Shown here: one piece after another, positions 1 through 64,000 of the stretch
Numbering within the stretch: position 1 is the first letter of the stretch
Layout of the letters: every line of letters begins with the position of its first letter
NCBI GenBank assembly: GCA_017559135.1
Contig: JAFYSZ010000006.1
Location: forward strand, 248,001 to 312,000
Direction of reading: 5' to 3'
DNA from: Bacteroidales bacterium
GTDB lineage: Bacteria > Bacteroidota > Bacteroidia > Bacteroidales > P3
DNA length: 64,000 nucleotides
Position numbers and translations under genes: made by a program
The notes under the pieces: model-generated
The model's input: only the letters and a program-made list of their open reading frames with translations
What the model was told of the DNA's origin: nothing
Database searches by the model: none

Positions 1-3000
1 TATTCTACATTAGGTCGCTTATATCTTAAAGATAGTTATTGGGAAGGTAAAGGCGGAATAGTAAATTGGAGTAAATTAGGATTACCACAAGATGATGTTT
101 ATGTGGAACTAAGTACTTATTCTGCAAATCTAAATCGTGCATATTTATTTGCTGATAGTGTTTCGTTTACAAACAAGAATTATTTTTCTTATAAGTTGAA
201 AGGTAGTTTTGAAGACAGATGTAGTAGTAAGAAATCAAAGGAAACTTATCCTAAATTCGTTTCATACGAAAAGGCAGAGATGATAAAAAATCTTTATCCC
301 GATGTTGATTATGTTGGAGGCTTTACTCAACAAGGAGGAACAATACTTGGAACAGGCGATGTGGTAACTCCTGCTGAGCTTCGCTTTTATAAAAATGGTA
401 AAATTTACGTTAGAGCCTCAGCAATTGAGCATCCTTTTAGTAGAGATGGTATAATCACAAAAGATTGTAAAGTTACAATTTACACAAATCAAGATTCAAT
501 ATATCACCCGAGCACAAAACTGAATTTTAATAAATCAACTCGTCAATTATCTTTTACAGATTACAGAGAAGGTATATCTGCTAGTCCTTGGGTTGATAGT
601 TATCATTGCGTGGATATTTACACCGAAGCAGTATATGTACATTTAGATGACACGAAAATAGAATTTAGTGCGATAAGAGGTCCAAAACGTGAAGCTTTTG
701 CAGTAATTGAAAGTAATAATTACTATTCTGAAAATAAATGGAAAGAACTTCAAGGAATAGAATCGGTGAATCCGTTGCATAGAGTTAAGCAATTTACAGA
801 CAAATACCAAAAAAATGAATTTACAGTAAAGCAATTTGCAAAATTTATCAATTTAGATCAAACGCAAGCAAAGTTAATGCTGATGAATTTGGCTTTAAAT
901 GGATTTATTGTCTATGAAAGTTATAGAGAAACAGCAATAGTTAAACAAAAATTATATGACTATATTCTTTCAAAATCTAAAAAAATAGATTACGATGCTT
1001 TGAGATTTGTTTCTGCAATAAAGGGAGAACCAAATATTGTATTGAATACCACAGATATGGACTTGCAAATGAGAGGTATAAAGACATTTACTCTAAGCGA
1101 TACACACAATGTTATAATCCGTCCAAACAATGGAGCGATTAAAATGAAGAAAAATAGAGATTTTGAGTTTGACGGAGAAATCAAAGCAGGATTAGTTAGG
1201 TTGAATGGTAAGAATTACAAATTCTCATACGATAATTTCTCTCTTGATTTACCAGATGTAGATAGTTTAAACTTCTATGTACATTTATTTGAAGACACAA
1301 CAAAGTTTGTGATGTTGCAAACACCAATTCAAGACTTGCAATGTAAACTCGTAATAGATGCTCCAAACAACAAGAGTAGTATTAAAAAATTAAAAAACTA
1401 TCCAATCCTATCTTCATTGAACGAAAGTTATGTCTATTATGACTATGAAAATATACAAGATGGCGTTTATAAACGAGATAGCTTCTATTATAAAGTAGAT
1501 CCTTTTGAAGTAAAAAATCTATACCGATTCCGAACAGATAGTATCTTCTTTACAGGAGTATTTAAGTCGGCAGGAATTTTTGAAGACATAGATCAACCAC
1601 TTCAAGTTATGAGAGACTATTCTCTTGGCTTTAAAATAGAAACCCCATCAGCAGGAATGCCAACCTATGGAGGCAAAGGACAAATTTATAAGTCAGTAGA
1701 TTTGAGTTGTAACGGTCTTTTAGCAACAGGATACTTAGATTACCTTGCTTCAAGAACACATTCTAAGAAATTTGTCTTCCACCCAGACTCAATGTTCTGC
1801 GAAACACAAAAATTTAATACCTTCTCAAAAGGAGCTGTTGGGGCAAGCGTAGCATTTGCTGATGCAACCACAACCATAGCACAAGAAAGTTGGTATCCAA
1901 AATCTGATTATATGTTAATAGAACAAAAAACCGAACCATTTGCTATGTATGATTCGGCTGCTGTTCATAGTGGTTCGTTAATAGTTTCGCCAAAAGGATT
2001 AACAGGTAAAGGAAAAACACAAAGTGAAGAACTAATAGTTACATCGGATTACACTCGTTTCGGACAAAAATCATACGCTGCTGACACCTCTTATATAACT
2101 ATAAATGCACTTGATGGAAATTCTGTTGCATTTGAATCTGGTAATATAAAATCTCTTGTAGATTTCACAGAACAAAAAGGATATTTCACATCTAATGACG
2201 GAGTAAGAAAGAATGAATTACCATTTTTGCAATATGCTTGTTACATTGACAAATTTGAATGGGGAATGCAATCTAAATTATTAGCATTAACCGATTCGCA
2301 ATCACCAAAATTAGGAGATTTTGCAAGCAAACCACTAAAAGAAGCAGTAGATTTACCACACCCTGGTGCTAAGTTTATTTCTCAACACCCTAATCAAGGA
2401 GGATTTACTTTTAATTCACCAAAAGCATACGTAGATTTAAATAAAAATAAATTGTTTACAGAAGATGTTTACGTTATAAAATGTGCCGATATTGCTATTA
2501 GACCATCAGATGGTAGCATAACAATATATCCTGGTGCACAAATGGATACATTAGATGATGTTAAAATCTTAGCAAATACACAAAATAAATTACACGAAAT
2601 TTATGATGCGAGAATTTTTGTTGAATCTGCTAAATTATATTCTGCAAACGGATACATTGATTACGTAGATGAAGACAATAAAAAACAACAAATATTCTTA
2701 AAAGAGATAAATCCACTTAGTGGAAACACAGTTGGAAAAGGTAAAATCAACAAAGACGAAATTTTACATTTGAGTTCAGCTTTTGATTTCTTTGGAGATG
2801 TAACCTTAAATGCAGTTGATTCAAATTATTTGTTTGAAGGAGGAGTGCAACTTTCTACAAATTGTTATGCAGACGGCTCTGCTTGGATTAAATTCTCTGC
2901 AAAATTAGATCCAAAACACATTTACATTCCAATTTCCGAAGCACCAGAAGATGTAGAAGGTAGAAGAATTACAACATCTATAATGTTTAATGAAGCAAAC

Positions 3001-3927
3001 TTAGAAGCAAAAACAGCATTTTTGACTTATGATGAAGAAAGAGACAATGTAATGTTGAAATCAAAAGGATTCTTAACCTATATTAAAGAAGAAAATAAAT
3101 ATTACGTAGCCTCAAAAGAAAAACTTGAAGATAGAGCAAATATAGATGCACCATATCTATCATTTAACAAGACAAACTGCAAATCAGAAGGAGAAGGAAA
3201 AATTCAAATAGGTTTTTCACCAAAAGATTTAGTGAAAACAAATAACTATGGTAAAGTAACAGTAGATTCAGAAGGCGAGGCAAAACTAAAAATGGCCTTA
3301 GCACTTGATTTTCCATTTGAACAAAAAATCATAGACCTGATAGGATTAGAATTATATGAAGACTTAAATCTATCGCAATTTGAATTTGAAACCTCAGGCT
3401 ATAAAAAATATCTATATTACCTATTAGGAGAAGAAGAAGGAGACGAATGGTATGTAGATTTGCTTGCAACAGGAGAATGGAAAGCACTACCAAAACAAAT
3501 GAAGAATAAAATCTTCTTCCCAGAAGTGCAATTAGAATGGGATCCTGTACTTCGCTCATACATAGGTAAAGGAAACTTCCAATTAGGTACAGTAGGAAAA
3601 TACCAAGTTAATAGAACAATAAGAACACGCATTCAATTACAAAAAGGAGCCTTAGCACCGACACTAAAAATTTACATAGAAGCAAGTCCTGATCATTGGT
3701 ATTACTTTGAATACAACGGATCGGCAATGGACGTTCTTTCTTCTAACGAATTGGTTAATGAAAAAATCAATGAAATTCCAAGAGAAGACAGAGAATTTAA
3801 AACAGAAGGAGGAAAGATTTACGTATATAGAGTGGCGACTCCTGCTCAAAAACGGAACTTTATAAGAACCATTGAATTGGGACAAGAAGAAGAATATGTA
3901 GAACCAGAAACAGAAGAGGAGGAATAA
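1..3927 (+). CDS. Very large conserved-type hypothetical protein, 5' end outside the window
   Basis: The frame is open from the first base of the window, so the gene begins upstream; the GTG at 103 is only an internal codon. At least 1308 residues are visible. I do not recognise a domain. The protein is rich in Asn, Lys, Tyr and acidic residues, has no membrane segment in the visible part, and reads like a secreted or periplasmic beta-rich protein. It ends in a Glu-rich tail. It is followed after 4 bases by plsY, whose ribosome site GAGGAGGA lies in the last codons of this gene, so the two are probably co-transcribed. Function is unknown. Confidence 0.85.
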   Translation, partial: YSTLGRLYLKDSYWEGKGGIVNWSKLGLPQDDVYVELSTYSANLNRAYLFADSVSFTNKNYFSYKLKGSFEDRCSSKKSKETYPKFVSYEKAEMIKNLYPDVDYVGGFTQQGGTILGTGDVVTPAELRFYKNGKIYVRASAIEHPFSRDGIITKDCKVTIYTNQDSIYHPSTKLNFNKSTRQLSFTDYREGISASPWVDSYHCVDIYTEAVYVHLDDTKIEFSAIRGPKREAFAVIESNNYYSENKWKELQGIESVNPLHRVKQFTDKYQKNEFTVKQFAKFINLDQTQAKLMLMNLALNGFIVYESYRETAIVKQKLYDYILSKSKKIDYDALRFVSAIKGEPNIVLNTTDMDLQMRGIKTFTLSDTHNVIIRPNNGAIKMKKNRDFEFDGEIKAGLVRLNGKNYKFSYDNFSLDLPDVDSLNFYVHLFEDTTKFVMLQTPIQDLQCKLVIDAPNNKSSIKKLKNYPILSSLNESYVYYDYENIQDGVYKRDSFYYKVDPFEVKNLYRFRTDSIFFTGVFKSAGIFEDIDQPLQVMRDYSLGFKIETPSAGMPTYGGKGQIYKSVDLSCNGLLATGYLDYLASRTHSKKFVFHPDSMFCETQKFNTFSKGAVGASVAFADATTTIAQESWYPKSDYMLIEQKTEPFAMYDSAAVHSGSLIVSPKGLTGKGKTQSEELIVTSDYTRFGQKSYAADTSYITINALDGNSVAFESGNIKSLVDFTEQKGYFTSNDGVRKNELPFLQYACYIDKFEWGMQSKLLALTDSQSPKLGDFASKPLKEAVDLPHPGAKFISQHPNQGGFTFNSPKAYVDLNKNKLFTEDVYVIKCADIAIRPSDGSITIYPGAQMDTLDDVKILANTQNKLHEIYDARIFVESAKLYSANGYIDYVDEDNKKQQIFLKEINPLSGNTVGKGKINKDEILHLSSAFDFFGDVTLNAVDSNYLFEGGVQLSTNCYADGSAWIKFSAKLDPKHIYIPISEAPEDVEGRRITTSIMFNEANLEAKTAFLTYDEERDNVMLKSKGFLTYIKEENKYYVASKEKLEDRANIDAPYLSFNKTNCKSEGEGKIQIGFSPKDLVKTNNYGKVTVDSEGEAKLKMALALDFPFEQKIIDLIGLELYEDLNLSQFEFETSGYKKYLYYLLGEEEGDEWYVDLLATGEWKALPKQMKNKIFFPEVQLEWDPVLRSYIGKGNFQLGTVGKYQVNRTIRTRIQLQKGALAPTLKIYIEASPDHWYYFEYNGSAMDVLSSNELVNEKINEIPREDREFKTEGGKIYVYRVATPAQKRNFIRTIELGQEEEYVEPETEEEE

Positions 3928-3931
3928 TACA

Positions 3932-4600
3932 ATGACAATCACAATCACCATACCCGTAATATTAGCCTTAATAATAGGTGTTGTAGTAGCCTATTTATTA
4001 GGCTCAATTCCATCAGCAGTTTGGATAGGTAAGTCCTTTTACGGCATAGATGTAAGAGAAAAAGGAAGTAAAAATGCAGGAGCAACCAATACAATAAGAG
4101 TATTGGGTTTGCTTCCGGGTATTTTTGTTCTTTGTATAGATGCTTTCAAAGGTTGGTTAGCAATTTACCTATCACGATACTTTGGAATGGAAATAGCAAA
4201 TAGCGATTATATGATTTTATATCAACTATTGATAGGAATATTCTGTGTAATAGGTCACGCATTGCCGATATTTGCAAATTTTAAAGGAGGAAAAGGCGTT
4301 GCAACTATGCTCGGAATAGTAATAGGCTTATTTGTAAAAATCATACCTCTTGTTTTAGCAGTTTTTATCGTTGTTTTCATTCTCTCACACTATGTTTCGC
4401 TTTCTTCAATGAGTGCAGCAGTATCATTTCCTATATTTTACTGCATAAGATGTGTGGTTATAGATGAAAAAATCAACTTAATAGAATTGGGATTTGCAAT
4501 ATTAGTTGCGATATTCATACTATGGACTCATCGCAAAAACATAAAACGATTACTAAATCACGAAGAACCAAAATTTAAGTTTAAAAAAACAGTAGAATAA
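3932..4600 (+). CDS. plsY: Glycerol-3-phosphate acyltransferase PlsY
   Basis: PlsY transfers the acyl group of acyl-phosphate to glycerol-3-phosphate at the inner membrane, giving lysophosphatidic acid for phospholipid synthesis. The 222-residue protein is a multi-span membrane protein of usual length. Visible family motifs are GSIPSA (residues 24-29), the loop KGSKNAGATN (44-53) and GHALPIFANFKGGKG near residues 108-122. The ATG is 4 bases after the preceding stop, with an AG-rich ribosome site inside that gene's end. The M3 peptidase gene follows after 28 bases in the same direction. Confidence 0.95.
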   Translation: MTITITIPVILALIIGVVVAYLLGSIPSAVWIGKSFYGIDVREKGSKNAGATNTIRVLGLLPGIFVLCIDAFKGWLAIYLSRYFGMEIANSDYMILYQLLIGIFCVIGHALPIFANFKGGKGVATMLGIVIGLFVKIIPLVLAVFIVVFILSHYVSLSSMSAAVSFPIFYCIRCVVIDEKINLIELGFAILVAIFILWTHRKNIKRLLNHEEPKFKFKKTVE

Positions 4601-4628
4601 TAAAATAATAATTAACACAAAAAAAAGT

Positions 4629-6731
4629 ATGAGAAAAACACTTATGACAATTTTAGTATCAGGACTTGTTTTGGCATCTTGTTCTCAAAAACAAGGCTCA
4701 GACAATCCTTTGTTACAAACATGGGATACCCCGTTTGAAACAGCACCTTTTGAAAAAATAAAGGTAGAACACTATTTGCCAGCATTTGAAGCAGCAATGG
4801 CAGAACATGACAAAGAAATCCAAGCAATAATTGACAATGCCGAAGCACCAAACTTTGACAATACAATAGCAGCATTGGATTACAGCGGACAAACTCTTTC
4901 AAAAGTTGCAGGCGTATTCGGTAATATGATGGCAGCAAACGCATCAGAAGAATTGCAAAAGGTAAATGAAAAAATTGGACCAATGATGGCAACACATTCT
5001 GATAACGTTTCTATGAACGCAAAACTATTTGAGAAAATCAAAGCAGTCTATGACGCAAAAGATTCTCAAAAATACACAGGCGAACAATTAGCATTATTGG
5101 AAAAAACTTACAAACAATTTGTACGTTCAGGTGCATTGCTTGATGCAGCAAAACAAGAAGAACTAAGAAAAGTAAATGCAGAACTTACAAAAGTAGAATC
5201 AAAATTCGATGCTAACCTTTTAAAAGAATCAAAAGCATATCAATTAGTTATAGACAAAGAAGAAGACCTTAAAGGCCTACCACAAGGCGAAATAGAAAAA
5301 GCCTCAGCATTAGCAAAAGAAAAAGGAAAAGAAGGAAAATGGATATTCACTCTTGACAATCCTTCATTCATTCCTTTCGTTACATACGCTGACAACAGAG
5401 ATTTAAGAAAAGAAATCTTCAACGCAAGAGTTAATCGTTGCAACAACGGAGGCGAAACAGACAACAATGCATTAGTAGCACAAATGGCAGAACTTCGTGC
5501 AAAGAAAGCACAACTTTTAGGATATGAAACATTCGCTCACTATCAATTAGAAGAAAGAATGGCAAAAGAACCAAAAGCAGTATTTGACCTATTAGAAAAC
5601 CTATTATCATATTCAGTAAAAGTAGCAAAAGAAGAAGCAGCACAATTCCAAGCAATGTTGTCAAAAGACGTACCAGGAGCAACATTAGAAGCATGGGATA
5701 TGTATTACTATGCAGAAAAAGTACGCCAACAAAAATATAACTTTGATGCAGAATCTACACGCCCTTATTTTGAAATCAACAACGTAAGACAAGGTTGCTT
5801 TGACGTACTTACAAAACTTTATGGCATTAGTTTTGAAGAAAGAAAAGACGTTTCAGTTTACGCAGAAGACGTTTTAGCATTTGAAGCAAAGAACGAAAAA
5901 GGCGAACACGTAGGAATACTTTATTGGGACCCTTATACAAGAGAAAGCAAACAAAGTGGAGCATGGTGTAACGAATACAGAGGACAATCACGCAAAGACG
6001 GAAAGAACATAACTCCGATAATAACAGTATGTTTCAACTATGCAAAATCTCCAAACGGCGTAACAACACTTACAGCCGATGAAGCATTGACAGTATTCCA
6101 CGAAATGGGACACGCAATTCATCAATTACTTTCAAATTGCACATATCCATCAGTTTCAGGAACAAACGTGGCAAGAGATTTCGTAGAATTACCATCACAA
6201 ATCTTAGAACACTGGTGCTTACAACCAGAAGTATTGAAAATGTACGCTAAGAACGAAAAAGGAGAAGTGATTCCACAAGAAATAGTTGCTAAGATGGAAG
6301 CAGCAGGCAACTTTAACCAAGGATTTATGTTTAGCGAAATATTAGCAGCCTCTTACTTAGATATGTGTTTCCACTCTGTAAAAGCAGGAGAAAAAGTAAA
6401 CACACAAGAAGTTGAAAAATCAGCAATGGCAAAAATAGGAATGCTATCTCAAATCCCTCCAAGATACCGTTCAACTTACTTCTCACACTGCTTTGGTGAT
6501 GGAGGATACAGCGCAGGTTACTATTCATACACTTGGAGCGAAACATTAGATGCAGATGCCTTTGAAGCATTCAAAGAAACAGGTAATATATTTGATCCAG
6601 CAACTGCTGCAAAATTCAAAACCCTTTTAAGCAGCGGTAGCACCAAAGACGCAATGCAACTATACAAAGACTTCCGCGGAGCAGAACCAGACTTAAACGC
6701 ACTACTTCGCAACAGAGGTTTAATAAAATAA
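4629..6731 (+). CDS. M3 family zinc metallopeptidase (peptidyl-dipeptidase Dcp-like), lipoprotein
   Basis: This 700-residue protein has a lipoprotein signal with the lipidated Cys at residue 18 (LASC), so it is probably exported and membrane anchored. The M3 zinc site is complete: HEMGH at 491-495 and the third ligand Glu in FVELPSQ at about residue 520. The length and the C-terminal block with SHCFGDGGYSAGYYSY match the Dcp/oligopeptidase A branch, which removes dipeptides or cleaves short peptides. It is the last gene of the run, followed by a strong hairpin at 6771. Whether it acts as a dipeptidyl carboxypeptidase or a general oligopeptidase cannot be told from sequence. Confidence 0.92.
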   Translation: MRKTLMTILVSGLVLASCSQKQGSDNPLLQTWDTPFETAPFEKIKVEHYLPAFEAAMAEHDKEIQAIIDNAEAPNFDNTIAALDYSGQTLSKVAGVFGNMMAANASEELQKVNEKIGPMMATHSDNVSMNAKLFEKIKAVYDAKDSQKYTGEQLALLEKTYKQFVRSGALLDAAKQEELRKVNAELTKVESKFDANLLKESKAYQLVIDKEEDLKGLPQGEIEKASALAKEKGKEGKWIFTLDNPSFIPFVTYADNRDLRKEIFNARVNRCNNGGETDNNALVAQMAELRAKKAQLLGYETFAHYQLEERMAKEPKAVFDLLENLLSYSVKVAKEEAAQFQAMLSKDVPGATLEAWDMYYYAEKVRQQKYNFDAESTRPYFEINNVRQGCFDVLTKLYGISFEERKDVSVYAEDVLAFEAKNEKGEHVGILYWDPYTRESKQSGAWCNEYRGQSRKDGKNITPIITVCFNYAKSPNGVTTLTADEALTVFHEMGHAIHQLLSNCTYPSVSGTNVARDFVELPSQILEHWCLQPEVLKMYAKNEKGEVIPQEIVAKMEAAGNFNQGFMFSEILAASYLDMCFHSVKAGEKVNTQEVEKSAMAKIGMLSQIPPRYRSTYFSHCFGDGGYSAGYYSYTWSETLDADAFEAFKETGNIFDPATAAKFKTLLSSGSTKDAMQLYKDFRGAEPDLNALLRNRGLIK

Positions 6732-6770
6732 GACTTTAAGAAAAATAAAGTAAAGAAATAAGACGTGATT

Positions 6771-6815
6771 AAAGCGTAATAAATGAGAAAAAATCTCATT
6801 TATTACGCTTTCTTA
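6771..6815 (+). terminator. Strong stem-loop after the M3 peptidase gene
   Basis: Perfect 18-bp inverted repeat (6771-6788 with 6794-6811) around a 5-base A loop, followed by a short T-rich stretch. It separates the peptidase from the rloA promoter at 6828. Confidence 0.8.
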
Positions 6816-6827
6816 TTGAAAAATTAC

Positions 6828-6835
6828 TATTTTTG
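6828..6835 (+). promoter_or_regulatory. TAnnTTTG -7 element of rloA
   Basis: TATTTTTG, the Bacteroidota primary-sigma -7 element, 15 bases before the ATG at 6851. The resulting leader would be only about ten bases. Confidence 0.65.
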
Positions 6836-6850
6836 CAAAAAAAAAGAGAA

Positions 6851-8125
6851 ATGTTAGTTAATTTTACCGTAAAAAATTGTCGTTCCTTTAAGGAAGAATG
6901 TTCGTTTAGTATGGAGGCTGCTTCAATCAAAGAGCATAAAGAATCTGTAATTAATAGAAATAAGTACAAATTGTTGCCTGTGGCTGTCTTTTATGGAGCA
7001 AATTCAAGCGGAAAAAGTAATTTTCTAACCTCTCTTCTTAGGATGAGAAGTATGGTTATTTTAGATAGTCAGCTTAATCCTGGACAAAGTTTGCCGTACG
7101 ATCCATTTGCTCTTGATGAAACATCAAAAACTCAACCAACATTTTTTGAAATACAATTTATATACAAGGAAACACTTTACAGATACGGATTTGAATATAA
7201 TAAAGTGGAAATTGTTTCAGAATGGTTATATGAGAAGAAGTTTGGAGAAAAAGAATATGAATTATTTATTAGGTCAGGTATAGAAATAGAGGTTAATGAA
7301 AAGAGATTTTTAGAGGGTAAACTTATAAAAGAAAATAATTTAACTTCCCCAAATCGTTTGTTCCTTTCTGTAGTAGCACAATTCAACGGTGAAAAATCTA
7401 AATTGATTTTAGAATGGTTCCAATATTTTAATGGATTATCAGGTCTTAATGATAAAGGATATGGTAATTTTACTTCTGAAGTCTTTTTGAACGAACAATA
7501 CTCCGATATCGCAAATAAAGTTCAAGAGTTTTTTAATGATTTACAATTAGGTTTTTCTGAATTTTCAGTTTTAGAAAAAAACATTCCTCAGAATTTAATT
7601 AAAACTATGCCAAAAGAATTAAAGGATTTAATTAAAGGTGATGAGGATAAAGTAGTTATGCGAGATGAATTAACTACTCATAATATTTACAATCAAGAAA
7701 ATGAAAAAATAGGAACTGAAAAATTCTCTAAAGATAAAATGGAATCAGAAGGTACTAAAAAGGTAATATCTTTATCTGGTCCTATTTTTGCTACATTGAA
7801 AAGCGGAGGAATATTAATTGTAGATGAATTAGATGCAAAGTTACATCCTTTATTAACTCGAAATATAGTGTTGCTTTTTATGGATCCTGAAAAAAACACG
7901 AATGGGGCACAGCTTATTTTTGCTACACATGACACTAATTTATTGGATTTAGCCATTATAAGACGAGATCAAATTTGGTTTGCAGAAAAGGATAATGTTG
8001 AATCAACAGATATTTATTCTCTTGTAGAGTTTAAAGACGAAGAAGGGAAGAAAGTTCGCAATGATTGTGATATTAAATGTAATTATATAAAAGGTCGTTA
8101 CGGAGCTATACCATTTATTAAATAG
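6851..8125 (+). CDS. rloA: AAA/ABC-type ATPase of a two-gene defence pair (RloA/AbiLi-like)
   Basis: The 424-residue protein has an ABC/SMC-like ATPase fold: Walker A GANSSGKS (residues 49-56), a signature-like SEGTKK region, Walker B ILIVDELDAKLHP with Asp325-Glu326, and an H-loop FATHD with His360. This is the RloA/AbiLi family, whose members pair with a RloB-type protein in phage defence and abortive infection. The ATG at 6851 is chosen because it fits the promoter at 6828; the upstream in-frame TTG at 6833 lies within the promoter element. The RloB-like gene follows after 9 bases. The family name rests on pattern recognition and gene order. Confidence 0.85.
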   Translation: MLVNFTVKNCRSFKEECSFSMEAASIKEHKESVINRNKYKLLPVAVFYGANSSGKSNFLTSLLRMRSMVILDSQLNPGQSLPYDPFALDETSKTQPTFFEIQFIYKETLYRYGFEYNKVEIVSEWLYEKKFGEKEYELFIRSGIEIEVNEKRFLEGKLIKENNLTSPNRLFLSVVAQFNGEKSKLILEWFQYFNGLSGLNDKGYGNFTSEVFLNEQYSDIANKVQEFFNDLQLGFSEFSVLEKNIPQNLIKTMPKELKDLIKGDEDKVVMRDELTTHNIYNQENEKIGTEKFSKDKMESEGTKKVISLSGPIFATLKSGGILIVDELDAKLHPLLTRNIVLLFMDPEKNTNGAQLIFATHDTNLLDLAIIRRDQIWFAEKDNVESTDIYSLVEFKDEEGKKVRNDCDIKCNYIKGRYGAIPFIK

Positions 8126-8134
8126 AAATTAACT

Positions 8135-8875
8135 ATGAGTATAAAAGACGTAAGAGGGAAAAGGAAAAAACCTTCTGCTCAATCTGGTCGTAAAAATAAT
8201 AATAAATCTAATTTTTATCGTTTTTTTATTGCTTGTGAAGGAGAAAAGACAGAAGTAAACTATTTTAAATCACTTATAAATACTATGTCTCATGTCATAG
8301 AATTGGACAAAGGTTATATTCAAGGTTTTGGAATGAGCGAAAAAGCATTGTTAGACAAAGCAGATGAAAAGAAAAAAGAATTAGAAAGGAAGAATAATTT
8401 TGAATTTGATAGTGCTTGGATAGTTTTTGATAAGGATAATTTTAAATCGGATTTATTTAATGCAGCCATAAACGAATCTAAAAACAAAGACTTTAAGAGT
8501 GCATGGACTAATGAAGCCTTTGAATTGTGGTATTTGTTGCATTTTAATTATGTAAATACAGCTATGTCCCGTGATCAATATGGCAAAAAACTTACTGAAT
8601 TTATTAAAGGGAAAGGGGAACAAGGATTTAAGTATGAGAAAAATGATGAACATATCTATGGATTATTACAAAAATATGGTAATGAAGGAGATGCTATAAA
8701 ATATGCTAAAAAATTGAGAGAAATTTTTGATAATCAAAAATATGCAGACCACAATCCTTGTACGTGGGTTGATGAATTAGTCAAAGAAATAAAAGGTGCT
8801 AATGATGTTAAATTTCAAATAAAATCTCCCAAAGATTTTTTTAATGAAATGAAAGTAAATAAAAATTGTTATTAA
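8135..8875 (+). CDS. rloB: RloB-like protein with TOPRIM-type acidic motifs
   Basis: A 246-residue protein with a basic N-terminus. CEGEKTEVNYF (residues 34-44) supplies the TOPRIM-type Glu at 35 or 37, and VFDKDNF (97-103) supplies the Asp-x-Asp pair at 99 and 101. This is the RloB (AbiLii-like) pattern. The family is thought to be the nuclease-like effector controlled by the upstream ATPase, as in other ATPase-TOPRIM defence pairs such as PARIS and OLD. It sits 9 bases downstream of rloA in the same transcript. The target is unknown. Confidence 0.85.
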   Translation: MSIKDVRGKRKKPSAQSGRKNNNKSNFYRFFIACEGEKTEVNYFKSLINTMSHVIELDKGYIQGFGMSEKALLDKADEKKKELERKNNFEFDSAWIVFDKDNFKSDLFNAAINESKNKDFKSAWTNEAFELWYLLHFNYVNTAMSRDQYGKKLTEFIKGKGEQGFKYEKNDEHIYGLLQKYGNEGDAIKYAKKLREIFDNQKYADHNPCTWVDELVKEIKGANDVKFQIKSPKDFFNEMKVNKNCY

Positions 8876-8935
8876 AAGCCAAAAAGAAAGTCTATTCTTT
8901 GCAATTATATTAAGATTATAAGAAGAGAATATAAA

Positions 8936-8971
8936 AAATCCGCAGTGCTATAACAAAAGCATTGCGGATTT
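8936..8971. terminator. Bidirectional terminator between convergent genes
   Basis: Inverted repeat 8936-8949 with 8958-8971 (one G-T mismatch). On the minus strand it is followed by TTTTTT, the stronger polarity, which ends the leftward lipoprotein operon; on the plus strand it ends rloB. Confidence 0.75.
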
Positions 8972-9050
8972 CTATGATTTAAAAAAATATTTCTATGAAA
9001 TAATTTTCTAAATCTATGAAATATTTTTCTAAATCATAGAAATATTTTAG
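8971..9050. repeat. Tandem AT-rich 21-bp repeat, four units
   Basis: Units begin at 8971, 8992, 9013 and 9034, exactly 21 bases apart. The core is TCTATGAAATATTTTTCTAAA; the first and last units are degenerate. The last unit nearly matches the third unit of the array at 51877-51939. Confidence 0.75.
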
Positions 9051-9073
9051 TGTGTAGTTTTTTTCTGTTTTTG

Positions 9074-9421
9074 TTATTTAAATTGAACAATGTCTGCTGT
9101 GGCTGTTACGGTTTTTACACTTATGATTCCAAAAAATGTTGTAAAGGATTTTGTTATAGAATAGTTGGTTAGGGCTTGATTTGGTTGCAATTTCGCTGAT
9201 ATTCTTAAACGATCTATTGCTTTTTGTTCGGGTTTGCCTCCGAAAAGTCCTAAGAAATAGGTTGTAGAGGCTTGTTCTCTAACTGTTTTTACGTATTCAA
9301 AGTTTGCAGCGTTTAATATGGTGTTGTTACTTATGGTATCCAACCCGCTAAATGTGGCACAACTTGTAAATCCTAATGTTATCGCAATTGTAACTAAGGC
9401 TAAAATAATTTTTCTCTTCAT
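9074..9421 (-). CDS. Small secreted lipoprotein, Bacteroidota type
   Basis: The 115-residue protein has a lipoprotein signal with Cys at residue 21 (LGFTSC). The mature part contains NAANFEYVKTVREQASTTYFLGLFGG, a pattern I associate with small Bacteroidota lipoproteins of unknown function. It is the last gene of a leftward run, 17 bases after the M50-like gene, and is followed by the repeat array and the terminator at 8936. No function is assigned. Confidence 0.8.
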   Translation of the reverse strand: MKRKIILALVTIAITLGFTSCATFSGLDTISNNTILNAANFEYVKTVREQASTTYFLGLFGGKPEQKAIDRLRISAKLQPNQALTNYSITKSFTTFFGIISVKTVTATADIVQFK

Positions 9422-9438
9422 AATAATTTTATTTTTTA

Positions 9439-10110
9439 TTAATAAACTAAATCGTTCTGCAAATTTAGTAAAAATTTATAAATAACGTAAAAGTTTATTG
9501 TGTTAAAAATTAGTCCCCATACAAAGGCTGGTATGTGTGTTATTTTGGAAAGTAGTTTACAGTCGCCACTTTTCTTTGGCTTGAAAATGGAAAGATAAAG
9601 TATAGTAAAGCAGGCTTTTGTGTTTTCTATTAGTATGATTGTGGAATATATGAATAGGATTAGTTTTTTTATTGTTTCGGGTGTTGGTAGAAGGATAATT
9701 GCGAGGTTTATGCTTATAAAACAGATTGTCCATACAAGTGGGTATGTTTTTTTTATGTATAGGATTAGAATAAGGATAGAAAAGATTGTGATTGTGATGA
9801 TTATAAGGTGTGAGAGGTTGTGTTTTATGCTGTGAATCAAAAGTAGTGAGAAGAATCCGCAACCTATGTAGCCTGAGAGTGAGCAAAAAAATGTTCTTAG
9901 TTTGCTTTTGCTCATGCTTTTGCAACTTCCTTCTGTTGTGGTGTCAAATTCTATTTCTTTTACTTTGTTTCCTAAGATTAGGGCGGTGAGGGCGTGAAAT
10001 GATTCGTGGAAAAAGGTGTTTAATGTGTTTAACCATATTCCTGGTTTTTTGGTGTAACTGAGTATTAGGCAGATTGAGATGATTATTATTTTGATTGCCA
10101 TATTTCCCAT
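9439..10110 (-). CDS. M50-like membrane metallopeptidase domain protein
   Basis: A 223-residue polytopic membrane protein with HESFH near residues 35-39, the HExxH zinc motif placed early in a membrane helix as in the M50B (site-2-protease-like) family. Four or five further hydrophobic segments follow. No clear NPDG-type second motif is visible, so catalytic activity is uncertain. The start overlaps the last codons of aroE; ATG at 10110 or 10101 are both possible. It belongs to the leftward run from 14638 to 9074. Confidence 0.7.
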   Translation of the reverse strand: MGNMAIKIIIISICLILSYTKKPGIWLNTLNTFFHESFHALTALILGNKVKEIEFDTTTEGSCKSMSKSKLRTFFCSLSGYIGCGFFSLLLIHSIKHNLSHLIIITITIFSILILILYIKKTYPLVWTICFISINLAIILLPTPETIKKLILFIYSTIILIENTKACFTILYLSIFKPKKSGDCKLLSKITHIPAFVWGLIFNTINFYVIYKFLLNLQNDLVY

Positions 10111-10826
10111 GCTTTTTCTGCTTGATAATACAACATTTTTGCTCCGTCAATTGCTGTTGCTCCTTTTTCTTTTGCTTTTTTCATTAGTAGGGTTGGGGAG
10201 GGGTTATAGATTAAATCAAAGATTTGGTGTGTGGAATTGAGTTTTGTTAGGTCTATGTCGGGCATTTTGTCTTTTAAGGAGTGCATTCCTACGGGTGAGG
10301 CGTTGATAAATAGGGTGTTGTCTTGGTATTCTTCATTCATTGTTTTGTATGAGATTTGCTCATCTTGTGGATTGCGGCTTACTGTCTTTGTTGGGATTTT
10401 GTGTTTTGATAATACGAAAGATATTGTCTTTGAAACGCCTCCACTTCCTAAGATGTAGGCTTGTTTTATTTTTGAAATATTGAGTTGATTTAAAAGGCTG
10501 TGTTCAAATCCAAAGGCATCGGTGTTGTAGCCTTTGAGTTTTATCGTGTTGTTTTGTCGAATGATTTTCACGCAATTGACATTTCTGCATTCTTTTGCCG
10601 TAGGGGATAGGGTGTCTAAGTGTGATAGGATTTTTTCTTTATAAGGCATTGTTACGCAAAAGCCGTTTAGGTTTTCTTCTTTTTTTATTAAATCTAAAAC
10701 TTCTTCAATTTGTTTTATTTCATATAGATTGAATACGAAGTTTTCTTCCAAATGTGCAAATTTTTCGTCAAAATGCTTTTTGGAATAGGAGTGTGAGAGT
10801 GGAAATCCTATAAGTCCGAAACTTAT
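10086..10826 (-). CDS. aroE: Shikimate dehydrogenase, probably starting at a non-standard AUA codon
   Basis: AroE reduces 3-dehydroshikimate with NADPH in chorismate synthesis. The required N-terminal shikimate-binding block GLIGFPLSHSYSKKHF is encoded at about 10817-10770, upstream of any ATG, GTG or TTG in this frame; the TTG at 10751 would remove it. The only sensible start is ATA at 10826-10824, overlapping the TAA stop of dedA in the four bases ATAA. The product would be 246 residues, slightly short for the family. Other motifs are MPYKEK (catalytic Lys), NTDAFGF and the NADP loop LGSGGVSKT. The identification is firm; the start is inferred. Confidence 0.85.
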   Translation of the reverse strand: MSFGLIGFPLSHSYSKKHFDEKFAHLEENFVFNLYEIKQIEEVLDLIKKEENLNGFCVTMPYKEKILSHLDTLSPTAKECRNVNCVKIIRQNNTIKLKGYNTDAFGFEHSLLNQLNISKIKQAYILGSGGVSKTISFVLSKHKIPTKTVSRNPQDEQISYKTMNEEYQDNTLFINASPVGMHSLKDKMPDIDLTKLNSTHQIFDLIYNPSPTLLMKKAKEKGATAIDGAKMLYYQAEKAWEIWQSK

Positions 10827-11536
10827 GCTTTGTTTTGTTTCTTTTTTGATATGCCTTTGTAGATTAGATAGATTACAAATAAAACGCCTAATCCGAGAAG
10901 AATGTATGAAAGTTCGTGGCTGTATTTGTCAATCAATTCTTTATTTCCGTGTCCTATGTATCCTAAAACGGCTAATAGGATATTCCAAATTCCGGCTCCT
11001 AATGCGGTGAAAGAAATAAAGCTTACAATATTCATTTTTGCTAATCCGGCTGGGATAGATATTAATTGACGAATGCCAGGGACTAATCTGCCGATAAATG
11101 TTGAGCTTTTGCCGTGTTTGTCAAAGTATTGCTCTGCTTTTTCTACTTTTTCTTTGCTTAAAAGACACATTTTGCCAAAGCGTGTTTCGACAAACTTATA
11201 GATTATTGGTCTTCCGAGCCATTTTGCTAAGTAATAGTTAATCAATGCTCCGATTATTGCTCCCAAAGTTGCGAAAACAACTACTAAAACTATGTTCATA
11301 TTGCTGTTTTCTTCTAATGCTTTGTATGCAGCAGGTGGAACAACAACCTCAGAAGGGAAAGGAATGAAACTACTCTCAATTGTCATCAGTAAAGTTACTG
11401 TTCCGTAGTTCATATTATCCATATACCATGAGGTAACTTGTTCTACCAAGTTTTTTTCTTCGGTTTGAGCAAATGTTGTTATGCTAATGCTTGTGAAAAA
11501 CAAGCAAAGAATTAATGTTTTAATAATTTTCTTCAT
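10823..11536 (-). CDS. DedA family membrane protein
   Basis: The 237-residue protein starts with a cleavable-looking signal ending TTFAQ, unusual but seen in Bacteroidota DedA proteins. It carries the DedA core: ESSFIPFPSEVV and FIGRLVPGIRQLISIPAGLAKMN with the conserved Arg and Pro. DedA proteins act in undecaprenyl-phosphate or phospholipid flipping and membrane homeostasis. ATG at 11536 is preferred because it begins a good signal peptide; an in-frame ATG lies at 11545. The start overlaps the end of the TPR gene and the stop overlaps the aroE start, so translation is probably coupled. Confidence 0.9.
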   Translation of the reverse strand: MKKIIKTLILCLFFTSISITTFAQTEEKNLVEQVTSWYMDNMNYGTVTLLMTIESSFIPFPSEVVVPPAAYKALEENSNMNIVLVVVFATLGAIIGALINYYLAKWLGRPIIYKFVETRFGKMCLLSKEKVEKAEQYFDKHGKSSTFIGRLVPGIRQLISIPAGLAKMNIVSFISFTALGAGIWNILLAVLGYIGHGNKELIDKYSHELSYILLGLGVLFVIYLIYKGISKKKQNKA

Positions 11537-13205
11537 CGTAATCAAATTGTTTTAGTAAATCTCCAAGGAATGAATATACGTCTTCGCTATTTTCTATTTC
11601 TGATACTGAACTTAGGGATATGATTATTGAACTTCCGTAAATTTCTGCTGCGGAGATAATCATATTTTTTAATTCTTCGGTAGGGTGGTTGTTTGTTAGC
11701 ACAAGTTCTGCATAGGTGGAAATTGCAGAAAATATGTTATTTTCAACGAAATCCACTGTAAGCAATTCTTTAATTAATAATTTGAGAAAATCTAATGCTG
11801 TGTTGATAATATCTGACTTGAAAAGTAGTTTTGCCCACATTGAAATAAGCATTGTAAGTATTGTGTAAAGTATTTGTAGTTTGTCTTCGTTTGGTCTTTT
11901 GTTTGATTTGAGTTCCGCAATCTCTTCTTCTATTGTTTCATATAGGTTTTGAAAGATGTCTATTGCTTTTTCCGATTTGCCAATCATATAAAGCATTTCG
12001 GCGTATGAGATTTTTGCAACATAGTTATCTGGTTCTTTTTCTATAAGCGTTAAAGCGTATATTTCTGCAAGTTTAGTATCTCCTAATTGTAAGTAAAGCC
12101 TTGAAAGAGTGTGGTAGATATATTGTTCGGAGAAGAAAATTTTGTCGGAAAAGAAAGGTATTTTTAAACTTTTTTTAAGAGTTTCTTTGCAAACTTCAAT
12201 ACATTTATTGATTTTTTCTTCTTCTATGTAAATATTTATGATTTCTTTATAGGTCATTGCATAACACACCAATAAATCTTGTCGCTTTTTAGGATTTATT
12301 TCTTCTTTTTTTAGTATGTTTTCAATTGTTTCTAATATTTTTCTTAGGATTTTAACCCTGTCTTTCTTCTTGCCGCTATCGATATAGTTGATATACTTTT
12401 TTCGTATCACATCTATATCATCGGGTTCTAAGCAAAGAAAATATTCACAAGCATTTAAAGCTTTTTCGGGTTCATCACATCTTTCGTAAAATTCGGCAAG
12501 CATTTCCCAATAACAAGAGTTTTGAGGATCGTATTCAACGAACTTTTCAACGAAAGGATAGAATATCTTTTTGTATTTTTTAACTTTTTTACATAATTCG
12601 GCAGTTGAGAAAATCAAATCGTCAGGAATGACTGTCGCAGAGAACATAAAATCATTTGCTCCATAACTTTTTATTTCTTCTGTCTTTTTTGAAGTATATT
12701 TTTCATAGCAAATCTCAAATGCTTTAAGTAAAGAATCTTTTGCTTTCTCAAATTCATTTAATTTTATGTACTGATAACCTGCTAAATTAAGGATATATTC
12801 GTTTTCAATGTGCTTTAAGCAATCTTCTGCTATTTTTAGTGCGTTTAAGTGCTTACCTTCTCTTGATAAAATCTGTCCTCCTTGATATGTTAAGAGGAGT
12901 ATTTGTTTTTTGTTGCTTAATTTCTTTTTTGATTCCAACAAATAAAGTAGAGCATTCTCATAATTTTCAAGTGCAATAAACTCTGCTTTTCTTACAATAA
13001 GTTCTTCGTTTGTAGGATACTGCTTTAATGAAAGGTTTATGGCTTTTTCTAACAATTCTTCGTTATCTTCTTCTATGAAATAGTAGTCTATAATATCTAT
13101 CCACTCATCTAAATCATAAAAAATTAAGAGTTCTTTGTTTTTTACTTTGTTTGAAAACCCTCTTATAAGAGAAAAAATGTATTCGCTTTCGTCTGAAAAA
13201 TCCAT
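11520..13205 (-). CDS. Tetratricopeptide-repeat protein
   Basis: A 561-residue, largely helical protein with several TPR-like hairpins, for example around YQYIKLNEFEKAKDSLLKAFE and CDEPEKALNACEYFLCLEPDDIDV. No signal peptide or catalytic motif is visible, so it is probably a cytoplasmic scaffold. It lies 11 bases downstream of the secreted-protein gene and overlaps dedA by 17 bases. The partner is unknown. Confidence 0.85.
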   Translation of the reverse strand: MDFSDESEYIFSLIRGFSNKVKNKELLIFYDLDEWIDIIDYYFIEEDNEELLEKAINLSLKQYPTNEELIVRKAEFIALENYENALLYLLESKKKLSNKKQILLLTYQGGQILSREGKHLNALKIAEDCLKHIENEYILNLAGYQYIKLNEFEKAKDSLLKAFEICYEKYTSKKTEEIKSYGANDFMFSATVIPDDLIFSTAELCKKVKKYKKIFYPFVEKFVEYDPQNSCYWEMLAEFYERCDEPEKALNACEYFLCLEPDDIDVIRKKYINYIDSGKKKDRVKILRKILETIENILKKEEINPKKRQDLLVCYAMTYKEIINIYIEEEKINKCIEVCKETLKKSLKIPFFSDKIFFSEQYIYHTLSRLYLQLGDTKLAEIYALTLIEKEPDNYVAKISYAEMLYMIGKSEKAIDIFQNLYETIEEEIAELKSNKRPNEDKLQILYTILTMLISMWAKLLFKSDIINTALDFLKLLIKELLTVDFVENNIFSAISTYAELVLTNNHPTEELKNMIISAAEIYGSSIIISLSSVSEIENSEDVYSFLGDLLKQFDYDEENY

Positions 13206-13216
13206 ATCTCTAATTT

Positions 13217-14638
13217 TTATCTTAATTCTACGGGAATCATAGCAACGCGGAAGAGTTTATTGTTTCTAAAAATAATGTAAATATTTCCCATATAGAACCA
13301 ATGTCTATTGCTTCCGTCAAAATTGTTCAATACTTCTCTATCTGCCTTTCCCCAAGATAAGAAAGCCATATCCATTGTCATATCTTTGATTAACTCTTTT
13401 TGCAAAATTGCTTTGTGATATGTAGGATAAGTGTCTTTATACTTCAATACCTTGTTGCCATCTGCCAAATAAAGATCAAAACTCAATCTGTCGCCTAAGT
13501 TAAAGTCAGCAGGCATATAGAATTTTCTTCCTTTTTCGTTTCTCATCAACATTTGGAACTTGCCGTCTTTTACTACAAAGTCTAAACAATGAAAAACATC
13601 GCCTTGTTTAACGGTTATAGGTTTTTTCCAACGCAAATCAATCACAGTTAAAGGGAATTTGTCGCCACGAACCACAAAATCCTTGTCCTTATAGTATGCT
13701 CTGATTTTCTTATAATATGCCTCAATTACAAAATCAAACTCTCCACGTTCTTTAATCGTAGGATATTTGTAATAAACCGTATCTCTACCTCCTTTTTGTA
13801 CCAATTTCAAATACACATCTGTCAAATTCTCTGCACTATGACACCAATCAGCAACGGTAAACGTCTTTCCTGCCAACAACTTAGCCTTTCCAATAGGATA
13901 ATCAGTGAAAGAATACTTACGACTATCATCATCGTAATTGTAAAGTTTTGTTCCGTTAAACAATCTCTTTAAAGTAGCGTCAGTAACCACAGGTAGAGTA
14001 ATTTTATAGCCTACTAAACGCATAGGAAGATGAGCATAATTACTATTTGTGTCGTAATCCACAAGATTTATATCCTCATGCGACCATTTACTCACAGGAT
14101 ACTGATTCTTATTCTCGTTATAATAACTCATAGGCGTGAAAGGGAAATTATAACGATTGTAATGATTTTGATAATTATAGAAAATAGTATCACCAGTTGA
14201 GCCGATAATCAATTTCATAAAAGGATATTGCATCTTTGTGAAGTCTTGCATATAGTAATCTGCATTAAAGATTTTCGCAAATGCAAATTGGTCAGCAACA
14301 TAATCCGCAACTACAAACCATTCTCCTTTAAGCGATTGTATTCTTTCAGGACTCATTCTCGAAAGTTTATAATACAAAACCCCAGTGTCGTCATCTTTCT
14401 CTGGAATTGCAATATTTCCGACAAAGAAAAACTTATTTAAAGCCGAATCTGAGGCATCTTGCAAATAAAGAGTTTGCCCCACCATTGCAAAAGGTGTATT
14501 CATAAACTTCAAATGCTTATCATAATCAGCATAATCAAAATCCGGAAGATGTTTATACTGTCTAAGCTGTGCAAAACCTTGATTACAAGATAGAATTGCT
14601 ATCAAAACAAAAAGAATAAAGCGACAGTTTTTTCTCAT
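13217..14638 (-). CDS. Secreted hypothetical protein
   Basis: The 473-residue product has a clear signal peptide (24 residues ending QGFAQ). The start at 14638 is preferred over the in-frame ATG at 14689 because it sits directly on that signal and downstream of the promoter at 14670. The mature part repeats segments of the type VADYVADQFAFAKIFNADYYMQDF, KLLAGKTFTVADWC and LYLADGNKVLKY, suggesting several small beta domains. I do not recognise the family. It heads the leftward run. Confidence 0.8.
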   Translation of the reverse strand: MRKNCRFILFVLIAILSCNQGFAQLRQYKHLPDFDYADYDKHLKFMNTPFAMVGQTLYLQDASDSALNKFFFVGNIAIPEKDDDTGVLYYKLSRMSPERIQSLKGEWFVVADYVADQFAFAKIFNADYYMQDFTKMQYPFMKLIIGSTGDTIFYNYQNHYNRYNFPFTPMSYYNENKNQYPVSKWSHEDINLVDYDTNSNYAHLPMRLVGYKITLPVVTDATLKRLFNGTKLYNYDDDSRKYSFTDYPIGKAKLLAGKTFTVADWCHSAENLTDVYLKLVQKGGRDTVYYKYPTIKERGEFDFVIEAYYKKIRAYYKDKDFVVRGDKFPLTVIDLRWKKPITVKQGDVFHCLDFVVKDGKFQMLMRNEKGRKFYMPADFNLGDRLSFDLYLADGNKVLKYKDTYPTYHKAILQKELIKDMTMDMAFLSWGKADREVLNNFDGSNRHWFYMGNIYIIFRNNKLFRVAMIPVELR

Positions 14639-14669
14639 AAACGTAATAATATTATTTAGTTTTAAACGG

Positions 14670-14677
14670 CAAATATA
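14670..14677 (-). promoter_or_regulatory. TAnnTTTG -7 element of the leftward run
   Basis: Reads TATATTTG on the minus strand, 31 bases before the ATG at 14638. Probably drives 13217-14638 and the genes behind it. Confidence 0.6.
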
Positions 14678-14720
14678 CGAATAAAACAACGAAAAACGTA
14701 CACAAAATAGTTTTTTTTTC

Positions 14721-14728
14721 TAATTTTG
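14721..14728 (+). promoter_or_regulatory. TAnnTTTG -7 element of trmD
   Basis: TAATTTTG, 18 bases before the trmD ATG, divergent from the minus-strand promoter at 14670. Confidence 0.6.
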
Positions 14729-14746
14729 TAAATAAAAATATAAAAA

Positions 14747-15427
14747 ATGAGAATAGATATTATCACTTTGTTTCCCGATATGTTTAGCGAGATATTCTCT
14801 CAAAGCATCTTGAAAAGAGCACAAGATAAAGGCTTGTTTGAGGTTGGAATACACAATCTTAGAGATTATTCCTTAAACAAAAATCATAACGTTGATGATT
14901 ACCCATACGGAGGCGGTGCAGGAATGGTTATGCAGATAGAACCGGTGGATAATTGTCTTAATTTTTTGAAGTCAAAATACACTTACGATGAAATAATCTA
15001 CACTGCACCAGACGGAGAGCGTTTAAGCCAAAGTTTAAGCAACGAATTAGCACTAAAAAACAATCTTTGCATACTCTGTGGTCATTACAAAGGAGTAGAT
15101 GAACGCATAAGAGAACACTTGATTACAAGAGAAATATCAATAGGAGACTATGTCCTTAGCGGAGGAGAATTAGCCGCTGCTGTAATTGCCGATAGCGTTG
15201 TAAGACTTCTTCCGGGAGTTTTGAACGATGAAACATCTGCTCTTACCGATTCTTTTCAACAAGATTTAGTTTCTGCTCCTGTTTACACACGTCCTGCAAA
15301 TTACAAAGGTTGGCAAGTACCTGATGTATTATTAAGCGGACACGATAAAAAGATTGATGAATGGCGTTTTGAACAAGCCCTAAAACGAACAAAAGAACGC
15401 CGTCCAGAATTACTAAGTGATAAATAA
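14747..15427 (+). CDS. trmD: tRNA (guanine-N1)-methyltransferase TrmD
   Basis: TrmD methylates G37 of tRNAs, using S-adenosylmethionine bound in a trefoil knot. At 226 residues it has normal length. Diagnostic blocks are [13 protein letters not shown] at the N-terminus, [14 protein letters not shown], and the knot [12 protein letters not shown] with [13 protein letters not shown]. The usual GHYEG reads GHYKG here. It is a single-gene unit with its own promoter and terminator. Confidence 0.97.
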
Positions 15428-15431
15428 CGAA

Positions 15432-15478
15432 AAATAAAGCAAAGAATAAAAAAGATAATTCTTCGCTTTATTTTTTTT
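15432..15478 (+). terminator. Terminator after trmD
   Basis: 16-bp stem with one mismatch (15432-15447 with 15458-15473) followed by eight T. Confidence 0.85.
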
Positions 15479-15495
15479 ATTCAAAGAAATATTTC

Positions 15496-15503
15496 TACAT
15501 TTG
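15496..15503 (+). promoter_or_regulatory. Distal TAnnTTTG promoter, first leader copy
   Basis: TACATTTG. A second element lies 51 bases downstream at 15547. The same pair occurs in the second leader. Confidence 0.6.
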
Positions 15504-15546
15504 CAGAACAATATTAAATATTATGCAAATCCTCAAAAGCATAACC

Positions 15547-15554
15547 TACCTTTG
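15547..15554 (+). promoter_or_regulatory. Proximal TAnnTTTG promoter, first leader copy
   Basis: TACCTTTG within the block conserved between both leaders. It would give a leader of about 120 bases before the ATG at 15683. Confidence 0.5.
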
Positions 15555-15574
15555 CAAGAATAATTTGAGCAAAT

Positions 15575-15612
15575 AGAGATGTTTGCTTCATCTCTTGCTT
15601 TGAGCAAACATC
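15575..15612 (+). promoter_or_regulatory. Leader with two mutually exclusive hairpins, copy 1
   Basis: AGAGATG (15575-15581) can pair with CATCTCT (15589-15595). The overlapping GATGTTTGCT (15578-15587) can pair perfectly with AGCAAACATC (15603-15612). Only one can form at a time. The leader ends with TTAGGAGG seven bases before the ATG, a strong Shine-Dalgarno that is unusual in Bacteroidota. Confidence 0.55.
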
Positions 15613-15682
15613 GTTAAAATAAATCCAATCAAAGCAAAGAGAAAATAAAGTATTCACACTCTAAATTTTAGGAGGAAATAAA

Positions 15683-16996
15683 ATGAAAAGAAGTATAATA
15701 TTACTATTGGTATTACTGCCAATAGTCGCATTTTCACAAATGCAAAATATAATAAATCAAGGAAATACAGCAACTACGCAAAGAAACTTTGGAAATGTTT
15801 TCTTGGCTAATGTTATAGATTCTAATTTAATGAGAGTAAGAAGTGTTAATTCTAATGAGTTGATTACTTCAATACCTCAAATTACTCAAACAACATCATT
15901 TATTCGTTCAACGATTGGAACGAATTCTATAACAGTATCAACATTGTCTAATCTGAAAGTTCATGATTTTAAAATATTAAATGGACAAATTTATTTTTGT
16001 GGTGAGAGTAATTCTTATGGGAGTTTTATAGCCTGGACAACAATAAATAATTTATTTAGCCAAAACCCATCTCCAATTACATTACAAATAATAAATAATC
16101 CAATAAAACCTACTGCTATTACAGAATTAGAAGTTTATTTGTATAGTAATGATGTATATCTAACTGCATTAGCGGATAGTATTTATTTAATTGATATGAA
16201 TACTTCCAATCCGAATACATATCAAATAATGCAAAATAACGTCGGTAAATTTAGAAATTTGTCAGTTGGAAATAAAAAAATAGTTACATTGGAACAAGTA
16301 AACGATACATCAATAATTATTACAGCATTTAATAAAACTAATATTCCTAATTATATGTATAGAGCATTTACTCACCCTATATTGAGGTTTGATAAATACC
16401 TATTAGAAAATTCAATGACTAATAAGGATATTTTTACCTTTGCGTATACGCATAGAAAACATAACAATAATACTTATTACAAAACAGACTTTGCTACTTT
16501 TGAAATTACAAATGGAATACACATAACAAATAAACAATGTTTAGAAGTTGCAGATGGGAAATTAGAGCCAATCGATTTAGAGTTTTGTATAGAGGATAGT
16601 ACTTTGCTGTATTTAGCTGGAGGACGTTATGGATATGATGAGATATATCCAATTAAGCCCTTAGAATATGGAGATTACAATATAACGACTATCAAGCCTC
16701 CAACTCCAACTGATGATGTAAGAAAGCAGTATAATAGTATTATTAGGTATGATAATTATTATTTTGCGGCAATTGCAAAAGGAATTGATCTAAATCAAAT
16801 ATCAATTTTTGATTGTTTAAGGAGTGTTATTCCATCTCATAATTGTGCTAAGAATTATAACGAAATAGTAAGAAATTATTACTATTTAAATTATGCTTCT
16901 TTGAGTACAAGTTATACATACATGATAGGACAACAATTTACAACTACTATAAATGTAGGTTGTTATACAACAATATATGGGTTCGATTGTCAATAA
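15683..16996 (+). CDS. Secreted protein A1 of a duplicated two-gene unit
   Basis: 437 residues with a signal peptide ending VAFSQ and no T9SS sorting domain. The body has recurring beta-rich segments (VHDFKILNGQIYFCGES, ELEVYLYSNDVYLTALAD, FRNLSVGNKKIVTLE) that suggest a propeller-like fold. It is paralogous to 18379-19686; similarity is strongest at the signal peptide and in the GESNSYGSFIAWTTINNLF region. It is followed after 16 bases by a T9SS-exported partner. I do not recognise the family. Confidence 0.8.
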   Translation: MKRSIILLLVLLPIVAFSQMQNIINQGNTATTQRNFGNVFLANVIDSNLMRVRSVNSNELITSIPQITQTTSFIRSTIGTNSITVSTLSNLKVHDFKILNGQIYFCGESNSYGSFIAWTTINNLFSQNPSPITLQIINNPIKPTAITELEVYLYSNDVYLTALADSIYLIDMNTSNPNTYQIMQNNVGKFRNLSVGNKKIVTLEQVNDTSIIITAFNKTNIPNYMYRAFTHPILRFDKYLLENSMTNKDIFTFAYTHRKHNNNTYYKTDFATFEITNGIHITNKQCLEVADGKLEPIDLEFCIEDSTLLYLAGGRYGYDEIYPIKPLEYGDYNITTIKPPTPTDDVRKQYNSIIRYDNYYFAAIAKGIDLNQISIFDCLRSVIPSHNCAKNYNEIVRNYYYLNYASLSTSYTYMIGQQFTTTINVGCYTTIYGFDCQ

Positions 16997-17012
16997 TTTA
17001 TAAAAAAACGAT

Positions 17013-18167
17013 ATGAAAAAAATAGTAATAATATTTACGTTAATCGTTGCTTGTGCTTTTACAGTGAAAGCACAAAACTCTAATCCACCAAATGATTATT
17101 TTTTACCTGATTTTATAGATGTAGAAAATTGTGGATTAGTTGAATTTAATAGTGTAGAAGACACTTGGTTATTTTTAGCACGGGGACATCATTATTTTAT
17201 AACAACGGGGCTTGGAGCTATATATCCAAATAGTAGTGTGGAAGGTTATATACCAGGAGTGCTTGACAGAGCTCAACCTTGTTACACAGATACTTTATTA
17301 ACTGTAATAGGTGTTGCAATAGGTGTTAATCGTTTTGCTTCTGGTATTGGATCATTAACAAAATTTACATTTATTAATCCACTTGACCAAGGTAGTTTAG
17401 ATATTACATATCAAGAAAATCTAAATCTATATAATTCTATTCAAAAAGGTAAATTAAAATTAATGAATGCTACATTAGATAGAGAGATAATATCAATTGA
17501 TATTGATACAAACTTTACTTATGCAAATACACCAAATTGTACATATTTAGAATATTATTTTAGCAACCCTGTAAATGTAAATGGTTTGTTTTATATAGTG
17601 GAAGATGCAACTAATATTAGCACTCGATTATCTTATGTCATGTTTACTAAAGATTGTTATTTTGAATATCCGTCATTGGTACGAACAGCAGAAGACACTA
17701 TTGAAACTCCTTGGATGGAATGGGTACAACATCCGTATAATAATATCTATTACTTACAAACTCCTGAAATTATATTTGGTACATATCAATATTGGTCAAA
17801 TGGACTTGCTCCTATTCCAAACACTTGTCAAATGTATTTCTTCCCAATCTTTGCAGAAACAGACTCTACTTTGGGAGATGGCATAAATTTTGATACAAAC
17901 GACTCAACAGATATGTCGCTTTACAATGCTACAGTTGATAGATATTCTTTTGTTTCGCCAAATCCTGCAAAGGATATTGTAACAGTGCAATCATCTTTTA
18001 AGGTAAAGGAAATAGAAATCCATAATGCCTTAGGACAAGTTGTGTTAAGAAAACAAGGTAGTCAAAACATTGAAACAATAGATGTGTCAAATCTTCAAAG
18101 TGGTGCTTACATTGTAAGAATAAAGACACAAAGAGGCTTTGCAAACAAAAAGATTTTGATAGAATAA
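17013..18167 (+). CDS. T9SS-exported surface protein B1 of the duplicated unit
   Basis: 384 residues: signal peptide ending FTVKAQ, a Cys-containing beta-rich body (DYFLPDFIDVENCG, LDRAQPCYTDTLLTV), and a type A T9SS C-terminal sorting domain from about residue 310 with SPNPAKD, the GxV-type strand and a final KKILIE. It should cross the outer membrane by T9SS and be surface attached or released. The sister protein is encoded at 19707-20813. Function is unknown; pairing with A1 in both copies suggests they act together. Confidence 0.85.
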   Translation: MKKIVIIFTLIVACAFTVKAQNSNPPNDYFLPDFIDVENCGLVEFNSVEDTWLFLARGHHYFITTGLGAIYPNSSVEGYIPGVLDRAQPCYTDTLLTVIGVAIGVNRFASGIGSLTKFTFINPLDQGSLDITYQENLNLYNSIQKGKLKLMNATLDREIISIDIDTNFTYANTPNCTYLEYYFSNPVNVNGLFYIVEDATNISTRLSYVMFTKDCYFEYPSLVRTAEDTIETPWMEWVQHPYNNIYYLQTPEIIFGTYQYWSNGLAPIPNTCQMYFFPIFAETDSTLGDGINFDTNDSTDMSLYNATVDRYSFVSPNPAKDIVTVQSSFKVKEIEIHNALGQVVLRKQGSQNIETIDVSNLQSGAYIVRIKTQRGFANKKILIE

Positions 18168-18190
18168 ATCAAAGAATAAAAAAAATATTT

Positions 18191-18198
18191 CTATATTT
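18191..18198 (+). promoter_or_regulatory. Distal TAnnTTTG promoter, second leader copy
   Basis: TATATTTG, equivalent to 15496-15503 in the first copy. Confidence 0.6.
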
Positions 18199-18241
18199 GC
18201 AATACATATTCAAATATTATGCAAAACACTAAAAGCATAAC

Positions 18242-18249
18242 CTACCTTT
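18242..18249 (+). promoter_or_regulatory. Proximal TAnnTTTG promoter, second leader copy
   Basis: TACCTTTG, equivalent to 15547-15554. Confidence 0.5.
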
Positions 18250-18269
18250 GCAAGAACAATTTAAGCAAA

Positions 18270-18307
18270 TAGAGATGTTTGCTTCATCTCTTGCTTTGAG
18301 CAAACAT
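18270..18307 (+). promoter_or_regulatory. Leader with two mutually exclusive hairpins, copy 2
   Basis: Hairpin 1 pairs 18270-18276 with 18284-18290. Hairpin 2 pairs 18273-18282 with 18298-18307. The arms are identical in sequence to copy 1, and the same TTAGGAGG precedes the ATG at 18379. Confidence 0.55.
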
Positions 18308-18378
18308 CGTTAAAATAAATCCAATCAAAGCAAAGAGAAATTAAAGTATTCACACTCTAAATTTTAGGAGGAAATAAA

Positions 18379-19686
18379 ATGAAAAGAAGTATAATATTAC
18401 TATTGGTATTATTACCAATATTCGCATTTTCACAAATGCAACATATAATAAGTCAAGGAAATACCGCAACAACACAAAGACTTACAAGGTATCATAGTAC
18501 AATTGATTCAAATTTAATTAGAATTAGAAGTGTTAATTCTAACGAGTTGATTATATCTATGCCGGATAATAATGGATTGAGAACGGTTTTTTCTATTTCT
18601 ACAATAGGAACAATTTCGACTCCTCTTGCTTATTTGGATAGTGTAAAGGTTTATGATTTTAAGTTATTTGGTGGAGATATTTATTTTTGCGGGGAGAGTA
18701 ATTTTTATGGGAGTTTTATTGGTTGGACAACGATAAATAATTTGTTTAGTACAAACCCTTCTCCGATTACATTGCAACTAATAAATAATCCAATAAAACC
18801 AAAAGCTGTAACAGAGTTAGAGGTTTATAAATGGAACGATGGTATACACGTTGTTGCATTAGCAGATGAAGTTTGTTTAATAGATATGAATACATCTAGC
18901 CCAAGCACATATCAAATAATGGGGGGCACTTCCAATAAATTGAAAAAATTATCTATTGGTGATAAAAAAATAGTCACTTTGGGTAGTATAAATGATACAA
19001 CGATAGCAATTACTGCCTTTGACAAAGGAAATATCTCTCAATACATATATGAATGTTTCTCGCATCCAGAGTTAAGGCACAATAAATATGTCTTAGAAAA
19101 TTCAATGATTAATGAAGATATATTTACCTTTGGTTATACTCATAGAGAATACACATCTAATAATTATTACAAAACAGATTTCGCTACATTTGAAGTAACA
19201 AATGGAATAAATATAATAAATAAACAATATTTGGAAATCCCTGATGGAAAATTAGAACCAATTGATTTAGAATATTGTCCAGAAGATAGTACTTTGCTAT
19301 ATCTTGCAGGAGGTTATTATGGATATGATGAAATATTTCCAATAAAACATCTCATATATGGTGATTATGTGGTAAATAGTATACAACCAGATTATTTGAT
19401 AAGTAATCCTATTAAACAATATAATAGCATTATTAGATACGAAAATTATTATTTTGCAGCTTTTGCAAAAGACACACCGTCAAGTAGAGGACTTATATTT
19501 GATTGTAAAAGGAATTCTTCCTCTTTTCTAAATTGTGCAAGTTCACATGTAGTAAAAGTTATAAATGATTTCTTTTTAAATCCTATTCCTTATAATGTTA
19601 CTTATCAGTATGATGTGGGATATCAAGATACAATAACAATAAATTTATATATGAATGCAAGTCTTAATGCTATTCTTTGTCAATAA
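18379..19686 (+). CDS. Secreted protein A2 of the duplicated two-gene unit
   Basis: 435-residue paralogue of 15683-16996, with the same signal peptide and the same order of beta-rich segments; the body has diverged noticeably. There is no sorting domain. The nearly identical leader, set against the more diverged coding part, suggests constraint on or conversion of the leader. It is followed by B2 after 20 bases. Confidence 0.8.
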   Translation: MKRSIILLLVLLPIFAFSQMQHIISQGNTATTQRLTRYHSTIDSNLIRIRSVNSNELIISMPDNNGLRTVFSISTIGTISTPLAYLDSVKVYDFKLFGGDIYFCGESNFYGSFIGWTTINNLFSTNPSPITLQLINNPIKPKAVTELEVYKWNDGIHVVALADEVCLIDMNTSSPSTYQIMGGTSNKLKKLSIGDKKIVTLGSINDTTIAITAFDKGNISQYIYECFSHPELRHNKYVLENSMINEDIFTFGYTHREYTSNNYYKTDFATFEVTNGINIINKQYLEIPDGKLEPIDLEYCPEDSTLLYLAGGYYGYDEIFPIKHLIYGDYVVNSIQPDYLISNPIKQYNSIIRYENYYFAAFAKDTPSSRGLIFDCKRNSSSFLNCASSHVVKVINDFFLNPIPYNVTYQYDVGYQDTITINLYMNASLNAILCQ

Positions 19687-19706
19687 TTAAAAAAAACAGT
19701 ACGAAT

Positions 19707-20813
19707 ATGAAAAAAATATTATTTATTTTAGCGTTAGTTATAGTTTTGCCTTTTGGAATGAAAGGACAAAGTGTGTCAGATACCATATTTGAAGATTATT
19801 TCCTACCGGATTTTATAGATGTAGAGAATTGTGGATTGACATTATTTTCAACAGGTGAATTTGATATGAGATGCGGAATGGCAAGAGGACATTCTTTTTT
19901 TTCATTAACAGGAGGAATTACTTCTTCTCTTGATAGAGCACAACCATGTTATACAGATACTTTATTAACCGTAAAAGGTGTTGCAATAGGGGTCAATCAA
20001 CTTTATTCCACCTATGATATTTTTCATTCAAATTTATCGCATATTGTTTGGGGAAGTGAAGGTATACCTCCAATCTATTTTAATCGATTGATAGAACATT
20101 ATGATTCAATACCAAAAGGTAAATTAAAAATAATGAATGGAACATTAGACAGAGAAATAGTTGATATTGATATTGATTCTAACTTTATTTTTTCTAATGT
20201 TAATGGTTCTGGATATCTTGAATTTTATTTTGATACTCCTGTAAACGTCAATGGATTGTTTTATATAGTGGAAGATGTAACGAATACGTCTACTCGTTTA
20301 CTTCATGTTGTAGGAACAAAAGAATGTTATTTTGATTATCCATCGTTAGTAAGAACCTCTTCAGATATTTCTTCTGATGCTTGGGTGCAATGGAGTGAGC
20401 ATTCATCTAGTGCAGCAGGATATGAATTTCTACCGATAGAATCAGGTGAAAGTGCGATTGCTCCAAACACTTGTCAAATGTTTATGTTCCCAATCTTTGC
20501 AGAAACAGACTCTACTTTGGGAGATGGGTTATATCCTACAATAAACGACTCAACAGATATGAGCCTTTATGATGTAAATGTTGATAGATATTCCAATGTT
20601 TATCCAAATCCTGCAAAGGATATTGTAACAGTGCAATCATCTTTCAAGGTAAGGGAAATAGAAATCATTAACGCCTTAGGACAAGTTGTACTTAGAAAAG
20701 AAGGGAATCAAAATATAGAAACCTTAGAGGTTAATTCGCTTGAAAAAGGCACTTACATCGTAAGAATAAAAACTTGGCGAGGATTTGCAAACAAAAAGTT
20801 AGTGATAAAATAA
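19707..20813 (+). CDS. T9SS-exported surface protein B2 of the duplicated unit
   Basis: 368-residue paralogue of 17013-18167. The ATG at 19707 is chosen because it begins the signal peptide MKKILFILALVIVLPFGMKGQ; the in-frame start at 19677 lies inside the A2 gene. The body keeps DYFLPDFIDVENCG, LDRAQPCYTDTLLTV and the NTCQM..FPIFAETDSTLGDG segment. A type A T9SS sorting domain begins near YPNPAKDIVTVQSS and ends NKKLVIK. Terminated by the hairpin at 20826. Confidence 0.85.
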   Translation: MKKILFILALVIVLPFGMKGQSVSDTIFEDYFLPDFIDVENCGLTLFSTGEFDMRCGMARGHSFFSLTGGITSSLDRAQPCYTDTLLTVKGVAIGVNQLYSTYDIFHSNLSHIVWGSEGIPPIYFNRLIEHYDSIPKGKLKIMNGTLDREIVDIDIDSNFIFSNVNGSGYLEFYFDTPVNVNGLFYIVEDVTNTSTRLLHVVGTKECYFDYPSLVRTSSDISSDAWVQWSEHSSSAAGYEFLPIESGESAIAPNTCQMFMFPIFAETDSTLGDGLYPTINDSTDMSLYDVNVDRYSNVYPNPAKDIVTVQSSFKVREIEIINALGQVVLRKEGNQNIETLEVNSLEKGTYIVRIKTWRGFANKKLVIK

Positions 20814-20825
20814 CAAAGAGTTAGA

Positions 20826-20872
20826 AAAATAAAAGGCTGATTTAATAGAATAAATCAGCCTTTTATTTTTTT
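20826..20872 (+). terminator. Terminator after the duplicated secreted-protein units
   Basis: Perfect 19-bp stem (20826-20844 with 20851-20869), loop of 6, then a T tract. It also lies between convergent genes and may stop etfA transcripts. Confidence 0.88.
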
Positions 20873-20887
20873 GAAACGCTCAAATAA

Positions 20888-21889
20888 TTACTTAACTATT
20901 TGTTTTAATTTTTCAGTTAAGATAGGTATGATTTTCTTTGCGTCTCCTACAACTCCTAAGTCTGCAACTGACATAATAGGAGCGTATTTATCTTTGTTTA
21001 TTGCAATGATTAATTCACTTTCTTCCATACCTGCAAGGTGTTGAATTGCACCTGAGATACCGCAAGCCAAGTATAAGTCTGGTCTAACAGTTTTTCCTGT
21101 TTGTCCTACTTGTCTTTCGTGTCCTATTATGCCTGCATCAACACATGCTCTTGAAGAAGAAACTTCACCTTTCAACAATTTTGCTAATTCTCCTAACATT
21201 TCAAAGCCTTCTTTTGTACCAACGCCACGACCACCTGAAACAAGGATTTTAGCTTCTGAAATATCCACCATATTATCTGTGCTTTTCACAGTTTCTAATA
21301 CTTTAACGCGGAATTTTTCTCTGTCAAAATTGATTGTGTAATCAATAACTTCTCCATTTCTGCTTGCATCTGCTTCCATTGCTTTCATAACTCCCGGACG
21401 CACTGTACTCATTTGAGGACGGTGATCAGGACATACGATAGTAGCCATTAGGTTTCCACCGAATGCAGGACGAGTTGACCAAAGTTCTTTATCTTCTGCA
21501 ATTTCCAATTTAGTACAATCGGCAGTCAAACCTGTTGTTACTCTTGCAGAAAGTCTTGGACCTAAATCTCTTCCTATGGTTGTAGCACCGATAAGAACGA
21601 TTGAAGGTTTTTGTTCGCAGATTATTTGATAAATTGCTTGTGTGTAAGGTTCTGTTGTGTAGGTTGCAAGAGCAGGATCATCACAAACCAAAACTTTGTC
21701 AGCACCATGTGCTATCAAGTCATTGGCAAGTGATTTTACATTGTGTCCTAACAACATAGCATACACTTGTTGATCTAAATCTTTTGCTAAATCGTGAGCC
21801 TTACCCAACAATTCTAATGCAACGTTTTGCAATTTGCCGTCTCTTTGTTCGCAAAATACGAAGACGTTTTTATATTGTGATTTATCCAT
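20888..21889 (-). CDS. etfA: Electron transfer flavoprotein subunit alpha
   Basis: A 333-residue FixB/EtfA protein. The C-terminal FAD domain shows the family signature in VSGGRGVGTKEGFEML, SSSRACVDAGII, RQVGQTGKTVRPDLYLACGISGAIQH and INKDKYAPIMSVADLGVVGD. With EtfB it passes electrons to or from the acyl-CoA dehydrogenase encoded upstream in the same leftward operon. It lies 20 bases after etfB. Confidence 0.96.
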   Translation of the reverse strand: MDKSQYKNVFVFCEQRDGKLQNVALELLGKAHDLAKDLDQQVYAMLLGHNVKSLANDLIAHGADKVLVCDDPALATYTTEPYTQAIYQIICEQKPSIVLIGATTIGRDLGPRLSARVTTGLTADCTKLEIAEDKELWSTRPAFGGNLMATIVCPDHRPQMSTVRPGVMKAMEADASRNGEVIDYTINFDREKFRVKVLETVKSTDNMVDISEAKILVSGGRGVGTKEGFEMLGELAKLLKGEVSSSRACVDAGIIGHERQVGQTGKTVRPDLYLACGISGAIQHLAGMEESELIIAINKDKYAPIMSVADLGVVGDAKKIIPILTEKLKQIVK

Positions 21890-21909
21890 TTTGTGTTTTT
21901 CTTTATTTG

Positions 21910-22695
21910 TTAGATAATGTATTTTTCTTTTAACTTGGCAATGATTAAGTCAGCAGCCTCTTCTGGTGATAAACCATCGTGAACTTGACCTGCTGCTTTC
22001 ATTTCTTTTGCTCCTGCTTTCTTAACCTTAGTAGGAGAACCCTTTAATCCAAGTTTTTCTTCGTTTACATCTATTTTTTCTTCTGTCCAAATTTCTACTT
22101 CTTTATCCCAAGCCTCAACAATGCCCTTTACGCTCATATATCTTGGCTTAACAGCAGATGCAAGACAAGTTAAAAGACAAGGACTTTCAACCTCTACTAT
22201 TTGATAACCATCTTCTAATTGTTTCTTTATGCGGAAAGTCTTATTGCCATCAAATTTCAAGTCTTCCAAATAACTAACTTGTGGAATGCCTAAGTGTTCT
22301 GCAATTTGAGGACCAACTTGTGCAGTATCTCCATCAATAGCTTGACGTCCTGCAAGAATTAAATCAAAATCCAAAACTCTCAATGCTCCTGCCAAAGCGT
22401 TAGAAGTAGCAAGCGTATCAGCACCAGCAAACTTTCTACTTGTCAAAAGGATTGCTCTGTCAGCACCCATAGCAAATGCTTCTCTTAAAACAGCTTCTGC
22501 TTGTGGAGGTCCCATTGTTATAACAGTAACTTCTGCACCATATTCTTCTTTTAATTGAAGAGCATATTCCAATCCTCCTTTATCATCAGGGTTTATGATT
22601 GATGGAATACCGTCTCTGATAAGAGTTCCTGTCTTTGGATCGAGTTTTACTTCGGTTGTATCAGGAACTTGCTTTATACAAACTACTATTTTCAT
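21910..22695 (-). CDS. etfB: Electron transfer flavoprotein subunit beta
   Basis: 261 residues, FixA/EtfB family: N-terminal MKIVVCIKQVPDTTEVK, the nucleotide-binding GRQAIDGDTAQVGPQIAEHLG, and VESPCLLTCLASAVKPRYMS. The combination with an acyl-CoA dehydrogenase resembles bcd-etfBA units of anaerobes, some of which bifurcate electrons to ferredoxin. Whether this one bifurcates cannot be read from sequence alone. Confidence 0.96.
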   Translation of the reverse strand: MKIVVCIKQVPDTTEVKLDPKTGTLIRDGIPSIINPDDKGGLEYALQLKEEYGAEVTVITMGPPQAEAVLREAFAMGADRAILLTSRKFAGADTLATSNALAGALRVLDFDLILAGRQAIDGDTAQVGPQIAEHLGIPQVSYLEDLKFDGNKTFRIKKQLEDGYQIVEVESPCLLTCLASAVKPRYMSVKGIVEAWDKEVEIWTEEKIDVNEEKLGLKGSPTKVKKAGAKEMKAAGQVHDGLSPEEAADLIIAKLKEKYII

Positions 22696-22729
22696 CTTTA
22701 TCTTATTTTCTTGTTATACCTTATAAATA

Positions 22730-23869
22730 TTATTTCAATAATGCAGCTGCTATAACCATACGTTGTACTTCACTTGTACCTTCGTATATTTCAGTAATCT
22801 TAGCATCTCTCATCATTCTTTCAACAGGATACTCTCTTGTGTAGCCATAACCACCGTGAAGTTGAACTGCCTTTGTAGTAACTTCCATTGCAGTTTGAGC
22901 AGCAAAGAGTTTAGCCATTGCAGCGTCCTTTGAATATGGTAAACCATTGTCTTTTCTGTACGCAGCACTTCTTACAAGGAATCTTGCAGCGTTTACATTA
23001 GTTTCCATTTCAGCTAATTGGAATTGAGTGTTTTGGAATTGAGCAATTGCTTTACCAAATTGTTTTCTTTCCTTAGTATATTTTACAGTTTCGTCCATTG
23101 CTCCTTGTGCAATACCCAATGCTTGAGAAGCAATACCTATACGTCCTCCGTCAAGAGTTTTCATTGCAATACCGAAGCCTTTTCCAACCTTTCCAAGTAA
23201 GTTTTCTTTTGGAATACGACAGTTTTCAAAAATCAATTCACAAGTAGCCGAGCCTCTAATACCAAGTTTCTTTTCTTTCTTACCGATTGAGAAACCAGGA
23301 GTACCCTTTTCAACAATAAAAGCAGAAATTCCCTTATTGCCAAGGCTCTTATCAGTCATAGCAAACACGATATAAACGTGAGCATAACCAGCATTAGTGA
23401 TAAAAATCTTACTTCCGTTCAAAACGTATGCGTCTTCTTCCTCAACAGCAGTTGTTTGTTGCATAGCAGCATCAGTACCCGCATTAGGTTCAGTAAGACC
23501 GAAAGCACCAATCCATTCACCGCTTGCAAGTTTTGGAAGATATTTTTGTTTTTGTTCTTCTGTTCCGTTTTCCATAATAGGAGCGATACAAAGAGATGTG
23601 TGAGCCGAAACAACAACACCTGTTGTAGCACAAACTCTTGAAAGTTCCTCAACAGCCATTGTGTACATTTGGTTTGTACCACCTTGTCCGCCATATTCCT
23701 TTGGTACAGGAATACCCATTATACCAATCTTTCCCATTTTTGCAACAGTTTCTTCTGGGAAACGTTCAAGATCATCAATCTCTGCTGCAAGAGGTTTTAC
23801 TTCATTTTCTGCAAAATCTCTAATCATTTGCAAGAATAATTCTTCTTGTTTAGTGAAACTAAAATCCAT
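22730..23869 (-). CDS. bcd: Short-chain acyl-CoA dehydrogenase (butyryl-CoA dehydrogenase type)
   Basis: 379 residues, full length for the family. Visible motifs: FGLTEPNAGTDA and ITNAGYAHVYIVFAMTD for flavin and substrate binding, QLHGGYGYTREYPVERMMRDAKITEIYEGTSEVQR, and the catalytic Glu at about 363 in IYEGT, the position used by short-chain enzymes. First gene of the bcd-etfB-etfA operon with a promoter at 23923. Crotonyl-CoA/butyryl-CoA interconversion is the most likely reaction. Confidence 0.93.
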   Translation of the reverse strand: MDFSFTKQEELFLQMIRDFAENEVKPLAAEIDDLERFPEETVAKMGKIGIMGIPVPKEYGGQGGTNQMYTMAVEELSRVCATTGVVVSAHTSLCIAPIMENGTEEQKQKYLPKLASGEWIGAFGLTEPNAGTDAAMQQTTAVEEEDAYVLNGSKIFITNAGYAHVYIVFAMTDKSLGNKGISAFIVEKGTPGFSIGKKEKKLGIRGSATCELIFENCRIPKENLLGKVGKGFGIAMKTLDGGRIGIASQALGIAQGAMDETVKYTKERKQFGKAIAQFQNTQFQLAEMETNVNAARFLVRSAAYRKDNGLPYSKDAAMAKLFAAQTAMEVTTKAVQLHGGYGYTREYPVERMMRDAKITEIYEGTSEVQRMVIAAALLK

Positions 23870-23922
23870 ATCGTGTTAATGTTTATTTATTATTTTACTT
23901 AATTGACCTAAATATGAAACTG

Positions 23923-23930
23923 CAAATATA
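23923..23930 (-). promoter_or_regulatory. TAnnTTTG -7 element of bcd-etfBA
   Basis: TATATTTG on the minus strand, 53 bases before the bcd ATG; divergent from the 24017 promoter. Confidence 0.6.
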
Positions 23931-24016
23931 CAAAAAAAATACATAATGACAAATTATTTCCATTCACATCACAAAAACAATCAAAATAATAAATTAAATA
24001 AACCAAGTATTTTTTG

Positions 24017-24024
24017 TATCTTTG
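24017..24024 (+). promoter_or_regulatory. TAnnTTTG -7 element of the winged-helix gene
   Basis: TATCTTTG, 27 bases before the ATG at 24052. Confidence 0.6.
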
Positions 24025-24051
24025 TAACCACTAACCGATAAAAGAAATAAT

Positions 24052-24474
24052 ATGAAAAAATCAAGCAAAACCTACACCGTAATAGATTGGGAAGAATTGA
24101 GAAACATAAAATTTTATGGAGATTATTACGTAGAAACAAATCCTATGAAGGAAAAAATACACCGAAACCTTACCTCAACCGATCTGTTTATCATATTTTA
24201 CATAAAAGGCTTTGGAGAAAAAGGATATTATGGCTCACAAAGATCAATAGCAGAATTACTTGGAATAACTCCCGAACAAGTTAATAGAAGTATGAAAATG
24301 CTTTTAAAAGTAGTTAATATATCTAATGATGAACCATTATTCATTAAAGACGAAGAAGCAATATATTACAATCCGAAATTTCTATATCGAAAAGATGGAA
24401 AGAAATTAGATTGTTCAGACTTTATTTCTGATAAATACAAAAGAAAGAAAAAAAACGAGAATATTGACTATTAG
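24052..24474 (+). CDS. Small helix-turn-helix DNA-binding protein beside an iteron-like array
   Basis: A 140-residue basic protein. Residues about 44-85 (NLTSTDLFIIFYIKGF, then GSQRSIAELLGITPEQVNRS) form a winged-helix-like domain, with SIAELLGITPEQVNRSMKML as the helix-turn-helix. The C-terminus is Lys-rich. It resembles the single winged-helix domains of replication initiators and phage or plasmid regulators, but is far shorter than a full Rep_3 initiator. Five 22-bp dyad repeats begin over its stop codon and continue downstream, which suggests the protein may bind them. Its role is not known. Confidence 0.75.
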   Translation: MKKSSKTYTVIDWEELRNIKFYGDYYVETNPMKEKIHRNLTSTDLFIIFYIKGFGEKGYYGSQRSIAELLGITPEQVNRSMKMLLKVVNISNDEPLFIKDEEAIYYNPKFLYRKDGKKLDCSDFISDKYKRKKKNENIDY

Positions 24475-24565
24475 TCAATCAAATGTTGATAAATCATCAA
24501 TCAAGTATAGACAATCCGTCAAGAAAATATTGATAAATCGTTAATCAAAAATTGATAAAATGTCA
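24463..24565. repeat. Five iteron-like 22-bp repeats with dyad symmetry
   Basis: Dyads of the form TTGAY-N5-RTCAA start at 24463, 24485, 24507, 24529 and 24551, exactly 22 bases apart. The first (TTGACTATTAGTCAA) is a perfect palindrome overlapping the stop codon of the helix-turn-helix gene. Units 3 and 4 each carry a mismatch in one arm. The array is followed by about 130 bases of very AT-rich DNA. Confidence 0.85.
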
Positions 24566-24703
24566 ATGTATATATAAATAATAATAAATAGATAGAAGTA
24601 AGAATAATAAAGAATAGCAAAAACTTTAAAAAGTGCAAGAAATAATTTTTTAATTCATAGTTTTAGCAAAATATTATTATGGTCTTGCATTACAATACAA
24701 AGA

Positions 24704-24752
24704 AAAACGCTCGTAAGTCTTTGAAATATTTTGACAAACGAGCGTTTTATTT
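24704..24752. terminator. Stem-loop downstream of the iteron-like region
   Basis: Perfect 11-bp stem AAAACGCTCGT/ACGAGCGTTTT (24704-24714 with 24738-24748), loop of 23 bases, then TTTAT-type sequence. Probable terminator for the helix-turn-helix transcript. Confidence 0.6.
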
Positions 24753-24772
24753 GTTTATAATAATAAAATTAT

Positions 24773-24780
24773 TATTTTTG
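24773..24780 (+). promoter_or_regulatory. TAnnTTTG -7 element of the MNT gene
   Basis: TATTTTTG, 14 bases before the first ATG at 24795. Confidence 0.6.
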
Positions 24781-24794
24781 CAGTTAGTATTAAA

Positions 24795-25115
24795 ATGATG
24801 ATTACTATGAATAGCATCACTCAAAACCTAATTATTCCTTCTATTCAGAAGTTTTTTTCCACTCAACCAATAAGTAAGGCTTGGTTATTTGGCTCTTATT
24901 CTCGTGGAGAAGAGACTGAGCAGAGTGATATAGACATTCTTGTTTCTTTTGATAAGGACGCTAAAATCAGTCTTTTTAAATACGCTGACATAATCTGTCA
25001 ATTAGAAAACATACTCAATCATAAAGTTGATTTAGTTGAAGAAGATTCTCTATTACCTTTTGCAAACGAAATCGCAAATAAAGATAAGATTTTGATATAT
25101 GAGAGAGACTGTTAA
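24795..25115 (+). CDS. MNT-type nucleotidyltransferase (antitoxin of a HEPN/MNT pair)
   Basis: 106 residues with the minimal nucleotidyltransferase motif WLFGSYSRGEETEQSDIDILVSFD: Gly-Ser, then Asp-x-Asp. In HEPN/MNT toxin-antitoxin systems the MNT protein neutralises the HEPN RNase, in known cases by adding AMP to it. The start may be 24795 or a nearby ATG at 24798 or 24807. The HEPN gene that should follow is present only as a broken remnant overlapping the last 17 bases. Confidence 0.88.
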   Translation: MMITMNSITQNLIIPSIQKFFSTQPISKAWLFGSYSRGEETEQSDIDILVSFDKDAKISLFKYADIICQLENILNHKVDLVEEDSLLPFANEIANKDKILIYERDC

Positions 25116-25215
25116 AGATAAAGGCAGAATAGAACACATGTTGTTTGCAATAAATAACGTATAAGAGTTTACGACAAATATAAGTGCAGAGGAATTTGAG
25201 CAAAGTAAGAAATAA
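25099..25215 (+). pseudogene. Remnant of a HEPN (DUF86-like) toxin gene
   Basis: An ATG at 25099 overlaps the MNT gene end and opens a frame reading MRETVKDKGRIEHMLFAINN. It meets a TAA at 25162-25164, where the family normally continues with aromatic or Glu residues. The same frame continues with EFTTNISAEEFEQSKK and stops again at 25213-25215. This is the first third of a DUF86-type HEPN protein; the RxxxxH active-site region is missing. I infer the toxin is dead and the antitoxin an orphan. Confidence 0.7.
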
Positions 25216-25238
25216 TAGAATAAAACAAAGAAATAAAA

Positions 25239-25287
25239 AAATAAAGCAAAGAAATAATTTTTTAATTCTTTGCTTTATTTTTTTTAT
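25239..25287. terminator. Bidirectional terminator between HEPN remnant and hydG
   Basis: Perfect 15-bp stem (25239-25253 with 25266-25280) with T tracts on both strands. The left arm lies in an AT-rich block whose CAAAGAAATA cores are 21 bases apart (25226 and 25247). Confidence 0.85.
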
Positions 25288-25302
25288 TTAAAGACTTATT
25301 TT

Positions 25303-26709
25303 TTAGAAGTAAATATCTCTTTCTCCATTTTCTATTTTGCAAAGATTATCTTCAATTTTTGCAATTAGTTCTTTCTTCTCTACTTCGGCAAACATTGATT
25401 TTATCAACTCTATTCCTTTCATTTTGGTTTCTGCTGTTGCGAAATCTTCAAGGTATTCTCTGAAAGTGAACATTGCATTAGGTAAACAGAATTGTTTTAT
25501 AAGTCCTGGTTTTGCTAAGTCCATAAAATCGCCACCGACTCTGTGTTTTCTGTAACAGCCTGTGCAGAACGATGGAATGTAACCTCCGTCTATGAGTGAG
25601 GAAATTACTTCTTCTAATGTTCTGTGGTCGCCTGTTGAGAATTGTGTACCTGTTCCTTCCTCTTCGTGAGCGTATGAGCCAGGATTTGTCTTGCTTGCTG
25701 CTGAAATTTGGCTAACTCCGTATTCTATTAACTCGTTTCGCATTTTGTCGTTTTCTCTTGTGGAAAGGATTATGCCGGTATATGGTAATGCAATACGGAT
25801 TATGGCTACAAGTTTCTTGAAATCGTCATCGCTTACAGGGTTTGGAATATTTTCTGCGGTTGGTGCTCCGATTGCAGGCTCCATTCTTGGTACTGAAACG
25901 GTGTGTGGTCCACAGCCATAGCACTCTTCAAGGTGTTTTGCGTGTTCCATCATTGCTAAAACTTCAAATCTGTAATCTGTAAGTCCGAATAATGCTCCGA
26001 TTCCTACATCATCTACTCCGCCTTCCATTGCTCTGTCCATTACTGTAAGACGATACAAATAGTCTGCCTTAGGTGTGCCTGCTGGGTGGAAGTCTTTGTA
26101 TTTTATTTCATCGTATGTTTCTTGGAAACAAACGTATGTTCCTATTTTTTCTGCTTTTAGTCTTGCAAATTCTTCAACTTCCATTGGTGCAAGTTCTACA
26201 TTGATTCTTCTAATGTAGTCTTTGCCTCCTCTTTCTTTTACTCCGTAGGTTGTGCGTATTGCTTCAACCATATAATCTGTACCATTCTTGTTGTTTTCTC
26301 CGCAAATCAACAACGCTCTCTTGTGTCCTTGTTTCAAAAGTGCTGATGTTTCTTCTGCAATTTCTTGCATTGTGAGGATTTTTCTTTTGATTAGTTTGTT
26401 GTCTCTTCTAAAAGAACAGTAAGTACAGTTGTTTACGCAAATATTTCCTGTGTAGATTGGAGCGAAAAGTACTAAGCGTTTTCCGTAAATGGCTTCTTTT
26501 ACTGTTTTTGCAGTCTCCATTATCTTGTGAATAGTGTCTGCATCTTTTACTCTCAATAAACAGGCTACGTCTTCAAGGTCTAAACCTTTTAATTTTAGGG
26601 CTTTGTTTAAGATTTCATTAACCTGAGTGGTTGTAGGCGTTGCACCTTCTATCAATTCATAGAGTTTGTCTCTATTTATGAAGTTTGTGTTACGTTTTTC
26701 TATATTCAT
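25303..26709 (-). CDS. hydG: [FeFe]-hydrogenase maturation radical SAM enzyme HydG
   Basis: HydG cleaves tyrosine to build the CO- and CN-bearing iron synthon of the [FeFe]-hydrogenase H-cluster. 468 residues, normal length. The radical SAM cluster is CVNNCTYC (Cys91, 95, 98), and the C-terminal auxiliary cluster region is FCTGCYRKHRVGGDFMDLA with a later FC. It follows a small TM1266-type gene by 5 bases. HydE, HydF and the hydrogenase are not in this window. Confidence 0.96.
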   Translation of the reverse strand: MNIEKRNTNFINRDKLYELIEGATPTTTQVNEILNKALKLKGLDLEDVACLLRVKDADTIHKIMETAKTVKEAIYGKRLVLFAPIYTGNICVNNCTYCSFRRDNKLIKRKILTMQEIAEETSALLKQGHKRALLICGENNKNGTDYMVEAIRTTYGVKERGGKDYIRRINVELAPMEVEEFARLKAEKIGTYVCFQETYDEIKYKDFHPAGTPKADYLYRLTVMDRAMEGGVDDVGIGALFGLTDYRFEVLAMMEHAKHLEECYGCGPHTVSVPRMEPAIGAPTAENIPNPVSDDDFKKLVAIIRIALPYTGIILSTRENDKMRNELIEYGVSQISAASKTNPGSYAHEEEGTGTQFSTGDHRTLEEVISSLIDGGYIPSFCTGCYRKHRVGGDFMDLAKPGLIKQFCLPNAMFTFREYLEDFATAETKMKGIELIKSMFAEVEKKELIAKIEDNLCKIENGERDIYF

Positions 26710-26714
26710 AATTA

Positions 26715-26978
26715 TTATTTATTTGTTTCTACGATTTTTTTTGATAATATTGATTTGACTTCTACATCTTTTAGTCTTCCAAGACTGCCTGTTAGGGCGT
26801 TGATATTGTCAGATGTGGTTTCGATTATAAGGGTAATAATGCTCAATCCCTTGTCTGGCAAAGGTAATCCTTGGCGTGCTAAAATAAAGTCGCTGTATTT
26901 ACTTATGATTTCATTTACCTGCCCAACGATTTGACGGCAGTAGATTATGATAGTGATTGTTCCTATTCTCTTTTCCAT
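26715..26978 (-). CDS. TM1266-type putative hydrogenase-system regulator
   Basis: 87 residues starting MEKRIGTITI. The ATG at 26978 is preferred over the upstream in-frame ATG at 27077, which would sit inside the promoter element. The ACT/ferredoxin-like pattern IIIYCRQIVGQVNEIISKYSDFILARQGLPL...LSIITLIIETTSDNINALTGSLG matches the small protein commonly adjacent to iron-only hydrogenase maturation genes. A regulatory role is by family association only. It shares a transcript with hydG, and its leader is about 90 bases. Confidence 0.88.
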   Translation of the reverse strand: MEKRIGTITIIIYCRQIVGQVNEIISKYSDFILARQGLPLPDKGLSIITLIIETTSDNINALTGSLGRLKDVEVKSILSKKIVETNK

Positions 26979-27074
26979 TAGTTTGTGCTTTTGGATTAGA
27001 TATTTCTTTCTTAAATATGTGTTTTGCATTTGCATTGAATTGTCTAAACGCCATATTCTTTGGAAATGCAGTTG

Positions 27075-27082
27075 CAAATATA
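27075..27082 (-). promoter_or_regulatory. TAnnTTTG -7 element of the TM1266-hydG operon
   Basis: TATATTTG on the minus strand, divergent from the promoter at 27145. Confidence 0.6.
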
Positions 27083-27144
27083 TGAAATAAAACTAAATTA
27101 CAAAGACTTTGTTCTATGAATTTGTGTTTTTTCTTAAAAATAAT

Positions 27145-27152
27145 TACCTTTG
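27145..27152 (+). promoter_or_regulatory. Promoter of the DUF362 gene
   Basis: TACCTTTG with a TTTG at 27121-27124, 20 bases upstream, matching the -33/-7 arrangement. The ATG is at 27184. Confidence 0.7.
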
Positions 27153-27183
27153 CAGTCTGAAATTTTATAAAAATATTTATGTT

Positions 27184-28284
27184 ATGAAGTCTAAGAAAAT
27201 TTTATTTTTAGTGTTGTTCTCTTTTTTAGCCTTAAATGTTTTTGCACAAGGTGATAGCAAACAAAGTGAAGAAGAACCTGCTATTGTTTACTATGTAAAA
27301 GAAATCACTCCCGAGAATGTTTTGAAATTATATAAGTTATTGGGTGTTGATTTGCAAGGAAAAACGGGTGTGAAGATACATTTTGGAGAAGAGGGCAATA
27401 AGAATTTTTTAAATCCTGAACTTACAAGATTGTTAATGCAAGAAACAAAGGCAACTTGGGTGGAAACAAATGTGCTTTATGTAAGTAAGAGAAGATTTAC
27501 AGATAAACATATTGCATTGGCTAAGCAACATGGATTTACTTTTGCACCGATAGATATTTTGGATAAGGACGGAGAAATTGATATTTCAACAGAAGGTATG
27601 GGATTGAAGCATTATAAAAATGTAAAACTTGGTAAGGGATTTATGGATTATGATAATTACATAATTTATTCTCACTTTAAAGGACACGGCTCGGCTGGTT
27701 TTGGTGGAGCAATCAAGAATATTGCAATGGGATTTGCTTCTCCTGGTGGAAAAATGGCTCAGCACGCATCAGATATTCCTCAAATAAACAATCCAAACGA
27801 GTGTGTGAGTTGTGCAAATTGCGTAAGAAATTGTCCTGCTTCGGCAATCAGTCTTGATGGTCAAGTACATATTGATACAACTAAATGTATTGGTTGTGCA
27901 AAGTGTATTGCTGAATGTCCTTTGAAACTTTTCTCTCCTAAGAAAGTGCAATTGACAGGAGATATTTTCTTGGAAAGATTGGTAGAGTACGCAAAGGTTG
28001 CTACAAGTCTTAAACCAATGGTGTTTATCAATGTTTTAGCAAATATTTCTTCTGTTTGCGACTGTTCTTCTAAGGCTCCTGCACCATTTACACAAGATAT
28101 TGGAATTTTGGCTTCAAGAGATATTGTTGCAATTGACCAAGCAAGTTTGGATTTAGTTGCAAAGGGACATCAATGTGATGATCCTTTCTTGAAAGAAAGC
28201 GGAAAAAGTGGTAAGGCTCAGTTGGAATATGCCGAAAAACTTAAAATGGGTAAAAGAAAGTATATATTAGTTGAAGTTAAATAA
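27184..28284 (+). CDS. DUF362 domain protein with two 4Fe-4S clusters and a Sec-type signal peptide
   Basis: 366 residues. ATG at 27184 begins the signal peptide MKSKKILFLVLFSFLALNVFAQ; the in-frame start at 27109 lies upstream of the promoter. A DUF362 domain (VKIHFGEEGN, IIYSHFKGHGSAGFGGAIKNIAMGFAS) surrounds a bacterial ferredoxin insert, CVSCANCVRNCP and CIGCAKCIAECP. The family is thought to take part in redox reactions, but its substrate is unknown. A predicted Sec signal on an iron-sulfur protein is unusual. The beta-helix lipoprotein gene follows after 7 bases. Confidence 0.88.
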   Translation: MKSKKILFLVLFSFLALNVFAQGDSKQSEEEPAIVYYVKEITPENVLKLYKLLGVDLQGKTGVKIHFGEEGNKNFLNPELTRLLMQETKATWVETNVLYVSKRRFTDKHIALAKQHGFTFAPIDILDKDGEIDISTEGMGLKHYKNVKLGKGFMDYDNYIIYSHFKGHGSAGFGGAIKNIAMGFASPGGKMAQHASDIPQINNPNECVSCANCVRNCPASAISLDGQVHIDTTKCIGCAKCIAECPLKLFSPKKVQLTGDIFLERLVEYAKVATSLKPMVFINVLANISSVCDCSSKAPAPFTQDIGILASRDIVAIDQASLDLVAKGHQCDDPFLKESGKSGKAQLEYAEKLKMGKRKYILVEVK

Positions 28285-28291
28285 GAGATTT

Positions 28292-29833
28292 ATGAAAAAA
28301 TATTGCGAGTTTATTTTTTTATTTCACGCAATAATATTTTTATTTCCTTGCTTTATTTTTACCTCTTGTGTAGATGAGGGGGATTATACTACATCGGAAG
28401 CGGTAGAATTGAAATTTAGTGCAGATACTTTGATGTTTGATACGGTTTTTACCACTATTGGTTCGGTGACTAAGACGCTTATGGTCTATAATTCGGAAAA
28501 TAAAGCGGTAAAAATAGATAGGATTTCATTAGGTTCGGGTTCTGCAAGTTTTTATAGGTTGAACGTTGATGGGGATACAAGTCTTGTTGCAAGGGATATT
28601 GAAATAGGAGCAAGGGATAGCCTATATATATTTGTAAGATTGGAATTGGATTATAATAATCAATCAAATCCTTTGTTGGTAGAGGATTCGGTGGAGTTTT
28701 TCTTTAATAATAAACGTCAGAGAGTGCTTTTGCATGCTTTTGGTCAAGATGCTTATTATCACAAACCAAGTCATTATCTTTTATCTGATGATGGTAAAGG
28801 TGGATACGATACAATTTGGTTTTCTATGGCTCACGAAAATCCGGAAAGTTGTGGAGTTATTGTAAATGGAAACGATTTGGAATGGAAAAACGATAAACCT
28901 CACGTTGTATTAGGTGTTTGTGCTGTGGATTCTGCTTATACTCTAAACCTAAATGCAAATACTAAAATTCATTTTCAAAACTCTGCTGAATTTTGGGTGT
29001 ATAAAGATGCAACCTTAAAGGCAGAAGGGGAAGTGAGTCAGCCAATAGTTTTTCAAGGTCTTAGATTAGATGAATATTATAGAGATATTCCGGGACAATG
29101 GGGCTGTGTTAGATTTTGGGCTGGTAGCAAAGATAATATATTGAATAATGTTGTTGTGAAAAATGCTACAATTGGTGTTTTGGTTGATACCTGTGTTACT
29201 CAAAATCCAACAATAGAAATGATAAATACAAGAATAGAGAATTGTTCTTACATAGGTCTTTATTCAAGAGGTGCTGTTTTGGACGTAAAGAACTCTCTTA
29301 TTCAAAATTGTGGCAATTATCTTTTAGCACTTAGTCTTGGTGGAAATTATCAATTTGTACATTGTACTTTTGCAAACTATTATAATTACAAAACTCGAAC
29401 AACGCCTTCTTTATACTTTAATGATTATTATTTAGATATTAATGAAAATATTCAACATCGCCCAATTGAAAAGGCAGAGTTTTATAATAGCATAGTTTAT
29501 GGAGCACTTTCGGATTCGGAAATAGAGTTTGATATGTTGGATCAAAATCTTTCTGCAATAAGATTTGATTATTGCCTTTTGAAATATAAAAACGAAAATC
29601 AATTTAACATATTTACCAACTCTATTCTTAATGAAGATCCTATGTTTGTTGAGGCTTCTGAGGGTGATTTGCACTTACAAGAAAATTCTCCTTGTATTGG
29701 AAAAGGAAATGGTATTTGGGGATATAATTTGCCGTTTGATATAGATGGAAATTATCGTTTAGATCCTCCGAGTATAGGTGCATACGAGTATAAATCGCAG
29801 ACGGAAAATAAGTTTTTTAAGAAAAAATCTTAA
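28292..29833 (+). CDS. Lipoprotein with a right-handed beta-helix domain
   Basis: 513 residues from the ATG at 28292. Lipobox FTSC with Cys26. After an N-terminal beta domain of about 200 residues comes a parallel beta-helix-like region (WVYKDATLKAEGEVSQPIVFQG, NVVVKNATIGVLVDTC, MINTRIENCSYIGLYSRGAVLDVKNSLIQNCG). It ends in DIDGNYRLDPPSIGAYEY, the usual tail of secreted choice-of-anchor and beta-helix proteins. Cell-surface or periplasmic. No catalytic residues are identified. Confidence 0.85.
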   Translation: MKKYCEFIFLFHAIIFLFPCFIFTSCVDEGDYTTSEAVELKFSADTLMFDTVFTTIGSVTKTLMVYNSENKAVKIDRISLGSGSASFYRLNVDGDTSLVARDIEIGARDSLYIFVRLELDYNNQSNPLLVEDSVEFFFNNKRQRVLLHAFGQDAYYHKPSHYLLSDDGKGGYDTIWFSMAHENPESCGVIVNGNDLEWKNDKPHVVLGVCAVDSAYTLNLNANTKIHFQNSAEFWVYKDATLKAEGEVSQPIVFQGLRLDEYYRDIPGQWGCVRFWAGSKDNILNNVVVKNATIGVLVDTCVTQNPTIEMINTRIENCSYIGLYSRGAVLDVKNSLIQNCGNYLLALSLGGNYQFVHCTFANYYNYKTRTTPSLYFNDYYLDINENIQHRPIEKAEFYNSIVYGALSDSEIEFDMLDQNLSAIRFDYCLLKYKNENQFNIFTNSILNEDPMFVEASEGDLHLQENSPCIGKGNGIWGYNLPFDIDGNYRLDPPSIGAYEYKSQTENKFFKKKS

Positions 29834-29852
29834 TAAATAGCGAAAAAAATTG

Positions 29853-29860
29853 TATTTTTG
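29853..29860 (+). promoter_or_regulatory. TAnnTTTG -7 element of ppdK
   Basis: TATTTTTG, 66 bases before the ppdK ATG. Confidence 0.6.
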
Positions 29861-29926
29861 CACGTTTATTGTTGATTAGATAATAAAAGTATAGAATATA
29901 TTAATTACAAATTTCATTTTAAAAAG

Positions 29927-32641
29927 ATGACAAAAAAGTACGTTTACACTTTTGGTGGTAAGACCGCAGAAGGTAAGGCAGATATGAAGAATCTGCTTGG
30001 GGGAAAAGGAGCAAATTTGGCAGAGATGTGTCATTTAGGATTGCCTGTTCCAGCAGGATTGACAATTACAACAGAATGCTGTACTGATTACTATGCAAAC
30101 AATTGTCAATTGCCTGAAAACTTAATGGAACAAGTGAAAGAAGGTCTTAAAAACGCCGAACAAGTAATGGGAATGACCTATGGAGATAAAGATAATTGTT
30201 TGTTAGTATCTTGTCGTTCAGGAGCAAGAAGTTCAATGCCTGGAATGATGGATACAGTCTTAAATATAGGATTGTGTTCTGCTACAATTCCTGGATTGAT
30301 TAAGAAAACAAATAACCCTCGCTTTGTTTATGACTCATACAGACGTCTAATTATGATGTATGCAGATGTTGTAATGGAAAAAGCAGAAGGATTAGAACCT
30401 TGCAAAGGCGTCGGAATACGTAGATTACTTGATGATATGTTTGATGAATATAAACATTCAAAAGGCTATCAACAAGACACAGATTTAACTACTGAGGATT
30501 TAATGTATTTAGCAGAAGAATTCAAAAAAGTAGTTAAAGAAAACATAGGAGTAGAGTTCCCTGACGATGCTGAAAAACAATTAGAAGGTGGAATTAGAGC
30601 CGTTTTCAAATCTTGGAATGGTAAAAAAGCTGTTGCTTATCGTAGAATAGAAGGTATTCCTGATGATTGGGGAACAGCAGTAAACGTTCAAGCAATGGTA
30701 TTCGGTAATATGGGTAACGATTCTGCAACAGGAGTAGCATTTACTCGTAACCCTGCAAACGGAGATAATCAATTCTATGGAGAATGGTTGATAAACGCAC
30801 AAGGAGAAGACGTTGTGGCAGGTATCAGAACTCCAAATCCATTGAACTCTGAAACAAAAACAGAACAAAATAAGCACTTACCTTCAATGCAAGAGGTAAT
30901 GCCTGAAACATATAAAGAATTGTGTGATATAAGAGATATATTGGAAAAGAATTTCCGTGATATGCTTGACATAGAATTCACAATTCAAAACAATAAATTG
31001 TATATGTTACAATGCCGTGTTGGAAAAAGAACAGGTGTTGCAGCAGTTACAATGGCTATGGAAATGCTTGGCGAAGGCTTAATCAATGAAAAAGAAGCAA
31101 TTTGCAGAGTATCACCAGAACAATTAGACGAATTACTTCACCCAATCCTTGATTCAAAAGAAGAAGCTAAACACACAGTGATAGCACAAGGCTTACCAGC
31201 AGGTCCAGGCGGTGCAGTAGGAGTGATAGCTATGACAAGCGAAGAAGCGATGCGTCTTGAAAAAGCAGGAATAGCTAATATCTTAGTCAGAGAAGAAACA
31301 AACCCAGAAGATGTTGAAGGAATGCGTGCCGCAACAGGTATCTTGACAGAAAGAGGAGGTATGACTTCACACGCAGCCTTAGTAGCAAGAGGTTGGGGTA
31401 AATGTTGTATCGTTGGTTGCAGTTCATTAAAAATAGATATGAATGCAAAAACTGTTTCAATGGGCGGAAAAACTTTCAAAGAAGGAGATGTTTTAAGCTT
31501 AAACGGAACAAAAGGAACAGTTTACGAAGGAACAGTTGCAACAATCAATGCTTCTGAAAACGAATTGTTCAAACAATTTATGCAATTGGTTGATAAATAT
31601 AGAACAATGGGCGTTAGAACAAACGCAGACAATCCAAAAGACGCACAACAAGCCATAGACTTTGGAGCAGAAGGTATAGGATTGTTTAGAATTGAGCACA
31701 TGTTCTATGGAGAAAATTCAGAAAAACCATTAGCAATACTAAGAAAAATGATTCTTTCAGGTTCAACAGAAGAAAGAAAGAAATGGTTGAGCGAATTATT
31801 ACCATACATCAAACAAGCCGTTAAGGGAACAATGCAAGTGATGAACGGAAAACCAGTAACCTTCCGTTTGATTGACCCACCATTGCATGAATTTGTGCCA
31901 CACACACAAGAAAACGTAGAAGCCTTAGCAAAAGAATTAGGAATCAATAGCGAAGAATTAAATAAGAGAATCGTAGCATTGGAAGAAGTGAATCCAATGA
32001 TGGGATTACGTGGAGTGAGATTAGGAATCACATATCCAGAAATCACAGAAACACAATTCAGAGCATTATTTGAAGCAGAATCAGAATTAAGAAAAGAAGG
32101 CTTTGATCCACACTTAGAAATCATGGTTCCATTGACAATTTCTGTAACAGAACTTAAACATCAAAAAGCAATTTGCGATAGAGTACACGCAGAAGTTGAA
32201 GCAGCAACAAATTCTAAGATAGAATATATGTACGGAACAATGATAGAAATCCCAAGAGCAACACTTGTAGCAGACAAAATTGCAGAAGTAGCAGATTTCT
32301 TCTCATTCGGAACAAATGACTTGACTCAAATGACATTCGGATTCTCTCGTGATGACGTAAATGGCATTCTTGAAACATACCAAAGCGAAAAAATAATTCC
32401 TGCCGATCCATTCCAAACATTAGATCAAGAAGGAGTAGGACAATTAGTTACTTTGGGCGTTCAAAGAGGTAGAGCAACAAAACAAAATCTTAAAGTAGGA
32501 GTTTGTGGAGAACACGGAGGAGATCCAGAATCAGTTAAATTCTTCTTCAAAAACGGAATGAACTACGTTTCTTGTTCACCATTCAGAGTACCGGTTGCAA
32601 GACTTGCAGCAGCACAAGCAGCAGTAAGCGAAAACAAATAA
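29927..32641 (+). CDS. ppdK: Pyruvate, phosphate dikinase
   Basis: PPDK interconverts pyruvate + ATP + Pi with phosphoenolpyruvate + AMP + PPi, a glycolytic/gluconeogenic step common in anaerobes. 904 residues, full length. N-terminal nucleotide-binding region FGGKTAEGKADMKNLLGGKGANLAEM, phosphorylated His482 in GGMTSHAALVARGWG, and the PEP-site Cys860 in GVCGEHGGD. Single-gene unit with its own promoter and terminator. Confidence 0.98.
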   Translation: MTKKYVYTFGGKTAEGKADMKNLLGGKGANLAEMCHLGLPVPAGLTITTECCTDYYANNCQLPENLMEQVKEGLKNAEQVMGMTYGDKDNCLLVSCRSGARSSMPGMMDTVLNIGLCSATIPGLIKKTNNPRFVYDSYRRLIMMYADVVMEKAEGLEPCKGVGIRRLLDDMFDEYKHSKGYQQDTDLTTEDLMYLAEEFKKVVKENIGVEFPDDAEKQLEGGIRAVFKSWNGKKAVAYRRIEGIPDDWGTAVNVQAMVFGNMGNDSATGVAFTRNPANGDNQFYGEWLINAQGEDVVAGIRTPNPLNSETKTEQNKHLPSMQEVMPETYKELCDIRDILEKNFRDMLDIEFTIQNNKLYMLQCRVGKRTGVAAVTMAMEMLGEGLINEKEAICRVSPEQLDELLHPILDSKEEAKHTVIAQGLPAGPGGAVGVIAMTSEEAMRLEKAGIANILVREETNPEDVEGMRAATGILTERGGMTSHAALVARGWGKCCIVGCSSLKIDMNAKTVSMGGKTFKEGDVLSLNGTKGTVYEGTVATINASENELFKQFMQLVDKYRTMGVRTNADNPKDAQQAIDFGAEGIGLFRIEHMFYGENSEKPLAILRKMILSGSTEERKKWLSELLPYIKQAVKGTMQVMNGKPVTFRLIDPPLHEFVPHTQENVEALAKELGINSEELNKRIVALEEVNPMMGLRGVRLGITYPEITETQFRALFEAESELRKEGFDPHLEIMVPLTISVTELKHQKAICDRVHAEVEAATNSKIEYMYGTMIEIPRATLVADKIAEVADFFSFGTNDLTQMTFGFSRDDVNGILETYQSEKIIPADPFQTLDQEGVGQLVTLGVQRGRATKQNLKVGVCGEHGGDPESVKFFFKNGMNYVSCSPFRVPVARLAAAQAAVSENK

Positions 32642-32661
32642 GACTTAAAAACAATAAAACC

Positions 32662-32697
32662 AAAAAGGCGATTGAAATTATTTCAGTCGCCTTTTTT
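32662..32697 (+). terminator. Terminator after ppdK
   Basis: 16-bp stem with one mismatch (32662-32677 with 32681-32696), three-base loop, T tract. Confidence 0.88.
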
Positions 32698-32930
32698 AGT
32701 TTGTACAATAAAGAGAAGATAAATTAGTTTCCCCACCACTTAACGCCAAATGCGTGCGATATTTTCGGCAAAGAAAATCTTAGTCCGAAATTTTGAAAAT
32801 ATAAGCCCTTAACTAAAAGCCACTAAATCAAAGACTTAACTCTTTAAGACTTGATTTGCTCAATTTTTTCTATGATTTAGTGCGACTTTTTCTTAGTTTT
32901 TCTTCATTTTTTATCGTGTTTTAGCAAATT

Positions 32931-33045
32931 TTCATCGGACCAAAAAAAAATTTCATCGGATCAAAAATTTTTTTCATCGGACCAAAATTTTTTTTGATCC
33001 GATCTCAATAAATTTTGCTCCGATTTGAGTGAATTTTGCTCCGAT
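32931..33045. repeat. Mirror array of six 21-bp units
   Basis: CATCGG cores at 32933, 32954 and 32975 (each followed by ACC or ATC and an A/T run) are 21 bases apart. The reverse-complement cores CCGAT at 32999, 33020 and 33041 are also 21 bases apart. Three units thus point one way and three the other, giving a large imperfect palindrome centred near 32988. Confidence 0.85.
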
Positions 33046-33249
33046 TTTTGCTTAATTTTCCTCAGACTTTTCAAAACCCTTGCGAAGAAAAATTTCGTAA
33101 CAATAAATTTAATTTTCACAGCCTCGGAATGAAAGATTTTTTTCTCGGGTTTAAACTTTTTCTAAACCGATTTTGTTAGTTTAGCGAGGATTGAAACAAA
33201 ACTAATCCTTCGTTTAAAAAAAAGTATTATTAAATTAAATTTAAGAGTT

Positions 33250-33747
33250 ATGGCGATTCAGTTCGTTAAAGTCAAAAGAAACATTCTTTTTGGCGACAAT
33301 CCGGGCGAGAGATACATCGCAAGAATTGTAAGAGAGCAATCTGTCGATTTAGACTACATTGCTGAACAAATTGCAGGGGCTTCCACTATGAGCAAAGCCG
33401 ATGTAATGGGAGTTTTACAGCAATTACAAGTAGAAATGAGTTATCACCTTTTGCGTGGTGCAAGTGTTAGACTTGGGCTTCTCGGCACTTTCACTCCAAA
33501 TTTGCGTGCCAAATCACAAGCAGATGCAGAATCGGTGAAGGCAGACACGATTAAAGGCTTACACATCGCCTTTCGCCCTTCGCCTTGGCTGACAAGCAAA
33601 ATCAAAGGTGCGAGATTCAACTATGTTGATACGACAATCAAAAGCATTGTCCAAAGCACAAACGCATCAGACGGCGACCCGCAAATGATGGACGCACTCC
33701 TTGACAAGAGAGAGCGTAGAGCAAAAAAAGAATTGACAGAAAAGTAA
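33250..33747 (+). CDS. HU-like DNA-binding protein, Bacteroidota type
   Basis: 165 residues: an N-terminal extension, then an HU/IHF-like fold (DLDYIAEQIAGASTMSKADVMGVLQQLQVEMSYHLLRGASVRLGLLGTFTPNLRAKS...FRPSPWL), then a charged tail. Such proteins are nucleoid-associated factors. It lies upstream of a BspA-type surface protein gene, and the same order (HU-like then BspA-like) recurs at 37523-39176, where the HU part is only a fragment. It follows the mirror repeat array, a possible binding region for it or another regulator. Confidence 0.9.
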   Translation: MAIQFVKVKRNILFGDNPGERYIARIVREQSVDLDYIAEQIAGASTMSKADVMGVLQQLQVEMSYHLLRGASVRLGLLGTFTPNLRAKSQADAESVKADTIKGLHIAFRPSPWLTSKIKGARFNYVDTTIKSIVQSTNASDGDPQMMDALLDKRERRAKKELTEK

Positions 33748-33767
33748 TTCAAAAACTCATTTCTTTT

Positions 33768-33797
33768 AAACCGCAGATTAACTCTGCGTTTTTTTTG
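33768..33797 (+). terminator. Terminator after the HU-like gene
   Basis: AAACCGCAGA/TCTGCGTTT stem (one bulged C) followed by eight T. A related hairpin lies at 37786, after the HU-like fragment. Confidence 0.75.
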
Positions 33798-33816
33798 TGC
33801 TTTAAAAAATTTGTTT

Positions 33817-33824
33817 TAACTTTG
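33817..33824 (+). promoter_or_regulatory. Promoter upstream of the first BspA-like gene
   Basis: TAACTTTG with TTTG at 33794-33797, 19 bases upstream. The sequence is shared with the promoter at 37836. Confidence 0.7.
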
Positions 33825-33882
33825 TGGGCTGAAAATTTATTGACGTAAAAAAGCGTTTTTGCTTATTTTTGGTGATCTGAAA

Positions 33883-33979
33883 TCCGCAAAATTTCAATCA
33901 TTACTAACCAAAAAATAAGGAAAGAACGCTCACGAGTATATCGTGGGCTTTTCTTATTTGGTTAGTTAGGTAATGCGGA
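33883..33979 (+). repeat. Nested inverted repeat (structured leader RNA candidate)
   Basis: Three nested pairings: TCCGCA/TGCGGA (33883-33888 with 33974-33979), ACTAACCAA.../...TTGGTTAGT around 33903-33919 and 33953-33966, and GCTCACGA/TCGTGGGC (33928-33935 with 33941-33948). It can fold as one long bulged hairpin within the transcript leader. Confidence 0.6.
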
Positions 33980-34071
33980 ACCTCAGATTACGATAAGACT
34001 AAGTCCACGTCTTTTTTAATGTCTTTTCATTAAGCAACAATTTAATTATTAACAAATAAAAATTTAAAAAA

Positions 34072-37000
34072 ATGAAAAGATTATTATTCTTTATTTGCAC
34101 TCTATTATGTGCAAACGTGCTTTTGGCACAAACAACGTTTTGGGTCGGAGAATTACAATACGAGGTAACATCAACAAGTTCTGCAGAAGTAGAAGTTAAT
34201 GATGCCTATATTTATATCTCAGTAGCAAATATACCTGAAACAGTTAGTTATGATGGAATAACGTATAGTGTAACCGCAATAGGAGATAATGCTTTTGCGG
34301 GTTGTTATCAATTGTTAAATATCACTATTCCTAATAGTGTTACTACAATTGGCAATTATGCCTTATATGGTTGCAGTAGCTTACAATATATTATTATTCC
34401 TAACAGTATTACTACAATTGGCAATTATGCCTTTGCTAATTGTACTGAATTATTTGTAATAATGAGTTTATCAAACACAGCTCCTACACTTGGTAGTAAT
34501 GTCTTTGATAACACTCCTGAATCTATTGATTTGTATATTCTTTTAGATAGGTATCAAGATTATTATAGCTGGGGATTAAATATGATCTTATTAGATAATG
34601 GAATATGGTATTCTCTCTCTGATAATAATGAGGCTATAGTACATGGCACTTCTACTATTGTTTATGATATTGTTATTCCAGATAGTCTTTCTTGCAATAC
34701 AATATCTTTTCCTGTTACTTCCATTGGAAATAATGCTTTCTATGATTGCAGTAGTTTAACTTCTGTTAGTATTCCTAATAGTGTTACTTCTATTGGATAT
34801 CAAGCATTCTATGGTTGCAGCAGTTTAACTTCTATCAATATTCCTAATAGTGTTACTTCTATTGGAGATTATGCGTTTTATAATTGTAGTAGTTTAGTAG
34901 ACGTATATTTACCATCAAATAATGCAACTATTCCATCAAATGCATTCAGCGGGACAGGAGAAAGTTTTAAAATAGACGATGTGTATTACGGGGTAGGGAA
35001 CACTACATTAACAGTTGGACCATATATTTTTAATAACATAGGTTTTACAAGATTTCATTTAGGTGAAAATATATATGGAATCTCAATAACAGGAGTAGGA
35101 ATAATAGATTGTGAAGAAACTAAAAGTGGTATATTAAATATACCTTCATCAATAACAATAAACGACATTGTATATAGTGTTACTACTATTGAATCAGAAG
35201 CGTTCAAAGATTGTAGTGCTTTAACTTCTGTCAATATTCCTAATAGCATTACTTCTATTGGAAATAGTGCTTTTGAGGATTGCAGTAGTTTAACATCAGT
35301 TACTATTGGTAGTGATGTTGCTTCTATAGGAATTAAAGCATTCAAAGGTTGCAATGGTTTAACAATTCTTAACTTTAATGCTATAAATTGTAATGATTTT
35401 AACATTAATACTGAAAATGAACTTCCTTTTTATAACTGTCCTATCAATACAATAAACATTGGCGATAGTGTACAAAGAATACCTAATTATTTTGCTTATA
35501 GTCATTACTCTTTAGATACTCTTAATATAGGTAATAGTGTTACTTATATTGGAATGTTTGCATTTTATGGTTGCCATAGTTTAAATGTAGTTACTATTCC
35601 AGAGAGTGTAACGACTATAAAGGATGCTGCTTTTGGCAACTGTTCGTTGTATATTCTAAATTTTAATGCAATTAATTGTCAATTTGATTTGTTACAATAT
35701 TTAGTTTTTCCGACCACAATTACAAGTGTTAATATTGGAGAAAATGTTCAACGTATTCCTAATTATTTTCTTCAAGAGACAGAAATATCTTCGATTACTA
35801 TTCCAAATAGTGTAACTGATATTGGAAATTATGCATTTTATAATTGTGGTGATTTAACTTCTGTTACTTGTTTTGCAGATTATCCCCCTTTCTTAGGCAC
35901 AAATGCTTTTGCTAATACGTCATCTAATAAAACACTTAATACTTCTTTTTGTAGTATAGGAAGTTATTCATCATCTTCTTGGAATGATTATTTTGATATA
36001 AAAGTAGAACATGAAGGATTTGAGTATGAAGTAAGTGATAATGAATTTACTATTGTAGGTTGTGATCCAACTTTTACTTCTATTGAAATACCTTCAAATA
36101 TATCAAATGATGGATGCTCTTATACTATAACCTCTATTAAAGATAGTGCATTCTATAATTATAGTAATTTAACATCTGTTACTATTCCTAATTCTATTAC
36201 TTCTATCGGAGATTACGTTTTTTATGGTTGTAATAATTTGACGAATTTAAACTATAATGCTATAAATTGTGAAGATGGTAATTCTTTTACGGGGTGTCCT
36301 ATAACTACAATAAATATTGGTGAAAGTGTTCAAGTAATACCCGAAGATTTCGCCCGTGATTTAAGTGTTTTATTAAGTGTTAATATTGGAGAGAACGTAA
36401 CTTCTATTGGAAGTGGAGCGTTTAATGGTTGTTCTTTCTTACAAAATATTACTTGTTCAGCAACAATTCCACCTATTATCGCTGATAATACAGTGTTTCC
36501 TTATCCTAATACAGCAACATTAACCGTTCCTTGCGGTACGTTGGCGTCTTATTCTGCTTCTACATCTGTATGGAATATGTTCTTTATGAGTAGAATTTTG
36601 GAAGATTGTGACGAAGATTATTCTATTGATGTTACTGTAAATAATAGTACGTATGGAAATGTTGAAATAGTAATTAACAATAATACAGCAACGCTTACAG
36701 CAACCGCGAACAATTGTTATCAATTTGTAAGTTGGAATGACGGAAATACAGATAATCCAAGAGTTGTCAATATTTTAAGCGACACAAGTTTCATTGCAAC
36801 TTTTGAAGAAATAAATTTCAATGCAGAACTTTCTGCAACAATTTGTCAAGGACAAGTTTACAATGAAAATGGATTTAACGTAAGTGAAGCAGGTGTTTAT
36901 ACACAAACTCTTACTTCTATAAACGGTTGCGATAGTATTGTTACGCTTACTTTAAATGTTAATCCTATTTTTGATACAGAACTTTCGGCAACAATTTGTC

Positions 37001-37506
37001 AAGGTCAAGTTTACAATGAAAATGGATTTAACGTAAGTGAAGCAGGTGTTTACACTCAAACATTAACCTCTGTAAACGGTTGCGATAGTATTGTTACACT
37101 TACTTTAAATGTTAATCCTACTTTTGATACTACTATCAATGCAACAATAAATCCGGGAGAAACTTATGCTGAATTTGGTTTCAACGAAAGTGAAGCTGGT
37201 ACTTACGTTCAAAATCTTCAAACAGAGTTTGGTTGCGATAGTACTATTACTTTGATTCTTTCGGTTAATTCTTCTTTATTGGAAGCTGAGTTTGAAGAAA
37301 TTTCTTTCTTCCCTAACCCTACAAACAGCAAAGTTATTTTCAGTCAGATGATAGAAAAGATTGAAGTGATTGACCTAAGTGGAAAGGTTATCTTTACTTT
37401 CAGAAACGAAAGCGAAATAAACATTGAGCAATTGCCTGCGGGAGTTTATTATCTAAGACTAACAAACAACGAAAAGCAAACTTTAAGAAAACTTATAAAG
37501 GAATAA
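34072..37506 (+). CDS. BspA-type leucine-rich-repeat surface protein with T9SS sorting domain (copy 1)
   Basis: 1144 residues. Signal peptide MKRLLFFICTLLCANVLLAQ. Many 23-residue BspA-like leucine-rich repeats (LTSVTIPNSVTSIGxxAFxxCSS) run from about residue 60 to 820. Two nearly identical repeats of about 55 residues starting AELSATICQGQVYNENGF and a third, weaker one follow. A type A T9SS sorting domain (FFPNPTNSKV to the final LRKLIKE) ends the protein. BspA-like proteins act in adhesion to host or community surfaces. The last 103 bases of the gene and the following 43 match the second copy with one difference. Confidence 0.93.
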   Translation: MKRLLFFICTLLCANVLLAQTTFWVGELQYEVTSTSSAEVEVNDAYIYISVANIPETVSYDGITYSVTAIGDNAFAGCYQLLNITIPNSVTTIGNYALYGCSSLQYIIIPNSITTIGNYAFANCTELFVIMSLSNTAPTLGSNVFDNTPESIDLYILLDRYQDYYSWGLNMILLDNGIWYSLSDNNEAIVHGTSTIVYDIVIPDSLSCNTISFPVTSIGNNAFYDCSSLTSVSIPNSVTSIGYQAFYGCSSLTSINIPNSVTSIGDYAFYNCSSLVDVYLPSNNATIPSNAFSGTGESFKIDDVYYGVGNTTLTVGPYIFNNIGFTRFHLGENIYGISITGVGIIDCEETKSGILNIPSSITINDIVYSVTTIESEAFKDCSALTSVNIPNSITSIGNSAFEDCSSLTSVTIGSDVASIGIKAFKGCNGLTILNFNAINCNDFNINTENELPFYNCPINTINIGDSVQRIPNYFAYSHYSLDTLNIGNSVTYIGMFAFYGCHSLNVVTIPESVTTIKDAAFGNCSLYILNFNAINCQFDLLQYLVFPTTITSVNIGENVQRIPNYFLQETEISSITIPNSVTDIGNYAFYNCGDLTSVTCFADYPPFLGTNAFANTSSNKTLNTSFCSIGSYSSSSWNDYFDIKVEHEGFEYEVSDNEFTIVGCDPTFTSIEIPSNISNDGCSYTITSIKDSAFYNYSNLTSVTIPNSITSIGDYVFYGCNNLTNLNYNAINCEDGNSFTGCPITTINIGESVQVIPEDFARDLSVLLSVNIGENVTSIGSGAFNGCSFLQNITCSATIPPIIADNTVFPYPNTATLTVPCGTLASYSASTSVWNMFFMSRILEDCDEDYSIDVTVNNSTYGNVEIVINNNTATLTATANNCYQFVSWNDGNTDNPRVVNILSDTSFIATFEEINFNAELSATICQGQVYNENGFNVSEAGVYTQTLTSINGCDSIVTLTLNVNPIFDTELSATICQGQVYNENGFNVSEAGVYTQTLTSVNGCDSIVTLTLNVNPTFDTTINATINPGETYAEFGFNESEAGTYVQNLQTEFGCDSTITLILSVNSSLLEAEFEEISFFPNPTNSKVIFSQMIEKIEVIDLSGKVIFTFRNESEINIEQLPAGVYYLRLTNNEKQTLRKLIKE

Positions 37507-37522
37507 GAAAATAAATTAAAAA

Positions 37523-37838
37523 CAAAGGTTCCGCTCAATTAAGTGCAGATTTGGTAAAGGTAGGCACTATCACAAGGCTGAAAGTCTCTTATAGACCATC
37601 GTCTTACCTTAGTAAAAAACTCAAAAACGCCAAGTACACGCTTGTTGATCCCGAAATCAAGGGTGTTGTAGAAAGGAGCGTAACCGCACCGCAAGAAACA
37701 AGCGAAACAAACTCCGCTGAACCGCAACAAACTCAACGGAGAGAAAAAAGAAAGTCAAGAAGTAAATATACAAAACATTGCTTTCAAAACCGCAGAGTTA
37801 ATCTGCGGTTTTTTTGTGCTTTAAGAAATTTGTCTTAA
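37523..37838 (+). pseudogene. 5'-truncated HU-like gene fragment
   Basis: The frame encodes SADLVKVGTITRLKVSYRPS, SYLSKKLKNAKYTLVDPEIKGVV and a charged tail. This aligns with the C-terminal half of the HU-like protein at 33250 (FRPSPWLTSKIKGARFNYVDTTIKSIV). The N-terminal HU half is missing: the sequence before 37549 is the shared 3' end of the BspA-like genes. The tail reads through the expected stop, consistent with a frameshift in an A-run near 37750. It is probably a relic of the duplication that produced the second BspA-like gene. Confidence 0.75.
37786..37817 (+). terminator. Terminator after the HU-like fragment
   Basis: 11-bp stem AAAACCGCAGA/TCTGCGGTTTT with a five-base loop and T7 tail; related to the terminator at 33768. 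Confidence 0.8.
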
Positions 37839-37843
37839 CTTTG
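37836..37843 (+). promoter_or_regulatory. TAnnTTTG promoter of the second BspA-like gene
   Basis: TAACTTTG in sequence shared with the promoter at 33817; 55 bases before the ATG at 37899. Confidence 0.65.
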
Positions 37844-37898
37844 TTATCTGAAATTTTATTGAGGAAAAAAATAATTAGAAACATAAAAACAAAAAGAA

Positions 37899-39176
37899 AT
37901 GAAAAGATTATTATTCTTTATTTGCACTCTACTATGTGCAAACGTGCTTTGGGCACAAGATTGGTTTTGGGTTGGAGAATTACAATATGAAGTAACGAAT
38001 TCAACTACAAATCAAGTAAAGGTTTATGCTGCTGATGCATCAATTACAACAGCAAATATTCCTGCAACAGTAACACATTATAATACTACTTATACTGTTA
38101 CTTCAATTGGAAACAATGCGTTCGCTTATTGCAGTAATTTAACTTCTGTTACTATTGGTAATAGCGTTACTTCAATTGGAGAATTTGCGTTCGCTTATTG
38201 CAGTAGTTTAACTTCTGTTACTATTCCTAATAGCGTTACTTATATTGAATTTGGTGCGTTCAGAAATTGCAGTAGTTTAACTTCTGTTACTATTGGTAAT
38301 AGCGTTACTTCTATTGGAGGTTATGCGTTCGCTTATTGCAGTAGTTTAACTTCTATTGATATTCCTAATAGTGTTACTATTATTAGAGATGAAGCGTTCA
38401 GAGATTGCATTAGTTTAACATCTATTACTATTCCTAATAGTGTTACTTCTATTGGAAGTTATGCGTTCTATTATTGCAATAGTTTAACTTCTGTTACTAT
38501 TGGTAATAGTGTTACTTCTATTGGATCTGGAGCGTTCGACTATTGCATTAGTTTAACTTCTGCTACTATTGGTAATAGTGTTACTACTATTGAAGATTGG
38601 GCGTTCTCTAATTGCCGTAGTTTAACTTCTATTGATATTCCTAATAGTGTTACTTCTATTGGAGATTATGCGTTCTTTGATTGCAGTGGTTTAACTTCTG
38701 TTACTTTTGGAGAAAGTTTGGCTGAGATTGGAGAGAATGCTTTTGCAACTTCTTCTTTATTGCAAAACATTACTTGTTTAGCAACAATTCCTCCAACTCT
38801 TCAAGGAAGTAGCGTATTCCCTAATCCTAATACTGCAACATTAACTGTTCCTTGCGGTAGTTTAGATGCTTATTCTGCTCCTACTTCTGTTTGGAATATG
38901 TTATTTACAGACAGAATTGAGGAAGATTGTGGTGGAGAAACTGGTTTGGAAGATTTGAATGCTGTTGAGATTTCTTTCTTCCCTAACCCTACAAACAGCA
39001 AAGTTACTTTCAATCAAGCGATAGAAAGAATAGAACTTATAGACCTTACAGGAAAAACTCTTAGAACTTACGAAAACGAAAGCGAAATAAACATTGAGCA
39101 ATTGCCTGCGGGAGTTTATTATCTAAGACTAACAAACAACGAAAAGCAAACTTTAAGAAAACTTATAAAGGAATAA
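37899..39176 (+). CDS. BspA-type leucine-rich-repeat surface protein with T9SS sorting domain (copy 2)
   Basis: 425 residues, a short paralogue of 34072-37506. Signal peptide MKRLLFFICTLLCANVLWAQ is nearly identical. About ten 23-residue repeats of the form SLTSVTIGNSVTSIGxxAFxxC run from about residue 65 to 300, then an ATIPPTLQGSSVFPNPNTATLTVPCG segment and a type A T9SS sorting domain. It lacks the 55-residue repeats of copy 1. The highly similar DNA of the repeats makes change of repeat number by recombination likely. Confidence 0.93.
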   Translation: MKRLLFFICTLLCANVLWAQDWFWVGELQYEVTNSTTNQVKVYAADASITTANIPATVTHYNTTYTVTSIGNNAFAYCSNLTSVTIGNSVTSIGEFAFAYCSSLTSVTIPNSVTYIEFGAFRNCSSLTSVTIGNSVTSIGGYAFAYCSSLTSIDIPNSVTIIRDEAFRDCISLTSITIPNSVTSIGSYAFYYCNSLTSVTIGNSVTSIGSGAFDYCISLTSATIGNSVTTIEDWAFSNCRSLTSIDIPNSVTSIGDYAFFDCSGLTSVTFGESLAEIGENAFATSSLLQNITCLATIPPTLQGSSVFPNPNTATLTVPCGSLDAYSAPTSVWNMLFTDRIEEDCGGETGLEDLNAVEISFFPNPTNSKVTFNQAIERIELIDLTGKTLRTYENESEINIEQLPAGVYYLRLTNNEKQTLRKLIKE

Positions 39177-39219
39177 GAAAATAAATTAAAAACAAAGGTT
39201 CTGCTCAATTAAGTGCAGA
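39074..39219 (+). repeat. 146-bp 3'-end repeat, matching 37404-37549
   Basis: Both BspA-like gene ends and 43 bases beyond the stop are the same except for one base (C at 37532, T at 39202). Homology stops abruptly at 37550/39220, where one side continues as an HU-like coding fragment and the other completes a terminator hairpin. Confidence 0.9.
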
Positions 39220-39228
39220 ACCTTTTCT
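39194..39228 (+). terminator. Terminator after the second BspA-like gene
   Basis: Perfect 11-bp stem AAAGGTTCTGC/GCAGAACCTTT (39194-39204 with 39215-39225), then T-rich. In the first copy the right arm is lost at the duplication junction, so that hairpin cannot form. Confidence 0.85.
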
Positions 39229-39252
39229 GTCATTATGAAAAAAAATAAAGTA

Positions 39253-40119
39253 TTATTCGTTAAGATAAATTGCTAATCTTTTGCAGTGTTCGCTTGCTCT
39301 TATGCGTTTTAGTGCTCTTTCTTTGATTTGTCTTACTCTTTCGCGAGTTAGGTTTTGTGAAACTGCTATTTCTTCTAATGTCATTCCGTGTGCCATTCCT
39401 ATTCCGAAGAATTGATAGATTATACTGCGTTCTTTTTCGTTTAGTTCTGAAAGAAGCATTGCTATTTCGGTTGATAGGCTTTCTTTCATCATAGAATCGT
39501 CCGTTGCTTTGGCGTCTTCTTCTACGTAAACGTCAATTAAATTCAAGTCTTCGTCTTGTATTAACGGTGCGTCCATAGAAACGGGTTTGTATCCTATGTG
39601 CATTGTTTCTTTTACTTTGTCAAAACTTAAATCCATAAACTCTGCAAGTTCTTCGTCAGAGGGTGTGCGTTCTAACTGTTGCTCTAAGAGTGATGAAGAT
39701 TTCTTTAATTTATTTAAAGCACCAACTTGATTGAGTGGGAGACGAACCATTCTTGATTTTTCGGCAATTGCTTGAAGTATGCTTTGACGAATCCACCACA
39801 CAGCGAATGAAATGAATTTGAATCCTCTTGTTTCATCAAATTTTTGTGCGGCTTTGATAAGTCCAATGTTTCCTTCGTTGATTAGATCCGGTAGACTCAA
39901 TCCTTGATTTTGGTATTGTTTTGCAACGGATACGACAAATCTTAGGTTGGATTTTACTAATTTCTCTAAGGCTATTTGATCTCCTGCTTTTATTCTTTGG
40001 GCTAATTTTACTTCTTCTTCGGGTGAAATTAACTCTTCTTTGCTTATGTCTTGAAGAAATTTGTCTAAACTTCCTATGTTACGATTTGTAATTGATTTTA
40101 TTATTTTTAACTGCCTCAT
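39253..40119 (-). CDS. rpoD: Primary sigma factor (Bacteroidota RpoD/SigA type)
   Basis: 288 residues without region 1.1, the typical short Bacteroidota housekeeping sigma factor. Region 2 includes NLRFVVSVAKQY, DLINEGNIGLIKAAQKFD and FKFISFAVWWIRQSI. Region 4 includes TLEEIAVSQNLTRERVRQIKERALKRI. This protein is expected to read the TAnnTTTG promoters found throughout the window. It is preceded on the minus strand by such a promoter at 40161. Confidence 0.96.
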   Translation of the reverse strand: MRQLKIIKSITNRNIGSLDKFLQDISKEELISPEEEVKLAQRIKAGDQIALEKLVKSNLRFVVSVAKQYQNQGLSLPDLINEGNIGLIKAAQKFDETRGFKFISFAVWWIRQSILQAIAEKSRMVRLPLNQVGALNKLKKSSSLLEQQLERTPSDEELAEFMDLSFDKVKETMHIGYKPVSMDAPLIQDEDLNLIDVYVEEDAKATDDSMMKESLSTEIAMLLSELNEKERSIIYQFFGIGMAHGMTLEEIAVSQNLTRERVRQIKERALKRIRASEHCKRLAIYLNE

Positions 40120-40160
40120 ATCTCTTCCTTTTTTTCTTTAAGCTGGACTTTATCAACGTG

Positions 40161-40168
40161 CAAAGGTA
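40161..40168 (-). promoter_or_regulatory. TAnnTTTG -7 element of rpoD
   Basis: TACCTTTG on the minus strand, 41 bases before the rpoD ATG. Confidence 0.6.
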
Positions 40169-40230
40169 TAATGTAAAACAAATCTCTGCAAGTAGATATT
40201 CTAAAAGTTAATAACCAACTTATTAACAAT

Positions 40231-41313
40231 TTACTTTTTGATTATCTCTGTGTTTCCGTTTTCGTTTAATAGGGTTACGGTTTTTTCTATGGTGTTTTCC
40301 CCTCGTTTTATTTCAACTTTTACTTTGTCGCCGGGGGATAGTTGTGATAATACTTCGTTTAATTCGGAGTAGGTATTAACTTCTTTGTTTTCTATTTTGG
40401 TTATTATATCGCCTGCTTTAATTCCTGCTTTGTATGCTCCTGCATCTTGTATTACTTCTGCGATATAAATTCCTTTTAGGCTGTTTACTCCACGACTTTT
40501 TGCGATGTCAGAATCTGTTTCTGCAAAATGTACGCCTAAGTGTGCTTTTTGTGTTTGTCCGTATTTGATTAAATCTCTTGTAACTTTTTTTACTATATTT
40601 GATGGTATGGCAAATGAATATCCTGTGTAGGTTCCTGTTGAGGAGGCAATTGCTGTGTTGATTCCAATCAGTTCTCCTTTAAGGTTTACTAAGGCTCCGC
40701 CACTATTTCCTTGGTTTACGGCTGCGTCTGTTTGAATAAAACTTTCTATTGGAGTCTCGTGCATTCTGTTTCCCCATATATTTAGATTTCTTGCTTTTGC
40801 TGAAACAATTCCTGCTGTAACAGTAGATGTGAGATTAAAGGGATTGCCAACAGCGAGTACCCATTCCCCAATTTTTACTTCATCACTATTTCCAAATTGT
40901 AAAGGTGTGAGGTTTGTGGTTTCTATTTTGATAACTGCAAGGTCGCAAGCAGGGTCGTTTCCTATAAGGATAGCGTCAAAAATCCTTTTATCGTTTAAGA
41001 TAACTTTGATTTTTTCTGCGTTTTGTACTACGTGGTTGTTGGTGATTATGTAACCATTTTCTTGAATGATTACTCCCGAGCCAGAGGTGTGGTAAACTCT
41101 TTGTTGAATCTGTGGCGGGAGGAAGAAAGAGAAGAAATCGTCATAGTAAATTGATTGTTCTGTTGCTTCACATTGAATATGCACAACAGAATGTATGCTT
41201 TTTTCTGCTGCAAATGTGAAATCGATATTTGGATTGAATTGTGCTTTTGAATTAATACTTGAAATTACTGCAATAAATAGCAGGAAAAAAATCTTGAACT
41301 TTGTGTTTTTCAT
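40231..41313 (-). CDS. Periplasmic trypsin-like serine protease with one PDZ domain (DegP/HtrA family)
   Basis: 360 residues: signal peptide ending NSKAQ, then an S1C protease domain with the triad His94 (TNNHVV), Asp124 (ACDLAVIKI) and Ser204 (GNSGGALV). A single PDZ domain lies around residues 255-345 (GIYIAEVIQDAGAYKAGIKAGDIITKIENKEV). HtrA proteins degrade or refold misfolded envelope proteins. One PDZ domain, as in DegS, is fewer than in DegP itself. No clear TAnnTTTG element was found upstream. Confidence 0.93.
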   Translation of the reverse strand: MKNTKFKIFFLLFIAVISSINSKAQFNPNIDFTFAAEKSIHSVVHIQCEATEQSIYYDDFFSFFLPPQIQQRVYHTSGSGVIIQENGYIITNNHVVQNAEKIKVILNDKRIFDAILIGNDPACDLAVIKIETTNLTPLQFGNSDEVKIGEWVLAVGNPFNLTSTVTAGIVSAKARNLNIWGNRMHETPIESFIQTDAAVNQGNSGGALVNLKGELIGINTAIASSTGTYTGYSFAIPSNIVKKVTRDLIKYGQTQKAHLGVHFAETDSDIAKSRGVNSLKGIYIAEVIQDAGAYKAGIKAGDIITKIENKEVNTYSELNEVLSQLSPGDKVKVEIKRGENTIEKTVTLLNENGNTEIIKK

Positions 41314-41377
41314 ATTTTTTGTTTTTAAATATTAACGTAAATTATTTAAAAAATTGTGCTATTGTCAAAATAATACT

Positions 41378-41385
41378 TAACTTTG
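41378..41385 (+). promoter_or_regulatory. TAnnTTTG -7 element of the manC-fmt run
   Basis: TAACTTTG, 34 bases before the ATG at 41420. It is the only promoter seen for the six tightly spaced genes to 47873. Confidence 0.6.
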
Positions 41386-41419
41386 CAGGTTAATAAGATA
41401 AAGTAAATAAATCTTAGAA

Positions 41420-42508
41420 ATGATAAACAAAGATAACTATTGTATAATAATGGCTGGCGGAATAGGAAGCCGCTTTTGGCCACTCAGTAGGACGAAAAAA
41501 CCAAAGCAATTTATAGATATATTGGGAGTAGGTGAGACTCTTTTGCAAATGACTTTTAAAAGATTTGAATCAATTTGCCCAATTGAAAATATATACATTG
41601 TAACAAGCAGACTATATAAGGATTTGGTTTTGGAACAATTGCCAATGGTAAATCCAGAAAGTATTATCACCGAACCAATAAGAAGAAATACGGCTCCATG
41701 TATTGCATACGCTAATGCGAAGATTAAAAAGAAAAATCCTAACGCAAAGATTGTTGTTGCACCAAGTGATCATCTTATACTCAATCAAGAAGAATTTACA
41801 AAGAAAATAGAATTAGGCTTTTCAATTGTTGAAAAAGAAGATGTATTGATAACGCTCGGTATTGAACCAACTTATCCTAATACGGGATTTGGTTATATTC
41901 AATATACTGATGATGATAAATTGTCTTCGGAAGCAAAGAAAGTGAAGTTATTTACTGAAAAGCCTGAATACGAAATGGCTGTGCAGTTCATAAAAAGTGG
42001 TGATTTCTTATGGAATGCAGGTATTTTTATTTGGTCGTTGAGGAGTATAGAAAACTCAATGATGGAATTTTTGCCCGAAATATATGAGTTGTTTAATCAA
42101 GGCAAGGATTTCTACGACACAGAGGAAGAAGATGATTTTATTGACGTAACTTATTCGGCTTGTCCTTCAATTTCCATAGATTATGGTGTGATGGAAAAAG
42201 CTTCAAATGTATATGTGATACCATCTTCTTTTGGTTGGAGCGATATAGGTACATGGAATGCTTTGTATGAACAAAGAGAAAAAGATGCAGATGCAAATTC
42301 TTTTATAGGAAGAAACGTTATGACATACGAGGTGAATAATTGCTTAATCAATACTCCAAAAGATAAATTAGTAATTCTTCAAGGATTAGATGATTATATC
42401 GTGGTTGATTCTGATGATGTGCTGATGATATGTCATAAAAGCGAGGAACAAAGAATTAAACAATTTGTAACAGATGTTGAAGTAGAAAAAGGAACAGATT
42501 ATTTATAA
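41420..42508 (+). CDS. manC: Mannose-1-phosphate guanylyltransferase
   Basis: Makes GDP-mannose from mannose-1-phosphate and GTP for surface glycans. 362 residues, the short form without the C-terminal isomerase domain. Motifs: [21 protein letters not shown] (nucleotide binding), [29 protein letters not shown] and [14 protein letters not shown]. First gene of a six-gene run; 17 bases before asnS. Confidence 0.95.
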
Positions 42509-42525
42509 AAACATATATAAAAAGT

Positions 42526-43929
42526 ATGGAAAACATAAAGAGAATAGAAATAGTAGATTTGTTTAAGGAAACAATAAAAGAGACAATTGGTCAAGAAATT
42601 TGCGTAAAAGGTTGGGTGAGAACCAAAAGAGGTAATAAAAGTGTTGCATTTATTGCTTTAAATGACGGATCTACCATAAAGAATATACAAATCGTTGCAG
42701 ATGTAGAAAAATTCTCAGAAGACTTATTAAAAAGAATAACAACAGGAGCGTGTTTAAAGGTAAACGGTCTTTTAGTTGAGTCAATGGGAAAGGGACAAAG
42801 TGTAGAAATTCAAGCAAACAGCATAGAAATTTACGGAGAAGCTGATGTTGAAACTTATCCTTTGCAAAAGAAAGGACATACATTAGAGTTTTTAAGAGAA
42901 ATAGCACACTTACGTCCAAGAACTAATACTTTTTCAGCAGTTTTTAGAGTAAGACACGCAATGGCTTATGCAATTCACAAATATTTCAACGATAGAGGAT
43001 TCTTTTATTGGCATTCACCTCTAATAACTGCAAGTGATTGCGAAGGAGCAGGCGAAATGTTCCAAGTAACTACCTTAGATCTTGAAAATCTTCCAAAGAT
43101 TGATGGAAAAATAGACTATTCACAAGATTTTTATGGCAGACATACATCTCTAACTGTAAGCGGACAATTAGAAGGAGAGTTAGGAGCAATGAGTTTAGGA
43201 AAGATTTATACTTTCGGACCTACATTCCGTGCAGAAAACTCAAACACTCCACGTCACCTTTCAGAGTTTTGGATGATAGAACCCGAAATGGCATTCTATG
43301 AAATCGAAGATAATATGGATTTAGCAGAAGACTTTATTCAATATCTTGTAAGATACGCATTAGAAAACTGCCAAGACGATTTAGAATTCCTTCAATCAAT
43401 GTATGATAAAGAGTTAATGGAACGCCTACGCTTTGTTGTAGATAATAAATTCGTTCGTTTAACATATACCGAAGCCATAGAAATTCTTTCAAAGGCTAAA
43501 CAAAAATTTGAATTCCCTATTCACTGGGGTGTAGACCTACAAAGCGAACACGAAAGATACCTTGTAGAAAAACATTTTAAATCACCTGTAATCCTAACCG
43601 ACTATCCAAAAGAAATAAAAGCCTTTTATATGAAACAAAACGAAGATGGAAAAACCGTAAGAGGTATGGACGTGTTGTTCCCTCTTATTGGAGAAATCAT
43701 AGGAGGCTCACAAAGAGAAGAAAATATGGACAAACTACTTGCGAGAATGGCAGAAGTAGGAATAGAAGCAAAAGATATGGATTGGTATCTTGATACACGT
43801 AGATTCGGATCAGCACCTCACTCAGGATTTGGTTTAGGATTTGAAAGATTATTGCTATTTGTAACAGGAATGAGTAATATCAGAGACGTAATACCATTCC
43901 CTCGTTATCCAAAGAACGCAAATTACTAA
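42526..43929 (+). CDS. asnS: Asparagine-tRNA ligase
   Basis: 467-residue class IIb synthetase. The N-terminal OB-fold anticodon-binding domain ([23 protein letters not shown]) is followed by the catalytic core with motif 2 [24 protein letters not shown] and motif 3 [15 protein letters not shown]. The Asn rather than Asp specificity follows from the [18 protein letters not shown] form and the overall AsnS length. Confidence 0.96.
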
Positions 43930-43937
43930 TTTACAAG

Positions 43938-45299
43938 GTGGCAAAAAACCAGACACGCATAAAACAAATACAACGCCAAGCACTTTCCCCACTTCAAAGA
44001 CTAAGTGGGGAATTGTTGGAGTTGCCTTCCGATGAATTAGAAAAGAGAATAGAAAAAGAAAAAGAAGAAAATCCATATTTAGAAGAAGAACAAGATTTCT
44101 CAACCCCTTGGTTTTATTCCCAAAACGACAATATACCAACAGCAGGAAGCAATTATAACGAACAATTAAGCATAAATACTCCTGCAACCGAGACATTAGC
44201 CGAAGATTTGCTTAATCAACTTAGTTTAAGTAATATAACCGAAGAAGAATACAAGATAGGAGAATTATTAATCGGTAATTTAGACGAAAGAGGGTATTTT
44301 ACACGAAGCCTAACGGCTATAATAGACGATATTTATTTTGATACTTTTGAAGAAACAGATGTTAATCTCATTGAAAAAGTATTGAAACTAATACAGAGTT
44401 TTGAACCCGCAGGCGTGGGAGCAAGAAATCATCAAGAATGTCTTTACTTACAATTACAAAGACTTGATACAAAACAACCAAGTGTAGAAATATCAAAACA
44501 AATAATATTAAACTATTGGGAAGAATTTTGCAACAAAGACTTCAAAACACTTAAAGAAAAATTATCTTGTGAGGAAGAAGAATTAAAAACAGCCTTCAAA
44601 CTAATACAGAACCTTAACTTATCACCAGGACAGATTGATAATCAAAATGAAAAAGAGCAATATATAACACCTGATGTGATAATGTGGAATAATAATGGAC
44701 AAATAAAATACGTACTCAATAAAATTTCTAACAGAAAACTATATGTCAATCAAGATAGTCAAAAACTATTAAAAGCCTTAGAAGAAGAAAAGCACCCAAA
44801 CAAAGAAACAATAAAATTCCTTAAAGACAAAATAGAATCAGCACAACTTTTCATAGATGCATACAATAGTAGAATGCAAACATTAGACACCTTTGTTCAA
44901 GAAATCATTTCTTACCAAAAAGAATACTTTCAAGAAGGAGATGTTATGGTGTTAAAACCTATGAAATACGAAGATATAAAAGAAAGAACAGGCTTTTCCG
45001 AATCAACAATCTCGCGGTTGGCAAATGATAAATATATGCAGACACATTTTGGTAACTTTAAAATAAAAAAACTCTTTACAAAATCTATTGAAAACGACAA
45101 AGGTGAAAGCGTATCTTCTGATACAATACGCAATATCATAACACAAAAAATAAAAGACGAAAATCCCGATACGCCACTAACCGATCAAGAAATCCAAAAT
45201 CAGCTACAAGAACAAGGAATCACACTATCAAGACGCACAATTACCAAATATCGAAAACAAATAGGCATAGAATCAGCAGGGAAAAGAAAAAGTGAATAA
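43938..45299 (+). CDS. rpoN: RNA polymerase sigma-54 factor
   Basis: 453 residues, start codon GTG. Region I is Gln/Leu-rich (RIKQIQRQALSPLQRLSGELLELPSDELEKRI). The core-binding region has LIGNLDERGYF and FEPAGVGARNHQECLYLQL. The C-terminal RpoN box reads SRRTITKYRKQIGI. Sigma-54 reads -24/-12 promoters with AAA+ activators; none of these activators is in this window. The start is 8 bases after asnS. Confidence 0.96.
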   Translation: MAKNQTRIKQIQRQALSPLQRLSGELLELPSDELEKRIEKEKEENPYLEEEQDFSTPWFYSQNDNIPTAGSNYNEQLSINTPATETLAEDLLNQLSLSNITEEEYKIGELLIGNLDERGYFTRSLTAIIDDIYFDTFEETDVNLIEKVLKLIQSFEPAGVGARNHQECLYLQLQRLDTKQPSVEISKQIILNYWEEFCNKDFKTLKEKLSCEEEELKTAFKLIQNLNLSPGQIDNQNEKEQYITPDVIMWNNNGQIKYVLNKISNRKLYVNQDSQKLLKALEEEKHPNKETIKFLKDKIESAQLFIDAYNSRMQTLDTFVQEIISYQKEYFQEGDVMVLKPMKYEDIKERTGFSESTISRLANDKYMQTHFGNFKIKKLFTKSIENDKGESVSSDTIRNIITQKIKDENPDTPLTDQEIQNQLQEQGITLSRRTITKYRKQIGIESAGKRKSE

Positions 45300-45300
45300 G

Positions 45301-46428
45301 ATGAAAACAAAAAATATAGTAACATACCTTATATTACTTTTTGTATTCGTTATTTCTCAGGCACAAAACTCTGAGAAAAAAGAAAAATCAGCATCACGAA
45401 GATTTGCCGATTCGCTTTATTATATACATACCATAAAACCAAAACAACAACAAGAAGAAAAAGAAGAGTTAAATAGCAAATTAGATATATCAAAAACACA
45501 AGATGCCAAAACAAAAGTTAAATCTACCTACACAACCTCTAATGCAAAAATACCATCTTCCACATTATACGAAAGCACTTGGTATAACGAAAGAGTAAAA
45601 GTACCATCTTTTTCTTTCAAAGACATACCCGATGAAATAATACTAAGGTTGATAGATCCCGATAAAGGAAGAAATTTTTGTTTTCCAATAAAGAAACGAA
45701 AAAGTTCCTCATACGGTTGGCGATGGGGCAGACCTCACTCAGGAATTGACATAGCCCTCAACACAGGCGACCCGATTTGTGCAGCTTTTGATGGAGTTGT
45801 TCGATTAGCTAAGCCAAACGGAGGATATGGTAACTGTATCGTAATACGACATTATAATAATCTTGAAACCCTTTATGGACATTTATCAAAAATCAATGTA
45901 AAAGTAGGACAAGAAGTAAAAGCCGGAGACGTAATAGGCTTAGGCGGAAGCACAGGTCGTTCAACAGGTCCTCATCTTCACTTTGAATGCAGATTGATGT
46001 ACGCATGTTTTGATCCGGAATGGATATTTGATTTAGAAACTTATAACATAAAAACATCATTTGTTAGAATTGACAAAAACTATTTTGGTGTAGAATCTTC
46101 GGAACAAAAAGCTAACAAAAAAGCTCGCAAATCCAACCTATCAAAAGTTGATAAATGTTTTGAAAACAAGCCATACGTTTCTCCAGCAACCCTAATTGCA
46201 AAAGAGAGAAAAAGAATTAAAGCAGGCGAAATACCACAATATGACACAAAAATCAATAGTAGAAAAAAATCAGCCCAAGAAGGACAACAATTTATCTATG
46301 CAAACAAAGGCGAAAAGCTGAAAGACATTGCAAAAAGATTCAAAATATCACTTGAAGACTTAAAAAAAATGAATCCCAATATACAAACAACAACATTAAA
46401 AGAAAAAACCAAAATCAGAATAAAATAA
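45301..46428 (+). CDS. M23 family peptidoglycan endopeptidase with a C-terminal LysM domain
   Basis: 375 residues: signal peptide ending VISQAQ, a charged linker, then an M23 domain with the zinc-site motifs GRPHSGIDIAL and GPHLHFE, and a C-terminal LysM module (FIYANKGEKLKDIAKRFKISLEDLKKMNPN). It cleaves peptidoglycan cross-links or controls amidases (EnvC/NlpD-like). ATG at 45301 lies one base after the rpoN stop and fits the signal peptide better than the start at 45292. Confidence 0.93.
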   Translation: MKTKNIVTYLILLFVFVISQAQNSEKKEKSASRRFADSLYYIHTIKPKQQQEEKEELNSKLDISKTQDAKTKVKSTYTTSNAKIPSSTLYESTWYNERVKVPSFSFKDIPDEIILRLIDPDKGRNFCFPIKKRKSSSYGWRWGRPHSGIDIALNTGDPICAAFDGVVRLAKPNGGYGNCIVIRHYNNLETLYGHLSKINVKVGQEVKAGDVIGLGGSTGRSTGPHLHFECRLMYACFDPEWIFDLETYNIKTSFVRIDKNYFGVESSEQKANKKARKSNLSKVDKCFENKPYVSPATLIAKERKRIKAGEIPQYDTKINSRKKSAQEGQQFIYANKGEKLKDIAKRFKISLEDLKKMNPNIQTTTLKEKTKIRIK

Positions 46429-46431
46429 ATT

Positions 46432-46911
46432 ATGTCATCACAACTGAAAAATCTTTCGTCATATAATCAAGACGAAGTGCCCTCGGGCGAAAAGGAAATA
46501 TTCGGAATAGTAGTTTCTGAATGGAATAGCCAAATCACAGATAGTTTATTAGAAGGAGCAGTAACAACACTTCTAAAATATGAAGTAGATGAAAAAGACA
46601 TCGACATCATTCACGTTCCAGGAAGTTTTGAACTACCATTTGGAGCGGCAAAACTATTAGAAAAAAACAGAAGATTTAGTGCTATCATTTGTTTAGGCTG
46701 TGTTATTCAAGGCGAAACACGTCATTTTGATTTTATTTGTGACGCTGTTGCTAACGGAATAATGCAATTGCAATTAAAAGAAGAAATTCCAGTAATATTT
46801 GGAGTGCTTACAACAAATGATTTACAACAAGCAATAGACAGAAGTGGAGGAAAACACGGTAATAAAGGAGTTGAAGCCGCTATAACAGCGTTAAAAATGG
46901 CTGCACTATGA
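46432..46911 (+). CDS. ribH: 6,7-dimethyl-8-ribityllumazine synthase
   Basis: Catalyses the next-to-last step of riboflavin synthesis. 159 residues, normal length. Motifs: VVSEWNSQITDSLLEGA, HVPGSFELPFGAAKL, CLGCVIQGETRHFDFICDAVANGI and VIFGVLTTNDLQQAIDRSGGKHGNKG. The stop overlaps the fmt start in ATGA, one of the few TGA stops seen here. Confidence 0.97.
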   Translation: MSSQLKNLSSYNQDEVPSGEKEIFGIVVSEWNSQITDSLLEGAVTTLLKYEVDEKDIDIIHVPGSFELPFGAAKLLEKNRRFSAIICLGCVIQGETRHFDFICDAVANGIMQLQLKEEIPVIFGVLTTNDLQQAIDRSGGKHGNKGVEAAITALKMAAL

Positions 46912-47873
46912 AAAACAAAAAGATAATCTTTTACGGAACACCAGAAATCGCAGCCTACCAACTCGAAAAACTTCATTTGAATAAATATAATATTATTGCA
47001 GTAGTTACTCAGCCCGATAAACCATCAGGCAGAGGACAAAAAATAAATTATTCTCCTGTAAAACAATACGCAATAGACAATAACTTACCATTATTTCAAC
47101 CAGAAAAACTCAATCACCCCGATTTCATAAATCAAATCTCAGCCTTGCAACCAGATATTCAAGTAGTATTGGCTTATCGTATGATTCCAAAAAGCATTTA
47201 CTCACTTGCAAAGTATGGAACATTTAATTTGCATACATCTCTCTTACCACAATATCGTGGAGCCGCTCCAATAAATTGGGCAATCATTAACGGAGAAACT
47301 CAAACAGGTATGACAACATTTTTGTTGAATGAAAAAACCGATGAAGGCGAAATTTTACTTCAACAAACAATAGAAATAGGAGAGGAAACCACAGCAGGAG
47401 ATTTGCACGATGAAATGATGTATAAAGCCTTTGACTTGATTGAGCAAACAATAGAAAAACTTTTATCAGAAAATCTACAAACCATTCCACAAATTCAAAG
47501 CGAAAATCTAAAACCTGCCCCAAAAATTTTCAAAGAAACCACAGTGATAAATTGGAATGAAAAAGGGGAGAAGATAATCAACCTAATTCGAGGAATGAGT
47601 CCATATCCTGCTGCTACAACGCAGTTTATGGACAAAGCAGATGGAAAGATTTATCAATTTAAAGTATTTAAGGCAAAATTTATTCCAAGAGAAAATAAAG
47701 AAAATCTTTGTGGAATTTTTAAAATTCAAGACAAGGAAACAATAACTGTTAGTTGTCTTGATGGTTTAGTACAATTATTTGATTTGCAATTAAGTGGAAA
47801 AAAACGAATGCCAGCAAAAGAGTTGATAAAAGGTTTGAAACTAACATCAGAAGTCTTAGAAATAAAAAAATAA
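46908..47873 (+). CDS. fmt: Methionyl-tRNA formyltransferase
   Basis: Formylates Met-tRNAfMet for translation initiation. 321 residues. Motifs: FYGTPEIAAYQLEKL, VTQPDKPSGRGQK, and the catalytic FNLHTSLLPQYRGAAPINWAIINGETQTGMTTF. A C-terminal domain begins around INLIRGMSPYPAA. It ends the run begun at manC; no strong terminator follows, only an AT-rich repeat pair. Confidence 0.97.
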   Translation: MKNKKIIFYGTPEIAAYQLEKLHLNKYNIIAVVTQPDKPSGRGQKINYSPVKQYAIDNNLPLFQPEKLNHPDFINQISALQPDIQVVLAYRMIPKSIYSLAKYGTFNLHTSLLPQYRGAAPINWAIINGETQTGMTTFLLNEKTDEGEILLQQTIEIGEETTAGDLHDEMMYKAFDLIEQTIEKLLSENLQTIPQIQSENLKPAPKIFKETTVINWNEKGEKIINLIRGMSPYPAATTQFMDKADGKIYQFKVFKAKFIPRENKENLCGIFKIQDKETITVSCLDGLVQLFDLQLSGKKRMPAKELIKGLKLTSEVLEIKK

Positions 47874-47875
47874 AG

Positions 47876-47917
47876 CAAAGAAATATTTTTTTTAAACAAA
47901 GAAAAAAATAAATTTCT
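47876..47917. repeat. Two AT-rich 21-bp repeat units
   Basis: CAAAG cores at 47876 and 47897, 21 bases apart, each followed by AAA and an A/T run. Same family as 51877-51939. A weak inverted match to ATTTCTCTTTG downstream may give some terminator function. Confidence 0.5.
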
Positions 47918-47951
47918 CTTTGAAAAATTTTGCTAATATTTGAAAAATATT

Positions 47952-47959
47952 TACATTTG
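47952..47959 (+). promoter_or_regulatory. Promoter of hup
   Basis: TACATTTG with TTTG at 47929-47932, about 19 bases upstream; 38 bases before the ATG. Confidence 0.65.
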
Positions 47960-47997
47960 CACCGATTTAGTTCAAACAAATTAAAAACCAAATAGAT

Positions 47998-48267
47998 ATG
48001 ACAAAAAAAGAATTTACTGACAAAATGGCTGAAAGAGCCGGAATGTCAAAAGCAGATGCACAAAAAGCATTTGACGCATTTTTAGGGGTAACAAAAGAAT
48101 ATTTACAAGCAGGAGAAAAAGTATCATTCTTAGGATTCGGAGCATTTTCTGTACAAGAAAAAGCAGAAAGAACTGCAAAAAATCCTCGTACAGGTGAATT
48201 AGTAAAAGTTCCTGCAAAGAAAGTTGTAAAATTCAAAGCAGGTTCTGAATTATCAGCAAATCTATAA
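47998..48267 (+). CDS. hup: HU family DNA-binding protein
   Basis: 89-residue canonical HU: MTKKEFTDKMAERAGMSKADAQKAFDAF, SFLGFGAFSVQEKAERTAKNPRTGELVKVPAKKVVKFKAGSEL. It bends DNA and shapes the nucleoid. It is distinct from the longer Bacteroidota-type HU-like protein at 33250. Own promoter and terminator. Confidence 0.97.
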   Translation: MTKKEFTDKMAERAGMSKADAQKAFDAFLGVTKEYLQAGEKVSFLGFGAFSVQEKAERTAKNPRTGELVKVPAKKVVKFKAGSELSANL

Positions 48268-48298
48268 TTTTTTATGCGCTGTAAATTTTTAAGATAAC

Positions 48299-48330
48299 AA
48301 GGACTACGAAAAAATTAGTAGTCCTTTTTA
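48299..48330 (+). terminator. Stem-loop after hup
   Basis: AAGGACTAC/GTAGTCCTT stem (48299-48307 with 48318-48326) followed by TTTTTA. It ends only 10 bases before the coaE ATG. Confidence 0.75.
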
Positions 48331-48339
48331 TTTTAAATT

Positions 48340-48933
48340 ATGTATTCAGTAGGACTAACAAGCGGAATAGGTTGTGGAAAAACATTAATTGCCAAAGTAT
48401 TCAATACCTTTGGAGTACCTGTTTTTAATTCCGATTTTCAAGCCAAAGAATTGTATAAAGACCCCAATTTTTTAGAGCTAATAGTCCACACTTTTGGGAA
48501 TACAATCATTGAAAACGGAAAATTTGTACCACAACGCTTAGCCGATATTGTCTTTAACGACACACAAGCCCTTAAAACCTTAAACGCACTTATTCATCCA
48601 AAAGTATTAGAGTGTTATAAACTTTGGCAAAGCCAACAAACTTCGCCTTATACCATTTTGGAATCAGCAATAATCTTTGAATCAAATTGGCAAAATCACT
48701 TTAACAAAATCATAAACATTACCTCGCCATTAGAAATTGTGATTGAAAGAGTAAAACATCGAGATAAAATTTCAGAAGAACAGATTTTACAACGCATAAA
48801 TAATCAATTACCAACAGAAGAGAAAGAAAAATTATCAGATTACAATATATTTCACGACAATAAAACGATGTTATTGCCACAAATCATAGCAATACATAAC
48901 GACATATTAGAAAAATCAAAAAAAATAGAATAA
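48340..48933 (+). CDS. coaE: Dephospho-CoA kinase
   Basis: Last enzyme of coenzyme A synthesis. 197 residues: P-loop GLTSGIGCGKT (residues 5-15), NSDFQAKELY, LNALIHPKVLE, and the lid VKHRDKISEEQILQRINNQLP. It starts just behind the hup terminator with no room for a separate promoter, so it may depend on readthrough. Its stop and the next ATG overlap as TAATG. Confidence 0.95.
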   Translation: MYSVGLTSGIGCGKTLIAKVFNTFGVPVFNSDFQAKELYKDPNFLELIVHTFGNTIIENGKFVPQRLADIVFNDTQALKTLNALIHPKVLECYKLWQSQQTSPYTILESAIIFESNWQNHFNKIINITSPLEIVIERVKHRDKISEEQILQRINNQLPTEEKEKLSDYNIFHDNKTMLLPQIIAIHNDILEKSKKIE

Positions 48934-50585
48934 TGAAAAAGACATTTCTTGTAATTATTTCACTCTTTATGAGTTTTAGTGCTTTTTCTCAATTAAGCAC
49001 AGAAGAAAATCCTTACACTTACAAACTTGAAGGATTCAATTATCAAAACATTACAACACTTAAAGTTGATGCTCCTGACCTTCAACAAGTGATAGAAGAA
49101 GACTTAGAAAACGATAAGCAAAACAAAATGATGCGATTCGGAGTAATCATTCCCGTTTACAAAGACTTCTTTGAATTAGCTGATAAAAAACAAACCGCAG
49201 ACGGCACAGTTTGGACACTATCAGTTGAAAGCCAAGATGCAGAAGCCTTAATATTCTATTCAGATAACTTTAAATTACCAAGAAGCGGTAAATTCTTTGT
49301 CTATAACCCTGAACGCACAAAAATATTAGGTGCTTTCACACAAAGAAACAATAATGAATTTAACACATTCGCAACAGAATACATAGAAGGTGAAAAAATA
49401 ATCTTAGAATACTATCAACCAAACACAGAAATTGAACAACCACAAATCGAACTCACCGAAATAGGATACGCATATCGTGGAATCACAAAATTATCAGATG
49501 AATACCGTTCCTCAGGCGATTGTAACGTAAACGTAAACTGCTCCGAAGGCGACAATTATCGCAATCAACAAAGAGGAGTTTGCAGAATACAAGTGAGAAT
49601 GAGTACTTATTACATCGGTTGGTGTACAGGTACATTGATAAACAATACAAACTACGATTTAAAACCATATTTGCTAACAGCCGCACACTGTATTGAAGAT
49701 GTTGCATCAAGTTCTTATTACAGTCAATTTGTGTTTTATTTCAAATATGAAAACTCTGGCTGTGCAGTTACCTCGTCAGAACCAAGCCGTTCAAAGTCTT
49801 TAACAGGTACATCAGTAAAAGCATACGATAACACATACGGATCAAATGGTAGTGACTTTGCTTTATTACTTTTAAGCGATGATCCGCCAATGTCATACAG
49901 CCCTTATTGGTGCGGATGGGACAAAAGAAACCGCTCAGTCAGTCAAGGAGTAGGAATACATCACCCAAGCGGAGACGTAAAAAAGATTTCCACATTCACA
50001 ACAAGTCTTCAAAACTCCTCATACGGCTCTTCATCAGCCACACACTGGTATGTAGATTGGGCAGAGACTGAAAACGGTTGGGGAATTATGGAAGGCGGTT
50101 CTTCTGGCTCAGCATTATTCAACACAGACGGAAGAATAATTGGCTCACTAACAGGAGGAGCATCAGGATGCGATGTTCCAGCAAGTTATAAATATGATGT
50201 ATATGGAAAAATGTCTTGGCACTGGTCTTCAAACGGCAATACAAATTCAAGAAAGTTAGATCACTGGTTAGATCCTTCTGAAAGCGGAGTAAATTACATT
50301 GACGGAATGGACTACAATTCATCACTTACTTCTATGAATCAAACAGAAAACCTTGTGAAACTTTATCCTAACCCAACAAAAGACGAAGTTAATATCACCC
50401 TTAATCAAATGATGGGAGAGACACAAATAGATATTTTTGACCAAGCAGGAAGAAAAATAGAAACTCACACAACCACAAATCCAAGTCTTACACTTAGTCT
50501 AAAACATCTAAACGAAGGAGTTTACACTCTTAAAATCACAAACAATAATTCAACACAAACACAACAAATCATATTAACTAAGTAA
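48933..50585 (+). CDS. Secreted lysyl-endopeptidase-like serine protease with T9SS sorting domain
   Basis: 550 residues: signal peptide ending FSAFSQ, an N-terminal prodomain of about 180 residues, then a trypsin-fold domain rich in Cys, with His252 in LTAAHCIE, Asp in GSDFALLLL and Ser391 in GGSSGSAL. The Cys pattern and SDDPP/WCGWDKR segments resemble lysyl endopeptidase (S1 family). A type A T9SS sorting domain begins near KLYPNPTKDEVNI. The Lys specificity is inferred from resemblance only. Confidence 0.88.
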   Translation: MKKTFLVIISLFMSFSAFSQLSTEENPYTYKLEGFNYQNITTLKVDAPDLQQVIEEDLENDKQNKMMRFGVIIPVYKDFFELADKKQTADGTVWTLSVESQDAEALIFYSDNFKLPRSGKFFVYNPERTKILGAFTQRNNNEFNTFATEYIEGEKIILEYYQPNTEIEQPQIELTEIGYAYRGITKLSDEYRSSGDCNVNVNCSEGDNYRNQQRGVCRIQVRMSTYYIGWCTGTLINNTNYDLKPYLLTAAHCIEDVASSSYYSQFVFYFKYENSGCAVTSSEPSRSKSLTGTSVKAYDNTYGSNGSDFALLLLSDDPPMSYSPYWCGWDKRNRSVSQGVGIHHPSGDVKKISTFTTSLQNSSYGSSSATHWYVDWAETENGWGIMEGGSSGSALFNTDGRIIGSLTGGASGCDVPASYKYDVYGKMSWHWSSNGNTNSRKLDHWLDPSESGVNYIDGMDYNSSLTSMNQTENLVKLYPNPTKDEVNITLNQMMGETQIDIFDQAGRKIETHTTTNPSLTLSLKHLNEGVYTLKITNNNSTQTQQIILTK

Positions 50586-50592
50586 GTAAAAT

Positions 50593-50763
50593 ATGAAAAT
50601 AAAGAAAATAAGTATAGTATTAGTATTACTTTTTTCAATCTTAGTTTCCTCGTGTGCAACATCAAGTCGAGGAACTAAGATGAAAAAAACAAGAAAAAGG
50701 AAATGTAATTGTCCAACCTTTACTTACGTAGCACCAACGCAAGAAAAAACATATTATGTATAA
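50593..50763 (+). CDS. Very small lipoprotein
   Basis: 56 residues: MKIKKISIVLVLLFSILVSSC with the lipidated Cys at 21, then a strongly basic segment (KMKKTRKRKCNC) and a Pro/Tyr-rich end. It begins 7 bases after the protease stop, and its last 8 bases overlap the start of the acyltransferase gene, so it is probably translated in the same operon. Function is unknown. Confidence 0.7.
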   Translation: MKIKKISIVLVLLFSILVSSCATSSRGTKMKKTRKRKCNCPTFTYVAPTQEKTYYV

Positions 50764-51870
50764 AGAAATAACCCACTTTAAAGGGCTAAATACATTAAGA
50801 TTTATTGCAGCCTCTTTGGTGGTTCTTCATCATAGTGCAACAATTGGACGAAAATATGAATTATTTAACATAGAAAATTTCAGTTTGTTTAGAAACGGAG
50901 CAAACGCAGTTAGTTTCTTCTTTGTGTTAAGCGGATTTCTAATAACATATCTTTTACTAAAAGAAAAAAAACAAACAAAAACAATCAGTATAAAATCATT
51001 TTATCTAAGGAGAGTAAAGAGAATTTGGCCTCTTTACTTTCTTTTGATTTTTATAGGCACTATTTTCCTACCATTTTTCTTCTCCTTGTTTAACATAGAC
51101 TATCAAATGCCTTACACACTCTCTCAAACATGGTATTATTTCCTTTTCTTCTTTCCAATACTCGTTCTTTTTAATTACGGAAACCACTTTTTAGAACCCT
51201 TATGGTCAATAGGAGTAGAAGAAGTCTTCTATTTAATTTGGGCACCCTTATTTAAATTTATCAAAAAAAGCCTTATACCAATCCTATTGATTATAATAAT
51301 AAAACTAAGCCTTGCAATCTATATACAAATACAAGGCATAGACACATCAACTAACCTTTTTGCATTTCTAATTCATAATTATAGCTTTGAAACAATGGCG
51401 ATAGGAGCCTTAGGAGCTTATCTTTTATTTACCACCCCCCCTATAAACAATTGGAAAACAGCGTATTGTTAAGCCGACCTGTGAAATATTTTATCTATAT
51501 CCTCACAATAATTTACCTTTGCTTTAACATAAATATCAATAATCCAATTTGGAATGCTATTTTCAAAACTCCCGTACTTTCACCCTTAATTGTGTCTTTT
51601 CTTTACCTCTATATAATAATCTCATACACCCTTTCCTTTAAAGAAAAGAAAGAAAACAAAATTCTATTTCTATTAGGCGAAATCTCCTACGGCATATATA
51701 TGTATCACATGGGCGTAATGTTTTTCACAGTCCTTATATTCACAAAACTAAAAGCCTATATCCCAAGTAGTTTACTAATAATAACCTTTCTAATCACAGT
51801 CTTTATTCTCACAATTCTAATATCCTATCTATCAAAACGTTACTTCGAGAATTTTTTTTCTAAGAAATAA
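50756..51870 (+). pseudogene. Acyltransferase 3 family membrane protein, frameshifted at a C7 tract (possible phase-variable gene)
   Basis: The first frame (50756-51472) encodes the N-terminal two thirds of an acyltransferase 3 (OafA/NodX-like) protein: FKGLNTLRFIAASLVVLHHSA with the catalytic His pair at 25-26, FFFVLSGFLITYLL, FYLRRVKRIWPLYFLLI and LWSIGVEEVFYLIW. It then ends early. The second frame (usable from 51451) holds the remaining membrane segments, including GEISYGIYMYHMGVMFF. The switch lies at seven C at 51435-51441. Eight C would join both frames into about 371 residues, the family's normal length. Substrate is probably a surface glycan. Confidence 0.8.
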
Positions 51871-51876
51871 AAAAAT

Positions 51877-51939
51877 AAAACAAAGAAATAATTTTCTAAA
51901 ACAAAGAAATATTTTTCTAAAACATAGAAATATTTTGCT
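51877..51939. repeat. Tandem AT-rich 21-bp repeat, three units
   Basis: Units at 51877, 51898 and 51919, each close to AAAACAAAGAAATATTTTTCT. Followed at 51939-51951 by CTTTCTTTGTTTT, the inverse of the unit start, so a hairpin is possible. Lies between the acyltransferase and the restriction-modification promoter. Confidence 0.85.
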
Positions 51940-51979
51940 CTTTCTTTGTTTTGATAATTGCTGTTACAAATATAATGAT

Positions 51980-51987
51980 TATTTTTG
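51980..51987 (+). promoter_or_regulatory. TAnnTTTG -7 element of the restriction-modification cluster
   Basis: TATTTTTG, 24 bases before the ATG at 52012. Confidence 0.6.
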
Positions 51988-52011
51988 CATAGAACTATAT
52001 TTTAATCGTTT

Positions 52012-52686
52012 ATGAAGCAGGAATTAACAATAGAAAATCTAATAGAGAGTGCAAGAGAATTTTGCCAAAAAGAAAGTGGCGTTTTTAGAAATGAATTATT
52101 TGGAGTAACAGATGGTAAAGCCGTTGGTACTTTTGTTGAACAATTGTTTAAGAAATTCCTGTCTCAACGATATGATTTAACGATAGGCAGTTCTGCTAAC
52201 GGATTATATTTGCCATCATTAAACACTGATATTAAAGTTACTTCAATTAAACAACCGCAATCAAGTTGTCCTTATAAAGATAGTAAGCAAAAAATATATG
52301 GATTAGGGTATAATCTGATAGTATTTGTATATAGAAAAGAAGATGATGCAAGAAAAAAAGAAGGAAAATTAGACTTCTTGTCTTGCGTCTTTGTAGAGGC
52401 TAAAAGAACTGCTGATTATCAAACAACGACAGGCTTATTAAATATCATTAATAACAATGGAAATGTTGATGATGTATTTGCTTTTTTATCAGATCACAAG
52501 ATTCCTGCTGATGAAGTAACCTTATATAATATGGCAACAGAGATTTTGAATAATCCTCCTTTGATTGGCTATTTGACAATCTCGAATGCCTTACAATGGA
52601 GATTGCAATACGGAAGAATTGTAACGCTAAATGAAGAAGTAAAAGGTATTACCACTATTGTAAACTATGTTAATGGAAACAAATAA
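52012..52686 (+). CDS. Putative restriction endonuclease of a type II-like system
   Basis: 224 residues. A PD-(D/E)xK-like site can be read as NTDIKVTSIKQPQ (Asp in strand 1) and CVFVEAKRT (Glu-x-Lys). An N-terminal helical segment GTFVEQLFKKFLSQRYDL precedes it. It overlaps the methyltransferase start by 14-20 bases, the usual R-M arrangement. I recognise the context better than the family, so the endonuclease call is an inference. Confidence 0.7.
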   Translation: MKQELTIENLIESAREFCQKESGVFRNELFGVTDGKAVGTFVEQLFKKFLSQRYDLTIGSSANGLYLPSLNTDIKVTSIKQPQSSCPYKDSKQKIYGLGYNLIVFVYRKEDDARKKEGKLDFLSCVFVEAKRTADYQTTTGLLNIINNNGNVDDVFAFLSDHKIPADEVTLYNMATEILNNPPLIGYLTISNALQWRLQYGRIVTLNEEVKGITTIVNYVNGNK

Positions 52687-54202
52687 TAAGATAGAATTTG
52701 GTGACTGGCAAACAAGTTTGGATTTAGCTCTTCAAGTATGTAAATTATTAAAAGAAACAGGAGTAAATCCCAAAGTAATTATAGAGCCAACTTGTGGAAA
52801 AGGAAATTTTATCTTGGCTGCTTTACAAATTTTTGAAGATATAGAAGATGTTTATGGAATAGAAATTTACAAACCATATATTGATGAATTAGAAAAAGGA
52901 CTTCAACAGTATTATATAGCTAATTCCAATAAAAGTAAACCTACAATTCATTTGTATAATCAAAGCATTTTTAAATTTGATTTTGATGAAATAGAAAATG
53001 ATTTAAGAGATAGAGAAATTTTAGTCTTAGGAAATCTTCCTTGGGTAACGAATAGTAAATTAGGAACAATTGGTAGCGATAATTTACCTACGAAAACAAA
53101 TTTTAAAAACTTAGGAGGATTAGATGCTATGACAGGAAAAAGCAATTTTGATATAGCAGAATCTATTTGTTATCAGTTAATAAATTTCTTAATAGGTAAA
53201 AAAGCTCATATTTCTCTATTGTTGAAAAATTCAGTTGTAAAGAATATTTTATTTAGACAAGAAAAGTTTCCAATTTCTATTAGTAATATTCAACAATATA
53301 ACATAGATGCTAAAAGAGAATTTGGAGCATCTGTTGCAGCTTGCTTGTTTTATTGCTTAGTTGATGAAAAATATAGTAAATGTTGTGGAATTAAGGATTT
53401 TTACACAAGAGATAAATTACAAAAATATGGTTGGGTAAATGAGAAATTTGTTTCTGATGTAGAATCTTATAAAGATAATTTATTTATAGATGGAGAATCT
53501 CAATTGGAGTGGCGTTCTGGAATAAAGCATGACTGTTCAAAAGTTATGGAATTAACTTTTGATGGTTCTAAATACGTTAATGGATATGGAGAAATGGTAG
53601 ATATTGAAGAAGATTTGGTTTATCCATTATTAAAAAGTTCTGATATTAAAGAAGAAATCATTTCATCAACAAAAAAATATGTGATAGTTACACAACAATC
53701 TCCATCAGATGATACTCAATTTATAAGGTTTAAATATCCCAAAACTTATTCTTATTTATTATCTCATTCAAAAGAATTGGATAATAGGGCAAGTCGTGTT
53801 TATAAAAGACGTCCAAGATTTTGTATGTTTGGAATTGGTGAATATTCTTTTAAACCTTACAAAATAGCAGTCTCAGGATTGTATAAAAAAATCAATTTTT
53901 CAATTATAACACCCATAAATAACAAAAGTGTAATGGTAGATGACACTTGTTATATCTTAGGTTTTGATACATTAGAAGAAGCAAAAATGATACAAGAACT
54001 TTTGAATACTAAACAAGTTCAAGAATTTATAAAATCTATTGTCTTTACAGATGCAAAACGTGTAGTAAATAAAGAATTGTTGATGAGAATAGATTTATTG
54101 AAACTAATAGAATATCTATCAAACTTAGAAAAACAAGAAATGCAACAACATTATAAGTATTTAAAATCAAATATTATAACAACACAAATATCTTTGTTCT
54201 AA
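52673..54202 (+). CDS. DNA adenine-type methyltransferase
   Basis: 509 residues. SAM-binding motif I VIIEPTCGKGNFILAAL with the acidic residue in YGIEIYKPY, and catalytic motif IV VLGNLPWVTNS, an NPPW-type variant of gamma N6-adenine methylases. The C-terminal half (from about residue 240) is the presumed target-recognition domain. The start may be ATG 52667 or 52673; both overlap the endonuclease gene. Recognition sequence unknown. Confidence 0.88.
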   Translation: METNNKIEFGDWQTSLDLALQVCKLLKETGVNPKVIIEPTCGKGNFILAALQIFEDIEDVYGIEIYKPYIDELEKGLQQYYIANSNKSKPTIHLYNQSIFKFDFDEIENDLRDREILVLGNLPWVTNSKLGTIGSDNLPTKTNFKNLGGLDAMTGKSNFDIAESICYQLINFLIGKKAHISLLLKNSVVKNILFRQEKFPISISNIQQYNIDAKREFGASVAACLFYCLVDEKYSKCCGIKDFYTRDKLQKYGWVNEKFVSDVESYKDNLFIDGESQLEWRSGIKHDCSKVMELTFDGSKYVNGYGEMVDIEEDLVYPLLKSSDIKEEIISSTKKYVIVTQQSPSDDTQFIRFKYPKTYSYLLSHSKELDNRASRVYKRRPRFCMFGIGEYSFKPYKIAVSGLYKKINFSIITPINNKSVMVDDTCYILGFDTLEEAKMIQELLNTKQVQEFIKSIVFTDAKRVVNKELLMRIDLLKLIEYLSNLEKQEMQQHYKYLKSNIITTQISLF

Positions 54203-54228
54203 AATAAAATGATTAAATGTAAAATACT

Positions 54229-55296
54229 ATGAAAGATACATGGAAAGAAATTGTAAGTGATTTGAGTTGTTTTTTAACTAATAATTCAAAGGAATCTGAA
54301 TATCAAAGGGAAATTGAAAGTTGTTTGAAGCAATTAGGTTGGAAGAAATCAAATAATACAATGATTCCACAATACAATTTACATTTTGGTAGTGTAAATT
54401 CTCTACGTATTGATATTGTTCTTTGTAAAAATGAAATTCCTATTTTGCCTATTGAAATTAAAAGACCAAATGTTGGGTGCAAAACAAAAGATAAACAAAT
54501 AACCTCTTATATGCGTCAATTAAAATCTAATATAGGCTTATATATAGGAGAGAATATTCAAATTTATTACGATGTTTCTAACAATTATAATGAAAATGCA
54601 ATTAGCGTTTTTAAAGTTGAATTTTCAGAAGAAGATAAAAACGGATTGGTATTTTGCGATTTATTGAAATATGAATACTTTAATAAGGAAAGATTAGAGC
54701 AATTCTGCAAAGAGTGTTATGAAAAAAGAATCGCAACTAAGAATTTAGAACAACGTTTAACAGATTTTTTCTCTCCTGTCAATCAACAAGAAAATATAAA
54801 AACCTTAATCAAAAATAAATTTATTGAAGAAGGATTTAAAGAAGAGGATATAGAAAATGAACTAAAAGATATAGAAATCAATATTTCGTTGAAAGAAGAA
54901 AGCAAACAAACAGAACAGCCCTCAAAAAACAGAAGTAAATCTCGTGATAAGCACTTATTTAAAGGTAAATATTATTTTATGTGTCGTTTTGCTTTGGAAG
55001 TGATAAGAGATATTGTAAGAAAAAATCCAAAAATCACTTTTTCTGAATTAGAAAAGTTTATTCCTGAAGAATTGCAAAATAGAACTAATGGTGTTGTTGA
55101 AAGATTAGAAGATGTTAAAGCAAGGAAATTTGGCTCAAAAGATACGGGTAAGAGGTATTTTATGGAAGATGATGAAATAATTCACCTTTTTGATGGTACA
55201 CAAGTCGTGGTTTACACTCAATGGGTTAGTTATGGTAATTTCAAAACATTTAAAAATGCAATAGAAAGGTACTATTCTATTGATGAAAAGGATTAG
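54229..55296 (+). CDS. Second PD-(D/E)xK protein of the R-M cluster
   Basis: 355 residues. The N-terminal domain resembles the nuclease domain of type I R subunits (HSDR_N-like): Glu in SEYQREIESCLKQLGW, Asp in SLRIDIVLCKNE, and IEIKRP (Glu-x-Lys). A charged linker follows, then a C-terminal domain of about 110 residues (YYFMCRFALEVIRDIVRKNP, VVVYTQWVSYGNFKTF) of a kind I associate with restriction-linked proteins. It lies 26 bases after the methyltransferase. Whether it is a second nuclease, the specificity partner or a regulator is not clear. Confidence 0.75.
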   Translation: MKDTWKEIVSDLSCFLTNNSKESEYQREIESCLKQLGWKKSNNTMIPQYNLHFGSVNSLRIDIVLCKNEIPILPIEIKRPNVGCKTKDKQITSYMRQLKSNIGLYIGENIQIYYDVSNNYNENAISVFKVEFSEEDKNGLVFCDLLKYEYFNKERLEQFCKECYEKRIATKNLEQRLTDFFSPVNQQENIKTLIKNKFIEEGFKEEDIENELKDIEINISLKEESKQTEQPSKNRSKSRDKHLFKGKYYFMCRFALEVIRDIVRKNPKITFSELEKFIPEELQNRTNGVVERLEDVKARKFGSKDTGKRYFMEDDEIIHLFDGTQVVVYTQWVSYGNFKTFKNAIERYYSIDEKD

Positions 55297-55355
55297 TAAA
55301 TGATTTATTTTATTGTAAATCTTTTCTTTGTTTTTGTAAAGTCAAAGAAAAGGTT

Positions 55356-55363
55356 TATTTTTG
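55356..55363 (+). promoter_or_regulatory. Promoter of the S46 peptidase gene
   Basis: TATTTTTG with TTTG at 55333-55336, 19 bases upstream. An inverted repeat CTTTTCTTTG/CAAAGAAAAG (55321-55330 with 55343-55352) covers the -33 region and could be a terminator for the upstream gene or an operator. Confidence 0.65.
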
Positions 55364-55400
55364 TCGTTCAAAATGTTTAATAATTAAAAAATAATCAAAG

Positions 55401-57551
55401 ATGAAAAGAATCACAACATTGTTATTATTAGCTATGTTTGCGTTTTCACCATTGGTAAAGGCAGACGAAGGTATGTGGTTGCTGATGTCAATTGACAAGC
55501 AAACATATAAAGAAATGAAAAAGAAGGGATTGAAACTTACTTCTAAGCAAATCTACGACATTAACAACGCTTCTTTAAAAGATGCTATCATTCAATTTGG
55601 TAGAGGTTGCACTGGAGAAATTGTTTCTGACCAAGGATTGATTTTAACTAATCATCACTGCGGTTATCCTCAAATTCAACAACACTCAACCGTAGAACAT
55701 GACTATCTTTCTAATGGTTTTTGGGCTTACAATCAAAGCGAAGAATTGCCAAATCCAGGATTGATAGCAAAATTCTTTATTAGAATGGAAGATGTTACCG
55801 AAAAAGTTTTGAAAGGTGTAACAAATGATATGTCAGAGACTGAAAGAGCAAAAATAGTTCGTGCAAATTCAAAGAAAATCAAAGAAGAAACTGAAAAAGG
55901 CACAACTTACACAGCAGAAGTTTCTACAATGTTCAATGGAAACCAATATTGCTTGTTTGTTTATGAAGTTTACGAAGATGTACGCTTAGTTGGAGCTCCT
56001 CCTTCTTCAATAGGAAAGTTCGGAGCCGATACAGACAACTGGATGTGGCCTCGTCACACAGGCGATTTCTCGGTATTTAGAGTTTATGCCGATAAAAACG
56101 GAAAGCCAGCTAAGTATTCAAAAGACAATGTTCCTTTAAAACCAAAACATTTCTTGCCAATCTCATTGAAAGGTGTTAAAGAAAATGATTTTGTTATGGT
56201 TATGGGTTATCCAGGCACAACAGACCGTTTCTTAACCTCATTCGGAGTAGAGCAAGCAATGGATATTTACAACCCAAGTGTAGTAACAGCTCGTACAGCT
56301 TTAAGAAACGTAATGCAAGCCGATATGTTACAAGAGCCAAGAGTGAGAATACAATACGCAAGTAAGTTTGCATCACTTTCAAACTATTGGAAATTTTATC
56401 AAGGTCAAACTCAATGTTTAAAAAATCTTGATGTAAAAAGCACAAAGCAAGCATTAGAAAATCGTTTCGCAGAGTGGATTGAAAAAGACGCTAAAAGAAA
56501 AGCAGAATATGGCGAAGTATTACCAAATCTTGCATCTGCATACAAAGCAACAGGCGAATATGAACTATTAAGAGTTTATACAAACGAAGCAATTCTTAGA
56601 GGTGCATCAGTATTTACAATAGCAAGACAATTACGTCCGCTTGAAGAAGAATTATCTAAAAACGGAAAATCAGAAAAAGCAAAAGAAATTGCCTCAAAAC
56701 TTAAAACCCAATTTGCAGGAGTATTTAAGGATTACAACATAATAACAGAAGAGAAATTATTTGCAGCAGGTTTGGACGTATATTTTAGAAATGTTCCAAT
56801 CCTTCACCAATCACCAGAGTTTTTATCAAATGCTTTTGCTAACGGATATGACTTTAAGCAAATAGCAAGTGATATTTTTAAAACATCTCTTTTAGTTAAT
56901 CAAGAAAGTCTTATGAAATTATTAGATAATCTTGATGTTACACAAATAATCAATGACCCTGCTTACATATTAACAAATCAATTCATTTCAAATCTTAATG
57001 AAAAACTTGCAAGTGTAAGAGAAGAAAGAGAAAGTCTAAATCGTTCAAATCGTTTATTTGTAAAAGGTGTTATGGAAATGGATAAAGACAAACACTTTGC
57101 ACCAAACGCCAACCTTACAATAAGATATACATACGGTAGAGTACGTCCTTACGAACCAAAAGACGGAATTACTTACAAATATATCACAACTCTTGACGGA
57201 GTAATGGCGAAAGAAGATAACTCTTCTTGGGAATTTACCGTTCCTTCAAAACTTAGACTTCTTTATGAAAACAAAGACTATGGTCAATATGCAGAAAACG
57301 GAAGCGTTCCAGTAGCATTCATTGCCGATCTTGATATTACAGGAGGAAATTCAGGCTCTCCAACAATCAATGCCAAAGGAGAATTAGTCGGAATCGCCTT
57401 TGACGGAAACTGGGAAGCGATGAGCGGAAACATAGCCTTTAATCCAGATCTTCAAAGATGTATTTCAGTAGATATTCGCTACGTATTGTTCATAATAGAC
57501 AAATACGCAGGAGCAACAAACTTGATAAAAGAAATGAAGATTGTAAAATAA
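55401..57551 (+). CDS. S46 family dipeptidyl-peptidase (DPP7-like)
   Basis: 716 residues, normal for S46. Signal peptide ending LVKA directly before the mature start DEGMW. Triad: His85 or His86 in TNHHCGY, Asp222 in HTGDFSVFRVY, Ser651 in GGNSGSPTIN. The residue 18 after the Ser is Gly (FDGNW); in characterised enzymes Gly here goes with DPP7-type hydrophobic specificity and Arg with DPP11-type acidic specificity. It should release dipeptides in the periplasm for amino-acid fermentation. Own promoter and terminator. Confidence 0.95.
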   Translation: MKRITTLLLLAMFAFSPLVKADEGMWLLMSIDKQTYKEMKKKGLKLTSKQIYDINNASLKDAIIQFGRGCTGEIVSDQGLILTNHHCGYPQIQQHSTVEHDYLSNGFWAYNQSEELPNPGLIAKFFIRMEDVTEKVLKGVTNDMSETERAKIVRANSKKIKEETEKGTTYTAEVSTMFNGNQYCLFVYEVYEDVRLVGAPPSSIGKFGADTDNWMWPRHTGDFSVFRVYADKNGKPAKYSKDNVPLKPKHFLPISLKGVKENDFVMVMGYPGTTDRFLTSFGVEQAMDIYNPSVVTARTALRNVMQADMLQEPRVRIQYASKFASLSNYWKFYQGQTQCLKNLDVKSTKQALENRFAEWIEKDAKRKAEYGEVLPNLASAYKATGEYELLRVYTNEAILRGASVFTIARQLRPLEEELSKNGKSEKAKEIASKLKTQFAGVFKDYNIITEEKLFAAGLDVYFRNVPILHQSPEFLSNAFANGYDFKQIASDIFKTSLLVNQESLMKLLDNLDVTQIINDPAYILTNQFISNLNEKLASVREERESLNRSNRLFVKGVMEMDKDKHFAPNANLTIRYTYGRVRPYEPKDGITYKYITTLDGVMAKEDNSSWEFTVPSKLRLLYENKDYGQYAENGSVPVAFIADLDITGGNSGSPTINAKGELVGIAFDGNWEAMSGNIAFNPDLQRCISVDIRYVLFIIDKYAGATNLIKEMKIVK

Positions 57552-57593
57552 ATCAAAAAAGGGAGGCTAGAAACCTCCCTTTTTTAATATCTT
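57546..57593. repeat. 48-bp direct repeat, left copy, flanking the DUF1016 gene
   Basis: Runs from the end of the S46 gene through its terminator to ATATCTT. Matches 58624-58670 with one deleted A and two substitutions. The repeat period is 1078 bp. Confidence 0.85.
57555..57585 (+). terminator. Terminator after the S46 peptidase gene
   Basis: Stem AAAAAAGGGAGG/CCTCCCTTTTTT with a 7-base loop and T tract. Three bases further on begins the promoter of the next gene. Confidence 0.88.
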
Positions 57594-57595
57594 TG
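57588..57595 (+). promoter_or_regulatory. TAnnTTTG -7 element of the DUF1016 gene
   Basis: TATCTTTG, at the right edge of the left direct repeat. The right repeat copy has TATCTTAG and has lost the element. Confidence 0.65.
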
Positions 57596-57614
57596 CAAGA
57601 GAAAATAAAAGAGT

Positions 57615-58625
57615 ATGAGCGAGATTGTAAAAACAGATTTAGCAGAACGTATAGAGCAATTGATAGAGGAAACAAAAAAACGAACAGTTGCGACAATAAA
57701 TACTGCAATGGTTTATACCTATTATGAGATAGGGCGAATGATTGTAGAAGAAGAGCAAAAAGGAAAACTGCGTGCCGAATATGGAAAAGCTGTGTTAAAA
57801 GAACTCTCTATACGTTTAACAAATAAATTTGGAAAAGGCTTTTCTGTTGAAAATCTTGATAGGATGAGATATTTTTATAAAACATATTCCAAAACAAATT
57901 CGTCAACAGTGTTGACGAATTTACAATTTTCTCTTAGTTGGTCTCATTATTTGAAACTTATGCGTATAGATAACCCAGAAGAACGCAAGTTTTATGAAAT
58001 AGAAGCAATAGAAAACAATTGGAGTTTGAGAGAATTGCAAAGACAATTTGATAGTTCATTATACGAACGCTTACAATTAAGTCGTGATAAAGAAGGAATA
58101 AAAGAATTGTCTCAAAAAGGGCAAATTATAGAAAAAGCAGAGGATGTTGTTAAAGACCCATATATTTTGGAATTTCTTGGATTGCAAGAATTACCTCAAT
58201 ACAGTGAAAGTGAATTAGAGCAACGTTTGATAGATAATTTGCAGACATTTTTATTGGAATTAGGAAAAGGATTTACTTTTGTAGGAAGACAAGTTAGGTT
58301 TACTTTTGATGAACAACATTTTAGGGTAGATTTAGTTTTTTATAATCGCTTATTAAAGGCTTTTGTATTGATTGACTTAAAGAGAGGTACGCTTAAACAT
58401 CAGGATTTGGGACAAATGCAAATGTATGTAAACTATTACGATCGCTTTGTAAAGACAGAAGAAGAAAACCCTACAATAGGAATTTTGCTTTGCACGGATA
58501 AAAGTGATGCAATAGTAGAAATCACTTTGCCAAAGGACAATAATCAAATTTTTGCAAGCAAATATCAAACTTATTTGCCAAGTAAAGAAGAATTAAAACA
58601 ACTTATAGAAGATAATCTTAAATAA
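57615..58625 (+). CDS. DUF1016 (YhcG-like) PD-(D/E)xK nuclease-domain protein
   Basis: 336 residues. The N-terminal domain (MVYTYYEIGRMIVEEEQKGKLRAEYGKAVLKELSIRL...SWSHYLKLMRI) is the DUF1016 helical domain. The C-terminal nuclease domain shows the PDDEXK pattern with FRVDLVFYNRLLKAFVLIDLKRG (Asp, then Asp-x-Lys). YhcG-like proteins are often carried with restriction systems and mobile DNA and are thought to act as nucleases in defence or recombination. It sits alone between two copies of a 48-bp repeat. Confidence 0.92.
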   Translation: MSEIVKTDLAERIEQLIEETKKRTVATINTAMVYTYYEIGRMIVEEEQKGKLRAEYGKAVLKELSIRLTNKFGKGFSVENLDRMRYFYKTYSKTNSSTVLTNLQFSLSWSHYLKLMRIDNPEERKFYEIEAIENNWSLRELQRQFDSSLYERLQLSRDKEGIKELSQKGQIIEKAEDVVKDPYILEFLGLQELPQYSESELEQRLIDNLQTFLLELGKGFTFVGRQVRFTFDEQHFRVDLVFYNRLLKAFVLIDLKRGTLKHQDLGQMQMYVNYYDRFVKTEEENPTIGILLCTDKSDAIVEITLPKDNNQIFASKYQTYLPSKEELKQLIEDNLK

Positions 58626-58670
58626 ATAAATCAAAAAGGGAGGCTAAAAACCTCTCTTTTTTAATATCTT
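58624..58670. repeat. 47-bp direct repeat, right copy
   Basis: Right partner of 57546-57593. It contains the terminator shared by the DUF1016 gene and, in the opposite direction, the last codons of the Fe-S protein gene. Confidence 0.85.
58633..58662. terminator. Terminator between convergent genes
   Basis: AAAAAGGGAGG/CCTCTCTTTTTT stem with one G-T mismatch. The right arm encodes the last codons of the minus-strand gene. Confidence 0.8.
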
Positions 58671-59828
58671 AGATTTTATATCCGAAAGAAACCATCTTGT
58701 TTTTCGTTTTATCTTCTCTAATGTTGGTTCTCCGACAAATTCGTTTGCTAATTTGTGAAATTCCGTTTCGTTAATTTTTTCAAAAAATTCTTCTCTTTTT
58801 GGGTGGGGTTTTGCACTTTTTATAAGGGCTGTATTAGTTGCTAAAATATTTCTTAGTTTTGTTTCTCTAAAACAAAGAGATAATTTTTTAAAACAAAGAG
58901 TTATTTTTTTATTATAAAGAACTACTGCACTCACTCCTTTGTTGTCATCAATTTCTTGGTGAAAGCGATCAATCCCCCAATAGTCTGCAAGGCTTACGTC
59001 TGCTTTTGAAGTAAAATTCTTTGCAGGGCAGTGGTGGCAGGAGCGTCTTAAAAAGAGGTTTTGCAGAAATCCTCTCATATATATGTTGTCGTGAAGACTT
59101 TCTTTTAGAATGGTTTTGTCTTTTCCTTCAATTTTTAAATTAAATACTCTCCACGATTTGTCTTTGTTGCGAAATGATATGTTTTTTATGTCTTTTAGAG
59201 AAATATTCTTTCTTTTGCATACTTCTTCTAAGTATTTTTTCCAAACAAGTGGTGAAGTTACTCCGTGGCATACTACTTCTACTGCAATGAGATTGTCGTA
59301 TTCTTTTCCAAGATATAGTTTTAGTCCTAAAACTTGGCAAGGTGTTCCGCTAAAAAGTACTAAACGATTTTCTATAAGGTGGTTTTTTACTTTTTTGTAG
59401 CAATCTCTCATATCGGATTGAAGATATTTTGAGCCAAGAAAGGGTAGGAGTTCTTCTTTTGTTTGTGCGAAGTCGTGAATTAAATGAAAATTTTCATCAA
59501 ATCTTGCTCCGCAAACCACGCCTCCTTGTTCTAATACCATATTTGCAAGGGAAATAAAAATTCCTCCTGAAGATGATAGTTTTCTTTCTTCTTCCGAGTT
59601 GTTTTTTGCGGCGTATGCTATTGGTTCTATTTCGTTTTCTCTTTTTGGTGCAAGAATAGGGCAGACTTTTTCGCATAATCCGCATTCAATACAATTGTGT
59701 TTTGAAAGTCTTACTTGTAAAAATCCTTCTTTATCTTCTTTTAGTTCTAAGCATTGCTTAGGGCAAATGTTTACACAAGCACTACAACCACAACAATCTT
59801 CTTGTGATACTCTATTTATGATACACAT
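58644..59828 (-). CDS. Iron-sulfur protein of the F420-hydrogenase beta subunit-like family (polysaccharide cluster type)
   Basis: 394 residues. Two N-terminal 4Fe-4S motifs, CCGCSACVNICP and CIECGLCEKVCP, then the FrhB-like N- and C-terminal domains (SSGGIFISLANMVLEQGGVVCGARFD, VLFSGTPCQVLGLKLYL, VCHGVTSPLVWKKYLEEV, ADVSLADYWGI). Such proteins commonly sit with flippases and polysaccharide pyruvyl transferases in exopolysaccharide loci. It starts 2 bases after the flippase stop. Near the C-terminus it contains a heptad duplication, KKITLCF/KKLSLCF, encoded by a 21-bp DNA repeat. Confidence 0.88.
   Translation of the reverse strand: MCIINRVSQEDCCGCSACVNICPKQCLELKEDKEGFLQVRLSKHNCIECGLCEKVCPILAPKRENEIEPIAYAAKNNSEEERKLSSSGGIFISLANMVLEQGGVVCGARFDENFHLIHDFAQTKEELLPFLGSKYLQSDMRDCYKKVKNHLIENRLVLFSGTPCQVLGLKLYLGKEYDNLIAVEVVCHGVTSPLVWKKYLEEVCKRKNISLKDIKNISFRNKDKSWRVFNLKIEGKDKTILKESLHDNIYMRGFLQNLFLRRSCHHCPAKNFTSKADVSLADYWGIDRFHQEIDDNKGVSAVVLYNKKITLCFKKLSLCFRETKLRNILATNTALIKSAKPHPKREEFFEKINETEFHKLANEFVGEPTLEKIKRKTRWFLSDIKSKILKKRGF
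58869..58910. repeat. Two 21-bp repeat units inside a coding sequence
   Basis: AAAACAAAGAGATAATTTTTT at 58869 and AAAACAAAGAGTTATTTTTTT at 58890, 21 bases apart. Same type as the intergenic units at 51877-51939. On the minus strand they encode the heptads KKITLCF and KKLSLCF. Confidence 0.75.
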
Positions 59829-59830
59829 TT

Positions 59831-61345
59831 TTATTTTTTCTTTAATTTGAATTTGGAGATTATGTTTTTAACCAAATCTTTCTCGTATTTGTTCATTGAG
59901 AATAACCAAAATAACGGAATATAAAGAAGAGAAAAAAATATAATTCCTATTATGAAACTTATCCAATTGCTAATTATTAAATTGTTTAAAAGATAAAGTG
60001 AGCCAAGGCTTAGAATAAATGGTATTATTGCCATTTTTATTATTTCTTTCCAAAAACTTATTATGTCTAAATCAACCATCTTTTGATAATATATGTTCAT
60101 TATTAAGACGTGTCCTAAGAATAATGCACAAGATGTTGCAATCGCACAACCAATTACTCCATAATATTTTGTTAGAGGCAAACTTGCTACAAAACTTACA
60201 AGAGAAATTACAAGATAGAGAAGAGAACGAAAACGCATTTGATTTCTTGCTTGAAGAATGCTAATAGCCACGTTTTGAATTAAAGGAACAAGTAAAGGAA
60301 AAAAGAATAATAAACAAATATAATAAGCATCGGAATAGGAATTTCCAACCCATAATTCTATGAATTGACGTCCAAAGACTACGAAACCCGATAGAATGAA
60401 ACTCATTACTATGAATTGAAGTCGTCCTGTGCGTATAAAGAGATCAGAAACTTGCTTTTCGCTGTTTTTTTGAGTGGTAAGGGCGGTTATTTTAGGCAGA
60501 AGTATTCCTGAAATTGCGGTTGAGAAAGACATATACATTTGTTGGATTTGTATTGCAATGCCATAGACCGCTACAAGTTTTGCTCCGCAATATATTCCAA
60601 CGACACTTTGCCCTAAACTCCAATAAATTCTATCCATAATAACGTTTAGAAATACCCAAAACGAGTAAACGGAAACTTCTTTAAGCAAAGGTATGTCAAA
60701 TCTTGCAAATCTGAATTTTATGTTTAATTTTTTCTTGCAGTAATAATAGTCTAAGAGAAGGGTTGCTACGTTAAAAATTGTTTGAACCACGACCATAGTT
60801 ATTGCTTTGTAGCCGTACGAAAGTAAAACAACCATTACGATTGGGTTGAGAATGATTCTTGTTAGGTTAATCAATTTTTGAAAAACAAATCTCTCGTATG
60901 CAACAATTATAGAACGATAAACACTCATTACAAAGGTGAATGCAAGGTTGAAAATCAAAAGAATAAACATTATTCTAAGTTTTCCTAATTCCCCCTCGCT
61001 CATTGACTGACCAAAAAGCAAATCTATGTTAAAATAAATCACACCTCCGATTATTAAAGACACAAAAGCAATGATGGAAAAGATAATAAAAAACATTCCA
61101 TACATCTTTCCGAGTTCTTTTTCTTTGTTTTCTGCTTTGAATTTTGCTGTATAACGTATCACAGCGTTGCCAAAACCTAAGTCAAGTACGGTAAGAGTGC
61201 TGATAATTGAGGCAACTAATGAATAAAGTCCGTATTCGGCTTGACCAAGTTTAAAAGTCATAAAAGGAGTGTAAAGCAATGCTATAACGCTGTTGAGAAT
61301 CAGAGTTATGTATGAAAGTAATGCACCTGCTTTTATTTGATTCAT
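59831..61345 (-). CDS. Polysaccharide flippase (Wzx/MATE-like)
   Basis: 504-residue membrane protein with about 12-14 hydrophobic segments. It starts MNQIKAGALLSYITLILNSVIALLYTPFMTFKLGQAEYGLYSLVASI, the pattern of oligosaccharide-unit flippases. It should move lipid-linked glycan units across the inner membrane. First gene of a two-gene leftward unit. The glycan cannot be deduced; no glycosyltransferases are in the window. Confidence 0.93.
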   Translation of the reverse strand: MNQIKAGALLSYITLILNSVIALLYTPFMTFKLGQAEYGLYSLVASIISTLTVLDLGFGNAVIRYTAKFKAENKEKELGKMYGMFFIIFSIIAFVSLIIGGVIYFNIDLLFGQSMSEGELGKLRIMFILLIFNLAFTFVMSVYRSIIVAYERFVFQKLINLTRIILNPIVMVVLLSYGYKAITMVVVQTIFNVATLLLDYYYCKKKLNIKFRFARFDIPLLKEVSVYSFWVFLNVIMDRIYWSLGQSVVGIYCGAKLVAVYGIAIQIQQMYMSFSTAISGILLPKITALTTQKNSEKQVSDLFIRTGRLQFIVMSFILSGFVVFGRQFIELWVGNSYSDAYYICLLFFFPLLVPLIQNVAISILQARNQMRFRSLLYLVISLVSFVASLPLTKYYGVIGCAIATSCALFLGHVLIMNIYYQKMVDLDIISFWKEIIKMAIIPFILSLGSLYLLNNLIISNWISFIIGIIFFSLLYIPLFWLFSMNKYEKDLVKNIISKFKLKKK

Positions 61346-61372
61346 AAGTTGTCGTTCTTTGTTTTAAGACTA

Positions 61373-61380
61373 CAAAATTA
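61373..61380 (-). promoter_or_regulatory. TAnnTTTG -7 element of the flippase gene
   Basis: TAATTTTG on the minus strand, 27 bases before the ATG at 61345; divergent from the ffs promoter. Confidence 0.55.
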
Positions 61381-61422
61381 TAAAAAAATAAAGAAATATT
61401 TTGCAGATATTACAAAAAGTAG

Positions 61423-61430
61423 TACTTTTG
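61423..61430 (+). promoter_or_regulatory. TAnnTTTG -7 element of ffs
   Basis: TACTTTTG, ending 4 bases before the first base of the predicted RNA, the spacing expected for this promoter class. Confidence 0.75.
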
Positions 61431-61434
61431 CAGT

Positions 61435-61531
61435 GGGTAAGTCTTGTACGACCAGCTCCCTCTGAATCTCCCCAGGGCGGGAACGCAGCAAGGTAAGGAG
61501 GTTGTAGCGGTGCGATATAAGTAGCTTGCCC
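61435..61531 (+). ncRNA. ffs: Signal recognition particle RNA, small bacterial (4.5S) type
   Basis: About 97 bases. The ends pair (GGGTAAG at 61435 with CTTGCCC at 61525). The apical part has the conserved Ffh-binding elements CCCCAGGGCGGGAACGCAGCAAGG with the GGAA tetraloop. A T7 tract at 61532-61538 terminates it. With Ffh it forms the SRP, which targets membrane and exported proteins to the translocon. Confidence 0.95.
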
Positions 61532-61544
61532 TTTTTTTATTTCC

Positions 61545-62543
61545 TTACTTTATTCCCAATTTGTTTAGTGCGTTTTTGTATTTCTCAGCGTTGCGATAAT
61601 GCTCATTAGGTGTTACTGCAAAGTTATGATAGCCCGAAAAATCTTCCTTAGCACAGAAAAACATATAATTATGCTTTTGATAATTTAACACAGACTTTAA
61701 AGAAGAAATCTCAGGTAAGCAAATAGCAGTAGGAGGTAAGCCTTTATTTAAGTAAGTGTTGTAAGGCGATTCGGTTTGCAAGTGTTTGTACATCACTCTC
61801 TTGATTGTAAAATCTCCAACCGCATATTTAACCGTTGGATCGGCTTGAAGTAACATATCTTTCTCTAAACGATTGATGTAAACTCCTGCAATTGTTGATT
61901 TTTCCTCGTTCTTATTTGTTTCTTCCTCTACAATTGAGGCTAAAACTACTATTTGATGACGGCTAAGTCCTATTTTCTTCATTTGATTTTCTTGACTTTC
62001 CCACCATTTATCAGCCTCTTTTTCTAATCTTTCAAGCAAACTCTCTGCTGAAATGTTCCAATACACCTCGTAAGTGTTGCAAACTACTCTATCAAAGAAG
62101 TTTTCTGGATTTTCTTCATTGTTAATTGCAAGTAAAATATCGTTTTCTGTAATCATTAATTGCTCTGCAACTTTTTTTGCAAAGTCTTCCTTTAATCTTA
62201 CTTTGTTAATTACAAGTTTAACGGGAGTTTGCAATCCGTTTGCAAGCATTCTTACCAAGTCTTTTTGCTTTGTGTTTGGCTCAATAAGGTAATGTCCCGA
62301 TTTTACGTTGTTTTTTAGATTTTTTACTTTGGAAAAAATTTCAAAAGCAGTCCTTTTTTCTCCTAAAACACTGCTTTTTTCTAATTTTTCTAAGACTTTT
62401 TCGTAGTTTTCACCGGGATAAATATATAAATTCACGCTTTCTTTGTTGAAAGTCTTTTTATTCAAAAGCGAAAAGCCAAATCCTATGCCGCAAATTAAGA
62501 CTACGGCTATTATTGCTAAGATAATTGTTAGTTTCTTGTTCAT
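61545..62543 (-). CDS. mltG: Endolytic murein transglycosylase MltG
   Basis: 332 residues: one N-terminal membrane segment (residues 5-27), a LysM-like stretch, then the YceG domain with the catalytic Glu region VVLASIVEEET and AGVYINRLEKDMLLQADPTVKYA, SPYNTYLNKGLPPTAICLPE and NYMFFCAKEDFSGYHNFAVTPNEH. MltG cuts nascent peptidoglycan strands. It starts 4 bases after the GNAT gene and ends shortly before the convergent ffs. Confidence 0.95.
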   Translation of the reverse strand: MNKKLTIILAIIAVVLICGIGFGFSLLNKKTFNKESVNLYIYPGENYEKVLEKLEKSSVLGEKRTAFEIFSKVKNLKNNVKSGHYLIEPNTKQKDLVRMLANGLQTPVKLVINKVRLKEDFAKKVAEQLMITENDILLAINNEENPENFFDRVVCNTYEVYWNISAESLLERLEKEADKWWESQENQMKKIGLSRHQIVVLASIVEEETNKNEEKSTIAGVYINRLEKDMLLQADPTVKYAVGDFTIKRVMYKHLQTESPYNTYLNKGLPPTAICLPEISSLKSVLNYQKHNYMFFCAKEDFSGYHNFAVTPNEHYRNAEKYKNALNKLGIK

Positions 62544-62547
62544 ATTC

Positions 62548-63054
62548 CTAAAATATTTTTTGATATACGTTTACGTTTTTATATTTTGAATTTATTAAAA
62601 CCCAATCTTTAAGACTTGAAGTGAAGATATAACCACTTTTTTCAAATAATTTGATACTCTTTTGATTATCCTCTGTTATGAAAGCATAGAGTTGATGAAT
62701 ATTATAGACGTTTTTCATTAAGTTCTCTATCATTTCTATTGCTTTTTTTGCATATCCTTTTCCTCTTTCGCTCTCGCAGATAAATATTCCTATGCCTGCT
62801 TTTGAGTCTTTTGCTTCATAGTCATATATATCTATGCAACCTAATGTGAAAATAGCATTATCTCTTTCCACATCTATCATTAGCCTCATTTGTTTTGCAC
62901 TATAAAGGCTTTGATTTTGAGAATTAAGCACATAATCCTCCAAAGCATATCTCGAAAACGGTCGCATAGTGTTGCTAACCTGCCAAAGTTCTATGTCGTT
63001 TTCCCATTCGTAGAGTAAATCTACATCGTCTAATTCTACTGCTCTTAATTTCAT
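62548..63054 (-). CDS. GNAT family N-acetyltransferase (RimJ/RimL-like)
   Basis: 168 residues. The acetyl-CoA-binding segment ERGKGYAKKAIEMIENLM follows a beta strand containing AGIGIFIC; AFITEDNQKSIKLFEKSGYIF is the usual C-terminal part. The acceptor is unknown. First gene of the GNAT-mltG pair. Its promoter element ends 4 bases before the ATG, so the mRNA may have no leader. Confidence 0.9.
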   Translation of the reverse strand: MKLRAVELDDVDLLYEWENDIELWQVSNTMRPFSRYALEDYVLNSQNQSLYSAKQMRLMIDVERDNAIFTLGCIDIYDYEAKDSKAGIGIFICESERGKGYAKKAIEMIENLMKNVYNIHQLYAFITEDNQKSIKLFEKSGYIFTSSLKDWVLINSKYKNVNVYQKIF

Positions 63055-63058
63055 AATG

Positions 63059-63066
63059 CAAAGTTA
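63059..63066 (-). promoter_or_regulatory. TAnnTTTG -7 element of the GNAT-mltG operon
   Basis: TAACTTTG on the minus strand, 4 bases before the ATG at 63054. Confidence 0.6.
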
Positions 63067-63079
63067 AAGAAAATTATAC

Positions 63080-63087
63080 TATCTTTG
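63080..63087 (+). promoter_or_regulatory. TAnnTTTG -7 element of cstA
   Basis: TATCTTTG, 18 bases before the ATG at 63106; divergent from the GNAT promoter with only 13 bases between the elements. Confidence 0.65.
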
Positions 63088-63105
63088 CATAAAAAACAAG
63101 AAGAT

Positions 63106-64000
63106 ATGATAACATTTTTAGTTTGTCTTGCCGTTTTAGTGATAGGATATTTCGTTTACGGTAAGTATGTTGAAAGAGTATTTCAGCCAGATTTTAATCG
63201 CAAAACACCAGCCATAGAGTTGCAAGACGGAGTGGATTATATTCCTATGCCAACCTGGAAAATACTTATGATTCAGTTTCTAAACATTGCGGGATTAGGT
63301 CCAATATTCGGTGCAATTATGGGAGCAAAGTTCGGACCCGCTTCTTACATTTGGATTGTCTTTGGAAGTATATTCGCAGGTGCTGTTCACGATTATTTTT
63401 CGGGAGTTTTGTCTCTTAGAAACAACGGAGCATCTTTGCCAGAGTTGATTGGAAAATATTTAGGCAATGGTGCAAAACAAACAATGAGGGTTTTTACAAT
63501 ATTACTTATGGTTTTGGTAGGAGCAGTCTTTGTTTCGGGACCTTCAGGCTTGCTTGCAAAACTTACACCCGATGCTTTAAACGTTACTTTTTGGGCAATA
63601 GTTGTTTTTCTTTATTATATTCTTGCAACACTTCTTCCCGTTGATAAAATTATTGGAAAGATTTATCCAATTTTTGCAATAGCTATTATCTTTATGGCAT
63701 TAGGAATGCTTGTTATGTTAATAGTTAAATCGCCTGTTTTACCAGAAATCACAAGCCTTTCAAGTCTTAAAAACACCTCACCAGACAATAATCCAATTTT
63801 TCCAATGATGTTTGTCTCTATTGCTTGCGGTGCGATTTCGGGATTCCACGCTACACAATCTCCAATGATGGCTCGCTGTTTGAAAACCGAGAAACACGCT
63901 CGTCCTGTTTTCTATGGTGCTATGATTATTGAGGGAATAGTTGCTCTTATATGGGCTGCGGTTGCAAGTGCTTTCTTTTACGAAAACGGAATGGCGGAAA
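63106..64000 (+). CDS. cstA: Carbon starvation protein CstA family transporter, 3' end outside the window
   Basis: 298 codons are visible and the frame is still open at the window end. Motifs: VIGYFVYGKYVERVF, IQFLNIAGLGPIFGAIMGAKFGPASYIWIVFGSIFAGAVHDYFSG, RNNGASLPELIGKYLG and ACGAISGFHATQSPMMARCLKTE, all typical of CstA. CstA-type proteins import peptides or pyruvate. Multi-span inner-membrane protein. Start at 63106 fits the promoter at 63080. Confidence 0.95.
   Translation, partial: MITFLVCLAVLVIGYFVYGKYVERVFQPDFNRKTPAIELQDGVDYIPMPTWKILMIQFLNIAGLGPIFGAIMGAKFGPASYIWIVFGSIFAGAVHDYFSGVLSLRNNGASLPELIGKYLGNGAKQTMRVFTILLMVLVGAVFVSGPSGLLAKLTPDALNVTFWAIVVFLYYILATLLPVDKIIGKIYPIFAIAIIFMALGMLVMLIVKSPVLPEITSLSSLKNTSPDNNPIFPMMFVSIACGAISGFHATQSPMMARCLKTEKHARPVFYGAMIIEGIVALIWAAVASAFFYENGMAE

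Follow-up and report, generated by a model that had tools for sequence, protein, structure and literature searches.

The winged-helix gene, dyad array and A+T-rich tract

The DNA analyzed here is a stretch of 64,000 nucleotides, hereafter called the window, from a Bacteroidales genome of 2.04 Mb (G000). It carries a small winged-helix gene that ends in the first of five regularly spaced dyads, and the dyads are followed by very A+T-rich DNA. The features of this locus are listed by window position.

24010 to 24024, + strand: Bacteroidota-type promoter of the 140-aa gene, recognized by eye, with the -7 element TATCTTTG at about 24017 to 24024
24052 to 24474, + strand: winged-helix open reading frame, ATG to TAG, 140 aa; proposed origin-binding initiator
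24464 to 24478, + strand: dyad 1, TTGACTATTAGTCAA, exact TTGAY-N5-RTCAA, overlapping the stop codon of the 140-aa gene
24486 to 24500, + strand: dyad 2, TTGATAAATCATCAA, exact TTGAY-N5-RTCAA
24508 to 24522, + strand: dyad 3, TAGACAATCCGTCAA, one mismatch (TAGAC...GTCAA)
24530 to 24544, + strand: dyad 4, TTGATAAATCGTTAA, one mismatch (TTGAT...GTTAA)
24552 to 24566, + strand: dyad 5, TTGATAAAATGTCAA, exact TTGAY-N5-RTCAA
24567 to 24703, + strand: A+T-rich tract beginning TGTATATATAAATAATAATAAATAGATAG, 137 bp, 82% A+T; proposed unwinding element
24704 to 24748 (noted also as 24690 to 24762), + strand: GC-rich hairpin AAAACGCTCGT...ACGAGCGTTTT, right boundary of the module; possible terminator or REP-like repeat

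The five 15-bp dyads have a 5-5-5 geometry and follow one another at exact 22-bp steps from 24464 to 24566. A first-pass annotation of this DNA had reported the 22-base array with coordinates that were one base early and had given all five units the form TTGAY-N5-RTCAA, which is exact in the units at 24464, 24486 and 24552, but has one mismatch in each of those at 24508 and 24530. It correctly placed the first dyad over the stop codon of the 140-residue gene, and the AT-rich DNA after the array is also as it described. In a blind scan for dyad arrays of 20–23 bp, this array was the top-scoring one of the 64 kb (75.1 bits, five units), compared with a best array of 45.3 bits in simulated 64-kb sequences (n = 40). 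As an array at the 3′ end of a gene, it has a p of 0.0007 against 1,365 control windows. Strict dyads occur at 34 sites genome-wide, of which 7 are in the two arrays and ∼20 are expected from composition; their number elsewhere in the genome is near this expectation.

The window as a whole is 67% A+T, compared with the 82% of the tract. For lengths of 60, 100 and 130 nt, the stability minimum of the whole window starts at 24556, 24565 and 24550, respectively, so that each such stretch contains the final bases of the array. Stretches that start at 24570, and so lie entirely within the tract, are in the lowest 0.1% of window positions by stability.

In sequence, the protein resembles known initiators only marginally. 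Pfam matches are to HTH_Crp_2 and HTH_36 and are weak, there is no Pfam match to Rep_3 or RepA_N, and the PHROG match is to phrog_8102, annotated as "replication initiation protein," at a marginal E of 0.01. An AF2 model has a wHTH fold (pLDDT 79.7). The top PDB ranks in Foldseek are mostly winged-helix proteins of iteron Rep type (RepE54-type), with weak E values of 0.017–0.05, and VIA-align gives a Z of 7.8 for the DnaD N-terminal domain and of ∼6 for RepA_N domains. The VIA-align scores are tied with those of many winged-helix regulators, and thus the structural evidence is compatible with an initiator but not decisive. PADLOC returned no defence-system match for the protein, and a defence system was rejected as a candidate.

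The first-pass annotation had also offered a self-regulating operator array. There are no binding sites near the gene's own promoter, where the best score is −3.5 compared with 11 to 17 within the array. Simple autoregulation is therefore disfavored, and an operator at the gene's own promoter was rejected.

Downstream from the array, the GC-rich hairpin has dozens of intergenic copies in G000 and in three related genomes (G003, G004 and G005); the consensus terminator scan did not call the window copy at 24704–24748. An intact MNT nucleotidyltransferase gene follows at 24795–25115 (MntA-like, 55.5 bits, below the cut-off of 60), and the HEPN-like frame after it stops at 21 codons (region 24795–25200). 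This bears out the earlier description of a decayed toxin–antitoxin pair, both genes of which are intact at another locus in G003 (L076). The region around the module is mosaic and includes this decayed pair. Synteny of the left flank breaks at ∼23953–23960 in G003 and G004 and at ∼23940 in G001 and G002, beyond which the DNA is unrelated to the window. No ortholog of the module was found at the matching position in the relatives compared, nor was a clean empty site; the right flank is found elsewhere. The vicinity has no DnaA box and the cumulative GC skew has no turn here, so the locus is not the regular chromosomal origin (oriC).

Paralogs, complete cassettes and gene-less arrays

Among 393 genomes searched across the order, the protein is restricted to its own genus at E ≤ 1e-5; another genus of the same family contributes a weaker relative, L009 (G057). 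Genome-contig scans yielded no relative. Neither did tblastn of plasmids and phages or IMG/VR scans, and a known plasmid, phage or viral origin was rejected. The window genome contains four clear paralogs of the gene.

G000 C1:63611: L002, 41% identity
G000 C7:190: L003
G000 C1:34785: L004
G000 C1:190222: L005/L017

Members from the genus in other genomes are L007/L022 and L014 (G003), L008, L016/L021 and L049 (G004), and L050 (G005). Of these, L008 is a pseudogene, and its array is broken. Two initiators have marginal matches of their own, L005 to phrog_345 ("replication initiation O-like," E = 0.0068) and L016 to PF04492 (Phage_rep_O, E = 0.063).

Three loci, L017 (G000), L021 (G004) and L050 (G005), share the order small HTH gene, winged-helix gene, dyad array, A+T tract, primase/helicase gene and HU-HIG gene. 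The primase/helicase is of phage type (phrog_239, 7.9e-38; DnaB_C, 1.1e-11), and the HU-like gene after it matches HU-HIG at 1.8e-22. The L050 locus repeats the window anatomy, with five AGGAA-N5-TTCCT-type dyads at 22 bp from the stop codon and the A+T tract next. A primase/helicase gene also adjoins the winged-helix gene at L049, where the latter is duplicated, and at L022, where a weaker array lies upstream of the gene, reversed, beside a tRNA. The ORF lists around the L017, L021 and L022 cassettes show no integrase, att sites or packaging interference genes. The L017 and L021 cassettes adjoin DUF1016-like and Fic genes, and L017 also restriction genes, a setting that recalls a defence island.

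The first-pass annotation had proposed an iteron replicon. Modules directly upstream of primase/helicase genes in G000, G004 and G005, with array and tract between the genes or at their end, support its reading of initiator, iterons and A+T tract as replicon parts. The usual plasmid type is not supported, given the inverted repeats and the lack of a plasmid, phage or viral match and of a Rep_3 or RepA_N Pfam match.

Geometry is constant across the window, L002, L017, L021 and L050, all of which have 15-bp 5-5-5 dyads at steps of 21 or 22 bp, while the half-site pairs change: TTGAY/RTCAA in the window, TTAAC/GTTAA in L002, CTCCA/TGGAG in L017, GGTAG/ATACC in L021 and AGGAA/TTCCT in L050. Arrays at the 3′ end beat the 1,365 control windows for the window gene, L002, L004, L003, L021, L050 and L049 (p = 0.0007–0.008). 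The L017 array falls outside the interval of this test because it begins 82 nt before the stop codon, with its dyads inside the coding sequence; it is the best array of its 20 kb. In L003 and L004, the array is degenerate. The A+T tract is on the same side of every well-defined array and, in complete copies, comes before the primase/helicase gene. The least stable 60 nt lie within or abut the A+T tract in six of the seven loci tested besides the window.

Units of array and A+T tract without an initiator gene are also present. There are eight in G000, plus a degenerate one at C16, and others occur in relatives. The window array and tract (24461–24653) align at 75% with the gene-less C20:49870–50069 of the same genome. 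The other units in G000 are L004-type (C12:63867, C17:10216, C23:2618 and C6:19828, the last L003-like) or cassette-type (C25:48320, C14:23530 and C13:280, with the degenerate copy at C16). These G000 copies came from searches that used gene-linked arrays as queries, which by itself accounts for part of their matching specificity. Gene-less arrays in G003 carry other dyads (CTGCA/TGCAG and GTCTA/TAGAC). At G004:C25, fragments of winged-helix and primase genes flank an array, which is an intermediate of decay, and L116 is a half-deleted cassette. By the first-pass annotation's own criterion, wide occurrence of the repeat without the gene would speak against its proposal. Arrays lacking the gene do occur, but they are complete and bring an A+T tract of their own, which suggests origin units scattered in the genome and is no argument against an origin.

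Invariant columns among four cassette-type arrays comprise 25 of 30 half-site positions, compared with 3 of 12 in linkers and 7 of 15 in centers (P = 0.0004). Comparison of the window with C20 gives 85% identity for half-sites plus linkers and 56% for centers (P = 0.005); in this pair the linkers equal the half-sites in conservation, and half-sites compared with all other array positions do not differ significantly (P = 0.16). The simplest reading of these small counts is that selection on binding sites may explain the conservation of half-sites. A blind scan of 400 kb (∼20% of the genome) found repeat arrays, including three-unit phased repeats at L117:2063, L135:7079 and L123:10921 (G000), none of which has an immediate A+T tract, and solo origins are thus not very dense.

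Other repeats were also seen. A second dispersed intergenic repeat, at 25206–25304 and 58864–58920 of the window, has CAAAGAAATAATTTTTTAA / TTTCTATGA dyads at ∼21-nt steps. It has dozens of copies in G000, G003 and G004, the exact 18-mer is absent from G001, G002 and G005, and it often adjoins gene-less arrays. At 32900–33060 the window has 21-nt TTTTCATCGGACCAAAAAA-type repeats and, after them, the inverse (TTTGATCCGATC, TTTTGCTCCGATTT); a similar unit is at L118:12987.

Known replication systems and alternative readings

In phage lambda, dimers of the O protein bind the inverted-repeat iterons of ori-lambda, an A+T tract opens, and the origin is part of the transcription unit of the initiator gene (PMC5043065, PMC7466680). 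The modules described here resemble this system in having a winged-helix initiator with phased inverted-repeat iterons (window, L002, L017, L021 and L050), an A+T tract after the iterons, at which the window's stability minimum starts where the array ends, and an origin in or at the initiator gene, as the window's dyad 1 on the stop codon and the L017 dyads inside the gene illustrate. Unlike lambda O, the initiators are only ∼90–140 aa and have no clear C-terminal helicase-recruiting domain, the partner is a primase/helicase fusion with an HU-like protein, and neither phage structural genes nor an integrase is seen nearby. A helicase or helicase-loading neighbor is present at L017, L021, L050, L022 and L049 and absent at the window copy. 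The window locus may work like a complete lambdoid replicon, but for want of this neighbor it is not classed as one.

A second comparison is with the PLE satellite of Vibrio cholerae, which has a RepA_N initiator and semipalindromic iterons, varies in initiator–origin specificity between copies, and depends on a helper phage for replication (PMC8263062). Shared with PLE is a chromosomal module of initiator and semipalindromic iterons whose specificity differs between copies; its conserved RepA C-terminal domain, ∼30-bp repeats, and island with integrase and att sites are not seen here. In iteron plasmids (RepE, P1 RepA, Rep_3), monomers bind direct repeats (PMC5043065). These plasmids likewise combine phased repeats with a neighboring A+T-rich unwinding tract, and the fold similarity is weak. 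In contrast to the dyads here, their repeats are direct, and their initiators are larger.

We favor the reading that the locus is a replication-origin module of phage lambda type, composed of a winged-helix initiator, its own inverted-repeat iterons and an unwinding tract, and assign it a probability of roughly 0.64. It draws on direct analysis of the anatomy, the paralog and cassette context, the constant geometry with changing sequence, the melting minimum, and the conservation of half-sites in gene-less copies. Counting against it are the protein's marginal likeness to known initiators, a fold that fits many winged-helix regulators just as well, the want of a helicase, primase or HU gene at the window copy, the degenerate arrays of L003 and L004, and the reversed upstream array of L022. 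A chromosomally integrated plasmid replicon of Rep_3 or RepA_N type would share the 22-bp spacing, the Foldseek matches to RepE54-type proteins, and the structural likeness to RepA_N domains and the DnaD N-terminal domain (Z 6–7.8). Its repeats should, however, be direct rather than inverted, the protein is far shorter than Rep and lacks the Pfam matches, 72,556 plasmids hold no match, and the relatives pair with a phage-type primase/helicase, all of which make this origin very improbable. Viewed as RNA, each unit has inverted 5-bp arms around a 5-nt loop and lies inside the gene's transcript, and the repeats might act as hairpins. That they do so is hardly credible, because folding is not significant (z −1.65), no Rfam family matches, the C20 array has C-A mismatched arms although the half-site is intact, and the paralog sites change sequence yet keep 21/22-nt helical phasing.

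A transcription factor that binds the downstream and gene-less arrays, regulating neighboring genes or organizing the chromosome, would fit a fold that is as close to Fur/MarR/Crp-type regulators as to initiators. It would also fit gene-less arrays that keep their half-sites at many intergenic sites, including the one at C20 ∼100 bp upstream of a secreted-protein gene. We consider such an operator or enhancer array unlikely: the gene's own promoter has no site, strict dyads elsewhere remain near the number expected from composition, and a plain operator leaves unexplained the same-side A+T tract that stands before primase/helicase in complete copies. The module could instead be a dead relic of an old integrated replicon that has lost its primase/helicase and is now functionless. 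This shares its origin with the favored reading and differs on present function. A replicon remnant, which the first-pass annotation had named, is possible, and the missing ortholog in relatives, the L008 pseudogene, the half-deleted L116 cassette, and the mosaic region with its decayed MNT/HEPN pair speak for it. However, the reading frame is intact with its own promoter, four intact orphans persist in one genome, array and melting tract are still the best of the 64 kb, and half-sites are better conserved than centers, so that we consider a functionless relic less likely than not.

A probable lambda-type module with orphan and gene-less copies

Within the lambda-type reading, the window copy is most likely an orphan initiator–origin module in a genus-restricted family that also has complete cassettes and gene-less units. 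The ORF list has no primase, helicase or HU gene beside it, which makes it an orphan, and initiation there would need help in trans. Intact orphan initiators in G000 number four, and the TATCTTTG motif also precedes the L002 orphan gene. A tree of nine initiators neither supports nor excludes the grouping of orphans as one clade.

From this organization we infer binding, melting, helicase loading and any present function of the module. Initiator dimers, as the dyad symmetry suggests, would bind the five sites on one helix face, given that 22 bp is about two turns. The nucleoprotein complex would then open the adjacent A+T tract, and transcription from the gene's promoter through the array may aid this opening, as in lambda. 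In complete copies, the primase/helicase and the HU-like protein would take over the opened origin, presumably through helicase loading. The orphan might use a helicase supplied in trans, either host DnaB or that of the cassette at G000:C1:190555. It might instead now only bind and compete, for example with other replicons, or it might be a recent relic.

A cloned lambda origin fragment that bears iterons can block replication of the matching phage (a replicative inhibition phenotype), and this exclusion needs oop RNA (PMC3349717). Orphan or gene-less copies might serve for such exclusion, and no oop-RNA-like element is shown here. A broader and rather unlikely proposal is that the genus has a dispersed system of small chromosomal origins, made up of complete cassettes, orphan pairs, and solo origins that have no gene but whose sites selection maintains. 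Initiators would act in trans at several places in the chromosome, either firing extra origins or soaking up the initiators of matching mobile replicons as a form of replication immunity.

The proposed lambda-type module differs from known ones by its orphan and gene-less units in a genus-restricted family. If the favored reading is right, the window holds a very small initiator–origin pair, of 140 codons and ∼240 bp, and natural paralogs of different site specificity in one genome would make good subjects for studying how winged-helix initiators come to recognize different sites. Gene-less arrays with kept half-sites raise the question of whether a chromosome maintains solo phage-type origins, be it for extra firing, incompatibility or decoy defence.

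Follow-up and report, generated by a model that had tools for sequence, protein, structure and literature searches.

Palindromic cores on a two-turn lattice in a Bacteroidales genome: a candidate system of protein-binding arrays

What is the mirror-like array of 21-bp units that lies between ppdK and the gene of an HU-like protein, and is it tied to that gene? The array was noticed in a window of 64,000 nucleotides, the whole stretch of DNA that was analysed, which belongs to a draft Bacteroidales genome of gut type (G000; 2.04 Mb in 25 contigs). The initial annotation described three direct and three inverted units in a gene-free gap of 608 bases, and took them for a cooperative protein-binding array or a recombination or replication-type site. 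Re-reading of the letters bears out the extent of the gap (32642–33249), and the CATCGG sequences at 32933, 32954 and 32975 with their 21-bp spacing. The inverted sequences are found at 32999, 33020 and 33041 as described; they read CCGAT(C/T), which is the reverse complement of ATCGG and not of the full CATCGG. The features of the region are:

32662–32696, forward strand: intrinsic terminator of ppdK, an inverted repeat of 17 bp with arms 94% complementary, then a T run
32715–32903, forward strand: element leader module (nhmmer profile of 26 copies, window copy included; E 7e-54)
32926–33048, forward strand: 21-bp lattice array of six TCSGA cores, three G-centred, then three C-centred; core order the same in 12 copies
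33040–33119, forward strand: element tail module (nhmmer profile of 26 copies, window copy included; E 3e-18)
33250–33747, forward strand: HU-HIG gene, 165 aa (Pfam PF18291 HU-HIG, 98.1 bits)
33793–34071, forward strand: promoter-like box and structured 5' leader module of an LRR/T9SS gene; at most other copies it directly follows the element

Scored as CATCGG against CCGAT, the step from one arm to the other is 24 bp. The TC[G/C]GA cores start at 32935, 32956, 32977, 32998, 33019 and 33040, and their centres (32937, 32958, 32979, 33000, 33021 and 33042) follow each other at exactly 21 bp, mirror centre included. As this spacing is kept across the mirror, the six units form a single lattice; what changes after the third of them is the central base, from G to C. 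The mirror of six units is real: the longest on-lattice run of TCSGA is six, and when the 608-bp gap was shuffled 5000 times with dinucleotides preserved, no run exceeded two. Away from the lattice, the gap has only two TCSGA, at 32784 and 33124.

The array is the middle part of an element of about 410 bp, flanked by a leader of about 190 bp and a tail of about 80 bp, that is present at about 13 loci in the genome. Eleven copies, including that of the window, are 80–100% identical over nearly their full length; weaker or partial copies exist besides. The search of the chromosome for the repeat unit, proposed at the outset, showed that it recurs, with 16 exact occurrences of the 17-mer TTTTCATCGGACCAAAA in the 25 contigs, nearly all within arrays. 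Further matches to the leader module lie beside other arrays of G000, and in G003 and G004, which belong to the same genus. The difference between some copies amounts to exactly one 21-bp unit. In 12 TCSGA copies, the cores are 97% identical, the spacers 82% and the flanks 81–83% (Mann-Whitney p 2e-4, with columns treated as independent and copies that share ancestry). Gene conversion could partly account for the slow change of the cores among these related copies.

The element directly follows the ppdK terminator. A matching hairpin is found 3' of ppdK in G004, there without the element. The sequence downstream of ppdK lacks the element in G004, G001 and G002 alike, and is occupied by other sequence, so that none provides a clean empty site in which a target site duplication could be read. 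The HU-HIG gene is placed between the element and the next promoter and leader module. Control specific to the HU-like gene, with which the array had been linked, was rejected, because the element occurs at about 13 loci and an HU gene is absent from nearly all of them. In G004, the relative of the HU-HIG gene (66% identical) has its own upstream 21-bp array; the core of that array, AAACGSCGTTT, is unrelated to TCSGA, and ppdK is without the element. A non-specific association by position between arrays and HU-like genes is therefore possible. A phage origin was rejected, as three viral contigs contain the 17-mer once each without an array, and a search with the HU-like protein returned no viral relatives. 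A known RNA family was also discarded as the identity of the array, the search of the window having returned the Bacteroidales SRP only.

At most of its loci, the element precedes a promoter and a structured 5' leader; of 12 TCSGA-array loci inspected, 11 have this leader module within the next 900 bp. In an alignment of eight copies of the module, compensatory changes are present in 12 of 42 predicted pairs. The module is conserved ahead of LRR/T9SS and other genes; a search at one locus gave no Rfam match above a family threshold. At the locus L016 (G000:C25:14800-18300), the tail of the element continues into coding-like sequence, and the promoter and leader module that normally follow are missing, owing to either a deletion or an assembly join. 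Further 5' leader modules are located at:

L003:1793-1965, L004:1834-2006, L013:1217-1389 and L018:1278-1451
L019:2043-2216, L049:1079-1250, L109:1150-1323 and L123:16624-16797

The period extends over the genome. Tandem self-similarity, defined by 42-bp windows that match themselves at 30 positions or more, occurs with a period of 21 at 33 places in 452 kb of G000. Each other period from 12 to 39 yields 0–2 places in the same DNA, and the double period of 42 yields 17. Simple scaling gives roughly 150 period-21 places per genome. Most period-21 arrays have CWWWG cores on the lattice, whatever the identity or orientation of the core; both may shift in 21-bp steps within one array, as in CAAAG-CTATG-CATAG-CATAG-CTTTG. 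In noncoding DNA, 64 pairs of different CWWWG cores are found at lag 21, while other lags average 4.05 (sd 2.4), and the G+C autocorrelation peaks at 21, 42 and 63. The composition of the spacers is itself dyad-symmetric, with A in 94 of 103 units at position 4 mirrored by T in 92 of 103 at position 11, and T in 73 at position 3 mirrored by A in 72 at position 12. The resulting consensus, 5'-TAWWTCWWWGAWWTA-3', applies to most other arrays of G000. Neighbouring spacers agree at 0.48–0.58 of their positions, compared with 0.51 for random pairs of units; judged by spacer similarity, the units thus appear largely not to be mere tandem copies. In runs of three units, identity between neighbours is 0.598 versus 0.541 (p 0.01), a small excess that indicates some local duplication. 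Such arrays are found in the window at four places:

8965–9060, no strand assigned: CWWWG lattice array with four cores (CTATG three times, then CATAG), between convergent genes
25189–25272, no strand assigned: CWWWG lattice array with a perfect hairpin at its end, between convergent genes
51853–51955, no strand assigned: CWWWG lattice array at the 3' end of a forward-strand gene
58852–58932, no strand assigned: CWWWG lattice array in frame within a 394-aa minus-strand ORF

The window also contains, at 24460–24567, a 22-bp tandem repeat with about five copies of AATATTGATAAATCGTCAATCA at the 3' end of a forward-strand gene.

Scored against simple ORF calls, 24 of 37 sampled arrays of G000 are intergenic, though only about 9% of the sequence is noncoding. 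Twelve are within ORFs, a few of these being ordinary protein repeats. The 24 intergenic arrays do not clearly favour any of the three gap types (convergent, tandem or divergent), and placement as terminators or promoters was discarded, as no clear bias was seen among the sampled arrays. On contig C1, the gaps between arrays have a coefficient of variation of 0.72, compared with 1.0 for random placement. The array within tsaB of G000 forms an in-frame insertion of 14 residues (+42 bp) relative to G002, G003 and G004. Two other period-21 stretches within coding sequence were noticed, one in a SufS-like cysteine desulfurase gene (G000:C1:204326-205546), the other in a long ORF with MurD-like sequence (G000:C16:3256-5916).

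In related genomes, the period is kept with other cores. In G004, 374 kb hold 28 period-21 loci, and in G002 (G+C 43%), 400 kb hold 12; their cores differ from those of G000. The G002 core, TTCWGAA, forms 35 pairs at lag 21, 20 of them with a flipped centre, compared with 0.17 per other lag. The cores seen in the family on the two-turn period (CWWWG, TTCWGAA and AAACGSCGTTT) are mostly palindromic. The pattern TANNTCWWWGANNTA was counted against its reversed control at 205 versus 21 in G000, 81 versus 11 in G003 and 79 versus 30 in G004; in most other genomes searched it is at or below about the control level. A sample of 29 stretches from the same family yielded 15 loci at period 21 and 15 at period 22. 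Some genera of the family have 11-bp units, which register at 22, 33 and 44 as well. Intergenic arrays of such units, one helical turn long, were seen at L181 and L188 (G007 and G018), in another genus of the family. With the same threshold, no locus at period 21 or 22 was found in 325 kb sampled from 20 genomes of the order's other families. At ppdK loci of uncultured Bacteroidales MAGs from rumen, hindgut and digesters, some 21-bp arrays are present, part of the counts being due to 7-bp repeats. One divergent intergenic site has arrays in both G000 and G004, with different units. Positional conservation is only anecdotal, because 13 conserved gene gaps common to G000 and G004 could be compared and none has an array in either species. 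A looser test of G000 and G004 flanks gave some coincidences, including repeat-to-repeat matches, and its background rate had not been adjusted to intergenic DNA. A 21-bp lattice is not described in the literature that was searched.

From the lattice, its dyad symmetry, conservation and distribution, we infer a putative homodimeric protein that would bind the helix-phased sites cooperatively, a reading to which about an even chance is given. Each unit is a short, usually odd-length palindrome, repeated every 21 bp, or two helical turns. With this spacing, bound dimers would line up along the same side of the helix, where contacts between them would be possible. At the centre of the core, the class of the base pair (S or W) is constant and its orientation is not, a pattern that symmetric reading by a dimer would produce. 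As in operator arrays, the dyad-symmetric motif is more conserved than the spacers, and the spacing is helix-phased (22 bp in other genera). The two-turn spacing, the class-keeping palindromic cores, their slow change and the re-use of the spacing with other cores all fit such binding sites. The same-face, cooperative protein-binding array of the initial annotation is, by inference, the best-supported reading. Its other suggestion, a recombination or replication site, finds no support in these results: no terminal inverted repeats were detected in the element, and arrays occupy roughly 150 places. The arrays grow and shrink partly by 21-bp units, and selection would then hold core and spacing, as their conservation suggests. 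With about 150 mostly intergenic places, the factor would be of the nucleoid-organising, silencing or boundary type. The TCSGA subclass, mostly just upstream of promoter-plus-leader modules, may regulate the genes that follow. Against binding sites, the presence of at least two unrelated cores in one genome would require several proteins or recognition of shape; about one third of the sampled arrays are in ORFs, where selection for DNA binding is less expected; and some units are duplicated.

Noc, SlmA and MatP are chromosome-wide dimeric DNA-binding proteins with palindromic sites, mostly single. The arrays resemble these sites in being palindromic and in occupying tens of chromosomal places, and differ in forming rows at two-turn spacing. 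Plasmid iterons and centromere repeats also consist of sites lined up on the same DNA face at intervals of about two turns; they are single loci beside a rep or par gene, whereas roughly 150 chromosomal loci are estimated here. REP elements consist of a 20–40 bp palindrome with a GTAG or CGTC tag, together with a RAYT transposase gene. Like the arrays, REP/BIME and Rickettsia palindromic elements are dispersed palindromic repeats, the latter also in frame within genes, but they are palindromes of 20–150 bp, as opposed to palindromes of 5–15 bp on a fixed lattice (PMC3733652, PMC2229807).

The arrays could instead be functionless minisatellites on a short non-autonomous mobile or duplicated element, the units being multiplied by slippage, the copies spread by transposition or recombination, and the period simply inherited. 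The precedent is the BrickBuilt MITE of Porphyromonas gingivalis, which has a leader, tandem 23-nt direct repeats and a tail, with terminal inverted repeats in some copies (PMC4596501). Both elements are from Bacteroidales, dispersed and intergenic, with a variable number of units; both have predicted stem-loops, and a terminator precedes one described BrickBuilt copy as it does the window element (PMC4596501). The same layout, the 11 closely related copies with weaker ones besides, the differences by exact units, the +42 bp in tsaB, and the missing element after ppdK in three genomes all fit this origin. However, BrickBuilt units are near-identical direct repeats in one species, whereas those described here are degenerate, dyad-symmetric and flip the orientation of their cores, with a period that spans the family. 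Terminal inverted repeats were not found here, no 12-mer with 10 or more matches being found between the ends of the element consensus. Period 21 recurs with unrelated cores in many species and at many loci without leader or tail, neighbouring units are barely more alike than random ones, and cores change more slowly than spacers. A functionless minisatellite is the main rival reading, and is considered less likely than binding sites.

The mirror might also be kept as a hairpin of RNA or single-stranded DNA, such as a bidirectional transcription terminator or an RNA-stability element. The single-stranded DNA of the window array folds at −20.9 kcal/mol, compared with −14.9 in shuffles (z −2.5; equalled by 3 of 200), perfect hairpins end some arrays (such as 25189–25272), and in copy L032 the arms are altered in concert (ATCGCAG/CTGCGAT). 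Yet many arrays have cores of the same orientation that are unable to pair, a separate terminator already precedes the window element, and gaps between convergent genes hold 7 of the 24 intergenic arrays against 4.4 expected by length, without clear enrichment. Since many arrays could not form a mirror-type hairpin, and no bias in placement is seen, such a role is given little credence. For the in-gene arrays only, the period could reflect amphipathic heptads of the protein, seven codons making 21 bp. Some in-gene loci are indeed plain protein repeats (C1:106758), and a related heptad pattern, lacking CWWWG cores, occurs in the sufS gene of G004. This explanation is improbable too: the cores and lattice within genes are the same as in intergenic arrays, and in tsaB of both G003 and G004 a pair of CTTTG cores with 21-bp spacing sits where G000 has its array.

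If the arrays were minisatellites after all, they would still be short repeats on a genome scale, some of them in frame in conserved genes such as tsaB. It is tentatively proposed, at less than even confidence, that a family of the Bacteroidales has an undescribed chromosome-wide DNA-organising or silencing system, in which a protein would act cooperatively on two-turn rows of palindromes, its recognition sequence being replaced between species. Nucleoid organisation and long-range gene control are little known in Bacteroidales. A fixed two-turn spacing combined with changing palindromic cores would allow a co-evolving binding protein to be tested for directly; the pattern also opens the origin of Bacteroidales minisatellites, BrickBuilt included, to experiment.
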